This document shows positions 1 to 64,000 of a stretch of DNA of 64,000 nt, in pieces. Under the pieces are notes generated by a model. That model had not been told where the DNA came from and made no database searches. It worked only from the letters and a program-made list of their open reading frames with translations. Source of the stretch: Parietichytrium sp. I65-24A. Taxonomy: Eukaryota > Sar > Bigyra > Thraustochytrida > Thraustochytriidae. The position numbers and the translations under genes were made by a program. The stretch is taken from assembly GCA_012862575.1 (NCBI GenBank), contig BLSF01000002.1:372001-436000 (forward strand). Direction: 5' to 3'. Position 1 is the first letter of the stretch. Every line of letters starts with the position of its first letter.

Positions 1-3000
1 TCACTGCTGTGGATTCGCTGGAGTCAACTTTCAACTCGAGGCCGCGAGGAATCTCTACCTTAGCTGTATCACCGAACAAAGCTCTTGTGGCGATTGCAGA
101 CGAGGGGGGCAGACAAGGGCAGGGTGTTGTCACCATATATCACGTACACACGCAAAAAGAGATCCGACACCTGTGTGTACCTGATTCGCTTGGTTGTGTG
201 GTGTCCATGTCTTTTTCACATGATGGGAAATTCTTGATCACGCAGGGTGGACCTCCTGGTCTAGACTTGATTTATTGGAAGTGGGAGGCCGAACGCCCGC
301 TTGCTCGGGTAAAGTCCCCTGAGCCAGCCTCTCGAGTTCATTTCCATCCCGGGGACAACAGCGTCGTCTCGACAAGCGGGCCAGGCTTATTAAAAACTTG
401 GAAAATGTCCTCCAGCTTGTCAATGAAGCCGCATAGCTTATTCCCGCACAAAAAGGAGTCTTCAGAAAACTTCACTGACCATGCTTGGGTGAACAAAAAG
501 GTTTTCGTAGCTCTCTGCGACACCGGGACTATGTACGTATTTCATGACGATTCTAGCCAAACGTCCTCTGGGAACACCTCCAGCAAACATCGCAGCTCAA
601 ATGACTCTAAAATTGCTGGTGGGAAGGGCACTTCGGAGACTTCGTTTGTATTCGGGCGCCTCACTCTTCGGCAAACAATCTTACCGCAGCTCCGCGAGCA
701 TCATGACAAGTTCCGAACGGAGAGCATCTGCGTCTATAATAAGGGGTTTATCGTAGTCGGTTCGCACGGCTACTTGAGTGTTTATGAGTCAACGATGCGT
801 GAGAAGGAGGACATGTTTATGCAAATTAAGAGTTTCCACTCTCACACAAAGGAACACTTCATGTGTGCCGCGATATCCCCAAGCGGAGATCAAGTCATGT
901 GCTCCAGCAAGGGCAACAAGTTCATGGCTTTTCCTTTAGGCAACATTGACATGCTCTCTGAGAATGAGGACTACTTTACTCCTTTTCCGTTCTCGCAGCA
1001 TGAAGGCCAAATCACGGCAATGGACATTTGCTTCGGGCCGAGGCCATCTCTTGTGACAGCGGGTACTGATAAACTTGTGCGTGTGATTAATTTTGAAAAT
1101 ATGCGCTGCGAGCTGGAGCATCGCATTTCCCCAGGATACGGCGACCCCATATCTATTGCCATACATCCAAGTGGGTCACTCCTTGCAATTGCTTTCAAAG
1201 AGCACGTCCGAGTCTTCGATATTTTGCTTGGCAAGCTAAGGGAGAAAGGCTGTATCTTCTTGAAGCAATGCACCGGTGTCCGATTTTCGTACGGGGGGCA
1301 GTACATCGCCTGTTCCACCAACATTCTCATCAATATCTACGCGACTTACACCGCAAAACTTGTGCACACTTGCTCCGAGCATATTGGGCAGGTGAAAAAT
1401 TTTGCGTTTACTCTGGACGACTCAGCACTTTTCTCGGTGGGCATGGACGGTGCCGTCTACGGGCGGCGAATGGACTCCAAGCAAGCTATCGAGCCTTTGT
1501 GTCAGACATTCGAGACATGCCAGCTGCTTTGTGTCGCAGCAACCACCAGTGGGGATTGCTGTGTAGTAGCAGGCACCGACGGCATTTTGCGGGAGCTTCG
1601 GGATGGAGCAGAAGCGTTTAGCTGCAACGTAGCAAGCGCACTCCAGGCGGAAAGCAAAACCTCTGAGGCATTCGATGCTGCCGAACGAAACGAGCTCTCT
1701 CCATCCGGGTCTTCCAAAGCTCAAAGTGCGCTAAAATTGGCGACGCACAGAACGACCATCACAGCCCTCTTGCTTCCTCCCGACGAGACGCTGTTACTTG
1801 CGGGCTTGTCTGACGGTTCCATTCGATCTTACCGGTGGCCACTCAGCAAATTTGGTGGAGAGTTTCAGGAAGTGAAGGCACACCTCGGTCCAATCATAAC
1901 TTTGAGATTGTCCGCATCTGAGGATCTACTATTCTCGTGTTCGATGGATGGCACTTGTCTCATGTACGGCCTGTGCGAGGCACAGAGCGAGAAAAAGCGC
2001 GAAGCTCGCTTGCATTGGGAGAATGATGCTGATTCTGTATTGGTGTCTCACAAGGAGTGGAAAAAACGACTCCTGCGTATCGAGGATCTAAAAAAGGAAA
2101 TCGACGATTTAAAATCCTCACACGACTATAATTTGCACGCCAAGGACAATGAATGGATGGACACCCTTCGCAATGCGCGGACAGACTCTGCCAAAGTTGT
2201 TCAGCGGGAACGTCAGAGGAACGAGGATCTTCAGCTACGACACGAAGAGTTCATCCAAAAACATATCGAGGAGAAGCAACGGATGGAAAGTGACCGCGTC
2301 CGCATTGCCCAGAACTTGGAAAACGAATACGAGAAGCGCTTGTGGGAAGCTTTCCGAAAGTTGGACGAGAAATCAGAAGCCCTTGAAGCCCTTCGCCAGA
2401 AGACTGATCTGATTTTGCAAAGGCAAGAAAGCTCACATATAGAAGAGCTGGAGCAAGTGAAAGAAAAGTATAAGAAGGAAATCGAAAAGCTCGAGATGCA
2501 GGTGAGTGGCGCAGAGTCCGAGCTTCGCCTGGAGCAAGCGCGAGCGGAGGAAGAGCGCAACCAGCAAGAGAAGGAATACGAATTAGAAATCCTGCGTCTG
2601 AAAGGAACTGCTGAGGGTGCGGTTGAGAAGGAGCGGCAGATCATTGCTCGCAAAAAGAACCAGCTCGTTCAGCAACGCAACAAGTATGAAAAGTTAAGGA
2701 GCAAAGTTGCTGCCATGGAAACCAGCAAGGAGGAGGACGAGACCAAAATTCGTAAACTGGAAGACAGCGCAACCAAATTGCAGGCCACCCTGAGGCGGTA
2801 CGAGCAAAACATTGAAGAGCGAGAGGTGGCATTTCAGGAGAAAGAGAAGACCATACTGAGTTTGAGGAGCTCCAACAAGACCTTGGACAATTTCCGCTAC
2901 GTGCTAGATTATCGAATTGAAAAGCTCATGGAAGAGAAAGGTCCGATCCAAGAGCACATCTCCAAGCTGGAATCTCACATCAAAGAGATGTATGCAGAAC

Positions 3001-4229
3001 TAGTGGCGGAGTTTCAGAAGAAAAAGGTGGTGGAGACTCAGATGAGCAACAAAGACATGAAAGTGGAGTCGTTGACGAATGAGGTGAACAAATTGCGCGT
3101 GCGTTTACGAGAAAAAGATCGCGAAACGAGCTCTTTTGTCCATATCATCTCGACGTCCGTCAAGCTCAGTAGCGACCCGAAGCAAGCAACGCAGTATATG
3201 ACAGAGGCTTACAAAACTCACATCTTAAAGGACGGGAGCTCCGCGCGCCGGAAATCTGCTGTAGCCTACAGCCCATCGAATTCGAGCAAAACATTGAAAC
3301 CTCGTGTCAGCGGACAGCTTTCCCCTGTTGGCCAACCAGCTTCGGGAAATGTTGGACCCGCATCTCTTGCCGCATCAACTTCAGCAAGCACTCCTGACGG
3401 AGCATCCGGGACAGGTCATGGCGGGCTAGCTGCAACCCCTCAGATCGCTTCTGACCAGGTCTCGCAGCAAATCGATGCCCTCCTTGATAGCACAAATGGA
3501 TACTCCCCAGAGGAAATCCAGAGACAGCGGGAATTTATGCAACGCTCACTGCAAGCCATGCAGAAGTCCTTGCGCTCCACTGAAAGAAAGTTGCAAGACC
3601 GGTCCAAGAGAGCTGTGCAAGAAAATGCTATATTGATCAAGGAGTGCAACGAGCTCCGGAAGGAGTCGATGCAATACAAACAAAAGTGTGAAGAATTGGA
3701 AGGGAAACTCACTGAAGCCACCAGAAAACTAAAGAAAAGTGGGTCTTCCTCATCTTTGTATACAAGTAGTAACAACGACCGGGACGCGGAGGAGAACGAA
3801 TCACTCGAAATGGACGTTGACACGGAGCGACCGAGACCATCCACATCAAATTATCCCACTAGAGCCGGGCGGTGTGAAGACCCTACTACGTCGAGTTTTC
3901 CTCGGACCAAGTCGAACGCTGTCTTGCCTCGCGCTAAGGGAAGCGGGGTGTCTGTGTCTTACTCGCCTATTGCTGCAAACCGCTCGCGGCCAAATACCGC
4001 TGGGAATTCAAGCGCTGGACTTCCCAGAACTCACAGTCAGCAAAAACGCTCTCGCGCACCAAAAATCGACACCGCTCACGCCTCGCAAACAGCTATGGTA
4101 GAAAAGCTGCTTGAGTCCTTGGATGAGGCAAATCACGAGATTGCCATGCAGCGAACCGAGATTCGAAAACTTCGTGATCAGCTGTCCAACGTGGCCATTG
4201 GACAGGCAGAGCAGTCATTGCGTCCTTGA
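1..4229 (+). CDS. CFAP57: CFAP57 (WDR65)-like axonemal WD40/coiled-coil protein, 5' partial
   Basis: The frame is open to the window edge and the first possible start is only a GTG at 9, so the N-terminus lies upstream. About 660 residues of WD40-type propeller come first. They include family-like stretches such as LAVSPNKALVAIAD, FSHDGKFLITQGG and DHAWVNKKVFVALCDTGTM. Dense coiled coil follows (about 665-1060), then a Ser/Pro-rich linker, a second coiled coil (about 1170-1245), a low-complexity tail and a last short helix. Order and length fit CFAP57, which in other ciliates and flagellates helps place a subset of inner dynein arms on the axoneme. Its presence implies a motile flagellated stage. 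The tail is longer and more Ser-rich than I remember for animal proteins. The gene converges on the giant gene that ends at 5184. Confidence 0.85.
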   Translation, partial: TAVDSLESTFNSRPRGISTLAVSPNKALVAIADEGGRQGQGVVTIYHVHTQKEIRHLCVPDSLGCVVSMSFSHDGKFLITQGGPPGLDLIYWKWEAERPLARVKSPEPASRVHFHPGDNSVVSTSGPGLLKTWKMSSSLSMKPHSLFPHKKESSENFTDHAWVNKKVFVALCDTGTMYVFHDDSSQTSSGNTSSKHRSSNDSKIAGGKGTSETSFVFGRLTLRQTILPQLREHHDKFRTESICVYNKGFIVVGSHGYLSVYESTMREKEDMFMQIKSFHSHTKEHFMCAAISPSGDQVMCSSKGNKFMAFPLGNIDMLSENEDYFTPFPFSQHEGQITAMDICFGPRPSLVTAGTDKLVRVINFENMRCELEHRISPGYGDPISIAIHPSGSLLAIAFKEHVRVFDILLGKLREKGCIFLKQCTGVRFSYGGQYIACSTNILINIYATYTAKLVHTCSEHIGQVKNFAFTLDDSALFSVGMDGAVYGRRMDSKQAIEPLCQTFETCQLLCVAATTSGDCCVVAGTDGILRELRDGAEAFSCNVASALQAESKTSEAFDAAERNELSPSGSSKAQSALKLATHRTTITALLLPPDETLLLAGLSDGSIRSYRWPLSKFGGEFQEVKAHLGPIITLRLSASEDLLFSCSMDGTCLMYGLCEAQSEKKREARLHWENDADSVLVSHKEWKKRLLRIEDLKKEIDDLKSSHDYNLHAKDNEWMDTLRNARTDSAKVVQRERQRNEDLQLRHEEFIQKHIEEKQRMESDRVRIAQNLENEYEKRLWEAFRKLDEKSEALEALRQKTDLILQRQESSHIEELEQVKEKYKKEIEKLEMQVSGAESELRLEQARAEEERNQQEKEYELEILRLKGTAEGAVEKERQIIARKKNQLVQQRNKYEKLRSKVAAMETSKEEDETKIRKLEDSATKLQATLRRYEQNIEEREVAFQEKEKTILSLRSSNKTLDNFRYVLDYRIEKLMEEKGPIQEHISKLESHIKEMYAELVAEFQKKKVVETQMSNKDMKVESLTNEVNKLRVRLREKDRETSSFVHIISTSVKLSSDPKQATQYMTEAYKTHILKDGSSARRKSAVAYSPSNSSKTLKPRVSGQLSPVGQPASGNVGPASLAASTSASTPDGASGTGHGGLAATPQIASDQVSQQIDALLDSTNGYSPEEIQRQREFMQRSLQAMQKSLRSTERKLQDRSKRAVQENAILIKECNELRKESMQYKQKCEELEGKLTEATRKLKKSGSSSSLYTSSNNDRDAEENESLEMDVDTERPRPSTSNYPTRAGRCEDPTTSSFPRTKSNAVLPRAKGSGVSVSYSPIAANRSRPNTAGNSSAGLPRTHSQQKRSRAPKIDTAHASQTAMVEKLLESLDEANHEIAMQRTEIRKLRDQLSNVAIGQAEQSLRP

Positions 4230-5183
4230 ATGTCTAGGCTCTCTATCCTCTTACCAAAGCACTCCCGGCACATGTCTCTCACTTCTTGGCCGTGGACGTT
4301 TTAATAATTAATTCTCAAGAAGCTAATGTTTGTAAATTCACAAGATGGACGATGGACATGTTTGATTTGAATGTAAAAGAATGGTGGGGAAATTTTGGTT
4401 CAAGACGCGCGGTGTGACTATGTTTAGCCTCGCGCGAAATAGATAACTTGATTGCCACAGCGCGCATCTTATCGTCACCAATAGTTTTCAAGGTGTACCG
4501 CCAATGAATTTCTTCGAAACTCAAGCGAGCAAATGGAGGGTCAAGCAGTCTAGCGATTCCGCCCTCCCCTCCTGGACAAACCTGAACGGCTCAGTTCCAT
4601 GAACGATATTTTGTTCCCCACAGACCAAGTTCTCAGTTGCAATGCAGCAAAAACACCATAATCCAGCACGTTGTGCATTAGGTGTTGTTTCCAATTACAA
4701 CGATTCGAAGGGCGAGCAGAGCTGGGAATGCGTTGGCCAACTTCGAGTCCTGAGAGAATATCCATTGTTCGATCTTTCCAAGACTCCGCATTCGAGGCTG
4801 ACTAAATACCTGTGAGACGCGCAAAACAGCCAAAGTCAATCAAAACGAAGAGCTTAGTATATAGAGGGGGAGAGAGGAGAACACCTGAATCATCCTGGAT
4901 GATTTGTAAAATAAGCCGTACATCTTTCATTCTGACCACTGCTACCTGGAGTGCCGACAGGCTATTCTTCTGAAGGCTTTGTTTTTTTTGCTTAGGTCTC
5001 CTCTTCATTGTTTCATTATCTGATTCCGTGCTTTGGAAATCTTGACATCTGATTGACGGATCGAAATCTTGAAAGAAAACGTAAACTTACTTTAGTACCA
5101 GATTCAACTTTGATTTCATAGATTGATAGATAGATAGATTGATTCAAAAAAATTGGCAATGAATCGATTGGTTCGACGGCGGG
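4230..5183. other. convergent spacer, possible small spliced gene on the minus strand
   Basis: This spacer lies between two convergent genes. On the minus strand, three short open frames (about 5008-4802, 4765-4550 and 4524-4315) have partly protein-like composition. GT...AG pairs lie between them, for example a possible donor near 4886 and an acceptor near 4812. A GTAAGT also occurs on the minus strand near 5090. I could not join them into one model that avoids stops and resembles a known family, so no gene is called. A GATA/GATT microsatellite lies at 5121-5144. Confidence 0.3.
5121..5144. repeat. GATA/GATT microsatellite
   Basis: Imperfect tetranucleotide repeat seen directly, just beyond the stop codon of the giant minus-strand gene, in its 3' flank. 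Confidence 0.85.
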
Positions 5184-8100
5184 CTAGGAAGGAGGGAGTG
5201 TCGCAGGAGTTGCCTGCAAAGTCGTCAAAAAATCGGCCGTCTCGACATACTCAAGCACAAGCGCTATAACATGTCTAATGCCAAAGTTGTCCTCCATCTT
5301 ATTGACGCTTATCACTCTGAACCTGCTCCAAGGAAGGATCAAGTACTCGTCCTCGAAAGGTGCTGCCGAGTACTTTCTGACGTACGCCGCAGTCTTCTTA
5401 TCATCTGGTATGGAGACGAACACCATTTCAGCGTAGGCTTCAAGTATTGTTTCAGTCGTGCTCCCAGCGTGAGCACCTGTTGCGTAGTCAACAGCAATAC
5501 GCATCGTCCCGGTACAGGACGAGAATCCCTTTAAAGTCAAGAGCTCATTGGCCTTTTGATGGCCATCGTATACATTATATTGATGGGTGTACACAGTCGA
5601 ATTTGAAAGTGGACGCCCTCGGAAGCACCCTTTTCGTAACAGACCATTTGGATGATAGCCAAAGTGAGGTGGCAAGGCAATTTTGGCGCTTCTGATTACC
5701 GAACGCTCCTCAACAACATCTTTCAGACGTTTAAGATAGCCCACAAATGGGACCAACTCCTGGGCTCTCTTATTCCAGAAATGATCGCTTACGGTCTTGT
5801 AGAGTGTGTATTCGTTCCGAATGATTCCACTCACCCTCTTCAGAGTGTACAAATACAACGCATATTCATTAGAGTTCCAGCTCTCATATCCCTGAGGGCC
5901 GGGTTTGTATGCACCAGCCTCACCCGCAGCCGAACTGGAACCTATCGGTACATACATGTTTCTTTCGGTGAGGATTTTAGTTTTCTCCTCGTCACTAAAT
6001 GCAGCTGGCAGTTCTCTGAGAACATCGCTTCGGAAACCGAAATCGATACGCTTGGCATCGCCTCGAAGATGTGCCCCGCTCGTGGTGTCTGAAACGTCCT
6101 CTAAACTTTGGTGGACTGTTGCTTGAGCACCGCCCCTAAGCACATTGTCACCCAGACCAATAGCAAAGGTATCAGAGCTTCTCTTCCGTACGCAGAGCGG
6201 AATAATATCGTTCGCGAACTTCTGCATATTCACTCCCTCATTCACAGATTCGCAGATCCTCATCACTTTGGCCATAGTATCTTTGATACCGAGCTCGACA
6301 AGCTCTGTTTCGATCGCGCGTTTAAGATGGTCGCCATTCGATTTCACAACATTCGAATTCACAACTGCCTTAAATTGCTTGATCCAAAGTTTAGGTCCGA
6401 AAATGTATCGGGCAAACGAGCTCGTCTTCTTCTTCGACCCTTGCACCTGCGGCAGCTCAAACATGTCCCAGGATAAGTCTGCGCTACATTTCACGCTTAA
6501 ACTAGAGCTCAGCGTCACGTCGGAACAGGTACCCTCCTGTAGCGCATTGTACTTTAGATCCCTCAAATCTCCTTCAGATACTGTTTTTGCTCCGCAGAGT
6601 TTCTTCAGCCTCTGAGTAGATTTTTTATCTCGCTCACTAGCAAAGAAGAGATTGACCCATAAGAGAAAGCCTTCCTCGTCGGTCACGTGACACAAAGGAA
6701 ACGGGTCGGTTCCTTTGACGAGATTTGCACTGTACTCCATCTTCGATGTGATAATTGTGGTTTGGGGTGGCCCAATTTTTTCGCTGACGGCGAGTTCATA
6801 GGCGGCGAGTCGACGGGCGTGAGCATGCATAAGAGATCTCCGCGCAGATTCTCTTAAACACTTGCTGCCAATTGGACATTCCTGACAGGTCGTGCTCAGT
6901 CCTGAAGGGAGCTTCTTTACGACTTCTGCATGGAGCTGCAGGTCCGTCACAGATCCAGCCCAAGGATCTCCACCCGGTTGAAACTCGAGGTCATAAATTT
7001 TGCTGCTGTGAACGCCGTCTTGAATCATCGAAAAGAAACTCTGTCGGGTTTTTGCAGAGACTTTCACGAGCGGCTTTGTTCGGCCGTTCTTTGAGACTCC
7101 TAAATAGCATTTAGGCCCAGTTTGTTTAGTGCCAGCTTTATCCAGAAAAGAGACGTGCATTTCCACGTATGCGCGATCATTTGGTGCAGGAGACACCTCC
7201 AGATTCGTGGAGACCTTGTACCATAGAGCGTCTGAATTTTGATCGACCGAGTAAGTCTTGAGATTGGACCAAACAGGGCGAGGGGGTCCAAGCACGTTAT
7301 TCTTCTCCCTTGCCATGCTCCGCTTTCGGCGATTAGAGGCACCTGAGGCCGAACCATTCTCCTTTGCAGCTTGGTGCTTTGGCTGGAGTAACTTTACCGT
7401 CAAATGTCTCACAAGGTCACTCCGAAACGTTTTCGCTTGAAAAGTACCCGTCGTAGAGGATTGCAATAGACGTGCTCCAGACGTGCTCTCCTCCACAAAG
7501 TCGTCATCGTCGTCTTGATCGTTTGTTCCGAGTAACAAGTCACTTATCTCATCACCAAGCTCGCAAGGAACAAAGTCATCTGGCACCAGCTCCATCAGGG
7601 TTTCTTTGAGTTCAGTCAGCTTCCTCATCGGAAACGTCAAAATATCGAAAATCTCTGAGTAGATGTTGCTAAAGTCCAGTTGCACATGATCCAAGAAGGC
7701 GAAAAGATTCAAATCCAGACCCAAGTCCACCAGGGTTATCTCAGGGAAAATGCCTTCAAAGAGTGCGTCCAAAGGTAACCAATCCAACAACCAGCCCATT
7801 GGTGACAAAAAGTCCGCAATGTCCTCCATTGTAATCGTAATGCCCGGGAAAAGAACGATTTCCGCGCCAAACAAGGTGAAAGAAATCTTTGGAATCACGA
7901 TCTCGAAGCTAGCAAGTTCGGCAAGCCACTCAAGACTACGAAGAACATCCAAAAGCTCGTCCAGGGGCCCAAACATGACTGTATTCAAATGTCCGAGAAG
8001 TTTGGAAAGCGGATTTAGGGGAATGTAAAGTGAGCTTGACAAGATCTGCGCTAGTCTCTGAAATGCCGCAATAATCTCTTCTTCTGCTTTAGAGATTTCC

Positions 8101-11100
8101 TCCATCATAAGCTCAAGGCTTGCAACGACATCCATTCTGTCCGCTTCGTATGCGCACTTGTGACACGCAATCAGGGTAATAGTCGCGAGCGCGAGGACAG
8201 GCGAGAGAGGTAACAGGACCACTGAAATGGCTTGGAGGATGCCTTCCATCTTTGATGCTACCGTCTCCAGGCTGCTCAGCTTGCCAAGCTTGTTGAAACG
8301 CAATGATTCTAATGTGGACTCTGTGGCTTTACGGGTTGGTTTAAACACCACAGTGCGAACAAAATCTGCCCCAGTAGACAAGACTTTACCGACCCATGGA
8401 ATGGCACTCAAAAACTTCCCCGCCAACTTGAGCGCAGTCTCCAGAGCAAGTAAACTTGCGGGCGCGATCGCCAAGGCGTCAATCAACAGTAGCAAATTTC
8501 CCGACACGAGGGAGAGCGTTTGAAGAGCAGCTCCCATGGCCACGAGCGGAGCTTCCGCAGAGGAAAGAGTCTGGTCGAGGGTACGCCTCAGTCGCTCCGT
8601 GGTCTTGTACAGCTGCTTTCCAACTTTGGCATTCGGGTCACGCAGCCAGACCCGCGCGGTGTACTCCATGAGGCTGAGAGTTTCCAACTTTCCTTCAGCT
8701 CGAGGGAAAAACGAGCCTGTATTTATAAAGTCCGGGCAGTCTTCCGAACTGTACAGCTTGTCGACGGAGGATGAGTTGAAGCCCGTGCATTCGCCTTGAC
8801 TAAGGAAAGGAGTGGCTGAATATTCAAATCCGGCGCAGTATTCATTCTCCACGCAGGCCTCTGCACAATCGTCCCGGGAAAGCGCAACCGCAGGAAATGT
8901 AGAATCTACTCGTGAACGGCAGATGGAGGACGTGGAAGACGAGAAAAAGAACCTCACCTTGTGAACGGCAACGTCCACGCCGTTTTCTTTCTGGCAGTCT
9001 TCGTCCGGCCCACTCTCGCTGAATCTCCGCGAGGAGGACAACCAACATGCTTGGCGGTCCCCGGGCTCTGGGGAGCAGTCTTCCATCACGTCAACACAGT
9101 CACGCCTTGAGTCGCAAAGAGCACGGCATTCGTTTTGAGTCTTGTCCTGGAAGCGGAGTTGTTTCTCTGAGTCTTGTGCAAGAATATTGATGAGCATGCC
9201 ATATTGTTCAATGGGGCGCTTCAAATATACACCGCTGCAAGACGCAGACGCCTCATAATCACTTCCGCCAAAGGTGCACAGGCCATCATTCACAGATACA
9301 GTGTAACAATCTGATGACAAGGAGCAGACCCTCTTGCAGTGGGCAATGGATCCACGCACTTCAGTCGTCACCAGCTTTGCCGCGGATGCGCCGTGGCAAG
9401 CCCTTTGTTCCAGATATTTGTACATGAACTCCTCGGCTGCGCTGTGTCGGTAAGAAACTTGCAATACTGTCGACTCGGTGTCGCACGCACACGACCCCTC
9501 CACCCCGCTACACTGCGCTTCCGCGAGTGGCCCTTGCAAGTTGCATCTCATAGTTCGGCGGTCATAATTGAAGCCGTGACAAGCTTGCCCATGAGCGTTG
9601 CACATAGCCTTGCACTCGTCCAGCGAAAACATGTACCCTATTCCGCGCTGCATCTCGCTTGGGAGTGGGTTCTGCCCGCAAGATGTCTCGTCCGAGGTGA
9701 AATAGAGCTCGGAGTGCTCGACATAATAGCCCGGGCATGTTTTACGCTTCTCGCCCCAACTAGAGTCAAGCAGTACGCATTCGCTGCCTTCCTCGTAAAA
9801 AGCCCGACAAGCATGAAGTCCGTCACATACTACGCTGCACATTAAGGTGTTGACTCCTTGTAAACGAAGAAGAACCGCTCCACTGTGGCAGTACCCGCTC
9901 ATTAAAGTAAATTTGTCTGCAACAAACTTGATGTAAAGCCGTCCCTCGCAGGCTATGTCTGCCGCCGTAGTGTAACTTGCGCTGTCCAAAAGGGTGCAGG
10001 ACCTCGACATTTGGTCATAAGTTACGGCAAAGCAAGAGTCGGTTATCTCGCAAGATCGTTGGCACATTTGCAGGCTGATATCCTCCTTTGTGTCTATAAT
10101 ACCATCCTCGCTCGCGGGGCAAGCTCCTGGAATGTGCAGGTGTGAATCGGCGTCATCCCGCAATGAGGTCACCGAAATGTATGCAGAGGCAGAAGGCGAC
10201 AAAGCACAGTTACTACTCTGGAGTGCACGGCCACGGAACATCTGGCAAGTGGAGCTCACGAAATCGTATTCCACGATTTCACATCGTTCCCCGATCGTCA
10301 GGTCCTCGCATGCCTTCTTACAGGCCTCGAGAGAAAGGTACTGTAGAGATGGCGTGATCTCAACTCCTTCAGCGCACAGTCCATCAGGCAGTGGCTCAAA
10401 TTCAAACGATGACTCCCCGACGTAAATTGCAGGCGACTCTTTAGGATTATGAATTTGGTCCACGTACTCGGCATAAAAGCTGCACGAGCTGCCAGAGAAG
10501 GTAAATGCCGCACATCCGCGAAGCATCTCACAGATTGTCATGCAGTCCGCAGCGCTGACGGCAACCCCCAGGCGCAGCCCGTCCGTCATCGGGGCGCCAA
10601 CCGCAACCGCGCGGCCAGTTTTGTTAAAATATTCTCGCTGGACAAGTTCTTCGGAGGCGAACCTGAATTGAAGAGTTGAGTGATGAACAGTTTTATCGGC
10701 CGCAGAAGCTTCAAAATTGGCGCCAGCATACATATTGCAAGCAGAAATGGAGCTGTCAAAGTTCCACAATCTACAGTTCACATTTAGCGAGCAGTACAGC
10801 GAGCAATGCTCCTCCTTCCCAGTAGCATCGTCGAGCATCACCTGCATGGCGCCATGGGGATAAACCTGTCCTTGAAAAGCCACGTACTGCTTGGCGTTCT
10901 CGTTGAAGACGGAAACAGTTTTTTCGTAAAGAATTTGTCCCTCGCTGACCTGATATGTTCCGATATATGAATCGAGCAATGCACCAGATGGGGCTTGCGC
11001 AATGCAGATGCTCGCGTGCGAGTCGTACACAAAGCGATCGCAGCCGTCATCAAGGTAGCACATATAGCGACACCCTTCAAATGACATGCTTGATTCCATG

Positions 11101-14100
11101 ACCGCCTCTTGAATCTCGTACGGCCCGGCAGCAGCCGAACCATTGCTCAGGATTGCCAAGTAGTCGTACGTTGACTGCGTGACGAGAAACAACTCGGGAG
11201 GTCCCTCTTTCTGTGCACACGGCCGTAAGCTTGCGTCGCTTTTAAAGTAACACTCATGAGCATTTCGATCCTGCATTTTCCTGGGCTCCACAGCAACGCA
11301 GCCGAAGAGGGATGCGCAACGTTCCAAGCAAGTGCTGAAGGATGAACTACCAACCTCAGAGACGAGAGGTGTGACCGGCATATCTTCCGCAGTTGGGCAG
11401 AGCCCAGAGTTCAAGTCGATATCTCGCAAGTACTCTCTTCGGGGAAACTCAAGCAGGCCAGCACTCTTTGCAACATATAGAGAGTACTCCTGGGGGTTGG
11501 GGTCGAAAAATGTTGGGCGACATTTAGTCTCGAAACGCATCTCCATGAATGCGAGCAAATCAAGTGTGTGGCAATCTCTAGAGACCGTGTTAAATTCAAA
11601 GCCGAGGCAGTTCTCTCCAAGAGCTTCACATAAAATTCCGCATGACGTTGCTGTCGCATTTGCAAATCCGTTGTTGAAGCTGCTCTGCGGTTTGCACGTA
11701 GAACTGATGAACACGTAAGTGTCACTTTGTGCGACCACGTCCGCTTTACCTTTGCCTGCGCATGTATCGGGGAGCGTCTCACTCTTTGTCACGATCTCTA
11801 CGACCCCTCCAAGCAGACAAGAGTGGGATGCTGCATCATACTCTGCGGCGCGGCACAATGGCGAGTAGTAGCGGCACCAAACCCTACATTCACGGAAGCT
11901 GGGGACGTCGGTCAACTCGAGCACAAGACTGTCTTCCAGCAGGCACAAACTTTGCTCGACTCTTACTTCGTCCGTTCGGACCTTGTAAGGCTGGAGCTCG
12001 ACGTTCTCAGTTTGAAACACAACTGCCTTGATCAGGTCAAACTGCATGACATGCTCGTCCTCCAGAATTGGAGTGCACTTTCTCAGGTCGATCTCCTTGT
12101 ACAGCTGGCACATGGAGAGGACTTCACTGGTGTTTGTTGGAACAAATTCCCACCAGAAACCTTTGCATTCATCGTCCTCGTCACAAGAAATCATACATTC
12201 TACGGGCTTAGCCTCTGGAAATGCCGCACGCAGGTTTGTCACTTCTTCACAGCTCGTGTACGACGCATAGATCTTGCGTACGTCACGCAAGGTCCTTTTC
12301 CCCACCCCGTCAACGAGACCTGACCTAGCAGACAGTTTACGCAGCTGCCTTCGACCATCTGAGTCAAAGAGGCGACGTCTGGCTTCTTGAGTAAAGTCCA
12401 GAGAAATATCGGAGATGTCGACGCGCTTCGCTCCCGAAATCTGGGTTCCAGCGGCGTCGTTTAAGTAGAGCTTTGCTTTATCCAGGTACACATTGCAATC
12501 TGAGCAACCTTCGATGGTGGCAGCAGTCTGGCCTTCCTGAGAGGCAAGTTGACTACTTAGCGCATGTAGTTTCGCGCCACCTATTAGCTTGACAGACTGC
12601 CGTTGTGACTGAAGTTGAGACCTCACGGGCACAAAACTTCCGTTCGAGCCGTACACATGCGCGATTTTTCCCATCTCCACGGTGTTGGCAAAGTATGGTT
12701 CATTGTGCAGTCTCAAATCACTCACAGCAAGTTCGCCATACACCTCGAATAGAGACCCTCTAGTTCCAGCATCGATGGACATCTCTACCTTGAAAACCTC
12801 CGCTCTCCCACTCGACGTAGGGTCTGTCTCTTCTACGCTCTGAATCGTTACCATGACCCCTTCAGGGATTGTCAGAGGACGCTGGGAGGTAATATTGGCT
12901 GTCAGAGAAATGATACCAGACGGGCAAGACTTCACCTGGGCTTCAAGCTCCTGGAAACTGCCAGCATAGCATCTCTTGGGTGCTTGTTTCACACAGCACG
13001 AGCTTGTCGAATTGCCCCATCCGAAGGTTGGGCACACTCCTACGGCACATTGCAAGCCCGAGGCACAGTCGCTATCTTTGACACACTCGCCGTCTCCTTC
13101 TCCACACGGATTGCCTTCGCTGCAAATGCACCCAGCAGCTGAAGAGCAGCGCCGCCTCTCGACGTCTTCTGAGCGCACTGTTTTCGTACAATGTGCCGAG
13201 CCAACATTCGCAAGACTCGTGTCTGGCGCAAGACATAGTCCAAGCATTGGAAAGTGAAGCATGCCGTTTTTGTGCGAGATTATCTGGGCGCTGCCTTGAG
13301 AAACACATGGCAACATACGTAGAGCGCCTGAAGAGGCGTCCAAGCAGCTGCCGGCGGCTTGGAGCCGCCCATTTGCGAATGTCCACGCTTGATGTGACGA
13401 GGTGTTATCACAAGTGCTCGCACTAACTTTGCCGGAACCATCTGTTGCCCGCGTCAGGCACTCCGATCCGCACCCTACTTTCACGAGCGCTGCAGCTGTT
13501 CTGATGGTAAACTGCTGAGCGCTGTCAGGGGATTGGCAAAACCCGTAAAACCGGATCTCGTTTTTTTCGGTGACAAACACGCATTTCCCATTCGCAGCAC
13601 CAATTCTTCCATGCTGATTGATCCAAACTTGCTCATCAGAACTCTTCCCTGGCTTGGAGCAGGTTGCGAGCTTTGGTCGTGAACCGTCCCTCGCGTGAAT
13701 ACATGTTTCAACGTCAGATCTGAGCTGACCATCTTGAAAGATCCAGCTTTGAGCAGTTTCGCAAGAATCCAAACGAAGAGGGGAACCATCCCCTTCATGA
13801 GCCAGGCACAACCCGCTCTCGCTGTGCTCAATTTTGACATACGCTCTGGCCGAAAGCGAAAACCTGCTATTGAGCAGTGCCTCGCTTTCACAGTCGTCCG
13901 AGCCCTCTTCGCTTTCAACGACAAGATTGAGTTGAGTCTCCAAATCGTCAACATGCAGGCACACCTTTGGGACGGTCTCGGTCACAAGTTCGCCGAGCTC
14001 GGACATGCTCAGAGGAAGATCGCAGACATCGAGCAGCCTGGGGGTTCCGCTAGAAAGCTCGATGCACTTGAGCTCACTGGAGAGTACATTGCTGGTTGCA

Positions 14101-14531
14101 TCGAGCAGCCACTGCTGTTCTGCGAGTATGGAGTCACATCGAGACAAATGAATGCTCTCATCGTCCATGCTGCGGGTCAGGCAGGTTCCAAGCTTTTCGC
14201 TCTGAATCTGGACGAAAACAAAATCTCCAGCATCGGAGATAGTCTGGGCCTTTCCGCTGATCTTCTCAGCATCGCATTGGTCCTCAGGGGTATCATCGTC
14301 TCCAGACCCTGCGCCCGAGGAGGACAAACCCACCGCAAGACCGACGGTAACCCCGGAAACAATCAAAATTATCGCGCATACCAGCAACAACTTTCTTTTC
14401 CAGAGGAGGCTTTGCTTGCTTCCATCTGCAAAGTCATCCTCGATACCGGGGCGATGGTCTTCGACTGTGCTCGACACGCTCTTGGCGAATTCATCATACG
14501 AATCTCCCGATACATTTGCTTGTTTTTTCAT
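5184..14531 (-). CDS. giant ricin-lectin/PAN type II membrane protein with C-terminal ADP-ribosyltransferase domain
   Basis: Single-exon frame of 3115 aa from the ATG at 14531; a GTG eleven codons upstream was rejected. One membrane anchor lies at about 48-70 after a short cytosolic tail. Then come ricin-B-like repeats (about 85-445) with four Q-x-W-like motifs, a Cys-rich insert, a beta-helix-like stretch (about 520-740) and about fourteen PAN/Apple-like Cys modules (754-1920). A helical block with hydrophobic segments follows (about 1990-2130), then a dibasic RRKR-S furin-like site at 2401-2405. The last 200 residues match the arginine-type ART (ARTC) pattern: R2971 in GCFRGRPL, S3004-S3005 in GFSSCT, and E3060-D3061-E3062 in FEDEYLILP followed by FRVISV. 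Such domains move ADP-ribose from NAD to protein arginines. The topology puts the domain outside the cell or in the secretory lumen. It is divergent from the PAN/RCC1 gene at 17233. Gene name and substrate are unknown. Confidence 0.85.
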   Translation of the reverse strand: MKKQANVSGDSYDEFAKSVSSTVEDHRPGIEDDFADGSKQSLLWKRKLLLVCAIILIVSGVTVGLAVGLSSSGAGSGDDDTPEDQCDAEKISGKAQTISDAGDFVFVQIQSEKLGTCLTRSMDDESIHLSRCDSILAEQQWLLDATSNVLSSELKCIELSSGTPRLLDVCDLPLSMSELGELVTETVPKVCLHVDDLETQLNLVVESEEGSDDCESEALLNSRFSLSARAYVKIEHSESGLCLAHEGDGSPLRLDSCETAQSWIFQDGQLRSDVETCIHARDGSRPKLATCSKPGKSSDEQVWINQHGRIGAANGKCVFVTEKNEIRFYGFCQSPDSAQQFTIRTAAALVKVGCGSECLTRATDGSGKVSASTCDNTSSHQAWTFANGRLQAAGSCLDASSGALRMLPCVSQGSAQIISHKNGMLHFPMLGLCLAPDTSLANVGSAHCTKTVRSEDVERRRCSSAAGCICSEGNPCGEGDGECVKDSDCASGLQCAVGVCPTFGWGNSTSSCCVKQAPKRCYAGSFQELEAQVKSCPSGIISLTANITSQRPLTIPEGVMVTIQSVEETDPTSSGRAEVFKVEMSIDAGTRGSLFEVYGELAVSDLRLHNEPYFANTVEMGKIAHVYGSNGSFVPVRSQLQSQRQSVKLIGGAKLHALSSQLASQEGQTAATIEGCSDCNVYLDKAKLYLNDAAGTQISGAKRVDISDISLDFTQEARRRLFDSDGRRQLRKLSARSGLVDGVGKRTLRDVRKIYASYTSCEEVTNLRAAFPEAKPVECMISCDEDDECKGFWWEFVPTNTSEVLSMCQLYKEIDLRKCTPILEDEHVMQFDLIKAVVFQTENVELQPYKVRTDEVRVEQSLCLLEDSLVLELTDVPSFRECRVWCRYYSPLCRAAEYDAASHSCLLGGVVEIVTKSETLPDTCAGKGKADVVAQSDTYVFISSTCKPQSSFNNGFANATATSCGILCEALGENCLGFEFNTVSRDCHTLDLLAFMEMRFETKCRPTFFDPNPQEYSLYVAKSAGLLEFPRREYLRDIDLNSGLCPTAEDMPVTPLVSEVGSSSFSTCLERCASLFGCVAVEPRKMQDRNAHECYFKSDASLRPCAQKEGPPELFLVTQSTYDYLAILSNGSAAAGPYEIQEAVMESSMSFEGCRYMCYLDDGCDRFVYDSHASICIAQAPSGALLDSYIGTYQVSEGQILYEKTVSVFNENAKQYVAFQGQVYPHGAMQVMLDDATGKEEHCSLYCSLNVNCRLWNFDSSISACNMYAGANFEASAADKTVHHSTLQFRFASEELVQREYFNKTGRAVAVGAPMTDGLRLGVAVSAADCMTICEMLRGCAAFTFSGSSCSFYAEYVDQIHNPKESPAIYVGESSFEFEPLPDGLCAEGVEITPSLQYLSLEACKKACEDLTIGERCEIVEYDFVSSTCQMFRGRALQSSNCALSPSASAYISVTSLRDDADSHLHIPGACPASEDGIIDTKEDISLQMCQRSCEITDSCFAVTYDQMSRSCTLLDSASYTTAADIACEGRLYIKFVADKFTLMSGYCHSGAVLLRLQGVNTLMCSVVCDGLHACRAFYEEGSECVLLDSSWGEKRKTCPGYYVEHSELYFTSDETSCGQNPLPSEMQRGIGYMFSLDECKAMCNAHGQACHGFNYDRRTMRCNLQGPLAEAQCSGVEGSCACDTESTVLQVSYRHSAAEEFMYKYLEQRACHGASAAKLVTTEVRGSIAHCKRVCSLSSDCYTVSVNDGLCTFGGSDYEASASCSGVYLKRPIEQYGMLINILAQDSEKQLRFQDKTQNECRALCDSRRDCVDVMEDCSPEPGDRQACWLSSSRRFSESGPDEDCQKENGVDVAVHKVRFFFSSSTSSICRSRVDSTFPAVALSRDDCAEACVENEYCAGFEYSATPFLSQGECTGFNSSSVDKLYSSEDCPDFINTGSFFPRAEGKLETLSLMEYTARVWLRDPNAKVGKQLYKTTERLRRTLDQTLSSAEAPLVAMGAALQTLSLVSGNLLLLIDALAIAPASLLALETALKLAGKFLSAIPWVGKVLSTGADFVRTVVFKPTRKATESTLESLRFNKLGKLSSLETVASKMEGILQAISVVLLPLSPVLALATITLIACHKCAYEADRMDVVASLELMMEEISKAEEEIIAAFQRLAQILSSSLYIPLNPLSKLLGHLNTVMFGPLDELLDVLRSLEWLAELASFEIVIPKISFTLFGAEIVLFPGITITMEDIADFLSPMGWLLDWLPLDALFEGIFPEITLVDLGLDLNLFAFLDHVQLDFSNIYSEIFDILTFPMRKLTELKETLMELVPDDFVPCELGDEISDLLLGTNDQDDDDDFVEESTSGARLLQSSTTGTFQAKTFRSDLVRHLTVKLLQPKHQAAKENGSASGASNRRKRSMAREKNNVLGPPRPVWSNLKTYSVDQNSDALWYKVSTNLEVSPAPNDRAYVEMHVSFLDKAGTKQTGPKCYLGVSKNGRTKPLVKVSAKTRQSFFSMIQDGVHSSKIYDLEFQPGGDPWAGSVTDLQLHAEVVKKLPSGLSTTCQECPIGSKCLRESARRSLMHAHARRLAAYELAVSEKIGPPQTTIITSKMEYSANLVKGTDPFPLCHVTDEEGFLLWVNLFFASERDKKSTQRLKKLCGAKTVSEGDLRDLKYNALQEGTCSDVTLSSSLSVKCSADLSWDMFELPQVQGSKKKTSSFARYIFGPKLWIKQFKAVVNSNVVKSNGDHLKRAIETELVELGIKDTMAKVMRICESVNEGVNMQKFANDIIPLCVRKRSSDTFAIGLGDNVLRGGAQATVHQSLEDVSDTTSGAHLRGDAKRIDFGFRSDVLRELPAAFSDEEKTKILTERNMYVPIGSSSAAGEAGAYKPGPQGYESWNSNEYALYLYTLKRVSGIIRNEYTLYKTVSDHFWNKRAQELVPFVGYLKRLKDVVEERSVIRSAKIALPPHFGYHPNGLLRKGCFRGRPLSNSTVYTHQYNVYDGHQKANELLTLKGFSSCTGTMRIAVDYATGAHAGSTTETILEAYAEMVFVSIPDDKKTAAYVRKYSAAPFEDEYLILPWSRFRVISVNKMEDNFGIRHVIALVLEYVETADFLTTLQATPATLPPS

Positions 14532-17232
14532 CTTGCTTGGCCTTGCAGTACGCTCGCTCTGCACCGCGTTCAGCTGGACAAGTTTGCAGACTGCTTGTAG
14601 AGATAGTCAACGCGCTGATCTGCTTGAATGGCTCGAACGCCTGGTAGGATTTGATTGTCTCTGCGAAGTCTGTGGCCGTTCTGTACTTGGGGGATCTTGG
14701 TTTTCGGAAGGATAAGGCTATCTCCAGACTGTGAAAATCTTCTGAAGCCAAGCAGCAGGAAGAGCACCTCGATTGAGTGGAGTTTGAAAGGGATGAGGAA
14801 GCCCTTTATAAGTTCTGGTGGAAGGCAGATCGTCATGTCGCATCTATCGTTTCTCCCGCCCCAAAGCTTACTGTGAGTCGTAGGATGCTACTAGCACCGT
14901 AGTGCCTTCGAGTGACCCCTACCTTACCTCATGTTGGTGTGCAGTCGTTCGTTGTCCAGATTCTCCAGTGAAAGGAAAAAGGATGCCGCCACTTGTCCAT
15001 TCGGTTGTGAGGCAAAAGACGATCTCTCTCGTCCATTTTCAGCTTACATGAATGATCTGGTGTTAATGTCGCCACATTCGCGGAGAGCTCTGATGATTCA
15101 CGGATGAAATCCCCACTGCGAAATGGAAAGACACGTGCAGTCCTAGAGAGTAGAAGTTAAGAGTAGGCCAATAACACTAGTCGTTTGAGCAAATTGCTCT
15201 TCGTCGCGCGCACCGGAAACTAACAGCAACAGGAATCTGCACTTGTCACGTGCCATGGTCAAGGAGATTCAGCTGAGCGGTCAAGATGACATGTGTGCGA
15301 TGTGTAATTTGCAGACTGACAATTAAAATGTGGCTTGCACTTGGATCTCAAATAAATCTGCGAGTCCGAGTCGATGGTAACCCCAACGCATCCCTTCATT
15401 ACCTACCATCATTCACTTCCATGGTACTGTCACCAGTACCAGTACCGCGTCATACACCTTCCTAGCTCAGTGACGTGGGGCTGTGCCGTACTGCCTGAGA
15501 GTACTAATACATTGACGTAGGATACTGGGGTATTGACTGTGAGTGCCAGCATCAAAAACATTCAAAAATCTTCCTCTTAACTTACTGGAAGCCGAAATAC
15601 CGTATGTACATACTAGGTGGTTCTCAGTAATGGCATCCTAAAGTAAGCCATGTACTAAAAGTGTGTCTATATATGTGGGTTTCTTTCGTCGCACACAAAT
15701 CAGCAAATCCAAGATCAGAACGGATTTTGAATCGCAAGATTATTCCTCATCAAAGCCGAGCGAGGTCAAGTTGAGCGTAGTAGTACCAAAAATTGGCCAT
15801 GCGCTTGGCCGGGGCTTAAAAGATATTTCAAGCGGTTTAGAATAGAAGCATCATGACAAACCCATAATCGAGTTTTGGAACCACCCGAATCAAGCTCACG
15901 TCAATTCGGCGCGATCTTGGTACTGGCACATTAGTATCCGCATCCCAGCGCATTCCAGTTTGAGAAGATATTAAGACGATTGCTCACAACACGTGAAAAA
16001 TATATGTGCAATACTGTGACATGAAGGAGGCTTAAAATCTAAGTTCGGCTCCACGCCAGCAAGCCGTGCATTCAATTGCGATCATCAGTGAGTAAGCATA
16101 CTTTCTCAAACTAGGCTCCACCCAATGACCAAAAGATTTATATTTTCCACTTCAATCTACTATTTGTGCTTTAATCTCAGCAAATTACCATTGACAGCAA
16201 GCAGAAATTGCTTACCTCCGAAGTGAACAAAAATCCAGAGGTAAGGAGAAATAGAGTAGCAAAAGAAGGGTGCCTGGCATTTCCGGCTTGTGATTGCTCA
16301 CAACACGTGAAAAATGTATGTGCAATACTGTGACGTGAAGGAGGTTCAAAATCTAAGTTCGGCTCCACGCCAGCAAGCCGTGCATTCAATTGCGATCATC
16401 AGTGAGTAAGAATACTTTCTCAAACTAGGCTCCACCCAATGACCCAAAGATTTATATTTTCCGCTTCAATCTCCTAGTTGTGCTTTAATCTCAGCAGATC
16501 ACCATTGACAGCAAGCAGAAATTGATTACCTCCGAAGTGAACAAAAATCTCTGGAAATAGAATAGCAAAAGAAGGGGGCCTGGCATTTCCGGCTTGTGCT
16601 TTTCTCATTTCCAACTCTTGTAACAGGGTTTGCTGGCTTTCAAAGCGGGTAGGCACATTGTATAATACGGAGGTCTGGTGGCTTTCTACGGGGCTTGAAG
16701 TGAGTCATGCAACGAAGTCAGCAGTGTGCGATTCACAAGCGTCTATTTTTGCAAATCTTCATTCAAAGGCAGAAGAACTTCAACAGGGGACGGTGACGAA
16801 TCATTTGCTGAGTCCTCTTCAGGAAATTCTCGGCCAGTTCAGAAATTAGCACCGGGGCTAGCTCTCCGTTACTGGATCCAGTGCCGCTCTGTTAACGAGG
16901 AAGCTGTTCACAGGTATCACAGGTTGTCAAAGCCAAGTCTTCCATCCACTAATTCTGCAATCTCTCGACAAATTTATACGGAACCTCTAGAGCTAGCCAG
17001 AGTCTGACTGCATTTGGAAAAGTACGCGTGCACTAACTTTCAGTGTCAACTTTGCGACTACAAACTTGCTTAACAATTCCTTAGATTTATGCTGGAGACC
17101 CAACCATCGTTGCCAGACCCGAATCAAACTTCCACAAGCTTTGATCGCTTCAAACGATACTGAATTCGAGCTCGTCAAAATCATCAAACGCAAAGGTATC
17201 GGTTGCTTGGAGTTTGCTGAAAGTTGCTCGAA
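14532..17232. other. divergent intergenic region of two giant surface-protein genes
   Basis: This 2.7-kb spacer separates head-to-head genes and must hold both promoters. No open frame in it is convincing. Short frames at about 16177-16389 and 16474-16656 on the minus strand are two readings of the same tandem duplication. The only clear structure is the 314-bp direct repeat at 15978-16598. Confidence 0.7.
15978..16598. repeat. tandem direct duplication, unit about 314 bp
   Basis: Unit 1 starts at 15978 (GATTGCTCACAACACGTG) and unit 2 at 16292 with the same words. The offset is 314 at three internal anchors: 15978/16292, 16041/16355 and 16201/16515. It falls to 306 at the end (16285/16591) because of an 8-bp gap. 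The copies differ by scattered substitutions, so the duplication is recent but not brand new. It lies about 0.6 to 1.3 kb upstream of the gene at 17233. Confidence 0.9.
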
Positions 17233-20200
17233 ATGAGTCGCCAGACCAGGGTCACCTGGTTTCTTTGGAGTTTCCTTGCCGTCTTGCAGGTTCTCGCTCG
17301 GGCAGCAACATTTCTGCCGTACCCACCAAATCTCTCAACCTTGGCAAGCACTCTGAAATCCTACGAAGCTGGCCTGAAGACGAAAGCAGACTGCGAGGCT
17401 TTGTGTCAAACGAATGACCAATGCTTCGGGTATCTCCTTACTGGAGGATGGTGCAGATCTCTCTTTGATGTTTCCTTTTTGGAGGTAAAGGGACTGCGGC
17501 ATCAAGGTTCTCTGAACGGATTGCATCGAGTAAACGAAGCGGAAGTCTCTCGTGTATTTCGCAAGGTTCAAGACCCTTCGTACAAGATGCTCGAAAAGGA
17601 AGGAATTTTTGACTGCGAGGCGAACCCGTGCGCAAAGGACAGCGTTAGAAATTCTTGTACATTGTATGGAGAATGTGTCTGTGAAGATGGCTATTTTGGA
17701 CCCGATTGCTCGCAGTACAAGAACTCGTGCGAGGTGATTGCGAAGACGTTTGCAGTGAACGACGATTGTCCGTGCGGGACCAAAAAGGTCCTTCGCTTTG
17801 AAGATGTCGACAATGGAATCTACGTCTCTACTTGTGAACAGTTGAGCACAAAGGCTGTGCTAGACATATTGGAGCCGATCTCTGAATGTGCACTGGGCTA
17901 CACCAAAACAAGCAAGTTGAAAGCAAGCGGCACCGAGACCTACCGAAGCTTTGGGGTAGGGACTAGGTGCGAGGTGCCTTCTGATCAAAACTCAAATGAT
18001 ATACGCCATGCAGACTCAAGGGATGAATGTCTGAGGTTCGCTAAAGATTCTAGCACGGCGACGGCGTTCGAGTTCGATACAGCTGGGCAAAACAATGACA
18101 ACGACGTCAATTGCAAAATCTTTAACACCATCTCAGGTGTGTCATATGATTCCGATACCAGTGTTTCGTGCTCTGTAAAAGGGTTCCGTGAGCAGGTTGA
18201 CGGCGTTCCGGTAGAGATCATTCCTCATGAGCGTGCTCTGGAGTTCATTACAAATGCTTCGCATTGCCATGTTTCGCCAAACGTCGGGTTCGCGTTAAAC
18301 AACTCGATTGCCGCAGCTGCCCGCGGGTCAATTCTGGAAAAGCTTGTCGGAAGCGTGGGGTACAAGACAAGCAGTGACATCTTGATGTTGCAAGACCGGC
18401 GCCTCGAGGACCATATGCTCATTATGAGCGATTTCCTGAACCGGGTTCTGGATGAAGAAGGTTCATATTTCTGCAACATTCCCTGCCCGTGCTCGCACTA
18501 TCCGCTACACAAGGACGATACCAGCTGCTCTGGGAGGTACAAAACCTTCCGATCGTCTCTCGAGCATGCAAGAGCCTCGATGAACTGCATATACCGAGAT
18601 GACTGGAATTTTTCCGAGTGGCCCAACGTTCTTTTTCTCAGCAACGCAATGACCTGTGCATTTTGGAATGGTGCAAAAGACGGCTACTATGACTCCGTGA
18701 TGCAGGAAATTAGGTCAAGAGCTTTGGAAGCTGCAGAGAAAACTATGGACCCTGATCAGATATATGTCCTGAAAACATTGCTGTACGAGGAACTTGGAGA
18801 GTGGACGTCCTCCCTGGACCGCACTCCGGCTTCGAGAGCCGAGTTTAGCTCCGCCGGCTACACTGCTCTGAAAAACGCTTTCTCACGTGTTCAAACTAGT
18901 GCTGCAGAACTTCTCCAGACACCGGCTGCAGATTTATTTGATGGAACCTCTTTGAGCAGCGCTGTTCGGACTCAATTGCAGGACTTTGACTCATCCACAC
19001 GGTTTGTACTTTCGCAATTAACTTCACAGTCACATCGCGAATTAATTACCGAAGATGACATAAGGGAGCAGCTTCTAGCTTTCGACAAGGAACTCGCATC
19101 CGCCGTGAATGAGCTCGAAAAAATTCGTACGCCCTTTCAGGAGGAGTTGGCTTCTTTCATCGAGAAGTACCCGGGACCCTCGCCCAAGTTTGACAGGGAA
19201 GTCAGGCGAGCGCTTGCAGCGCTTGGAGTGGTGCAATTGTTCTCGAAAGCGCTAGTGAAAGTTGTAGAGACTATCTCTCTGACACATGGCTCCAAGTCCC
19301 TAACTCTACTCACTACGTGGACAAGCACTTCGTCACATCCGTCTGAAACCGATTTGGAAGAAGCAATTACTATGTTCGGAGTGTTGGCTCTGAGCGACTC
19401 CGCTTTTGAGCAGGTGTCGCTCGCCCTCAAGGAGTTTCGCTCTGCATGGCTCGCTTTGAATGCCATGAACGACGGTAGTGTCTTAGATCTGGAAGGAACT
19501 TCATTCGGAACGTTCAAAAACCTTCTATGGAGAGCGCTTTCTGCGGCATCCAGAAACGCATTGGGTTTAGCGACACTTTCGGGAGCGAAGTTGGGGAGTC
19601 GAGTGATCGTGAAACCGTCGTTTGATTTGGACCCATCAATTCCAGGGATATTGAGCGCTGCCCACCTTGCGAGTGCCGAACTCCTGGGGAGTGTTGCCCC
19701 CCTTTGTGCGACTTGGAATCTTGCCTCATCAACCGCTCGACGCCAAAACATTTCCGAGCGCCTGCTGGAGCGCTTAGGATCAGACAATGATTCAACTCGC
19801 ACATTTCGCGAGACCTTGCAAGGCAAACCAAGCGAAGGGGTCACAAGTTGCGAGGCATATCATGCACAGCTTGAAAATGTCTTTTTCGCGGCACAAGATT
19901 GTTTTCGTGAAGTGAACACTCTCTCGGTCAAGGTGTACGAAGATTTAAGAGATGAACACGCTGTTGGTTTGTTGGACTCGGAGAGCATGGCCAGCTTGAT
20001 CGAGTCGAATTCCGCGTATCGAGCAAAGAGCAATTTGGAAATCCTGGTTCGACAGAGACAAACTCAGGTTCTTCGCCCCTGGAGCAAGAGTTTGGAAATG
20101 TTTTGCGAGGTATACAGCTTTTTTGCGTCCACAGCTTATTCTTCGCTTACTCTGGACGCTGGATTTATGCTTCCGACAAGCACTTGCAAGCTGGAGAGCG

Positions 20201-23052
20201 CCTCAGCACCAGGCTCCAGCATCGAAACTAGCTCCCTTGGAGTTGTCTTGTTTAGAGATGACGGGTCTTCATTCTCGGCTGTGATCAGTGCAGATGCAAC
20301 CGTCGTTCCGCTTTACAGTTCGAATTTAACTACAGTGCATCCGGCTTTTGATGTCAGCACGATTTCGTCATCATTACAAGGGATCCAGGAGCTTATCGGG
20401 TTCATGGCCGGCTTTGCGGCTTTACGTTCCGACGGGAGAGTTGTGGTTTGGGGTTGGAAAGTTTCGAGTAAGTTATAGCTGCCTCTGCCGCTGCCAAACA
20501 ATCACGTCTATTTGAAACCGAAGTGTTCCTGTGCTAACACAATCGTTTGGAACTTTGTGATCGTAGCTGGAAGTATAGACGAAATTCCTCTTCTTCAAAG
20601 CAAGGTCAAGCACATTTACAGGATCGGGGACCACAGGCTGTCGCCAGACGATGGACGTCCGAGTCATATAGTTCCTGTCGTCGGTGGAGATCCTTATTCA
20701 ACAGAATTTTCTATCATGTTTGCATCGGGAGGTTCTGTGCCGACTGGATACATTGCCCGGAGAGAAGATGATGTCGTGGTCATGGTTGGACAGGGGAGGG
20801 TAGAGGGGCTTAATTATACAGCCCCCATAAGCTCGTTTCCGAGCACGGTGGTCACCTTTGAAGACGTTGAGAAAGTTTACAATGTTGGCCCAATTCTTAC
20901 TGTCATACACCGGAATGGAAAGCTCTCTGAACACCGACCAGAAAATTGCGGATCACAGCCGCCGTCCATCGAGCATGTTGACGAGGTATACTACATCTCG
21001 GCTCTCTCTCAGTCTTCCTTGAAAGAGTTGATGGAACTTGAGCCGGTTCCGAACTCAACAATTAAAGACAACCTTTGTAACATGTTTGGGTACACTACCA
21101 TTGCTGTACATCGTGATGGGATGGTTTCCAGCTGGGGATCTCACCCCTTGAGTGAGGATGTGAAAAAACGGATTACACGCGGCGGGGGCATCTCAAAGCT
21201 GCGGCACTTCCAGGGCCCAAGGCGTGATGTGGAACTTGATGGATTCTCGCCCGTCGCTGTTCTTGCTCTCCTGAAAGATAATTCCGCAATCTTTCTCGTA
21301 CAGCCCGAAATGGAAGTGGTTTATCCTGCTGGTGCTGAGCTCACCCCGTCCCTATTGAGCGATATCAAGGACATCGCGATGACCAGGTACGGCTTCACGT
21401 TGCTGCGGGGAGATGGCTCAATGGTTGTGATATTCGGCAAGGAGCAGCGCCACAAGTACGATTCCATCACGTTCAACCATATCTTTTTTGCCAGCGGTAT
21501 CGTCCAGATATTTGATTCATATGAGGCTTGCGCCGTAAATGCGTATGGAAAGCTGGGCTGCAGTGAAGGCAAGAAGATTGTTTTTGAGAACTCGTCTTGG
21601 GAGACTTCGTTTGCAGATTTTAAGGAGCTGTTTGAGAACGATGAAGTGTGGAAAGACCCGAATGGTGATTATGTGTTCCAAAGCAGCATCCTTGCAAAAG
21701 ATGACGCTGTAATGGTAAGCCCATATTACCTCGGGGATGTTGTGAGGAGGAAGAGCGACGGAGCCTTCATATCGCTGAACCTCAGAAAATCCCATTTTGA
21801 CACCGTGGCCGAATTCGACACAGCAGTTTTCAACCCAACGGAATATCTTCTCTTGCTTCAGAAGATTCCCATCAAAAAGATTGACAACACTTTCGGGCTC
21901 GTTCTGTTTGTGGATGGATCCCTCCGAATGTTCAACCCTTCGAGACGGACTTTTCAGACTGACTTCAACAGCAGAGAATTTTCTGATGTGGCGAGTTTTG
22001 TAGGCTATGATGGTGTATTCAAGACTTTCATCGCTATCAAACACTTTGACGGGTCTTTTTCCGCGTGGACAAGCCCCGGCAGTGATGGATCTGGGTTTCG
22101 CACCTGGATTGAAAGCATCAACACTGGGGCTAACTCGGTTGTCGCTAGCTCAGAGGTGTACTTGGCTTCAATTGAAGAAGCTGAGAGGAGCTGGATGCAG
22201 TCAGTGTGGCCGTCCGCTCGGGGTGAAAAGAGCGTTGAGCTGTCTTGTCCCGTCGCTTTTGAAGCAAGAAGTAGATTTGACGTGGTGCTGAAATCGTTTG
22301 CGACTGTGTGTCATGGCCACTCTCAAGTTACGGCCATCAAAGCCGTTCTCGCTGATGAGTCCGGGAAGCAATGGTTTCCAAAAAATGGCACAGTCCGCAT
22401 CTCGCTGAGACCAGTTTCGGGCGTTGATTCCTTCACGTACTCTGTATTCGGGGAAAGGACAGAGGAAAGTCACTTTATCACCGCTCAAAGTGAAGCAAAC
22501 GTGTTTACCTCTGTCTACTCTGCCACGACGACTTGCGGCAATGGGGCTCAAGTTTGCATCGAACCGCAGGTGTCAAATCCCTCTGGCTCTCTTCAGAGTG
22601 ACGGTACCATCTTGCCATTGTTGTACACAACATGGAGTTCCTCTGTTGAGATGACTAACTCGGAGAGCGACACAGCTCCGAGCTCGATCAAGCTTGTATT
22701 TGAGGTGTCAGGATCCCCGTGCGACGCAGACATGCCTGAGGACAGCGCCTTCCACTCTTCTCCACAGCGCATTGCGCCAGTGTCGAGTCTTGACGCACAA
22801 TTGATCGGAGCTGCGTGCAATGGCGGGAGAGGAAGTTCAACTTTAACTGTCCAACCAACTTCGATGCCGAGCGCAGGGCCGACGACTTCGAACGGATCTG
22901 CAAGCACTAAAGAAACTCCGATTCTTATTTTTGTTGGTGCTGCGGTGGGCGGCGTTGTTCTTCTAGGAGCTTTAGTACTTGGGCTTCTTCGATTTCGAAG
23001 GAGTCGAGGAACAGAGGTCTCAACGACGGTCTCCGTGGAAGACAAGCTTTAG
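17233..23052 (+). CDS. PAN/EGF/RCC1-repeat type I membrane protein (two exons)
   Basis: Exons 17233-20467 and 20567-23052 join in frame to give 1906 aa. The start is the ATG at 17233; a TTG three codons earlier was rejected. A signal peptide (1-25) leads into a PAN-like Cys module (about 40-90), an EGF-like module (about 126-162, ending C-V-C-E-D-G-Y-F-G-P-D-C) and a second PAN-like module (about 237-315). A long helical region follows (about 330-960). About ten short repeats of the type LRSDGRVVVWGW, AVHRDGMVSSWGS and LLRGDGSMVV suggest an RCC1 or BLIP-II-like propeller (about 1010-1500). A beta-rich part and one membrane helix (about 1861-1885) lead to a short basic cytosolic tail. It is probably a surface receptor or adhesin; the ligand is unknown. 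It shares PAN-type modules with the divergent giant gene. Confidence 0.8.
20468..20566 (+). other. intron of the PAN/RCC1 gene
   Basis: Donor GTAAGT at 20468, branch-like CTAAC at 20533-20537, acceptor TAG ending at 20566, length 99 nt. It splits a codon after its first base, and splicing restores one RCC1-like repeat. The length is a multiple of three, but the intron holds an in-frame TAG, so retention would end the protein at 1081 aa, before the membrane helix. Confidence 0.85.
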
Positions 23053-23585
23053 TACTCTGCTCCACGTCTCGCTGTCACCGCGCCCCTCCGTCACCGGACT
23101 CGGAATTATAACATCTTATGCAAGATTTTCTGATGCAATAGGTCTTTTTTAATTAAACAACTTTAATGAACATTTCAGTGCACCTGCAGCTCCAGGTACA
23201 TCTTTTTTATCAACCGCAACGGTGGTCAAGCCGCCAAGCCATTGAGTTCTCGAATCCCTCATCTCCACGCGTCATTCCATTGCATTCCTGCATTTCATGA
23301 TCAGCTCTGCTCTAGCACAGCTCTCGACACACACACACATACACACATACACACATACACACATACACACGCGATTCGCGGCGGACCGAGCATGTGCCCG
23401 CTCACTTTGGGTTCCCGCACAACATGTCAGCTCCTAGGATATAACATGCGGGTCCTCGTGGCGTCACGGTGGGCTCACAGTTCGAAGATGTCATTGTGTC
23501 AATGTAGAATACCGGTGCATTCAATTTAGCCAGCCATGGCCAGCCAGTCTCGAAAGCGCTCAAGACGCAAGGCGGGAGTGCCAGC
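23053..23585. other. spacer with CA-type microsatellite
   Basis: Holds the 3' flank of the PAN/RCC1 gene and the promoter of the zinc-transporter gene. The only repeat is an ACACACAT-type run at 23327-23370. No gene seen. Confidence 0.7.
23327..23370. repeat. CA/ACACAT microsatellite
   Basis: CA dinucleotide run passing into four ACACAT-type units, about 215 bp upstream of the zinc-transporter ATG. Confidence 0.9.
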
Positions 23586-25136
23586 ATGCTGGTGCTGCGA
23601 CACTGGAGACGGCGGGCGGTGGGGCCCCCGGCAGGATTCGGGTTGTGGTCGCATGTAGTGCCGGTATGGTGCAGAGATGACGGCGGGCGCGGCGAGGGCC
23701 CTGGCGCGCAGGTGGCGCTGAGAGTGCGAGGGTCGCGCACGAGGGCTTTTGGCGGGTCCAGCGCGGAGGAGAAGTCTCCTTTGCTCCGGTCAGCTGGGGT
23801 CCCGGAAGCGTGGCTGAGAGCGGCGGTGAGGAAGGCCTGCAGGAGCGCTCCTCGAGTGCATGTTGGCGCGGTGAAGGCGGAGATGAGCACTGCGGCGCCG
23901 AACGAGCGGCTGAGAAGAGTGGGCTCCAGGCCAGAGGCGCAGCATGGAGTTTCTGCGCCAGGAATCTCAGGACAGCAAGAATTGGCGAGCGGCGCGGCGG
24001 CTCTGAGTTGGAAGACCGTCCAGCGAGCGCTGGTTGGCAATTCTATCATCACGCTGCTAAAATTCGGAGTTTGGTTTCAGACCGGGTCGTCCGCGATGCT
24101 CTCGGAAGCAATTCACACACTAGCCGATAGTGGGAACCAGGCTTTGCTACTCGCTGGCCTTCATCAGTCGTCCAATGCCCCAGACAAGAGGTTTCAGTAT
24201 GGATACGGCCGAGCCGCATTCTTCTGGGCACTGGTGTCTGCTTTAGGAATGTTTTGGACAGGGGCTGGTGTGACGATTTTCCATGGAGGTTACAATCTTG
24301 TTCATCCGGAAGCTCACGCTGTAGAAATGTCTGCCTCCCTGTGGGGTGTCTTGGCCGTGTCGTTCCTCGTAGATGGGTGGGTGCTCGGAACCACTTTGAA
24401 AGAGCTTTTGGCTAGCAAGCCGGACAATGTTAGCACATTTCAGTATTTTCGGAAGATACGCGACCCCTTCGTCCTCGCGGTCGTTCTTGAAGACTTCACG
24501 GCTTGCACTGGGGTGCTCATTGCAACCTGCGGGCTGGGAATGACTTATTACACTGGAAACCCATACTATGATGCCATGGCGAGCGTTGGTATCGGCTGTT
24601 TGCTAGGCTTTGTCGCGCTGCGCTTGGTTCGCACGAATCAGCTGTACCTGCTTGGTCAAGCCGTTGACAAGGAAACTCTTCGTGGAATTCGGGAGCTGCT
24701 ATACGAGAGGCCCGCCGTAGAGGCTGTTTACGGGGTACAGAGTCAATGGGTGGGGCCCTCAACGTTTTCTTACAAGGCAGAAGTCGATTTTGACGGTACT
24801 TATTTGGCAGCGAACCTAGAGGAAAAGTACGCCCCCCTTTTTCAAGCGGCGACCGAGAGGTCGGATGTGGAGGTACTCATGAGTTGGTACGCCGAGGACG
24901 TTACTCGCCTAGTGGAGCTTGAAGTTCGCCAAATCGAGAAGGCGATTCGCGCAAAGTACCCGGCCGCAGCATTTATTGAGCTGGAGCCTGACAGCAAGTA
25001 CGCGGATGTGGATGCTCTGCCGGAAGACTTCACCACGGACTCAAAGTTTTTCAATATTGAAAGAGAGGAGTTGGAGCGATTCGACAAAATCCTTTCCGAA
25101 CGAACAAAGGCCGAAGACCCGCCGCGGACTGTTTAG
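23586..25136 (+). CDS. SLC30A9: SLC30A9 (ZnT9)-like mitochondrial cation-efflux zinc transporter
   Basis: 516 aa from the ATG at 23586. The basic, Arg-rich N-terminus (MLVLRHWRRRAVG) looks like a mitochondrial presequence, followed by a long low-complexity linker to about residue 135. The membrane domain carries the cation-diffusion-facilitator TM2 site E-A-I-H177-T-L-A-D181 and a TM5 segment L-E302-D303-F-T-A, like the ZnT9 subfamily rather than the classic HxxxD type. A soluble C-terminal domain with an extended acidic tail follows. Family members move Zn2+ by proton exchange; ZnT9 proteins export zinc from mitochondria. It is convergent with a small membrane-protein gene 167 bp away. I am sure of the family; the mitochondrial location rests on the N-terminus and homology. 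Confidence 0.88.
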   Translation: MLVLRHWRRRAVGPPAGFGLWSHVVPVWCRDDGGRGEGPGAQVALRVRGSRTRAFGGSSAEEKSPLLRSAGVPEAWLRAAVRKACRSAPRVHVGAVKAEMSTAAPNERLRRVGSRPEAQHGVSAPGISGQQELASGAAALSWKTVQRALVGNSIITLLKFGVWFQTGSSAMLSEAIHTLADSGNQALLLAGLHQSSNAPDKRFQYGYGRAAFFWALVSALGMFWTGAGVTIFHGGYNLVHPEAHAVEMSASLWGVLAVSFLVDGWVLGTTLKELLASKPDNVSTFQYFRKIRDPFVLAVVLEDFTACTGVLIATCGLGMTYYTGNPYYDAMASVGIGCLLGFVALRLVRTNQLYLLGQAVDKETLRGIRELLYERPAVEAVYGVQSQWVGPSTFSYKAEVDFDGTYLAANLEEKYAPLFQAATERSDVEVLMSWYAEDVTRLVELEVRQIEKAIRAKYPAAAFIELEPDSKYADVDALPEDFTTDSKFFNIEREELERFDKILSERTKAEDPPRTV

Positions 25137-25303
25137 TTTAATGTCGATTCGACAGTTTCAGGGCTGATGGCCCAAGTACGCCCGAATTGCTCGAGATCGC
25201 GACGCGGAGCGCCACTTGGTTTGCTTTTGTTCTTAATTTCTTTTATGTACACAAATCTAACAGTAAGCACAAAATTTGGACGTTCATGGCCGCGCATTTC
25301 GGG

Positions 25304-25651
25304 CTACCGCTTTTCAGGCCGAGGGGCCAGGCCAGGGTGCTCGCCAACTCGCCTTTGGAGTTCCGAGTAGTAGCCCCTTGATCGTTCGACCTCTTGGTCC
25401 AGGTCGCCTCTGCTACGCACAGACTGAGGCACAACATAGTCCTTCGTGCCGTCCTCCTGATTGAGCGCCTGCCATTTCTTGTTTGAAACCTGCGTGGTGT
25501 ATTGCATGATGTAATATCCGGCCACCAGCGGGATGCTCATGTACACTGCCGTTGCCGCTCTTGCGCCATTCTTCGAGAGCGGGATGCGCGCTTTGTGGAT
25601 GCGTTCCTTGAGCGCCTGGTGCTTGTCGCGCAAAAGCCTCAAAAACTCCAT
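25304..25651 (-). CDS. small single-pass membrane protein, family not recognised
   Basis: 115 aa from the ATG at 25651. A GTG seven codons upstream follows an in-frame TAA and was rejected. A basic helical N-terminus (MEFLRLLRDKHQALKERIHK) leads into one hydrophobic segment at about 36-52, A-V-Y-M-S-I-P-L-V-A-G-Y-Y-I-M-Q, then a charged, helical tail. Size, basic N-side and single helix resemble small inner-membrane assembly proteins of mitochondria, but I cannot name the family. Codon pattern and position close to a convergent gene support a real gene. A GTAAGT just upstream on the minus strand hints at a possible 5' exon that I cannot place. Confidence 0.6.
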   Translation of the reverse strand: MEFLRLLRDKHQALKERIHKARIPLSKNGARAATAVYMSIPLVAGYYIMQYTTQVSNKKWQALNQEDGTKDYVVPQSVRSRGDLDQEVERSRGYYSELQRRVGEHPGLAPRPEKR

Positions 25652-27985
25652 TTGCTCAGTCTTGGTTTTCACTTACGGGAGATACCAGCTTTTTCATCCC
25701 ACGTCTATGCCGCTCTGCGCTCTCTGCGCATCCGAGGCCACCGTCAATCAAATGCATGTCAGCAGTGTCAGCCTTCTGGGGGAGTAGGAAAGTTCAAGAT
25801 AAATCAAGGGTTCTCAAGGGTGGTTTTCGCGGAACGCAAAATCGTGCGGTGGAGAGGCTTGTTGTGGTTATTATGGCTATACATGGCTATACATATAATG
25901 GCTATACTATAGAGGCTATACTAGTAGTTAAAGCTGTTTAGTTTGGATTAGTTTTTGGTTTTGTTTTGTTGTGTTTTTGATTTTGTGCAGTTTGGTTTGG
26001 ATTGTTTGGAGAATCAGACTTTTCGCAACCTTTGCAAGAATGATCAAAATCAAGAATGCATGGTTGCATGCCACTTTCAGAACTACGGCGCTGACAGCGC
26101 TGACTCATGATCACATAGGCTGAGACGGTGAGTTAATCCGTTGCAGATTTTACGCCGTTACTGTATTAAGTATCCCAATTGAGTACTGAGTACGATGCGC
26201 TCGGCATCAGTAACGCTGTAGACTGTTTCTCGTGCTATTCGGTCCAATCGTGCCACAGGTTACATTAGTCTCTGTGGTAGACTGCAACCTTTGCGGGGAC
26301 CGGTACCCTACTTCTTGGAACTCTCTTATAGTATCCAATGGCTAGGTATTAGGCAATCAGCATTTCTCTTTGTGCAGGTGTGCTGGCAAAGCTAAGGGAG
26401 AGTTATGCGGTTCGCTAGCAGTGTCTCGCGAATGGTCATTTGATGGACAATCAGACAAGAATTCAGAGCCAACACCAAATGCGAAAGGAAGAAAAGGTGC
26501 GAAAGCAAGAAAACCTGTTCCAAGACATGTCGCCACCAGGCCAGATAGCGCGACAACTTGGCGAGTTCTACGCGCAGGCGCTGGTACTACATGTGACACA
26601 AGACTGACTTTCGTTCAGCCTGGACTTTTTGTCGCGCGTTAACGGTGTATGGAAAGAATGGAAATGCATCTTGTTTGATTCACCACAGCCCCGTTTCGAC
26701 GGAAAGATTTCTCCAAATTCCACAGTAGTACTGAAAGTGAGTAGTCGTGGCAAGAGAGGAATGCCCCATGTTGATGGCTAGGTGGCCTTCTGAAATCTGA
26801 AATTCGAATCTCTGAGATGGGTTTTGACAGAATGAATGAACTCGGTAAGTTGGAGCTCTCTTCCCTTTGGCCATTTCTTGTCGCCCTGAAGACACCTCTT
26901 GCCTGTTCAAACTAACAGTAAATTCTTTCCGTATTCTGTTTGCTCCTGAAATTTATCCTTTCTTCACGGAATTCACGGAATTCAGTTCGTTTTTAATCAA
27001 AACGACAACGCACCGTGAATCGAAGTCTGTGGGCTTCTTTACTTTCTTTGATTCTTCTTGCGCAAGCTTGTCGGTATTCGGCTCATTCAGCTCGTTCACT
27101 TTGTTGAACAGTAGTACCGTTGTCGCTGTTGCCGCTAGAGCAGCGCAGTTCTTCTTCCCATTCGCGGCTGACCATGGCTGAGCGAGCGAATCGCGCACCC
27201 AGTGTTTACGATAAACAACTCCTAAAGATTCCAAACCCTCTCTCTCTCTTTTTTGTCTTTGCAGGCTTTCGAAACGCTACACCTCCTCTACCGCAAACAA
27301 TGATCTGCAGCTCCGCCCATCGCTTAGCTCCTTCGCTCACCATTAACTCCTGATAAATCACTAGGGGTACCAGTAGACCTTCCTTGCTTCCTCCCGCCAC
27401 TGCGGCCATGGCCCAGCAAAGAGCCTCCTGCATTAGGCCTCCTTAGTGAACCCTAGTCACGATCGAGTTCTGCAGTTCCGCGGAGGACTCTACTATCATG
27501 AGCTATCGAGTGTTCATAGTTTACTAGTGAGGATTAGCCCCCTGCGAAGGGGGTTCTTGGAATCTGAAATTGTGAATTTTGGATATTTTTTGGGAGATTG
27601 TTGCTGCTCTTGGGTGTTGTTCAATGTGTTGAATTGAGACTGTGAATGCGCAACCGCAAGTTGATGCTCCCTCGCTTTTGTCGTCTGAATGAAGCGAGTG
27701 AAAAGTCAGGTCCCAGCTCTCGGCGGCCAGCGTCTCAATTCTTATTTCTTTTGGATTGGATACCTTCGATCTGACCATCTCTGGGTTGGACAACTCGTGT
27801 GTGTTTTGGACTTTTTTGTTCGATGAAGAAGGTGAAGAGCGGTTCTTCAGGCATCCAAAGAGTGCACTTACTACAAGTAAGCATAAAAGAAAACCCTTGT
27901 CTGAGGGAAAAGCAAAAGCAGGGAAAAGCAAGAGAGGAGAAACCGAGGAAACATGGACTCGCTTTCCAACTTTCCTCTTCTTCCC

Positions 27986-28026
27986 CTGTCACTCTGTCAC
28001 TCTGTCACTCACTCTGTCACACTGTC
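27986..28026. repeat. ACTCTGTC tandem repeat
   Basis: About five imperfect octamer copies of CACTCTGT seen directly, including one shortened CACT unit. No gene overlaps. Confidence 0.85.
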
Positions 28027-28840
28027 TTCTTCGCAGCAATGTTTCGGACGATGGGCGAGGACTAGCGCTCGTTCTAGCACCTGTCACTTGATCGCCTAGC
28101 CAGAGAGACGAACACGAAGCCGCCGGTCACTTTGGCAGCGCTGCGAGATGCTGCGAGATGCATTTCTTACCTTAGCGCGGACTACCGCAGGGACGTAGGT
28201 GGGCGAATCCTTGCAAGTTGCAGCAAGGAGGATCGTTGCTACTTAGTACTAGTGCTGTTGCCGCTGTTTCCACTAAAGTTTCTGGCTGAAGCGCAAAGAT
28301 TCAGAACAGAACTTGAGATTGAGAAATTTAAGAAGAACTTGGGATTTTGTTTCAGAATGGAGCAGACTCGGACCCACACTCAAACAAAAAAAAAAGCATG
28401 AGTAAAAAAGAAAACGAAAAGAAAACGAAAAAGAAAAAAAAGAATAAACTAAAATCAGCCGCAAAGTGACAGGGAAGGAAGATCGGTATGTTGTTCCTCT
28501 CTCCGTGGACCATGGCAGGAGTAAGAGTACGGAGCATTATAGTAATCGATAGGTAATTTGATAAAGACGGAGTAGCTGTGATTCACTCCACACAAGTTGC
28601 AAAACTTGCCAAAAGTTGTGAGTGAGGCGGGCCATTTTCGCCACACAATCTCAAACCACTCCCACCTTTTTGGCTGATCAAGGCATAGAGCCTTCTCCGC
28701 CTCCTCTCTGCCCTCTCTCTCTGCTCTCTGGCGCAGTTCACCTCTCCGCCCTCACGTAGGCACTCCTATTGCAGTGTAGATCTATCTAGCAACCTCGTCG
28801 CCCTCCTCACATCAACGAGACGGGAAAAAATATCCAAGCG

Positions 28841-28910
28841 GGAGGAGAAGGGGGCTGTGAGGGGCGGAGAAAGATAGTTTTCCAGCCCCTCACAACCCCC
28901 TCCTTCTTCT
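28841..28910. repeat. imperfect inverted repeat (stem about 22-25 bp, loop about 18 nt)
   Basis: The left arm at 28841-28865 ends CTGTGAGGGGC. The right arm at 28884-28910 begins GCCCCTCACAACCCCC. The arms pair with few mismatches around an AT-rich loop. It lies about 630 bp upstream of the MYB start codon and could fold as a hairpin in DNA or RNA. Confidence 0.75.
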
Positions 28911-29180
28911 GACAAGTTCTGAAACACATAGAAAACAAGCCCAAACGAGACAAACCGCAGCACCAGACCACAGAGCGAACACCGCCGACAGAAAAACAAA
29001 CAGACTATCTCCGGCGGGGAGACACGCGCTGCGCAGGGACCTACGACTGTCCCCGAGTACCCTACCGTCCTCGCGTCCTCGCACTGTCTCCTACCTGAGC
29101 TTCTAGCCAGCCGTACGCTGCTTAGTCGGACAGTAAGACCATACCTAGGAGGGACGTGGCGGAGTAGAGCCGCCTACTTG

Positions 29181-29334
29181 GAGAGGTAGATAGAGAGATA
29201 GAGAGAGATATAAAGAGAGACAAGAGAGAGAGAGAAGCACAGACTGGGACAAGTGCGCACGACAACAGCTCATCTGAGGGTACGCGCAAGGGTGCGCGGG
29301 ACTAGAATAGAGAGAGAGAGGGAGAGAGAGAGAG
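29181..29334. repeat. GA-rich purine tracts upstream of the MYB gene
   Basis: Two blocks of GAGA/GATA-type sequence (29181-29236 and 29308-29334), 200 to 350 bp before the MYB ATG, so probably in its promoter or 5' UTR. Confidence 0.8.
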
Positions 29335-29535
29335 CGGTGGTGCGTGGTGCGCGGCGCTCAGGAACGGCGCAGAGCAAAGTGTAAAGTGTGTGCGGCGCTG
29401 GTGGGTGTGGCGGTTGTGAGTGGGACGCTCGCCTGAGGTATTGTGCTGCTGTGCTGCTGTGCTTGTGTTCTTGTGTTCTTGTGTGCCTGTGTGCTGCTGT
29501 GGTGAGGAGGCAGAGAGGACAAGGGAGAAGAAATA

Positions 29536-31056
29536 ATGATGGCGAATCAGACCCGCAAGTCGCCGAATGGCGAAAACACCGGAAGGTGGACGAAGGAGGA
29601 GCATGGGACGTTCTTGGATGGGCTCCGGCAGCATGGGAAGGAATGGAAGAAGATCGCATCCATGATCGAGACGCGGACTGTGGTTCAGATTAGGACCCAC
29701 GCGCAAAAGTACTTTCAGAAGCTCGCAAAGACAAGAGAGTCCCAGGGCAAGGAGGTCCCGGGTGACCTCGTCAGCACTGCCAGTAATCCACGGCATTATC
29801 TCGAGAGCAAGAACAAACGTTCGATGCTCGGGACCAGCAGCCGGCGTGTGGCAACCACCAAGAGGCAAATTAAACCTGGCACGTCGCTGAATGGTTCTTC
29901 TCCAAGACCAGATGCATCGCCTTCATCCGACAACAACACCGTCAGCACTGGCGTACCGGGTGCCGCAAGCGGATCGAAGACCCTTGACCCGAAGCCTGTG
30001 CGTGGCATGGCCTTGGACCTCGATGACCAAGCTATCGAGGCCGTGATGAAGAACTCGATGTCTTCGGTTACCATGACATCATCTGCGCCTGTCACCGCTG
30101 GCTCTGCCTCGCCCCAGTCTTCCAAAACAGTAAGCTCAGGCGAATCCACCACATTGAAAATAAGACGCCCGAGCACTAGTGCCGGGCCCACTGGTGGTCT
30201 CAAAAAGAAGAGCGACGCTGCTGCTGCTGCGCGAACATTAAACAGGAAGAGACCTGCAACGCTGCGTGTTCCGGAGAACGGAGCGGGTATGGGCATGGAT
30301 CTCATGTCACCACTCGATTCCCCGGCCGATCTTGGCAACTTTTCTGCCAATCCACTGGGCTCCACTCCGCGCGGCTCCGATGCTCCGCGACTGACCATCT
30401 CCACCGACCTCATCAACCCTTCGTACATAGAGTACATTGGAGAGCTTTCGGAGAGCGACGCCATGATTATGAAGTCTCGGGACGAGGAAGATCTCAAATG
30501 GCTCGTGTCTTCCATCAACAACCGCCTCCCTGACTCTTCTCCAACTGCTGTCTCGGACTTTGAGTTTTACCAGGACTTTGAGACTGGCGAGGACAACAGC
30601 ATGCTCTTTCCTCCAATGTCTTCCAACCCAGAAGACGACGAAGACGGGGACAACACCGCAATTCCTGGTGGCTCCTCCTCTTTGAACATCTCCCGCGGCG
30701 ATGCGTTTCTCAACGCGAATAGCCCGGCTTCTGCGAACACGTCCATGATGTCATCCAACCCTAGCGTTGTCTCAACAACCACGCCTGTAAAGACGGAGGT
30801 GTTTGCAGAGGGTTCTGGCGCAACACCACGCATCGGTGCATCTGAAGCTCAAAGCATCGAGGAGTGGATCAATTCTTCGGATGGCTCTAAAAGTATTGAC
30901 GGAGACGACTCTGACTTGCTCTCTGTGAACGACTGTGATGACTTGGACCACTCCGCCGAGTTGACCGAAATGGGCCCCTTCACAAAGTTTGTGTTTGGGG
31001 ATGACGTCGAGCATGATGCGCAGGCGAAGCGCCGAAAGCTCTCAATTGAGGCGTGA
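29536..31056 (+). CDS. SHAQKYF-class single-repeat MYB transcription factor
   Basis: 506 aa from two adjacent ATGs. One MYB repeat occupies about residues 14-63, with tryptophans in GRWTKEEH and EWKKIAS and the class signature R53-T-H-A-Q-K-Y-F60 (THAQKYF in place of SHAQKYF). Proteins of this class bind DNA with a single repeat; in plants they include clock and stress regulators. The rest is Ser/Thr/Pro-rich and disordered. A motif I-E-E-W-I-N-S-S sits near residue 440, an acidic stretch follows, and A-K-R-R-K-L-S near the C-terminus is a probable nuclear signal. The long acidic C-terminal half is a likely activation region. No intron. It is convergent with the HVA22-like gene. The target genes cannot be told from sequence. 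Confidence 0.88.
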   Translation: MMANQTRKSPNGENTGRWTKEEHGTFLDGLRQHGKEWKKIASMIETRTVVQIRTHAQKYFQKLAKTRESQGKEVPGDLVSTASNPRHYLESKNKRSMLGTSSRRVATTKRQIKPGTSLNGSSPRPDASPSSDNNTVSTGVPGAASGSKTLDPKPVRGMALDLDDQAIEAVMKNSMSSVTMTSSAPVTAGSASPQSSKTVSSGESTTLKIRRPSTSAGPTGGLKKKSDAAAAARTLNRKRPATLRVPENGAGMGMDLMSPLDSPADLGNFSANPLGSTPRGSDAPRLTISTDLINPSYIEYIGELSESDAMIMKSRDEEDLKWLVSSINNRLPDSSPTAVSDFEFYQDFETGEDNSMLFPPMSSNPEDDEDGDNTAIPGGSSSLNISRGDAFLNANSPASANTSMMSSNPSVVSTTTPVKTEVFAEGSGATPRIGASEAQSIEEWINSSDGSKSIDGDDSDLLSVNDCDDLDHSAELTEMGPFTKFVFGDDVEHDAQAKRRKLSIEA

Positions 31057-31936
31057 AACTCCGTGCGATTTGTTGATCCGTGGGGTCGACTGCCGCTGGT
31101 TGTTTCTTTTTCTTTTGCCTGACGTTCCTTCGGCCTTCGAGGAGGCGGAGTGTTTGGAAGGCGTGTACCGTCGTTATCAACCTGGCGGCAACGCCGAACG
31201 TACGGATCTACTTTTCTTCTCGCAATCTCCTTTGCAACGGTATTGACACTTTCTGATCCTGACCGAGCTCGCGTTAATGGTGGCGCGAGGCTGGCTCACC
31301 TGACATTTCCCTGTGCATGTGAAATGCTTCGCTTTTGCAATGTTTTCGAATACGTTCAACATGCTGATGCGACACAACCCACTGCAATACTTCCTTTTCT
31401 CGTTCTTCTCTCTGAGCACATTGTTTTTCTTCCCTTTTTCCCTACGCTTCTTGAAAAAATCCTCCCTCGTGGAGGAACTTGACGTGAGTACCATACCCCT
31501 TCCAATCGCTGATAGATCGCTCATCTTTCAACGAGATTACGTAATGATTATCATTTTACAAACAACAACAACAAAACAAAAAAAAAAGAGTACAGAAAAG
31601 ACAGAGAATCAGTTCAGGTATCTTTCTCACATAAAATCAATTGGAAAAAGTGAAGAGGATTGCCATCTTACAGATTAATAATCAAGAGGTGGTGTGCTCT
31701 TCTCGTGAAAACACAGTTCTCTTGGTTTCACACATGCCACTCGGAACGAGTCAGTAGAGAGAACAAGAAAGCGACACAGTTTCATTCTCTTTTTAGATTT
31801 TTTTCAAAAAATTGGAAAATTTGTAAACAGGTGGCCAAACGAGTGGACGACAGACAGAGTGGTGGGAGAGACACATTCTTAACACAGGAGCAGGCACACC
31901 GGATAATTTCAAGTTAAAGTGTACCGCACGTGCAAG
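31057..31936. other. convergent spacer, 3' flanks of the MYB and HVA22-like genes
   Basis: AT-rich, with pyrimidine tracts and an A-rich run near 31570-31590. Open frames here are short and low-complexity. No gene seen. Confidence 0.6.
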
Positions 31937-34789
31937 TTACCAAAGGCCGAGAAAACCCTTTCTCTTGGATGTCTCCACCTCGACTTTTCGCACATCTTCT
32001 TCGACACCCTCGCTCGACTCTTTATCCTTTAAAGACTTCCTCTTCTTCTTCTTTTTCGCCGACCGTCTCTTTCTGGCTGAAGAAGAACGAGGCGTGTGGT
32101 TAGTAGATGCTTGCTCCTCATCGGAGCCTCCATTTACGCCTTCCAGCGCGTCAGCAAGCTCACTTTCAAAGTCTCCGCTGTCAACATGCTCAAAGCTATC
32201 TTGGCTTGCATCGTCTTGGTTGCCTTTGTGGAGCTTTTTCTCAGCCTTCTTCAACTCCTGGCGAAGTCTTCGAATTGTCTCTTCAGCGTCCTCTTCATCG
32301 CCCCCCTCGGTAATCTTGTCTTGTCCGCGTTTCTCCGTGCGGGATGATGACCGGCCTTTTCCGGCATCCATCTCGTCTCCACCGCGAGCCCGAGAAGCAC
32401 CGTCGTAAAGTTCTTCCTCATCGAATCCATCCGAGTCATGGTCTGCTGCCTGGTCGTGCCGATTGCCCTTGCCAGACTTGCTATCTTTGCTCTCCCGAGA
32501 AAACAGGTAAAAGCCGCTGTAAACGCTCTTCGGAGAAGACGGAGCAGCTACGGAAGCCGCACCCTCGCCGCTTCCGCCAGAAGTGTGAAAAAGCTTGTCA
32601 TACCAGGAGGCCTCAGATCGGGCAGCCGATGTCCGTTTGGAAGATCGCTTCTTCGAAGACCTCGAGCCTTTGCTCCTCGGTGTGTGGCCAGCTTCTCCGG
32701 ACTCCTCCTCCTCGATTGGCAGCAGGGCACTTGGTCTGGCAGGACTTGAGGGAGGCGAGCTTGCTGGCTTCTTCTTGCCAAAATTTTCAAGCTCGTCTTT
32801 AACGAAGAATGAGCGAATCTTGTAGAAGACCTTTAGCGCAACCTTGAAAATGTTGTGCGCGCCTCGAAAGTACGGAAGCTGAAGCCACAATGTTAAGCTG
32901 AGCAACATGTGTGGGTAGAACTACGGTCGGAAGACGGTGCCATTAGGGAAAGGATGATACTAAACAAATATACTGCAAGGAAACAAGGCCCCACGAGATA
33001 AACTTACAGGAAACCAAAAAAGGAGAACATTGACTGCGCCGTTTATGAGCATGGCAACGGAATACACCACCCAATACTCGAGCCACTGCGTGGCCTGCAC
33101 AGCTCCGTTACTGATGCTGACACTGTTGGAGCGGAACCTTTTCATTGCAGACGTCTCCTTGCTCGAGGCTGCAGACTCTGTAATCTTCCTGGCCCGCTCT
33201 ACGGCAATGATCACACGAGTACCTGACAGAACTGGACGCCCAACACCAATCATGATTGCCCCGACACCAGTAAAGAAGCCCGGAAGAAAGAAGAACGGGA
33301 TAGAGACAATGAGAATGGTTCCTCCGGTTTGCAAGACCTCGGCAAGTTTCACGCGGTTTTCGGCACTGATAATCCGAAATGCAAACAAAACGTTTGCCAA
33401 AAGGTTTTGTTGGTCAATGGAAACCGTCGGTCCATTGACCTCGCCGAGGTAGGTGTTGATGAGAGGTACCACAAATCGAAATGCGAGGGATGCACCAGCG
33501 GTCCCAGGAAGCTGTAGCCAAAGAGACCAAAGCACGCGAGCTGGGGGCCAAAACGGAAGAGCGGCGACCAAATGCCCCGACAGCGGGAGCTGCTCAAAAA
33601 TGAGCGCCAGGCCGAGAACACTCCAGTACTGAAGCCAATAAATAACACTTTGCAATTCATCATACTGCTCAAGGGAGGCTTCAGGGTCGTTCTCTAGCTG
33701 GCGAGGGTATTTGATTCCATCTACCTGAGACACTTCGGTCGAATCGAGAGAACCTACTGAGCTGCTGTCGTCTTCGGAGCTGTCTGCGCGCCTTCGATCG
33801 GCCTTCTTGCCGTAACCAAACCAGTGCGAAATGTATGATTTCGCGGTGTCGCCTAGGTTGAGTTGCTGGGTTTCTGCGCTTTCCGGAGTAGGAAAATGTG
33901 AAAGGCTGCGTCGGCGCTGACCTAGGAACTTTTCCACCTTCTTCCGGTACGCGAGGTCGTACACGATTAGAGCTCTAGTGGAAAGGAGGGCAGGTAAGCC
34001 AATGACGACCGACCAGCCGCCCAGGCCACGAGAAAAGACCGCGAATTGGTTGCGGAACAGTGCGAATACGACACCGGAAGCAATCGCAAAGAAGACGTGT
34101 GGTAGCAAGTCGGCGAGTATTCTTGACTCGCGGCGAACCTCATCCGCGAAGGACTTGTAGGTCCCGTAGACAGCGTTGTACTTACCCATGTACCATTCTT
34201 GCACACGTTCCACGTAGCGCCTCTTTCGAATTTCGCGCTGCAGCATGAATGCGGCAAACAGGGTGATGGCCCCTGCGGCCATGGCCACTTTGGTGGTCCA
34301 GTGGGTTTGCAGGAAGAAGCCCCACGATGCCCGAATCGAGGGCTGCATTGCCGAGAACCCATCTTTGGTGATGCGGTACGTCTGGTGTGACGTTGGAAGA
34401 ACGATCGCAACCAACAAGCGTGCCCACAGCTGGGCAGCGACCCACGTGGTCTGGCACGCCATCACAAACACATCCTTAGCCACATTCACATTCAGCTCCC
34501 GTTGCTCCAATGCTTGCGCGGCCAGAACCTTATTGTTGCTGGACGAAGCAATCTGCATTAACCCTCCCAGCGCGGCCATCACCAAGAAGGCAAACACCGC
34601 TACCCCCAAGCCCTTGCAAAATCCATCCAGACCCAGCTCTTCGCGGATCTCGCTCTCGCTCCTCTGCCGCAGGAGCGGCGGAGCCTTCTTCTTTTGTCGG
34701 CCTTTCACATTTCGCCGCCTGCGCTCCTCCTCCTCCTCTTCCTGAACCGCGCGCACAGTCGCCTCGTCCACCTCAAACTCTTCCATCAT
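31937..34789 (-). CDS. tandem TB2/DP1/HVA22 (REEP-like) membrane protein with charged C-terminal tail (two exons)
   Basis: Exons 34789-33008 and 32878-31937 join at codon phase 0 to give 907 aa. The ATG at 34789 replaces a GTG one codon earlier. An acidic/basic N-terminus precedes a membrane segment at 58-80, and more hydrophobic helices follow. An HVA22-like unit lies at about 375-450 (L-Q-Y-W-S-V-L-G ... P-F-W-P-P-A-R-V-L-W). A second lies at about 568-625 (L-E-Y-W-V-V-Y-S ... F-W-F-P joined to L-P-Y-F-R-G-A). The splice falls inside the second unit and completes it, which supports the model. REEP/Yop1/HVA22 proteins form wedge hairpins that shape tubular ER. The last 280 residues are Ser-, Lys- and acid-rich with a short coiled coil. 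Two such units in one protein is unusual. Confidence 0.75.
32879..33007 (-). other. intron of the HVA22-like gene
   Basis: On the minus strand the donor is GTAAGT directly after the Pro codon of FWFP. The acceptor is GGCTTCAG before the Leu codon of LPYFRG, with a CTTAAC branch-like word about 20 nt upstream. It is 129 nt, phase 0, and contains an in-frame stop. Confidence 0.8.
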
Positions 34790-35075
34790 CACCTCTTACG
34801 CAACTTCCAGCCCCACACAGCCCCACCGCCGCCTCGCTTTACCGTGCACACCTCCGCACCCCACACACCACTCACCACTGCGCCAAGAGCAACAAACCCT
34901 GCAACCCCACACTTGCGCCACACTCGCGCCGGCGTCCCCTGTTACCCTGATACCCTGTTCCCCACGTCGCCAGTCGCCAGGCACAGAGACTTGCTCTATC
35001 TCCAAGTCCCTTCGCACGCTCCCTGCACAAAGCAATAACCTTCTCCTGCTCCTCCTGAGCCACACTGCCGCACTG

Positions 35076-35570
35076 GTGCGCTGGTGCGCTGGTGCGCTGG
35101 TGCACTGCCTCACAGAGAGCTTTCAAGCAGACACAGAGAGGGGTACGCGGTACTGTATGCGGGGATACGCGAGGTGCGTGCGTTCTTGTACTCGGCACTA
35201 GAATCGTGTGAGTGCGCCGTCCTCTGTTTCTGTCTATCTCTCTCTCTCTCTGTCTCGCTCTCTGTCTCTGTATCCCTCACTCTGTCTCTCTCTCTCTCTC
35301 ACACACACACACTTCGCGCTTACTCTCTCTGTTTCTGTTTCCGTCTGTGCGTGTGCGAAACGAAGCGCTCTTTGTTTTTGTTTTGTTTTTGTTTTTGTTT
35401 TTGTTCTTGTTCTTGTTCACTGTCAATCAAAACTCAACTCAAGAAGTTAGTCAATGAGTATCATCAATGAGTAAAAAAAAGCCTTTTCATTTCACGTTCA
35501 TTTTGAGCTTTTCATTCTATTCTTTACTCCGCTTTCCTTCCCTTTCCCTCTCCCTCTCCCTCTCCCTTTA
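35076..35570. repeat. cluster of microsatellites
   Basis: In order: GTGCGCTG four times (35076-35107), a CT/TCTG-rich run with a CA tract (35229-35312), TTTTTG/TTCTTG units (35371-35418) and a CCCTCT run (35537-35568). These create long Ser/Leu-rich open frames that I reject as genes. Confidence 0.85.
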
Positions 35571-36706
35571 CATCCACACCTAATAGAGCTCTACGACACA
35601 CTACAAAGTATAGCACCCTAATTATGGACCACACTCTCTGTAGTAACGTTAGTCTCAAGGGATAGAAGGTGGATAGCGGATGCGGTAGGGTTCCTTAACA
35701 CAGTTGCTACGGTTGTGACTGTTGCGAGTGAGGCTCTGTTACGTGTTTGACGTAGTCGAGGACTCCTCTATCAAATGTTGTAACAAATTGATAATGGTTG
35801 GCCTATGACGATGTCTCCTAGTTCAAGCTTACCCTCAGCGATAATCTCTAGTAGGGTAACCGGCTAGCTAGGCACATAGCATGGCTAGTAGATGTAAAAG
35901 AGCGAGGCTTTGCTATTCCCACACTGCACTTTACGCAATACACTAGACTATCCACCACAAATAACTGAAACCCCTCCTTAGCTGTTCACTAACTGTTTGC
36001 ACTGCAGGTTAAAAAAACCCTAGCTTCGTTTAGACTAGTGGGTAGGAGCGCGCAATGATGGCCGTAACTTGAGTGTGTAACGCATGCGAAAAGTGTGCGA
36101 TGACTGAGATGATCACAAGTTCGGAAATAGGAAATAGGAAACTGAGAAAACTAAAAAACAGAATTTAGGATCCGGGGAGTTCTTGAAATTAAGAGTTCGT
36201 TGGCGGCCACGATCTTGTGCGGCTGGAGAGACGAGTTTGTTGTGGACGTGTACGTACAAGTGCGAGGAAGATCCAAAGCTCGAACTGCGATTTGATGTGG
36301 AAAGCAGGACCGGTTCTCACTTTGAACGCGGGCGGGTACGGAGCTTGAGCGTTGTTCTCGGCCTTGCTTGTTGTATTTAGGTGTGCAAAATCATGTAGAG
36401 AAAAAAGAGAGCATGGAAGGCGATGCTGACGTCGCCGCGCAATCTTTCACTGTGCAGGAATGATCCAATGAAAGAGATGGGCAATGTCTACAGTTCTCAT
36501 TTCCAGCCGAGAATTGTTTTCATAGCCGCGCCCGAAACCACATTCTCTTGGTTCCTCTAGTGTTGAAAGTGAGTTTCCAAGTTTGGTTTCTCTCGATACT
36601 CAAGGAAGGAAAGTAATCCGAACGGCAATTTCTGCCGTTCTGAGATTCGGCCGCGCAAGGCCCCAATCTCATAATTTGCTCAGCGGCTCGAGGATTTGGT
36701 GCTCGA

Positions 36707-37315
36707 TCACAATTGTTTTACCTTCATACGCACAGATCTCGCAGCAGCGCATCCAGTTGAGGGTTTCGTTGACCATTTAATTGATTCGTGCATTCGTGCA
36801 CATGCCTTTGAAAACAAGGCACTCTCAGGGTCTAGAAAGCCATCGCGGCCTCGTTGCTCATCCGCGTGACTCGCTTGCGATCCAACCGTCTGGGCCATCT
36901 CTGAGGGAAGCGAACCGCTCTGTGTAGTCATGGAACCTGGGGCCTGCTGCAGGAGTACATTTGCCTGGTTTGGACAAATCTGGGCCGATAATTTCCAGAC
37001 TTTGGGCCACTTGAAACAAAGCCAAACAGAATTCCGGGTCCTACAGCGGTCAGCATTCATGGTGTCGATCAAAGCGTTTCCATAGGTCCATCCTTTCGCT
37101 GCTTCATCTGGTCCCGGAACGTCTGTATCCATCATCCATCCATGGACATATACCTCCATGTTCCTCTCCACAGTCGTGAGTACTGTACTACATTCTTGAT
37201 CAACATGGCCACTTTGCGTGCGTCCAACACGTTCGCTTGTGCTCGACGGAACGGTCATGGCTGTCGAATGTGTTGGGGGCAACGTGTCCTTTTCGTCCTT
37301 TTCATCCTTTTTCAT
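36707..37315 (-). CDS. doubtful hypothetical protein, 202 codons
   Basis: An uninterrupted frame from an ATG at 37315 (MKKDEKDEKD). No signal peptide, membrane helix, repeat or known motif is visible, and its composition is not clearly protein-like. A frame of this size can arise by chance in this much noncoding DNA. It is kept only because no other feature explains the stretch. Confidence 0.2.
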   Translation of the reverse strand: MKKDEKDEKDTLPPTHSTAMTVPSSTSERVGRTQSGHVDQECSTVLTTVERNMEVYVHGWMMDTDVPGPDEAAKGWTYGNALIDTMNADRCRTRNSVWLCFKWPKVWKLSAQICPNQANVLLQQAPGSMTTQSGSLPSEMAQTVGSQASHADEQRGRDGFLDPESALFSKACARMHESIKWSTKPSTGCAAARSVRMKVKQL

Positions 37316-37635
37316 TCATACATTCCTTGCCATCGTGAGCTCCAATTGGTATCTAAGATGTCAGTCAACGGGTAGAGGAGATATAAGAAATCATGAGGAG
37401 ATGCTAAGATGAACCTCGTAGCGACTGTAGAAAAGAAAGAAGGCTCGACGTAACGTGTGGCGGAGTCCTCGGCGAGTACCCTGGGACTGCAGGTGTTAGA
37501 GATCTGCTGAGTAAAGATAGCACCGGCGCTCGTTGGGTGTGCGCGTGGCAGCTTGGCAGCTTGGCGGGCTGTGCAAGGGGCAATCAAGGTGGCACTTGTC
37601 GAGGATCGTTTGGTTCGCTCCTGGTTGGAAGGACG

Positions 37636-39864
37636 ATGGACGAGTACGGGCTGGAGTTGCGCGAGGACGGGGACCTCGGGGACCTTGGGGAAGTAGAAGG
37701 GGACGAGGAAGAGGAAAAGGACTCTACGCCGCTGTTGCTGGAGCGGCTACGGCAGATTGTGAAGCAGAGGCTTGGGACGGTGGAGGATATCGGCGTTGTC
37801 GGCTCCGTGGATGCGGAGGAGCAAGAAAATGACAGCCAAGCCCAGAAGCGGGTGAATGGAGAGTCTAAAGCAGGGGACGAGCAACAGGAAGGGAAGGCGG
37901 GAAATCGTCCAAAGAATGTGATGGTGGCCTCTGCGCGGTCGATGGCGCAGCTGAACGCGTCGACGTTCGATGGTGAGGAAGGCCCTGGAGCTGCCTACAG
38001 CGCTTTCAAGCAGACGCTGGGGAAAATTCGAAGCCTCGTCTTGGAACCATACAAGAATCACATGCAAGGGCTAGATCAGACGAGCTTTGCGAGACTATCT
38101 AGTGAACTTTCGAGTTTCGGCAATATCGACAGTACGTTTTACAATATCAAGAAGAAGAGTGCCTCTCTCAATGCCTTCGCAAAAGTGGAGCGGGACGAGC
38201 GGGCGCTCGGAATCGATGCGAAGTTCGGAGTCAACTCCCTGTGCCTGCCATCCAAGCTCTATCGCCTCGCAATGGACATCTCTGGGATGGACTTTGTCAA
38301 TGAGCTGGAGGATCAAAAAGAAATCTTTATGACGTATGGAGCCCACTTCTTCTTAGAAATAGGCTACGGGTCTGATCAAGTCACCCTTGCGGCGACACTT
38401 ACTGACGGGGGGTCAAAGGAGACAAATTTAGCGGATGAAGCAAAAGATATTTTGGAGAGCTTCAAGTTGAACGACCAGGATCGCGGCCTTGAAATTCTGA
38501 ATGACAAAATTCGTGCTCTCATCAGGAGGTCGGATCTGGAAATTTTGCTGAAGGCGGGTTCCTTGCATGATCTTAAGCATGAAGCAGAGGCAGTGATGAA
38601 AGGTATACAGAATTGCAAGGTATCTCGCGTGGCTCGCGGCCTGGAGCTTGCCATGCCGACAATGACAGTGTGCAAAGGATATCTTCACCGCGGGAAACGA
38701 AGGATGCAAGCGCACCAGTCGGATGACTCTGTCGCAATTACACAAGGCCTGCACGATCAACAACGAATCATTGCAAGTTTGACGTCCCTCCATGGGTCCG
38801 AAGTGCCAATTGACGGGGACTGGAAAGAGCGAACTGCTCTCATGCTCACCTTGGAACCGCCGGTGGAGATGGGCTCCACCTGGGCCGGGCGGATTGTCTC
38901 CATGTCCAAGCTCAAGAGTTCCAGTGTGTCACCGGGGATGGACCCCTCGAAGCAGTTTGAGGAGTCTGCCGGAATTCGGGAGGGTGCGTCCCTGGCGCTG
39001 TTATTCTCTAAACTCGGGCATCAGCCAATCGAGTCAGACGCACTCATGAACCCGCCGCTGCTGGTGACAACTGTGACTGTAACAGACGGTGCCAATACGA
39101 AACTGATGCGCATCAATGTGGAGCGGAATGCAGCAGAAAATGACCCGGCCAGAGTAAATCAAGGGCCCGACGCTCCCCCAAAAGCCCGGCACAATCTCTC
39201 GACGATAATTCACCATATCTCTATTCGGCCTGACCAGCATGATGTCATACCCAAAATCACATCCATGGTTGCTCAGCAAGTGCGCTTCAATGCGCTTTTA
39301 GCTAGCATCGTCCACAGCCCGAACATCGACTTTAGACAGCGACAACAACAGCACGCTGCCGTGGACGGCTCGGGAGCACCCAGCAGCCAAGCCGCTTCAG
39401 CGGACGGAGGAGCGGTCTCTGTGACGCTGGGAAGCGAAGGTGCTCCAACGTCGTCCAAGCGTGCGAGGGAAGAACCTTTCGGACATAGGGCCGTTCAGAA
39501 GCGATTCCTAATGTGCCATGCGAGGAAAGAGCACTTGCTGAAATTTAAAAGGGCTCTTGCGACAAACGAGCTTAATGACGAAGACGAAGATAGTGATAGT
39601 GAAGAGTTTGGTCAGAACGACCCAGCTCAATCCGAATTGGCTGAGACGGTGGCCAAGGAGCGGGATGTCTTCATACGAGTTTTCCCGCCCGAGCGGATTG
39701 AGATCCTGCACGAGGAAAAAGCTCTCTTCACGGTGCGCGTAGGGGAGATGGGCGCTTTGACGGTAGATGCACCTGGTACTGATGTAAAGTTCAATTTCGC
39801 TGGATTTCTGGAAGCGTCTAATTCTCTGCCGCTTGCAATTCATCACGCTCTCGGAGAATCTTGA
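37636..39864 (+). CDS. MED1: Mediator subunit Med1-like protein
   Basis: 742 aa from the ATG at 37636; a GTG 33 codons upstream was rejected. An acidic N-terminus precedes a helical and beta-rich core. The pattern resembles Med1: a helical region then a Gly-rich turn and beta strand (S-L-N-A-F-A-K-V-E-R-D-E-R-A-L-G-I, then L-A-M-D-I). Next is a strand pair with V-T-L-A-A-T-L-T-D-G-G-S-K-E, followed by helices that read like the L-x-x-x-D-x-x-R-G-L-E-I-L segment. Near 525-550 a stretch R-P-D-Q-H-D-V-I-P-K-I leads to Q-Q-V-R-F-N-A-L-L-A-S-I, close to what I recall of the animal protein. Med1 sits in the Mediator middle module, linking activators to RNA polymerase II. The disordered tail is short and lacks animal LxxLL boxes. 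Similarity is distant, so confidence is moderate. Confidence 0.6.
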   Translation: MDEYGLELREDGDLGDLGEVEGDEEEEKDSTPLLLERLRQIVKQRLGTVEDIGVVGSVDAEEQENDSQAQKRVNGESKAGDEQQEGKAGNRPKNVMVASARSMAQLNASTFDGEEGPGAAYSAFKQTLGKIRSLVLEPYKNHMQGLDQTSFARLSSELSSFGNIDSTFYNIKKKSASLNAFAKVERDERALGIDAKFGVNSLCLPSKLYRLAMDISGMDFVNELEDQKEIFMTYGAHFFLEIGYGSDQVTLAATLTDGGSKETNLADEAKDILESFKLNDQDRGLEILNDKIRALIRRSDLEILLKAGSLHDLKHEAEAVMKGIQNCKVSRVARGLELAMPTMTVCKGYLHRGKRRMQAHQSDDSVAITQGLHDQQRIIASLTSLHGSEVPIDGDWKERTALMLTLEPPVEMGSTWAGRIVSMSKLKSSSVSPGMDPSKQFEESAGIREGASLALLFSKLGHQPIESDALMNPPLLVTTVTVTDGANTKLMRINVERNAAENDPARVNQGPDAPPKARHNLSTIIHHISIRPDQHDVIPKITSMVAQQVRFNALLASIVHSPNIDFRQRQQQHAAVDGSGAPSSQAASADGGAVSVTLGSEGAPTSSKRAREEPFGHRAVQKRFLMCHARKEHLLKFKRALATNELNDEDEDSDSEEFGQNDPAQSELAETVAKERDVFIRVFPPERIEILHEEKALFTVRVGEMGALTVDAPGTDVKFNFAGFLEASNSLPLAIHHALGES

Positions 39865-40214
39865 AGCAATGAATTTCCAGACCGGATTGTTTGAAACCCT
39901 GTACAACTGTTGCCAATTTAGGTAGACGCTGACCTGGATTGAGGAATATGGTAGTTATCCAAGAGCCACAACGAGCGCGCGCAGCTGTTTCCCCACAAAA
40001 GAAAAGCGGAGTTTATACTTTTACAATGAAAGTTAGGATTTTATCATTACCGGTACCACCATGGTGATATATAAACATAAACCAAAATTTGAATTGAGTA
40101 CTCGTATTGAGCGAGATATGATGCAAAGGGCGGAGGCGGGAATCGGTGCAAGTAAAGAGTTTGGGAGCAGCGAAAGATAGCACGTATTGTGGTCTCGAGC
40201 CTTCTACACTTAGA
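39865..40214. other. convergent spacer, nothing seen
   Basis: A 350-bp gap between the stops of the Med1-like and sulfotransferase genes. No repeat or frame of note. Confidence 0.6.
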
Positions 40215-41738
40215 TCAAATGTTGCAGGATGTTAAGGGCTGCTGATACTTTAATGGTTGCAGTTCACGAGCGTATTGGTAAAGCTCTACATCCTCATGCA
40301 ACATTTCACGCAGCTTTGCCATTACCTGTGGATCATCAATCTGTGCTTTCGTCCTGTCCGACATTGGCGTTGCGTTCTTGCGCTTTGACGATTGTGGATT
40401 TTCGATGAGCTTTTGAAACGATGATGCGAATATGGAACCTTCGACCTGTGCGCTAAAGTGTTCAACGTCCCGGGCGAAGTCCTCCAGAACCACATAGCGC
40501 ATGCACGGGCTTGCCAAATTAGATTTTGCAGAGGCTAAACCGCAGTCTGAGCCACAACCTCTTGTCAGACGCTCCACCAAAATATTGGTCGAAGAGATCT
40601 GAGCTTCGTAGTACTCCAAGATGGTCAGGGGGCAGACGCCGGCCTTCTTCCACTCTGGGAGCCACTTCTTTCTGTTTTCTTTGCCGTTCACGCAAAAGTA
40701 ATTATAGTCACTAATCGCCCGAGCTACGGGGTCTTTCATGGAGAGAAAGTATACACATGGCCTTTGCGGGAACAGTTCGCACAGACCGAGGCTCAAGCCG
40801 CCCCAGACTGCACGAATGGCGCACTTGGACCCTTTTTTACCAAATGTGATCGACGATGCCTTTTCGCCGCAATCAATAAAATTCGCGTTGGTGTCAACGA
40901 GTTGGCGCTGGCTATCGGGGAGCCCCCTCTCTTTGAAATGAGGCATCAACTCCTGCAGGGGTCGCACAGCAAGCGCCCGGCTTCGTCTGCCCTGATCAAA
41001 CTCTGCGCGAACGTCCAAGAGTGCCTGGAGCGCAGACCAGCCTCCTGTGGTTCCGTAACCAGCACCATCTTGCTTGCTCTTCGTGATTGCGTCAAAGAGC
41101 GCACTCTTCATTGTCTGCCCGCCAGCTTTGTTGACGTGGATAAATATTAGCATCAAGTCATCTTGAATTTGTTTCTTGCTAAGCGGCACGGCTTCGGCTC
41201 CTGTAGACGGCAGCAAGTAATTGAACGTCCGGTTGAACCCTGCAGAGCAAGAACACTTTTGACCATCCAAAGGGGCATTCTCGGAGAAGCAAGAGTCCAT
41301 AGTGATTGACGTGATGACGTTGTTTTTACATTTTCCGGGATTGGATGTATTTGCGAAAATCCAGCCCATTTCGGCCCAGAGCTTTGCGTTCGGGTTCTCT
41401 TCGGTGTAAGCGTCGTTGCCAGCATCCCCTGCACGGTCGACTCCTTCGTTCCCGCTCTCGCGCCAGTCGTTATCATAATCGGAGTCTGACTGTTTTGAGT
41501 CCTCAATCGCGGCTGAAACTTCTTCAATTGTTCTCTCGTCAACATCGTCACTCTGGCCATCTCCCAACTCCTCCTTCCCAACATCCGTCGTGTTCTCCCT
41601 ATCACTGGCGTCCCACTCCTGCCGCATGGTAATAAGCACCCCATCAAACTGCATTCGCTTCACCCGAGACTTGGCCAGCAGGAGCGCCAACACCAGCGCT
41701 CCAGCAACGAGCGCCAAGCTCGCCTTCCGCAGCGCCAT
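40215..41738 (-). CDS. Golgi-type type II membrane sulfotransferase
   Basis: 507 aa from the ATG at 41738. A short cytosolic N-terminus and one membrane anchor (about 5-22) give type II topology. An acidic stem to about 130 follows, then a short Cys-containing region. The catalytic part has a 5'-phosphosulfate-binding loop I-F-I-H201-V-N-K-A-G-G-Q-T and a 3'-phosphate-binding motif M-K335-D-P-V-A-R340-A-I-S343-D-Y. Both are like the carbohydrate sulfotransferases of the HS2ST or CHST type, which transfer sulfate from PAPS to glycans in the Golgi lumen. The usual Arg of the R-D-P motif is Lys here. Six or more Cys in the luminal part suggest disulfides. The acceptor sugar is unknown. Tandem with the RhoGEF gene upstream on the same strand. 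Confidence 0.75.
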   Translation of the reverse strand: MALRKASLALVAGALVLALLLAKSRVKRMQFDGVLITMRQEWDASDRENTTDVGKEELGDGQSDDVDERTIEEVSAAIEDSKQSDSDYDNDWRESGNEGVDRAGDAGNDAYTEENPNAKLWAEMGWIFANTSNPGKCKNNVITSITMDSCFSENAPLDGQKCSCSAGFNRTFNYLLPSTGAEAVPLSKKQIQDDLMLIFIHVNKAGGQTMKSALFDAITKSKQDGAGYGTTGGWSALQALLDVRAEFDQGRRSRALAVRPLQELMPHFKERGLPDSQRQLVDTNANFIDCGEKASSITFGKKGSKCAIRAVWGGLSLGLCELFPQRPCVYFLSMKDPVARAISDYNYFCVNGKENRKKWLPEWKKAGVCPLTILEYYEAQISSTNILVERLTRGCGSDCGLASAKSNLASPCMRYVVLEDFARDVEHFSAQVEGSIFASSFQKLIENPQSSKRKNATPMSDRTKAQIDDPQVMAKLREMLHEDVELYQYARELQPLKYQQPLTSCNI

Positions 41739-41811
41739 TACCCCACAAATCGCTCACTCCGCATCTGCAAGGGCGTTTGCCCGCTCTCCCCCGCGATTTT
41801 CCCCGCACCAC

Positions 41812-41845
41812 AGACAGACAGACAGACAGACAGGCAGACAGACAG
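41812..41845. repeat. CAGA microsatellite
   Basis: About eight tetranucleotide copies with one G substitution, some 75 bp upstream of the sulfotransferase ATG, so probably in the promoter or 5' UTR. Confidence 0.9.
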
Positions 41846-42398
41846 CGGTTGCTATCGCCACTGACTATATGCACTCGCCTTGTCCCTCGCTTTTCGCTCC
41901 TCGTTCCTCGTTATTGTCTCCGTCTCTCCTTTTCCCTTTCCCCTTGCCCCGTTGCAGCTTTGGTACTCGAGTTGCTCTATAGTATTTTCTCCTTTGAGTT
42001 TCTTTTCTAGGCCCTTGGATTCCTGCGATGAATGCCTCTGACACCTTTTGTTTGTTTGAGCTTTTGGTTGGTTTGTCTCTGAATCGAAATGTCTCTCGCT
42101 CAACAATCGTACATCTAAGCCGACTCCTCAGCATTCTGCTCTAACTTATCTAACTTATCTTAACTTATCTTGCTCTACCAACCAAGGTTATCTATCCGTC
42201 CACGATAATGCTCGAGTAGCCCGCGAGGACGACGGGACTATGGGACGGACTATGTGGCCTCACTTGGCCTCCGCACTCTCCGCACAACGCTAGCGCGTAG
42301 GTCTCGTAGGCCTCCTAGCCTAGAGGTCGGCGAGCTTGGCTAGATGCATAGCGGGTGGGACCCGATCTGCGGTCTGGACTGTCTGGACCGAAAGAGAT

Positions 42399-42422
42399 CG
42401 AATGTTCGAATGTTCGAATGTG
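42399..42422. repeat. CGAATGTT repeat, three copies
   Basis: Three adjacent octamers, the last ending in G. Intergenic. Confidence 0.85.
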
Positions 42423-42797
42423 CGTGCGCGCGAGATTGGCTGGTGAATGCGAAAGGCATGATCTACGATATGTATGTATATGTATGATGCAGAGGACGCA
42501 CCAGTGTTGAGCTTGTGAGTTTCGGTTTCATTTTCTGGTGAGGATGCGAAGATGAGCCGGAGAGAAGCGAATGGAGCGGTGTGATGGAGTGGACGGAAAC
42601 TTTGCCTCGCTGGAAGACATAGCGAGGGTGCGCTTGGAAGTCGTCATGGGGCTCGAGAACCCTCTCCCCTGCAGTAATTGTACAAACTGTAATATTTTGC
42701 ATAGAAAACGCAAATGAGAGTACGGGTTGTATTTTACGAGCACAAACGTGCTCAATAGGTATGGTAAACAAAACGCAAAGTGCTGAAGAGCGTGGCT

Positions 42798-44591
42798 CTA
42801 GCTGATATAACTGTTCACGATGGCTTCGAAGTTGCCTTCGGCGTCGATCCTTACGATCGAGTTGTTGGGGCTGATCATTTCATCCTTTCCAAAGAATGAC
42901 TCGAGCTTGTTGTGCTGTTTGACTGCAGAGTTGATTTGCTGCGCGGCCTGCATTACAAGCTCGTACGCCTCTTCGATGATGGGGATGGCCGGATCTTCCG
43001 GGTTGAGCTTAGGGACCTCTTTGCGGAGCGTCTCTAGCAAGAGGCGGTAGCGAGGTACGCGCTGCACTGGCATAATGAGAATCGACTCCAGCGTATGACC
43101 GCGAAGATGGTCGCTCTTTGACGAGAGGCGGAACCAAAGATTGACGAAATTAGGGTAGCTGCTCCGCCTACGCTCGGCGCCGAGCAACTTTCTGGCAGAG
43201 CTCGACGTCTTGAGCTTGGACACCTTCTCGACTCTTGAAAGCGCTTTTTTGAGAGTTTTCACCATTGGCATGTGCGAGCTGACGTAGGGTGCATAAACGC
43301 GAAGATTCGGGGCGTGTTCGGCGAAAATTTGCGCTACAAGCCCGGCCCTTCCGATAGGCGACCTCGGAGCGGTGGGAACGAGAGAGATGAGGTCGAGTTT
43401 GGCAAGAAGGTCGTTCGAGACGTTTAGCACGTTTTGTAATCGCGAGCCAAAGATTTTGTCAACGTCATCGGACTGGAGCCCAAGGTCTCCGCGCATCTGA
43501 TTCCCGCGTTTCCCATCGCTGATGTCCCGAATTTCGTTAATGTAGAGATCAAACAGATCTTTCATTGTGTCATGGTAGCTTGCCTCCGTGGCAACAATCT
43601 CGTCGATGATGCGGTCCACCTGGGTGGGGGTGTATGCCGGAGGCTTGGCGATAGGTTTCCGATTAATTCTGGGTAGGAGGGAAAAGCGCTTGGTCTTCGG
43701 GACTTTGGTTTTGTCGTACCATTCAAGGCCCTCCTTGTCACCTGAACTGATCATAGCGTCCAAATGCTGAGCAAATTCAGGCGGAAGAATGCCGTACTTG
43801 TTCTGAATCCCCTTGGCAATGTCTTGAAACGAGTAGTTGTCAAAGAGCTCATCCACAATGTGAACATTATGTGGATCGCGCCACTCAAAAAAGTCTCGCA
43901 GAGCCTCTTTTCGCTCCACGTCTTCGGGGGAGAGCTCTCCGCGAACATCGTCACCGCGAGCTAGGACGCTAGAGCCGCCGCGTGATCTATTGGCATCGGC
44001 AGCAAAGAGGAGCGCAGAGTGCTCCACCATGGCAGCAAATACGGATTTGCAGGTGGTCTTCTCTTCGTCACAAGCATTTTGAGAGGTTAGAATAGTGGGG
44101 CCAAGGATCATCGCCGTGCACTCAGGGTCCATGGACGTCTCCCTCAAGATGTCGCAGAGCTCCCCTAGCGCATGGCGGTTATCGTCAGGTAGAGTTGCTA
44201 GGATCGGCCACCAAGCTTTGAGAAGCTCTTTTGAAGTTACAGTGTCCCCACCAGCGTCTTTGAAAGCCGTTTCCAATTTGCTCGCGATCTCAGCGGGAAC
44301 TATACGTGGCTCTCCTATGGTAAAAAGGGTGTGGACTGTGCGGGCCCACACGGCAGGGCTATGTCCCTTCAACTTTTCGCGCAACTCATCTACTGGCAGG
44401 CTGCCATTCTTTTGCTGCTCTTGCAACAGCTGGTTGAGCCTCAAATGAACCTCATCGTCGTCCACATCAAGTGCCGTTCCCAAGAAGCAGTCCCCTGCCT
44501 CGCGGTCGGTCTCTCTGATCCACGCCAGTATCGGAAACGCAAAGCTGTTGAGCTTGCCGATCTCCTCCGGCTTGAGTCTCAGAATCGACAT
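42798..44591 (-). CDS. RhoGAP-like plus DH-domain RhoGEF without a PH domain
   Basis: 597 aa from the ATG at 44591. The N-terminal half (to about 205) reads like a RhoGAP fold: W-A-R-T-V-H-T-L-F-T-I-G-E-P in the place of the usual L-R-E-L-P-E-P helix, then L-P-D-D-N-R-H-A-L and a closing A-M-I-L-G-P-T-I-L. The segment that should carry the arginine finger reads C-F-L-G-T-A-L instead, so GAP activity is unlikely. A helical linker (about 225-320) precedes a full DH domain (about 322-545) with S-Y-H-D-T-M in its first helix and I-L-I-M-P-V-Q-R-V-P-R-Y-R-L-L-L in its last conserved region. DH domains open the nucleotide pocket of Rho GTPases. No PH domain follows; the protein ends about 50 residues later. 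Confidence 0.82.
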   Translation of the reverse strand: MSILRLKPEEIGKLNSFAFPILAWIRETDREAGDCFLGTALDVDDDEVHLRLNQLLQEQQKNGSLPVDELREKLKGHSPAVWARTVHTLFTIGEPRIVPAEIASKLETAFKDAGGDTVTSKELLKAWWPILATLPDDNRHALGELCDILRETSMDPECTAMILGPTILTSQNACDEEKTTCKSVFAAMVEHSALLFAADANRSRGGSSVLARGDDVRGELSPEDVERKEALRDFFEWRDPHNVHIVDELFDNYSFQDIAKGIQNKYGILPPEFAQHLDAMISSGDKEGLEWYDKTKVPKTKRFSLLPRINRKPIAKPPAYTPTQVDRIIDEIVATEASYHDTMKDLFDLYINEIRDISDGKRGNQMRGDLGLQSDDVDKIFGSRLQNVLNVSNDLLAKLDLISLVPTAPRSPIGRAGLVAQIFAEHAPNLRVYAPYVSSHMPMVKTLKKALSRVEKVSKLKTSSSARKLLGAERRRSSYPNFVNLWFRLSSKSDHLRGHTLESILIMPVQRVPRYRLLLETLRKEVPKLNPEDPAIPIIEEAYELVMQAAQQINSAVKQHNKLESFFGKDEMISPNNSIVRIDAEGNFEAIVNSYIS

Positions 44592-44971
44592 GACCGAGCG
44601 CCCTCTTCCTTCCTTGTCCGACTGCAGCTGGAGACGGCTGTGTACCGTCCGTCGTCCCTTCTTTCTAAAATGCCCTTGTCAAGACCACTGTGCGATACAG
44701 TCTAAACCCCAGCTCGCGATCACGACGCTGGACGTTCACAGTTGCGCAGACGCCGCGGTCGCTGTCTCCGCTTTGCAGCACTCCAAGAGCTCGAGAGCAC
44801 ACACCAGCTCTTTTCCGCGATCAATTGCACTCGCTGTCCGAGCTTCTCCGCATCAGAGGGGTTGTGGCAGTGGCAGTGGCAATGTCAGCGTCCACTTTTC
44901 CTCATTCATTCGCGTTTCGAGGTCTGTCTAGGCGAAAGACTCGGACTCTGCCGCTCCTAAGCGCAGCGTCA

Positions 44972-44985
44972 GTACAGTACTGTAC
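44972..44985. promoter_or_regulatory. 14-bp perfect palindrome GTACAGTACTGTAC
   Basis: Self-complementary word about 385 bp upstream of the RhoGEF start codon. Its half AGTACTGTAC recurs at 37179 and 46508, both intergenic. A regulatory role is inferred only. Confidence 0.3.
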
Positions 44986-45260
44986 GGTATAGTTCACCTT
45001 CGGCCAACTCACAGCTCTCACAGCCAGAGGCAGCAAGTAAGGGGCAACAAAGGCAACAATGATCAAAGACAAGAGGCAAGATGCGGCAAAAGGCAAGAGG
45101 CTCCGGCGTCACCAGTCAGCAGTAAAACAAACAAAACTAAACAAAACTAAACCAACCAGTATCAAGTGTCGGCAGTGAACGTGGAATGAGCTTACTTGCT
45201 CACCAGCTCATTGGCAGTGCTGTCGTGCTTGCCGTGGGATCACTGCTTCACTCTTTCGAA

Positions 45261-45292
45261 AACAACAGCAACAACAACAACAACAACAACGA
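45261..45292. repeat. AAC microsatellite
   Basis: About ten AAC triplets with one interruption. Intergenic. Confidence 0.9.
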
Positions 45293-47700
45293 CACTCGTT
45301 TCGTCGCCAGTGGAAGAAATCCCTCAAAGCAGGGTGGTTTCGCGGTTGCTTTTCTTTCTTTCTTTCTCACTTGCTCTCTTTTTAATTTTCTGTTCTACCC
45401 ATACTGTCAAATAAGTCGTGAAATTTCAAGACAAGAAAATTTGGACTCGTTTGGTTTGTTTCCAATTCTTAAGGTGTTCCATAGCACCACGAATACTGCA
45501 ATCGTCCATCAGCACACCATACCCCCAGATTCCCCCTAGCGCATGTCAGTGTTTAACATAGGCTTGGGGATCTGGGCTCATCAAAGCAATTATTGCGTCG
45601 ACTAGGACTGCTTACGATGCACGGAGTCCTACATGTGTCGATAGACCGGACTAGTGCACATGTTGGCTGTCCATCGCCAGTAGTCTTGGGTACAGTCTCG
45701 CATGGGACTCGATGGCTATTGTTTATAATAAACCATTTTAGGCAGTACATCTTAGTGGTCAGTAGTTATTGGTTAGCAATCCGAGGCGAGTTTGGAGAGG
45801 TGTGCGCTGGACATGGATTTGTGATGAGATGATTGGGACGTCTATGAATGTTTACGCTCGCTCTATGACCCACTATGGCTCTTTATGTATAGGCGTAGGA
45901 GGCGACGGATCAGGAGGTTTATCGAGGGCATAATATCGCGGACTTAGTCGCAGAAGGAGGCGCATGCGGCCCTGGCACGCTCCGCCTGTTCTCGACAATG
46001 TGCTGGGAGATTGTGATAGTAAACTTTGCTGCCGCGAGAGTTTGTGAGTGCACAAAAACGCTTGTCTGACCATGTCTGACCAGCGGTAAGGGATTAAAAA
46101 GTTACTGCTGCGCACTACGTTGTTCGCTTTCGATGGACCTACAGGAACTGGGTATGTTGCTTTCTAATGGTGATGCAGGACGCGCCACCGCCTTTGCCAC
46201 CAATTGTGCCTGTTTGCTCCATGGCGACCGTAACCGCACAGGTCTCGAGGCATCTCGAGGCACTGAGTGGCGAAAGTTGCAGCACGCTGAAGATTGTGGC
46301 GTGGCAAGAGTGACAAGGAAGGAGGGCGGCATGTGGCTTTGGCGACATTCTCGATTTTCGTTCTCGACGAAAGCGAGGGGGGGTGGATCTTTTTGTAAAC
46401 ATAAAACTAATTGATTGTCTCTGGGTGGATGCTGTGGATGCCATGTTTGCCGCAACGTGGTAGGTGACGATTACGATGATGCAGCGGTGGCGGTAGGCAT
46501 GTGCTTGAGTACTGTACTAACTGTAAATGCGAAGAGAAAGACACCCCCTCGCGAAGATTCCAGCTGTAAGCTTGTTTCTGATTTCTGCAAAAGCAAGAGA
46601 CACAAAAACCCTTGCTGTGACAAATATGCCCATCGGCAGCAGGGAGCAGATAGAAGGATCTTCTGTGCGCTAAGTACCGTACCTGGTGCTGTATTTTCCC
46701 CCTTTCCAGTTTTCCAGAACTCCTTTTGCTTCTGGGAACATATCTTCGGGTGTTGCTTCCATTTTACGGCCCCATCTGTGTGATCAATCAGCGTCAGCGT
46801 CACTGCAAGTTCGCTCGTGGAAGGGGCTAGAGGGAATTGTGGTCGCATTGCGGCGGGTCCAAAGCCTGACAATCATTGTTGCATCCCTGGAGTCGCTGTA
46901 GAGGCGACTCTCTCGCTGTCAGCTTTATCAGAATGCACTCAAAACAGAACAGAGACGAAGAAAGCCGAGAAAAAGAAAGAAAGAACGACAAATTAGTTTT
47001 GCGTTTGGCGACTAGTGCTGCCGTGCAAATTTCTCAAGAGGTGAGATGATGCTTGTAGAAAGGAGTCAAAATTCAAATGCGCATCAACTTTCTCTGCTTA
47101 ATTTGATCCGATTCATCAGGGGAAGTTCAAGTTGATTTTGTTGTGAATTATTTTTACAATCTCATGTTTGGTTTTGTGGGCGGGAGGAGTTTGGGCGATC
47201 TCAATATGTACAGCACTGCGATTGCGAATTAATTCCTTTCTTGCCCATTCCCTCACCTTGCAAACCCAAACTTTCTATGGTGGTGCAATTTCTAGCTAGC
47301 GGTATGAATTTTTATTTTCCAGAAGGTGTTTTTATTTTTGTTTTCCTTGAGCGTATCGCCTTTTGCCATCAGAACCAACTCATCCTTTCCAGGCGCTGAG
47401 AACCCATCTAGTTGAGCAAAATTGAATAGAAAGATCGCACGCACAATGCTCGAGTTCTAGCTGGCCACGGAGAAGGTCGAAGAGAAGGCACGAATGACAA
47501 AGAGGCCCAGACCCCCCTGTTTCGAGGTAAATTATGTACAATCCAACAAAGTTGCGTGCAGGAACCCAACCTTACCACGCGCCGATAACACACTGGAACG
47601 ACGAATCGCCGTCGCAAAGCGATTAAATCAAGAAGAAGAATGCAAATATCAGCAGCCAGCGGCAAGTCTACGTTCCAAACGAAACTTGCGGACACTTGGC

Positions 47701-48087
47701 TTAGCGACGACGACGATGGCAGCGCTTCTTCTTTCCTTTCTTTCCCTTTGGCTTGGACTTGAGGTCTTCAATGGCCTTGGCAGTAAATTGCGAAGGGAGG
47801 TTTTGGCTGAGCCCTTGTAGAGGCTTCAGAGTCGGAGATTTGTCCCCAATATTCGCGACGTCCGGAGTTTCGTTCCCAGCCTCCTCCTCGTCGTCCTCGT
47901 CTTCCTCTTCCGTTTCGTCGTACATTTCCTCCAAGAAGTCGTCCTCCACGGGATAGTTGCATGCCGAGTCTAGAGCATCACACGACCCATCCACGCCACT
48001 CGGCGAGATCATGCACCACCCGTCGTCCACCTCCGCCATGTTGACCGCCGGGGACACCTCCTGCAACATCATGCCCCCCATCATCAT
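47701..48087 (-). CDS. small acidic protein with basic tail, family unknown
   Basis: 128 aa from an ATG at 48087. A Met-rich start and an ordered-looking stretch with V-D-D-G-W-C-M-I-S are followed by an almost unbroken Asp/Glu tract (about 50-69). The middle part has a short amphipathic motif L-K-P-L-Q-G-L, and the strongly basic tail ends K-K-R-C-H-R-R-R-R. This charge pattern is typical of nuclear or nucleolar proteins and histone or RNA chaperones, but no family is recognised. The biased yet organised composition and a clean start favour a real gene. Confidence 0.5.
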   Translation of the reverse strand: MMMGGMMLQEVSPAVNMAEVDDGWCMISPSGVDGSCDALDSACNYPVEDDFLEEMYDETEEEDEDDEEEAGNETPDVANIGDKSPTLKPLQGLSQNLPSQFTAKAIEDLKSKPKGKKGKKKRCHRRRR

Positions 48088-50440
48088 GGTCCAAAGCTCA
48101 GACTCGACCCTTTTGCAACGGCACTGTGTGCCTTACGTCCAAGAAAGAGCTGCCCAAAAGCCTCTCGCCTTCCCGCTGTTCAGTACTCAGGTACCCTCCC
48201 GCTCGAACACCTTGGCCGGTGCTTGCGCTTGCGCTTCGACTTGAGACCGTCTGTAGTCTGCTCGCTTTCAAATCTCTGTCCGTCTCCTTTTCGATTTCTC
48301 AACTGATGATCCAATTCTGCAACTGCTGCACCCTCAGAGTCACTGTCAGAGTCAGGTTCGACCGATATGCTGGCTCTGCAGCGTGCCTCCTACCCGCTTA
48401 ACACTCGGCCCTGCGCGCCTCACAAAACCGCCCGGCACTTAGCCATCCAGCTAGCGGACGCAGCGGAAACTTGAAAATCCTGCACTAGTTGCTCGCGCTA
48501 CGTGTATTCACTCTACGACAAACCTCCCTCCCTCCCTCTCTCTCTCTCTCTCCTCTCGTGCACTGTCAGCGCTCCTGGCTAGGCTTAGGTTCAACTTGGG
48601 CTGCGCAATGCTGGCTCCATAGTAGTCCACGTCCCGCCGTGAGTGCGACGCGGTAGAAGTCTCCTTTTTTCTTCGATTTCAGTTGAAACGTGAACTTATT
48701 TCCTTGTGTGCTTCCATGATCTTCCATGAGTCATGAGTCACGGCCTCATGGTTTGGCTAAACTCTGAATTCTGAAATTCTTAAAACTTGCGAATAAATTC
48801 CGAATTCTACCACCGTGCTCTCTCTCAGTACTCGCGGGCCTGCAGCTAAAGCAAAGAGATCTGCTCGCGAATTGTCTCCATCAGCCAGCACCTCACTTAC
48901 CCCAGTCCCTCGCAGGGTTGCGACAAAACGCTACCCGCTCCCTCCTGGTCTGCCTGGTCTGCCGTTCCCTTGCCATGCAAACAGCGGACGAATGCTACAT
49001 CCCCTCTGGAGACATTGCATCTTTTCTCGTTCGCCGTCGATGATTCCTCCGCCTCGCAGTCTTGCACGGTTTGCGCTGGGGTGAACGTTTACACATCTAC
49101 ACGTTTACACGCTTCAGCAAGGAAAAAAGGAGAAAAGGAAGCCTGAGAGGAAGGGCGAAGAGGGCGAAGGGAAAAAACCAGCAGCAGCAACAGCAAGTTA
49201 CTGATTATGTCAGCAGATCAAAGAAGAAACGAAACCAGTGCGAGTCAATTTCTCGCTTAGGTCACTATAACTCGTATCTTGGCAGATTCTGAAGGTTCGT
49301 TCGTCCAACTCGGGGCGGCAGAGTGTAGCCCTTTCCATAGCACGTGGGTAGCTGGAGGAGAAATTTCCTCGCGCGTAATCCATGGCCGCCCTCGTATTCT
49401 AACGTTCCTAATCGCCGTAAGCAAACGGAATGACTCGGAATGAATCTGTGGAATCTGGCCGAACTTTCTTTCCTGCGCGAATTCGTGCCACTCTCTTCCG
49501 ACGACTCCCGCGAGTGACCTGTTCGGCAGAATCTCTTCCAGTTTACAGTTACTTGCCATTGCCACATCATCTTTTTCGCATTCTCTGAATTCTCTGACGA
49601 GCTACGACGATGCACGACTTTACATAAGTTACAACTTCCGCGGTCAAGGCATGGACACTGGATCCGTCAGGTAATAGTTCTAGTTGGGCGTTTTTTTTCT
49701 GACTGTGAATCAGATTTCAGATTTCAGAATTCAGAATTCAGAACAGAACAGAACATTGAACACGAGAAGGGGGTGCGCATTTTTTGTAGCTCTAGTAATT
49801 GTACTCACTGTCAGTACATCAGCCATTTTCTATTATTTTCTTCTTTCCTTTTCCCTTTTCTCTACTCTAGAGAGGTAGAGCATGGTAGAGCCTCGCCAAG
49901 TGTGCTGAAGAAAGAAAAGTGGTGGGTTGGTTACTCCTCCTCTACGTTTGGGTGTGTGCTCAGTACTATCTATGTAATAATAGTCCGTCCGTTTTTGGAT
50001 GTTTTTTGGACTGCTTGGGCTTCACCTTATCGGCTAAGCCTCACCTAATCACATCTCTAGCTGAGCGTGTTCGAATAAACGACTCGGAATCCTGCAAGGG
50101 TACTCTAAAGCACACGCGCGAGGTCTGGTACTATTTCACCGCTGTGGTGGGTTCTCTGACGAAGAACCGGAAATCATGCCAGGTCAGCACAGTCAGGAAC
50201 CGACTTTCTCGAAAATTCGAAAATTCAAATGTGCAACGTGTGCAGCTAGTGCAGCTGCTGCGAAGAGGGAGGAAGAAGAGCGAAGAGCAAACACTGCAAA
50301 CAAAAGTAAAGAGCAGCGCAAGCACGAGTAGAGTGTCGGAGAGAAGAAGAGAAGAAGAGAAGAAGAGAAAGCAAGCAAGTAAGGTAAAGAGAGGCAATTG
50401 GGAAGTGGGAAGTGGGAAGTGGGAAGTGGGAAGTGGGAAG
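48088..50440. other. 2.35-kb divergent spacer
   Basis: Lies between the small acidic-protein gene (-) and GINS1 (+). It has a CT run near 48530-48556, CAGAATTC-type words at 48763-48780 and 49711-49745, an AGAAG run at 50341-50370, and heptamers abutting the GINS1 ATG. Open frames reading through the heptamers are not called as coding. Confidence 0.6.
50400..50440 (+). repeat. GGGAAGT heptamer repeat abutting the GINS1 start codon
   Basis: Six units; the last runs straight into the ATG (GGGAAGATG). Twenty-one bases encode seven residues, so the run stays open in all frames and makes the reading frame upstream of the ATG look longer than it is. Confidence 0.9.
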
Positions 50441-51214
50441 ATGGCCGTGACAATGCCTTTCGGGCAGCGCGCCCGCGAGATGCTGCTGGAGCTCAAGAGA
50501 TCGGAGTGGCTTCCTCCGTACAATGTAAGTTGGCGAGAATTTGCACAAGGGATCGATGGGGTTGGCCAAGAGATCTCAAGTATTGCTCAAGTGTGGGGCT
50601 GACGAAGGGTTTTGCGTGCGGCGTGTCTCGCAGGATGAGGCGTTGAGGCAAGTGGTGGAGGAGGTGAACACACTGTATAGTAAGGTGAGAGAGGTGTCAG
50701 CGGGGGGGAACGCAGAAGATCCTGCTATAAGCACTGGGATGGTGACTTATCACGTTAGCGCGCTGTGGAACAAACGGTGTACTTTGGCGTACCTGAAACA
50801 TAGAATGGTCAAGCTCGATGAGCTTCGGTGGCAGTCTGGCGGTGCCATTCCTGATGATTTGGGCGAGAAACTGAGCCTGACAGAGCACCAGTACTTTGAG
50901 GGATATGATAACTTGCTGTCTGAGTATATGCACTCCGTGGACCTTGACCTGACTGCTGTTAGTTTGAAATGCGTGCCTCTTCTTCTTAAATTCTTGGTTG
51001 TTTGAAAATGTACCACTCACTGAATTGTTTTCAAACCTCACAGGATCTGCAACCTCCCAAGCACTTGTATATAGAAGTTCGCGTGCTCGAAGACTGCGGA
51101 GAGATTTTGACAAATAGCGGGTCGGTGAACTTGGAGAAAAACACCACACACTTTTTAAGGCGATCGGACGTGGAGCATCTCATTCGTCAAGGCATGCTGG
51201 AACAAATTGCATGA
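50441..51214 (+). CDS. GINS1: GINS complex subunit 1 (PSF1), three exons
   Basis: Exons 50441-50524, 50634-50957 and 51044-51214 join at phase 0 to give 192 aa; the human protein is 196. The spliced product follows PSF1 end to end. It has an N-terminal helix (R-A-R-E-M-L-L-E-L-K), then D-E-A-L-R-Q-V-V-E-E-V. The core N-K-R-C-T-L-A-Y-L-K-H-R follows, where the human sequence reads N-R-R-C-T-V-A-Y-L. Next are L-R-W-Q-S-G, D-L-Q-P-P-K-H-L-Y-I-E-V-R and the C-terminal L-I-R-Q-G-M-L-E-Q-I. GINS joins Cdc45 and MCM2-7 to form the CMG replicative helicase. The ATG was chosen because it matches the family start, although the frame is open upstream through the heptamer repeat. It is convergent with alanine aminotransferase. 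Confidence 0.95.
50525..50633 (+). other. GINS1 intron 1
   Basis: Donor GTAAGT, branch-like CTGAC at 50599-50603, acceptor CAG; 109 nt, phase 0. Confidence 0.9.
50958..51043 (+). other. GINS1 intron 2
   Basis: Donor GTTAGT (less usual at the third base), acceptor CACAG; 86 nt, phase 0. The junction gives L-T-A then D-L-Q-P-P-K, as expected for PSF1. Confidence 0.85.
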
Positions 51215-51401
51215 TCAATCTCCTCGTCGCAAGCACCTGGCTTAATTAATATTCACTTTTGAAGACTCGGAAGTGCTTGAAGCGTAAGATTCTCCTCGCC
51301 TAGGTCGGACCTGTCAAGGAAGCACATTCTTCAAATAAAGGTAGGAAATGTAACGGAAAATCAGAAAAGAAACGAGACTGGATCATAAAATCAAAACAAA
51401 A

Positions 51402-52889
51402 TCACTTCAAGTTCAAATGGTGGGTCTTGAATGCCTCCATGGCCTTTTCCAGCTCCTCTGGAGTCGGAAGAAAGGTGAGACGGAGATGATTGGTTCCAGG
51501 AACCTGCTCAAAGCCGCTGCCAGGCACTGTGCAAATACCTGTATTCTCCAAAAGAGAGAGCGCGTAGAGAGCATCAGGCTTCTTGCCCATCTTCTGAGCC
51601 TTGTCCATGAACGACTGTGGGAGGTCAAGGCGGGGGAACGCGTACATGGCACCCTCTAAAGGCTGGCACGAGACACCCGGAATACTGTTCAAGGCCGAAT
51701 GCACCATTTCTGCCTTGTCGCGCAAGCCATTAAGAATACCATCGCGTTCTTGCTCGAATTGCTCTTTGCACGCGCCAGCAGTTGGCGGCTTGACCATGAG
51801 ATCGGTCATGACTTGGCCGTCCAAGTTTGAGCAGAGCCCACTGGAAGCTAGCTTCACGAGCTGCTCCTTGACTGCAGGGTCAATGTTGCAGATCTCCATG
51901 TAGCCACCACGGCGCCCGCACTCTCCGATGAAGCCTTTGCTAGTGGAGTGGAAGCTTGCAAGCTCCACTGGCAGGTTCAGGTCTTTGACGACCTTTTTAG
52001 CGGAGACGAAAGGCTTCTCGCTCTTGTTGTAGGCGTTCTCCTGGTACACCTCATCTGCGAGCAGCACCAAGCCATGCTTGTCGCAAAAGCGGACGACAGT
52101 GGCAATGTCATCGTAGCTGAGCGTGTTTCCTGTTGGGTTGCCAGGGTTGATGAGCACAAACGCCTTTGGGTTCTCTCCGCGAGAAATGGAGTCCTCGAAA
52201 GCCCTCTCGAGCTCGTGCTCGTGCAGAGACCACCTTTTGTCCTCATCCAGGTAGTAGCCTGCAGCGTTCCCGCCCAAGAGACTGATGAGAGCGGTGTAAA
52301 TTGGGTACTGCGGGATGGGAATGAAAACGGAGTCCTTTGGTGTAGCGATGACGGCAGTCAACAAAAGCTGGATAGCAGAGGAAGCCCCGTTACTCAAGAA
52401 CAGGTCCTCCGGGTTGGCGGCGTGCCCATCACGCTCCTCGATGAAGTTTGCCACATTCTCTCGTATCCGCAAAACGCCTTGGCTGTCACTATAAGCGCCG
52501 GTACCGTTCTTCACGTACTCTACCATCTCAGCAGCACGATCGATCTCGTATTCATCATAAAGTGACCGCAGCGCACTTCGATTTCCCGACTGGAGCAAAC
52601 GTGGGTTGTCCACCAAGCTGAGCACGTTGCGGTAGAAAGAGATGGGCTTTTGCCCAACGGATTGCGGATTTCCGATGTTGCAGTACAAGATCTTTTCAAA
52701 AGGCGCCTTGAGCTTGCCAGCAGCCATTTCCTTTTCCATTCTGGCAGCAGCAATCGGGACTTCACCGCGCACTGCATACTGCATCTGCTTGAGGTTCTCG
52801 TTCACGCTCTCGATTGTCAACCGCTGCTTCTTGGCCGACCCACCAAGCCTGCGGACCTGGCCGCCAAGTTTGCCTTTGAGAAGAGTCAT
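51402..52889 (-). CDS. GPT: alanine aminotransferase (PLP, class I)
   Basis: 495 aa from the ATG at 52889, the usual length (human ALT1 is 496). Family landmarks: Y-C-N-I-G-N-P-Q-S-V-G-Q-K-P-I near 70, N-P-G-N-P-T-G for cofactor and substrate contacts, and the PLP lysine K318 in S-F-H-S-T-S-K-G-F-I-G-E-C-G-R-R-G-G. It converts alanine and 2-oxoglutarate to pyruvate and glutamate, linking glycolysis to nitrogen metabolism. The N-terminus is basic but short, so cytosol or mitochondrion cannot be decided. No intron. Codon choice looks like that of a well-expressed gene. Convergent with GINS1, 187 bp apart. Confidence 0.95.
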   Translation of the reverse strand: MTLLKGKLGGQVRRLGGSAKKQRLTIESVNENLKQMQYAVRGEVPIAAARMEKEMAAGKLKAPFEKILYCNIGNPQSVGQKPISFYRNVLSLVDNPRLLQSGNRSALRSLYDEYEIDRAAEMVEYVKNGTGAYSDSQGVLRIRENVANFIEERDGHAANPEDLFLSNGASSAIQLLLTAVIATPKDSVFIPIPQYPIYTALISLLGGNAAGYYLDEDKRWSLHEHELERAFEDSISRGENPKAFVLINPGNPTGNTLSYDDIATVVRFCDKHGLVLLADEVYQENAYNKSEKPFVSAKKVVKDLNLPVELASFHSTSKGFIGECGRRGGYMEICNIDPAVKEQLVKLASSGLCSNLDGQVMTDLMVKPPTAGACKEQFEQERDGILNGLRDKAEMVHSALNSIPGVSCQPLEGAMYAFPRLDLPQSFMDKAQKMGKKPDALYALSLLENTGICTVPGSGFEQVPGTNHLRLTFLPTPEELEKAMEAFKTHHLNLK

Positions 52890-53870
52890 CGCTCTGACGT
52901 GCCCACGCGCGACTACCTACCCGCTTTTGTGACCTGCGCTTCGCCTTGCTCGGCTCTCTCGCTCTCACTCTCTCCCTTCGCTAGCCACTTTTGGGTTTTG
53001 TGCACTCCTGGCAAAGGGACCTCGGCGACGACCGGTCTGATCTACAGACGAAGGACACACACACACTCACACACTCGAGAAACGGAATACCTTTTGCTCT
53101 GTGAGCTGTTGGTGACGCCACCAGTTTGTTTGCCCTTTTCTGCAGTTCACCATCGCATTGCCCCGGCCAGTGCCTACGGCTCCGTACATGGCAGCTAGCG
53201 CTGGCAAGAAGGATGGGAAGATCTCTCGCTTGCCGGGGTAGCAGCTAGAGACCACCCACCCAGTACTATACTGTCCGTGCGCTGTGCCGAGGCCGCAAAG
53301 AAGATGCCAAATGCGAAGCATGTCCATTGAAACATTTGAATGCAAGCTTTTTGAGGTCACTCGAGGCAAAGGTATGGCGTTGGATGAAAGCCAGGAATGT
53401 GGTGCAAATGGACGGCGAATCTAACGCTCATCGAACACCTCTCGCGCGCACACATCGGAGACTCAAACTGAGCAAATTGACACGGGGCATGGACATGGTC
53501 ATGCATGACTCGTCACCTAAGCCCCTTGCACGATCGCACGCTTGCCTCTCTCTCCATCATTACTGCTGAATCCCTGAACTTGAGCTGCGATCCGAACGCT
53601 GCTAGATCGTTCGGTTCGAACCAAATTAACAATGAAAGGAACATTGGCATTTTTGGAGCACAAGCTCTCCAACAACCAAACTTCTTCCAACGACATCAAC
53701 ATGTGTGAATCACAGAACCAACTAAGTACTCAACTGCAAAATGGAGACACTGCCGCTGCCTCGTACTCCCTGCCAGTTCGAATGAACCAATTGAACCAAT
53801 AGTGTGACTTGGCCGATTCCTCGCATTCTCGCATTCTCGCATTTCTCGCATACTTGCACGTGAGCGCCAG

Positions 53871-53896
53871 CGGCTCCAGCGGCTCCAGCGGCTCCA
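53871..53896. repeat. CGGCTCCAG nonamer, three copies
   Basis: Three adjacent copies seen directly. Translated they give Ser/Gly-Ser runs, but no gene is apparent. Confidence 0.85.
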
Positions 53897-56800
53897 TCTC
53901 CCCGACTCTTACGCGGCGCGTTAGCCGTCTCGTAAGAGCTGCAATGCGCCATGAGAACTTGGACGATGGCCGCTCGCCGCAGTGCACCGCAAAACAGGTG
54001 TTCTGCGATGTGGGTGAGAGACTAGAGGGAGAGTAGGGGTGCATAAGCATCGCCGAACACGAATATGGGACTATTGATATTGGGGTATTTGGATATGCAG
54101 CAATATTGATGACGACTTGAGTTAATCCACGACTCCCACTCCTAGCCGAGTCTGGTGAGACATTATATGTGTGTCACTATCGTTTTGCTATTAGCGGAAT
54201 TGGACAATGTCTGCAAGCGATGCGGAATGCTTTTAGCTTCCTGAGAAGTGACGTCATATGGCCCAACTGCGCCTTGAAGTGGAAAGTTTGCTCGGACAAC
54301 GTTCCAATACTTCCGACGTGGCGCAGTCTCAAACCACTCTCCTTCACTCTCACAATCTCACATTTCCTCATGATACAATGCCGTCATAAATCAACACACC
54401 TCGTGCCAAGTCTTACTTGCGCACACTAACAGTCACCTAACCGTTCTCCGGTTCTTCTTGACTCTTATTCACCGCTTTATCCAATCTTACGATAAACCGG
54501 AATTTGGCGGGAAAGGGAAGAAGAAGTCAAGACTGCTATCGGTAAGGCTCCGGTAACGAGGTGCGACCGTGAAACAATAGTAACTAGTAAGACCGCTCGA
54601 GCTATCTTCTAGCGTGGACCTGGGGAGAAAGGAAGGAGGAAGGAGCAGGGGGGAGCCGAAGACGGCAATTTGCGAAGTTGCTAGTGAAGAAGTGAATAAA
54701 TAACTTAAGACTTGAGAGAAAAGCGGTTAGCCAATGTGTGACCGTGACGCCGTGACATGAGAGGGAGAGCGAATATTTACTCCCGTTCTGCTGATTTTGA
54801 GAACAAAACCAAGTATAGGCTGCGTACAGAAATGATTGAACTCCACTTTCCAAATTCCAATTTTCTGAGGGGCTTTATCCAACTTGTCGAAAGTTGTCCT
54901 CAGGGTACCACCTAACGCCCACTACATACGCCAATGAAGTGACAGCTTACCGGTAAATACGTAGCTAGCCTGAGCACCGGAACTATCTGTATTGGTTCTC
55001 GGTAGGGATCAGTGTCAATGTACTTATGCCTCTCGCGTATTTTATTTCATCACACAGAGCTGTTTCTGAACTTCTCCGGCGATTCCGAGAGAAGTAAAAG
55101 TTTCATTTCAGCTCGTGAGCCTTCCAGGCCGCACGAAATTGTCATCACAACTTGCTCTTCTTCGGCGTCTGGCTCGGAGAGGACAAGTCCTCCACTCCGC
55201 GACCGGGAGGAGGTAGGAGGAACGCCAAAATCTCAGACCGGCGACTATGCGTTTGATGCCGTATACAGTAACTTCAGGTAGTTCGTAGACCATCCTCACG
55301 AGCCCACCTAGGCGTTTGGGTAAGTAGCTGGACTGACCGGGAGGATGAAGAAAAGCTTATGAGGCTTCCTCCTCCTCCTCCTCCCCGCAAATAAAGTACC
55401 TTAGAAGCTCTACTACTCGATCGCGGCCGCCTTTTTTGATCCGCGACAGTTATCATGCGAAGGCACTCCCAGTTCCCAGAGTTCGCAGTCATCAACGTCA
55501 GTCAGGGGTTCAATCAAAAACTCATTCTTTCCTCGCTTTTCCCTCTTTTTCGCGAGTCTCACCAAAGACACCTCCGATTTTTCCCTTCCCAAAGTCCTAA
55601 TAGCCTCCGTATCAACAGGAGATTACCAGACCCTTTTCGCTAACGCAAGTAGGGTAGTGTGGTGTTCGTACGACTAATATGCACTGGAGCTCTTGAGTTC
55701 TCCGTCCAAAATTGTGACCCTTCTTTTTGCGCGATTTTTTGTTGCGAATGGTGCGGTGCATACCAAAACTGTGGAGCGCAGTTTCTTCCTTGGTCATCAG
55801 AAGTCAGATTTCAAAATTCAAGAAAGCATAGTTGGAACCATGGTCTGGGCTCTTCGACTCCTCAAACCTTTTCGGTTCCGTCGGTTCTTCCGTCTAAGGG
55901 CCAACCAAGCACTTGTACATTTTGCCTGACAAGAGAGGAACCCAAAGGCCCCACCTAGCTGGTAATATGCGCACCCGCCTTAGTGTGCGTTCTGTGACAT
56001 TCTCTAAACGGAAGAGGTACTCAGTACTTCGTTCTTCCGATTCTGAATTCTTTTGAACTGAACTTACCGCAGGCCGATACTGAGCACCCAGTTCTGATAG
56101 GTGCTTTTTACCCGTGCCACTCTCATCGAAGAAAAGGGGAAAAATAAGCAGAGAAGAAGGATAGAGAAAGCAGGGAGAAAACCTCCCCGCTTTTGTGCTT
56201 TCGTGGTTTCAACCCTTTGACTTCTTCCGTGTGACCCTATTCAGAACTCAAGGACCTTCCGTAACCGACCGTAGTCTTCAACTCCTCACGTCTCATCACA
56301 GCACATCACAGCTGGGAGGCAAAGTGTCGTTGTTGTAGTAGAAGGGAGGAAAGGGAGGAGGAGCGCGAATAAGACTCACCGCTCTCACAGCTCTTGCAGA
56401 AGGCAGATGGAAATCGGAAAAGAGGGAAGCATTGGTGTGGTGCGCTAGGTGCGCTCTCACATCGGCACAGCGAAATAGAGGCAAGCATAGTGCATCCATG
56501 GCGACCGCCAGTTCTTCCGCAATAATATTTCCTTCCAACAAAATGAGTTGTTTTGTTTTGCACAAGCCTGCTCCGCTTCTTCTTCTTCTCAATCGCTGAA
56601 TCAAGAAATTATTCTTTCCCTCCCACTTACGATTGTTTGAGAATGAGAGTGACTCACAGTCAGTGAGCAAGTGAGCGAGTGAGCGAGTCGTTTCGAGGCC
56701 TTTCCTTCCTTCTTTCTTCCTCCCCTTCTTTCTCCGCCTAGTCCTCCTGCTACACTGACCACCCTTAGTGCGTGGCTCAGCGAGTAAGTAGCTCAATACT

Positions 56801-57854
56801 ACTGAATGATACCAGAAATGTTCGTAGCGCGGAACCGTAGCAATTGGGGTCGACAAGAAGGTTGATAGCAGCAACATCCTTGTAGCGCCTGGTAATCAAA
56901 TTAGGCGTAATCCGTACGATGCTGTTGTTGTGGAGTGCACAGCTGAGAGGGACTAGCCGACTACAATACAGAGAAAGAGAGAGAATTGACATTGACATTG
57001 ACATCGACATTGGGAGTAAAAACGCTTAGTAGGTTGTATGTACATGCTGGGAGGAAATTCTAAATTATTTAGTACTGTTATTTTCTGATTCCGAATTCTG
57101 TTCAGCTATGACATATGCCTCAAATTAGCTCACAGTTGGCGTGAATTTCTCCACAGTTTTTCGTGATACGCCTTTACGAATCGCTCCTCGTCAACCTACC
57201 TTTTTGCGCCGATTCTGCAGTCCCCGAACACGGTCGAAGTAGACGCAACGAGACGCGACGCGCACAGCACAGGTAAGTCAGTCACTCACCCACACCTCGG
57301 ATGACTTCCGGCATCTCATAGTGGGACGAAACACACTCTCCTCCTCTGATCCTCCGAGACGCCCTTTTCCCTGCTGAGGAGCCGCCAGCAGTGGCAGCGC
57401 GCTCCTGTGCACAGTCTGCACTTTTGCTTTGCTTTGTTCCTGCACATGGCCTCTCTCTGCTGCACCCCCCTTGCGCGCGGGCGTGCGGTTTGCGCTCGCT
57501 GCTCTCGGCCCTGAACGAACAAACGAACGCTGCGTTGTTCGCCAGTGCTCCGGAACAGCGAACGCATTCCTCCGCGACCTCCTCCTGGCCTACTGCCTCC
57601 CTAGCACCCTTGCCTAGCCAGACTTTTTTCCCTCTTGTACGAATCGGCTAGTGGCGAGTAGCACCTGCCCGCGGAGTGTAAGAGTCGGTAGGCGAGCTGC
57701 TATGCTGCTGCTCCTGTGTATGTAGGTGGAATGGCAGACACCGAACGGAAAGGGCAAGTAGGGCGTGAAGTAAGGAGGCGGAGACCTGGGACGACGGCGG
57801 ATCTGGCGCGAGAGGTGTCGCTGGCCTGCGGGACGATGGTGCCTGCCTGTGTTT

Positions 57855-57870
57855 CGCGGAACGTTCCGCG
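57855..57870. promoter_or_regulatory. 16-bp perfect palindrome in the histone H3 upstream region
   Basis: CGCGGAACGTTCCGCG is fully self-complementary and lies about 250 bp before the H3 start codon. Its left flank makes TTTCGCGG, close to the E2F-type consensus TTTSSCGC. A role in S-phase control of H3 is inferred. Confidence 0.4.
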
Positions 57871-58097
57871 GAATCAGCGAGGACCGGGAATGGCTTGATT
57901 TCACAATCGATCGTCAGGCTTGCATTTTCCATCAATCCGAGCTGGCATCGATCGGCCTGGCCGGGGCAGACCCCTAACGCGAGGAGCGGAGAGAAGAGTC
58001 CGGAGTGTGTCGGTATAGACTTTGTTTGGGTTTTGAAGCAGCGCTAACGTGGTTGTGTTTGTGAATTAATTTGGATCTTGAATTCGGCAGATTGTGA

Positions 58098-58532
<435 letters not shown>

Positions 58533-58800
58533 GTTCTTGGCAATGCATGTGTCGACAGGTTATATACATACTACATACAACAAACAATGTTTTAGATGGT
58601 TTTGATTGATTGAAATCTGAAAAAGCTCATATTATCTCTGCACATTTTGGTTTGTTGCTCACTTTTATCGCGCTATCAATTGTCGTAAATTATGTCATCT
58701 CGTTCACAGTTTGGGCCTCTCTCACTTTCCCGTGCAAGTCTCGTTAAATCGTTTCGCGCTGAGCTGATTGGCCTGGGCCAGGTTTGCTGCATCTCAAAAG

Positions 58801-59664
58801 TCAGCTCACATTGATCGGCTGCGGCCGCAAGGTCCGCAGAGTAATAGACACTCGTGTCTTTCGGTGTATCTCTGTGCCAATCGTGTCTGGTGATGCGTTG
58901 AGCACGGTCTCGTCCATGGTCTCCACAAATGTCGGAGCTATCTCGTGCAGCGCGTCTGAATAAGCTTTTGATTTGAAGATCACAAGGCTTCTTGGGGGTA
59001 AAAATGCTTTTCCCAGAACGGTCGGCTCGCGGGCGCCAATTTCGCTTGATTCGAGTCGCTCTGTGAATCGGAGCAGAGCAGACGAGCCAAGGGACAAGCA
59101 CGCCACAAGAGGGTGGTAACAGGGACCGTCCGTGTGCCCCATGATGCCTTGACCAGGCGCGTATTCGTTGATTAGCGCGTTGTTTGGCCTCAACTCCGGG
59201 TCAAATATTCCGCTTTCCACCAGAGCATCAGCAAACGCCTCGAGCCATGGAGGCATCGACTCATGCTCCTTCCCGTAACACTGCAATCGCCTTACTTTAA
59301 GCGTCGTCCATTTGGCGGCAGAGCAGTGCAGCTGTTCGTCCATCTCTCTAGCCTCCTCCTCCGTCACAAACTCGGGAATCACGTACACCGCATCAATCTG
59401 GCCTGCACCGACTCGGAACGCCTCCCATCCGCCGGCATCTCGCAGCCTCTTCACTCCGTCAAGCGCCTCAACCCGCCAAGGCGGAAACTGGCTGCGCTCT
59501 TCGCCTCCTTCCTTTGACCCCGTTGCTGCCTCGCTTCCCGTTCTCCTCTCTGTTTCCGGGACGGCCTTTCTCTCCCTTTCTAACGCGCAGTGTCCGCCAT
59601 CAACCGCCGCTCTCGCAGCTTTCGCTTTGCGCCGCTCTTCAGCTAGCAGAGCCGCGAAATCCAT
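58801..59664 (-). CDS. ALKBH6: ALKBH6-like Fe(II)/2-oxoglutarate dioxygenase
   Basis: 287 aa from the ATG at 59664; a GTG 27 codons upstream was rejected. A charged, Ala/Arg-rich N-terminus of about 80 residues precedes the AlkB fold. Iron ligands are H177-T-D179 in G-Q-G-I-M-G-H-T-D-G-P and H240 in A-L-H-E-I-A. The 2-oxoglutarate arginines are R271 and R277 in R-V-S-I-T-L-R. The run I-N-E-Y-A-P-G-Q-G-I-M closely follows human ALKBH6 (V-N-Q-Y-L-P-G-E-G-I-M). AlkB enzymes remove alkyl groups oxidatively; ALKBH6 is among the least understood, with nucleic acid a likely substrate. It lies downstream of the protease gene on the same strand. Confidence 0.9.
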   Translation of the reverse strand: MDFAALLAEERRKAKAARAAVDGGHCALERERKAVPETERRTGSEAATGSKEGGEERSQFPPWRVEALDGVKRLRDAGGWEAFRVGAGQIDAVYVIPEFVTEEEAREMDEQLHCSAAKWTTLKVRRLQCYGKEHESMPPWLEAFADALVESGIFDPELRPNNALINEYAPGQGIMGHTDGPCYHPLVACLSLGSSALLRFTERLESSEIGAREPTVLGKAFLPPRSLVIFKSKAYSDALHEIAPTFVETMDETVLNASPDTIGTEIHRKTRVSITLRTLRPQPINVS

Positions 59665-59790
59665 CGCGCAAAAGCAGTCGAAGTTGCAGTGTTGCAGTTC
59701 TGAAAGGTTGCGTTTCCAACTTCCAACTCGGACGGCGTCAAACACTTTACGACAGAAGGAGTCTCGAGCAAGAGCAAGGTTGGAGGACAG

Positions 59791-59821
<31 letters not shown>

Positions 59822-59937
59822 AAGGGTTAAAAAGAAAAAGAATACTTTTCGAGAAGTGGGTAAAGCTACAAAGATGAGGATGATCGATCATCTTGAGAGT
59901 TGCTGGTCTGTGCGAGAGACTGCGCTGAGGGAGTTGT
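59665..59937. other. short spacer with GA microsatellite
   Basis: Contains a GA run at 59791-59823, about 130 bp upstream of the ALKBH6 ATG, on the 3' side of the protease gene. Confidence 0.7.
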
Positions 59938-61368
59938 TTACATGACTGGGTAGCTGGCGCTGAGCAAGAGGCCGCACTCGCCTCCGCGCACGCTCTTGCC
60001 ACGCTGGATGAGGATGTAGCCGCTGAGGCCGAAGGAAGGTCCCCAGGAGTTCTTCACCTTCCAGTACTTGGTTCCGTTCTCAGTTCCGTATCCGACGACG
60101 AGAACTCCGTGGTCCAACCTGCTGCCGCAGTTGCCGGTGAGCACTCCGCGGCGGTAGAACTGGAAGCTGAGCTGGTCGGCCTCGATGGCGACGGAGACTG
60201 GGCGCTCGGCGACGGCCTCCTCAAGAGACTGCTCGGTGTGGGCAACGTCGACCACAGACTTTGGTGCGCTTCCCTCGACCTTGGAGCAGCGTTGGCAAGA
60301 CTCGTGGCGTCCAGTTCCGCTGATGTATGGGTAGTCGTCCTCAGTGCAGAGTCCTCCAGCTTTCTGGATGAACTTGTCAGCGTTGTCCATGAGACCACCG
60401 TTGCAGCCCATGTCGCCGTGGTCGCAAGAGACGAGCTCCTGCTCACTGAAGCTTACAAGCTTACCAGTCTTCAGAAAGTAGGCGCCTTCGAGACCACCAG
60501 TGGTGGAGAACGCCCAGCAGGATCCGCAGCTTCCTTGGTTCTTGACGTCAGTGACAGCACCCTTCTTGGTCCAGTCAATCTCGTCAGGGATGTCCTTCAC
60601 GAGGTCGAGCTCTTCGACGTCAAGCGAGTAAAAGGTGCGGTTAACGGTTGCGGTGTTCTCGCCGCCACGGAAGCCAAAATGGGTCTTGGCAAACTCGTCG
60701 TGGTCCAGGTGTGCGAACTGGTTGAGGCCGAGGGTAAAGGTACTCTCTCCGCGGTTGTGGAGAGCGACAGACTCGAGGTTCTGGGCAAAGATTCCCATGC
60801 GGTCCATCATCTCGTCGTGGCTTGCAAAAGTGATGCCATGCTCCTTTGCCCAATGGCGGAACATAAAGTCCAGCTCGTTGTAGGTGAGGGACAAGTCGTG
60901 GGTGGCGCCAGCGTACACGCGGAGCTCGTTGCTGTCATCCAAGGTTGGCTTGTTGATCTTGACATTGTGCACGTCAACGCAGCTGAGGAGCGCTCCGTTG
61001 TGGTCATTCACGATGATCTTGAGCGTTCCCTGGAAGCCCTTTGGCACGTGCTCAGGGATGCTGAGCTTGAAGTTGCTCTTGGTCTCCTTGTGCGGAACGA
61101 GGTGGCAGGTGGTCACTTCGCAGAGCTCGAAAGGAGCAGACATAACCTTGACCCCTTCCACATCAAGCTCGACGCGGAAATGGCCCTTGTTGATGTACTT
61201 GTTCGGGACCTGGGTCACCTCTACCTCAACTTCCTCGCCGGCGACGACAAACTCAGGGAGGGAAATATCCTTGATGCCCATGTTGTTGAGCGAGTCAGAG
61301 CATACCTCCACCTGAAATCCTGCGGCCGAGGCCAGGAACGCCGACGCTGCGAACAATGCTACCTTCAT
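59938..61368 (-). CDS. secreted ML-domain/papain-family (C1A) cysteine protease
   Basis: 476 aa from the ATG at 61368. Signal peptide 1-17 (MKVALFAASAFLASAAG). Residues about 18-135 form an ML (MD-2-related lipid-recognition) domain, a two-sheet fold with paired Cys, marked by C-S-D-S-L, the C-E-V-T-T-C-H-L-V pair and a closing V-K-I-N-K-P. An I29-type propeptide follows (about 150-225, with F-A-Q-N-L and G-L-N-Q-F-A-H-L). The mature protease has Q278, catalytic C284 in G-S-C-G-S-C-W-A-F-S, H420 in D-H-G-V-L-V-V-G-Y-G and N440 in K-N-S-W-G. All catalytic residues are present. It probably acts in lysosome-like vacuoles or outside the cell. From memory, ML-papain fusions occur in oomycetes. Codon bias is very strong, suggesting high expression. 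Confidence 0.92.
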   Translation of the reverse strand: MKVALFAASAFLASAAGFQVEVCSDSLNNMGIKDISLPEFVVAGEEVEVEVTQVPNKYINKGHFRVELDVEGVKVMSAPFELCEVTTCHLVPHKETKSNFKLSIPEHVPKGFQGTLKIIVNDHNGALLSCVDVHNVKINKPTLDDSNELRVYAGATHDLSLTYNELDFMFRHWAKEHGITFASHDEMMDRMGIFAQNLESVALHNRGESTFTLGLNQFAHLDHDEFAKTHFGFRGGENTATVNRTFYSLDVEELDLVKDIPDEIDWTKKGAVTDVKNQGSCGSCWAFSTTGGLEGAYFLKTGKLVSFSEQELVSCDHGDMGCNGGLMDNADKFIQKAGGLCTEDDYPYISGTGRHESCQRCSKVEGSAPKSVVDVAHTEQSLEEAVAERPVSVAIEADQLSFQFYRRGVLTGNCGSRLDHGVLVVGYGTENGTKYWKVKNSWGPSFGLSGYILIQRGKSVRGGECGLLLSASYPVM

Positions 61369-64000
61369 CTTGCTTTTCTCGATTCGCCAAGCTCACTACT
61401 CTGCGTAATCGCCAACTCTCTTCCGTTTGGGGTCTGCCTTTGACCACATTGCAATCTCCGGCTCGGCCCCGTGCCCTCCAGCCGTCTTAGCTGCCCATCT
61501 AATCCGTGGTTAGACCTTCTTCACCTTCCCTCACGTTCCTTCTCCGGCCTATGGCGCTCAGTACATTTTATTCTCGAGCACTTAGCAATGAGCTATGAAG
61601 TTGGAGCGCATTCCCCGAGTGGAAAGTGATAAAGATATTTATTTCTTCATTCACCTCCCCGAACCTTCGTACCGCCAGCGGTACTTGTGCTAGGACCGCA
61701 CCCGCTGGGACGCCATCTCCGAGACCATCTCGCTGCACTCTAGCTAGCTTATCCGAACGCAGCACTAACGAGGAGGAGTGCTCAAGAGACAGAAACCAGA
61801 ATTCAGAAATTCAGAAAACGACGACCCCTCTCTCTCTCTCTCTCTCTCTCTCACTCGTCCTCGCTCCTTCTCCCCGATTCCCAGGGGATGGGGAGAGGCT
61901 TTAGGTTGTTACTCTTCGGCGCGAAGATGAGACAAGACGTTCTCGCATGTTCTCCCGGTATCGCGGATGTTGTTGAGAGCTTTGAAAGAAGGACGTCGCG
62001 ACCTGCTTGAACTCTCGAAGGTGTTCACTCACTCACTCACCCAAACGAAGCGACCTCCACACCGTCAGCGAAGCATCAGAGAAAGAGCAAAATTCAGGAA
62101 TGGATTGATTGCATGAGCCACCACGAGAGAGCGAGAGAGAGAGTGCTCGCTGTCGCTACTGTACTGTTCTCCCCAACTGGCCAAAGTGGTCCCAAGATAC
62201 ATTTCAATCAATCAATCAACCTATAATTTAAAAGAATGAGGAAGGAAGAAGGAAGAGCTAGCTCTCGATGCTGCGTCCCCTGAGCTCTTGATGAGAGAGA
62301 CGCAGTGGTTGCGTTTGCGTTTTTGCGTCTGCAAGGAGGAGGAGGCGCGATTGTTTCGCTTCTTCAGTCTTCAAGCTCCAAGCTTCGTTGTTGTTCCTGG
62401 ACGAGCGCGCAAGCACACGCGAGCCGAGCTGGATGAATCCTGAAGCTGTTAGTAGCATGTATCCTTGCACTTGCAGTCTCTCCCGCGGTCTTGATTTTGC
62501 ACGACTTTGTTCAACAGTCGACAATCTTCCGTGCAAAACGCGACAAAGTGACGACTCCAGCAATCCGCCATAATCCGCCTCTCCATCTGCGTCCAACTCC
62601 TCCCTCTCTCTGTCTCTCTGTGTCTCTCTCGAGGCGGTCCAAGGGCTATCTTACTATAACTGAAGCAAAATATCTTTGTATCTTTCCATCTCTCCAAACT
62701 TTGAACACATTTATTTCCACCTCTGTGAACTCTGCACTCTCCAAGTACTTATCTTCTCTCGGAGCGACCATCTTCCTCCACAGCGACAGCGTACTGACTG
62801 TGAGTATTGAGCACTCAGTACTGAGTGCCAGGTGCGTGCAGGTTGTGCAGGTTGCGCCGGTGGGGAAAGCCTCACGCACTCCGGGCTGCGCCCCAATCCG
62901 CAGTAAAAGGTAAACAGCACCAATAGCAGTGCAAATATGTGCAAATGCGAAAAGACGCTGCAGATACTGCAGCTGTTGGAAATGCTTGGAGCACGGCGCG
63001 AGTGTGCCCAGTAAGGGAGGAAGGAAGCCTGAGCAACTTGATGAATTGTTCTGCTCTGAATGTGAAAATGTAAAATGTAATAAAATGTAATGCTGTCAGA
63101 ATTTCAGTAGATTCTCCTCTCACATTACATAGAGTGATGAGTCGGGTGGATTGATTTTTGACTGTAAAAATTGTTTCAGAACATAATCCAGTCAATTTGA
63201 CAGTGAGATGTGTCTATCGATCTATCAACAATCAGCCGGTCAAAATCAATTTCCAAAACAAGATAATCAAAATTCAACAAAAAGGACAAAGAAAAAAAAA
63301 AAAGGTTGTGCTCGTTCCCTCGCTCACATATCAATTTCATCTGAAGTACTCCTATTACTTGCTACAATTTCTCACAAGTTTTCGTACGAGTTGAGGCTAT
63401 GTCCGTTGTATAAGATAGGTTTTTGTCTGTTCAGAACACAACTAAATTTGGAGGATAAGTTAGAGAGAGCGTTGCGATGAGTGAGGAGTGAGGAGTGAGG
63501 AAGGGAAAGAAAATGGAATTGGGAAGAAAGGAAGGAGAGCCTCTCCATGTGTTTCTATCGTTTTCTATACCTCTCTCTATTAAGAAAACGCCAAGGAAAA
63601 GTCTGGGACCGTTAAAATCACTAAAAGATGCACTAGCACTATGCCTTATTTTTGACAGGCGATTCATTAAGACTCAGGGGGGAGTGAGGGCAACGGCCAA
63701 GACAGTGAATCGGCTAAGTATGCTCATAATCAACAACCATAACCAACAACATGCAAAAAAAGTAGTCTGCCATTTACCTCGATGATTAAATCAGGCCTTA
63801 GGACTTGGGGAGCTGCTTCCTTGTTCGTCGGAGAGAAAGAACAAAACGAACACGTGCGGAATCGGAGCCGACAACTCCTATAAGCGAGGTAGAGTTCGCT
63901 AGTGCGTATGTGAAACTCGAAATTGGATGCTCCGACGATCTCCGACGACCTCAAAAGAAGAAAGATAGATCGATAAGGACAACGCAAAACGAGATAAAAA
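61369..64000. other. 2.6-kb terminal spacer
   Basis: Protease promoter, then a CT run (61828-61852), CAGAATTC-type words near 61797, short TCTGAGT/GAGT palindromic words near 62810 and AT-rich sequence toward the edge. Short frames on both strands show no family likeness. A gene whose body lies beyond 64000 cannot be excluded. Confidence 0.55.
61828..61852. repeat. CT microsatellite
   Basis: About twelve CT copies, some 460 bp upstream of the protease ATG. Confidence 0.9.

Follow-up and report, generated by a model that had tools for sequence, protein, structure and literature searches.

Analysis of a 64,000-nucleotide stretch of the Parietichytrium sp. I65-24A genome (hereafter the window; bases 372001 to 436000 of contig C2, in a genome of 42.5 Mb and 172 contigs) identified a gene for a giant membrane-anchored protein that joins a ricin-type lectin block, an array of PAN-like modules and a long trunk to a C-terminal tip that is probably an ADP-ribosyltransferase (ART). 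A full-length paralogue is encoded on contig C50, and a third copy, on contig C37, has this trunk but ends in another C-terminus. The best single explanation, a tentative one that falls a little short of an even chance, is a eukaryotic surface-anchored ART effector that acts by contact against other cells. No description of this combination of lectin, PAN modules, type II anchor and ART was found in the titles and abstract openings of the open-access literature, and the words ricin, lectin and ADP-ribos do not occur in the portion considered of a study of the surface proteins of Aurantiochytrium (PMC12221091).

Architecture of the protein and its full-length paralogue

The C2 gene and its domain architecture are real. 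The gene occupies the minus strand as one uninterrupted frame of 3,115 codons, in keeping with the giant gene of the preliminary description, and the first frame of the plus strand over 5184-14531 is broken by many stops. The frame stays open further upstream to 14564 (GTG); the ATG at 14531 was taken as the start. Pfam, hydropathy and the cysteine pattern all agree with the architecture proposed earlier, namely a type II anchor, a ricin-B-like block and about fourteen PAN-like modules. Hydropathy gives a sole strong transmembrane segment, at residues 40-74, with a basic KRK at its start; this lone N-terminal hydrophobic segment with basic residues at its start makes a type II surface protein the natural reading. 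The matches to Ricin_B_lectin and PAN_1 (the latter over 9 stretches) stood above the cut-off in the whole-protein Pfam scan, as did that to PAN_4 (E 3.7e-6, 6 stretches), and the cysteine pattern gives 14 modules in the C50 paralogue also. Coordinates are collected in Table 1.

Table 1. Features of the giant lectin/PAN gene on contig C2 (positions in the window)
Feature	Position	Strand	Remark
Whole gene	5184..14531	-	3,115 aa; no internal stops
Transmembrane segment, type II anchor (residues 46-74)	14310..14396	-	basic on N side; hydropathy and sequence
Ricin-B lectin block (~residues 81-455)	13167..14291	-	Pfam PF00652, E 5.8e-19, 4 stretches
Small cysteine-rich module (residues 466-520)	12972..13136	-	recurs in short ORFs on C61 and C134
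Region 521-710, beta-helix-like by eye	12402..12971	-	sequence only; no Pfam match
Fourteen PAN-like modules (~residues 755-1935)	8727..12269	-	PF00024, E 1.9e-23; 14 cysteine modules
Shared trunk (residues 1940-2340), common to C2, C50 and C37 genes	7512..8714	-	
Trunk hydrophobic segment 1 (residues 2002-2034)	8430..8528	-	in three copies
Trunk hydrophobic segment 2 (residues 2095-2124)	8160..8249	-	in three copies
RRKR (residues 2401-2404), candidate site of proprotein cleavage	7320..7331	-	RRKW in C50 paralogue
Pre-tip domain (residues 2405-2740)	6312..7319	-	shared with C50; similarity to C37 not detectable
Putative ADP-ribosyltransferase tip (residues 2881-3100)	5232..5891	-	PF01129 sub-threshold; C50 paralogue
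R2971, candidate NAD-binding arginine	5619..5621	-	kept in C50 paralogue
S3004-S3005, candidate S-T-S site	5517..5522	-	S3005 conserved, S3004 not; T3007/T3009 alternative
E3060-D-E3062, candidate E-x-E	5346..5354	-	paralogue Q3147-A-E3149

The C50 paralogue (3,204 residues, frame open to the end) is 38% identical to the C2 protein and shares its order of anchor, lectin, 14 PAN modules, trunk, pre-tip and tip. Identity amounts to 35-42% in the lectin, PAN and trunk parts, 39% over residues 520-750, 34% in the pre-tip, 26% in the cytoplasmic part with the anchor, 26% in the tip and 18% in the linker. The lowest 200-column windows of the alignment (20-21%) fall on residues 2650-2880, in the linker and the last part of the pre-tip, not on the tip itself; the lowest one ending before residue 2700 has 28% identity. 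The tip is one of the more divergent regions of the protein, and BLASTP between the two C-termini gave only E 0.21. Codon positions 1 and 2 are better conserved than position 3 in all segments compared (9/9), which fits maintained proteins.

The two hydrophobic segments of the trunk are spaced by 90-110 residues and lie at aligned places in the C2, C50 and C37 copies. Compared with the N-terminal anchor, they have a lower approximate insertion score in C2 and about the same one in C50. We infer a role of the trunk in translocation or membrane insertion; with two such segments, the tip would stay on the outside. Matches of the trunk to PDB chains at E 6e-5 and 0.002 were set aside, the chains being named sc-apCC and the matches being read as designed coiled coils plus helix composition.

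The cysteine-rich module common to both giant proteins recurs in a secreted-looking short ORF at C61 (L036:3966-4634), whose neighbours are by eye unlike ordinary host genes, and at C134:29584-29733; the copies are about 45% identical over 49 residues. A cluster of ricin-lectin matches lies at C71:174470-184455, in frames each about 1,000 codons long; this locus is absent from the trunk matches. The lectin block gave a sub-threshold match to PF03498, the cytolethal distending toxin A/C domain, at E 0.22 in C2 (13167-14291) and E 0.016 in C50, probably via its ricin-like fold. Downstream of the C50 paralogue lie three related small secreted-looking proteins, one of them with PTTAPTTAS repeats (L007:4242-9558).

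The C-terminal tip

When the C-termini were searched in isolation, the only Pfam match of each was to the ART family PF01129, at E 0.029-0.033 and 13.9-14.1 bits for C2 and at E 0.010 and 15.1-15.6 bits for C50, all below the curated cut-off of 22.3 bits. The Pfam part of the check proposed in the preliminary description returned the expected family and no other, at a sub-threshold score. The two tips match different, collinear parts of the model. Since the tip of the paralogue also gives PF01129 as its only Pfam match, an ART is made likely, and we consider that the C2 tip is probably one, as judged from its sequence.

Sub-threshold matches can arise by chance, given that 2 of 10 shuffled tips matched some family, one of them (an unrelated family) at E 0.0018; none of the 10 matched ART. 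PF01129 was not listed in the whole-protein Pfam scans of either copy, and a genome-wide search with this family did not list the C2 tip, nor did it give any match in the control genomes. Sequence searches of the PDB with both tips and with the tip alignment found no ART and nothing believable. The NCBIfam scan gave no match, and in PHROGs and PADLOC the single weak match apiece (E 0.31 and 0.1) fell on families that are unrelated or unknown. A single-sequence AlphaFold2 model of residues 2870-3115 was unusable (mean pLDDT 32.9). The only other match to the C2 tip in the genome, at E 0.7 on C41, adjoins a frame that resembles a membrane protein with several passes; it was discarded.

The candidate active-site residues R2971, S3004, E3060 and E3062 had been named before the C50 paralogue was known. 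R2971, E3060 and E3062 are located where they had been placed, and alignment of the two proteins pairs R2971 with R3054, E3060 with Q3147 and E3062 with E3149, such that the arginine and the final glutamate of the motif are kept at 26-27% tip identity. The assignment of S3004 as the catalytic serine is not supported by the comparison: it aligns with an arginine, R3088, and it is S3005 that aligns with S3089. The position of the S-T-S site is uncertain, because T3007-G-T3009 lies opposite S3091-R-S3093 of C50. Among ARTs, E-x-E goes with arginine acceptors and Q-x-E with other acceptors. The presence of E-x-E in C2 and Q-x-E in C50 suggests that the two tips may differ in target. Of the phrase "intact arginine-type ADP-ribosyltransferase domain" used at the outset, the ART part stands as likely, on the paralogue and the sub-threshold PF01129 matches; "intact" and "arginine-type" go beyond this evidence, as the E-x-E of C2 fits arginine-type ARTs but the paralogue has Q-x-E.

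The third copy and the genomic surroundings

The trunk of the C37 copy matches that of C2 and C50 at E 4.4e-13 (hhalign). This copy is interrupted and the gene is probably decaying; it lies within 7 kb of the contig end. Its region after the trunk showed no alignment with the pre-tip or tip of C2 and C50, and homology of all three C-termini was dropped, as this region scores at shuffle level. Related stalks with different C-terminal ends are thus found in C2 and C50 versus C37, though the C37 copy is interrupted. The same type of end occurs on C18 without a detected trunk, and no stand-alone ART-like tip was found in the genome search. The C37/C18-type end contains an HNH-like motif in which only the H-GG-N-N spacing fits, the pattern having been chosen post hoc; no Pfam or NCBIfam match to HNH families was obtained, and a PDB sequence search with the C37-end alignment gave no believable match. 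Beyond fragments, only three genes (C2, C50 and C37) bear the trunk. By eye, the C37-type copies at C37, C18, C9 and C150 (L008, L031, L032 and L034) adjoin members of one gene family, which indicates duplicated segments.

Among eight other ORFs of the window that were scanned, five matched known families (cation efflux protein, Myb, HVA22, sulfotransferase and RhoGEF) and three had no match. Neighbors such as HVA22 and RhoGEF, like the size of the genome, fit a eukaryote. Genome-wide, ADP-ribosylhydrolases were located at three places and macrodomains at four, none of them near C2:377k or C50:300k; the macrodomain nearest to the C2 gene is about 300 kb away on the same contig. No linked cognate immunity gene was seen among the ADP-ribose-removing kinds genome-wide and these eight ORFs. 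Searches for relatives found none of the tips, trunk or C37 end in viral contigs and none of the tip alignment or trunk in prokaryotic contigs; plasmids and phages, searched with residues 1750-3115, likewise yielded none. Two adjacent large ORFs of the window, at 17224-20478 (1,084 aa) and 20512-23052 (846 aa), have no Pfam match; the second ends in an apparent transmembrane segment, and the two may form one gene. Elsewhere in the genome, one frame stays open for 5,583 codons at C66:8562-22499 and gave polyketide-synthase-like matches, and a search of the genome for a PfaA-type PUFA synthase gave partial matches only, none over the cut-off.

Possible functions and comparison with known systems

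We hypothesize that the N-terminal anchor, whose basic side is predicted to face inwards, holds the protein in the membrane and leaves some 3,000 residues on the outer side, as predicted from the sequence, and that the ricin-type lectin and the 14 PAN modules, going by their families, would bind sugars and proteins on another cell or surface. The trunk, with its two conserved hydrophobic segments, may help the tip to cross or enter the membrane of the target. The ART domain, perhaps released at RRKR, would then modify a target molecule using NAD, a fold and a catalysis suggested by the motif and the weak profile matches. The tip would be the replaceable part, given the strongly diverged ART-like Q-x-E tip of C50 and the other C-terminus of C37 on the same trunk, and the protein would probably serve to kill or disable prey, competitors or attackers. 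The different end of C37 on the shared trunk shifts the balance toward this toxin-like effector; the "surface signalling or defence" suggested earlier is retained as one possible role. Several points count against the effector reading: the ART score lies under the Pfam cut-off, the PDB searches gave no ART, no cognate immunity gene was seen near C2 or C50 among the ADP-ribose-removing kinds, no relative appeared in the viral, prokaryotic, plasmid and phage sequences searched, the only different end sits on a probably decaying gene, and low identity is also seen in the linker and in the cytoplasmic part with the anchor. A bolder version, in which the family is a eukaryotic analogue of polymorphic toxins, with a type II lectin/PAN platform, a membrane-active trunk and swapped warheads (E-x-E ART, Q-x-E ART and HNH-like nuclease) for contact killing of microbes or prey, seems rather unlikely.

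The main rival, itself unlikely, is an ecto-ART that works at the surface of the cell that makes it. It would modify proteins of this cell or of its mates in adhesion, mating or signaling, in the manner of vertebrate ecto-ARTs and with no delivery into other cells. A type II anchor combined with adhesion modules suits such a role, and the lack of an adjacent ADP-ribose-removing gene of known type is expected if the cytosol is never entered; the different end of C37 on the same trunk, the weak conservation of the tip and the conserved hydrophobic segments of the trunk are not needed for it. The S-T-S site that is not clearly kept, the ART score under the cut-off and the strong divergence of the tip would also accord with an adhesin that binds by a catalytically dead tip of ART descent, much as a former toxin is put to use in teneurins. 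We consider this improbable, as the arginine and the terminal glutamate remain in both C2 and C50 and both frames are open to the end. The least probable reading, to which we give little credence, holds that the tip is not an ART and that the motif and profile matches arose by chance in a secreted domain that evolves fast. The PF01129 E values of only 0.01-0.03, next to the E 0.0018 reached by a shuffled tip for an unrelated family, would fit this reading, as would the lack of a PDB match and of ART in the whole-protein scans; the match of the C50 tip to the same family, and to no other, points to an ART instead.

The effector reading can be set beside several known systems. The tips resemble the NAD:arginine ADP-ribosyltransferases of PF01129 in having this family as their only Pfam match, in the order of arginine and then E-x-E or Q-x-E, and in their predicted extracellular position; they differ in scoring under the cut-off and, in C2, in ending a lectin/PAN type II protein of about 3,100 residues. 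The vertebrate ecto-ARTs, by contrast, are small proteins that are secreted or held by a GPI anchor. Tandem PAN modules for cell adhesion are shared with the MIC4-type apple/PAN adhesins of Toxoplasma, which are not known to have an enzymatic tip, trunk or ricin block.

In polymorphic toxins a conserved stalk carries an enzymatic tip that varies, and ART and HNH/EndoVII tips and RicinB modules are among those described in the part of the account considered here (PMC3482391). The present family shares with these bacterial toxins (RHS, CDI and others), as far as that part describes them, a long conserved stalk, RicinB adhesion domains, a C-terminal tip of enzymatic type (putative here) and varied ends; it differs in its eukaryotic genome, in a membrane anchor that replaces the bacterial secretion system, in having no linked immunity gene found and no RHS Pfam match, and in its only three trunk-bearing genes. 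Teneurins, type II proteins thought to derive from bacterial toxin precursors according to the part considered of PMC13018210, are likewise eukaryotic giants with type II topology and a toxin-like C-terminal domain outside, a resemblance of layout only; the lectin and PAN array and the trunk set the present proteins apart, and RHS/YD repeats gave no Pfam match in the C2 or C50 copies. The C2/C50/C37 family resembles polymorphic toxins and teneurins in layout and is not a member of either, because it has no RHS repeats, no immunity gene was found, and no relative outside this genome appeared in the viral, prokaryotic, plasmid and phage sequences searched. Bacteria are known to have toxins with a stalk and an exchangeable tip, of which teneurins are regarded as tamed animal descendants; if the effector reading is true, a eukaryotic family built of eukaryotic adhesion modules, with two intact copies bearing strongly different ART-like tips and a third bearing another end, would suggest that eukaryotes evolved or acquired the same design.
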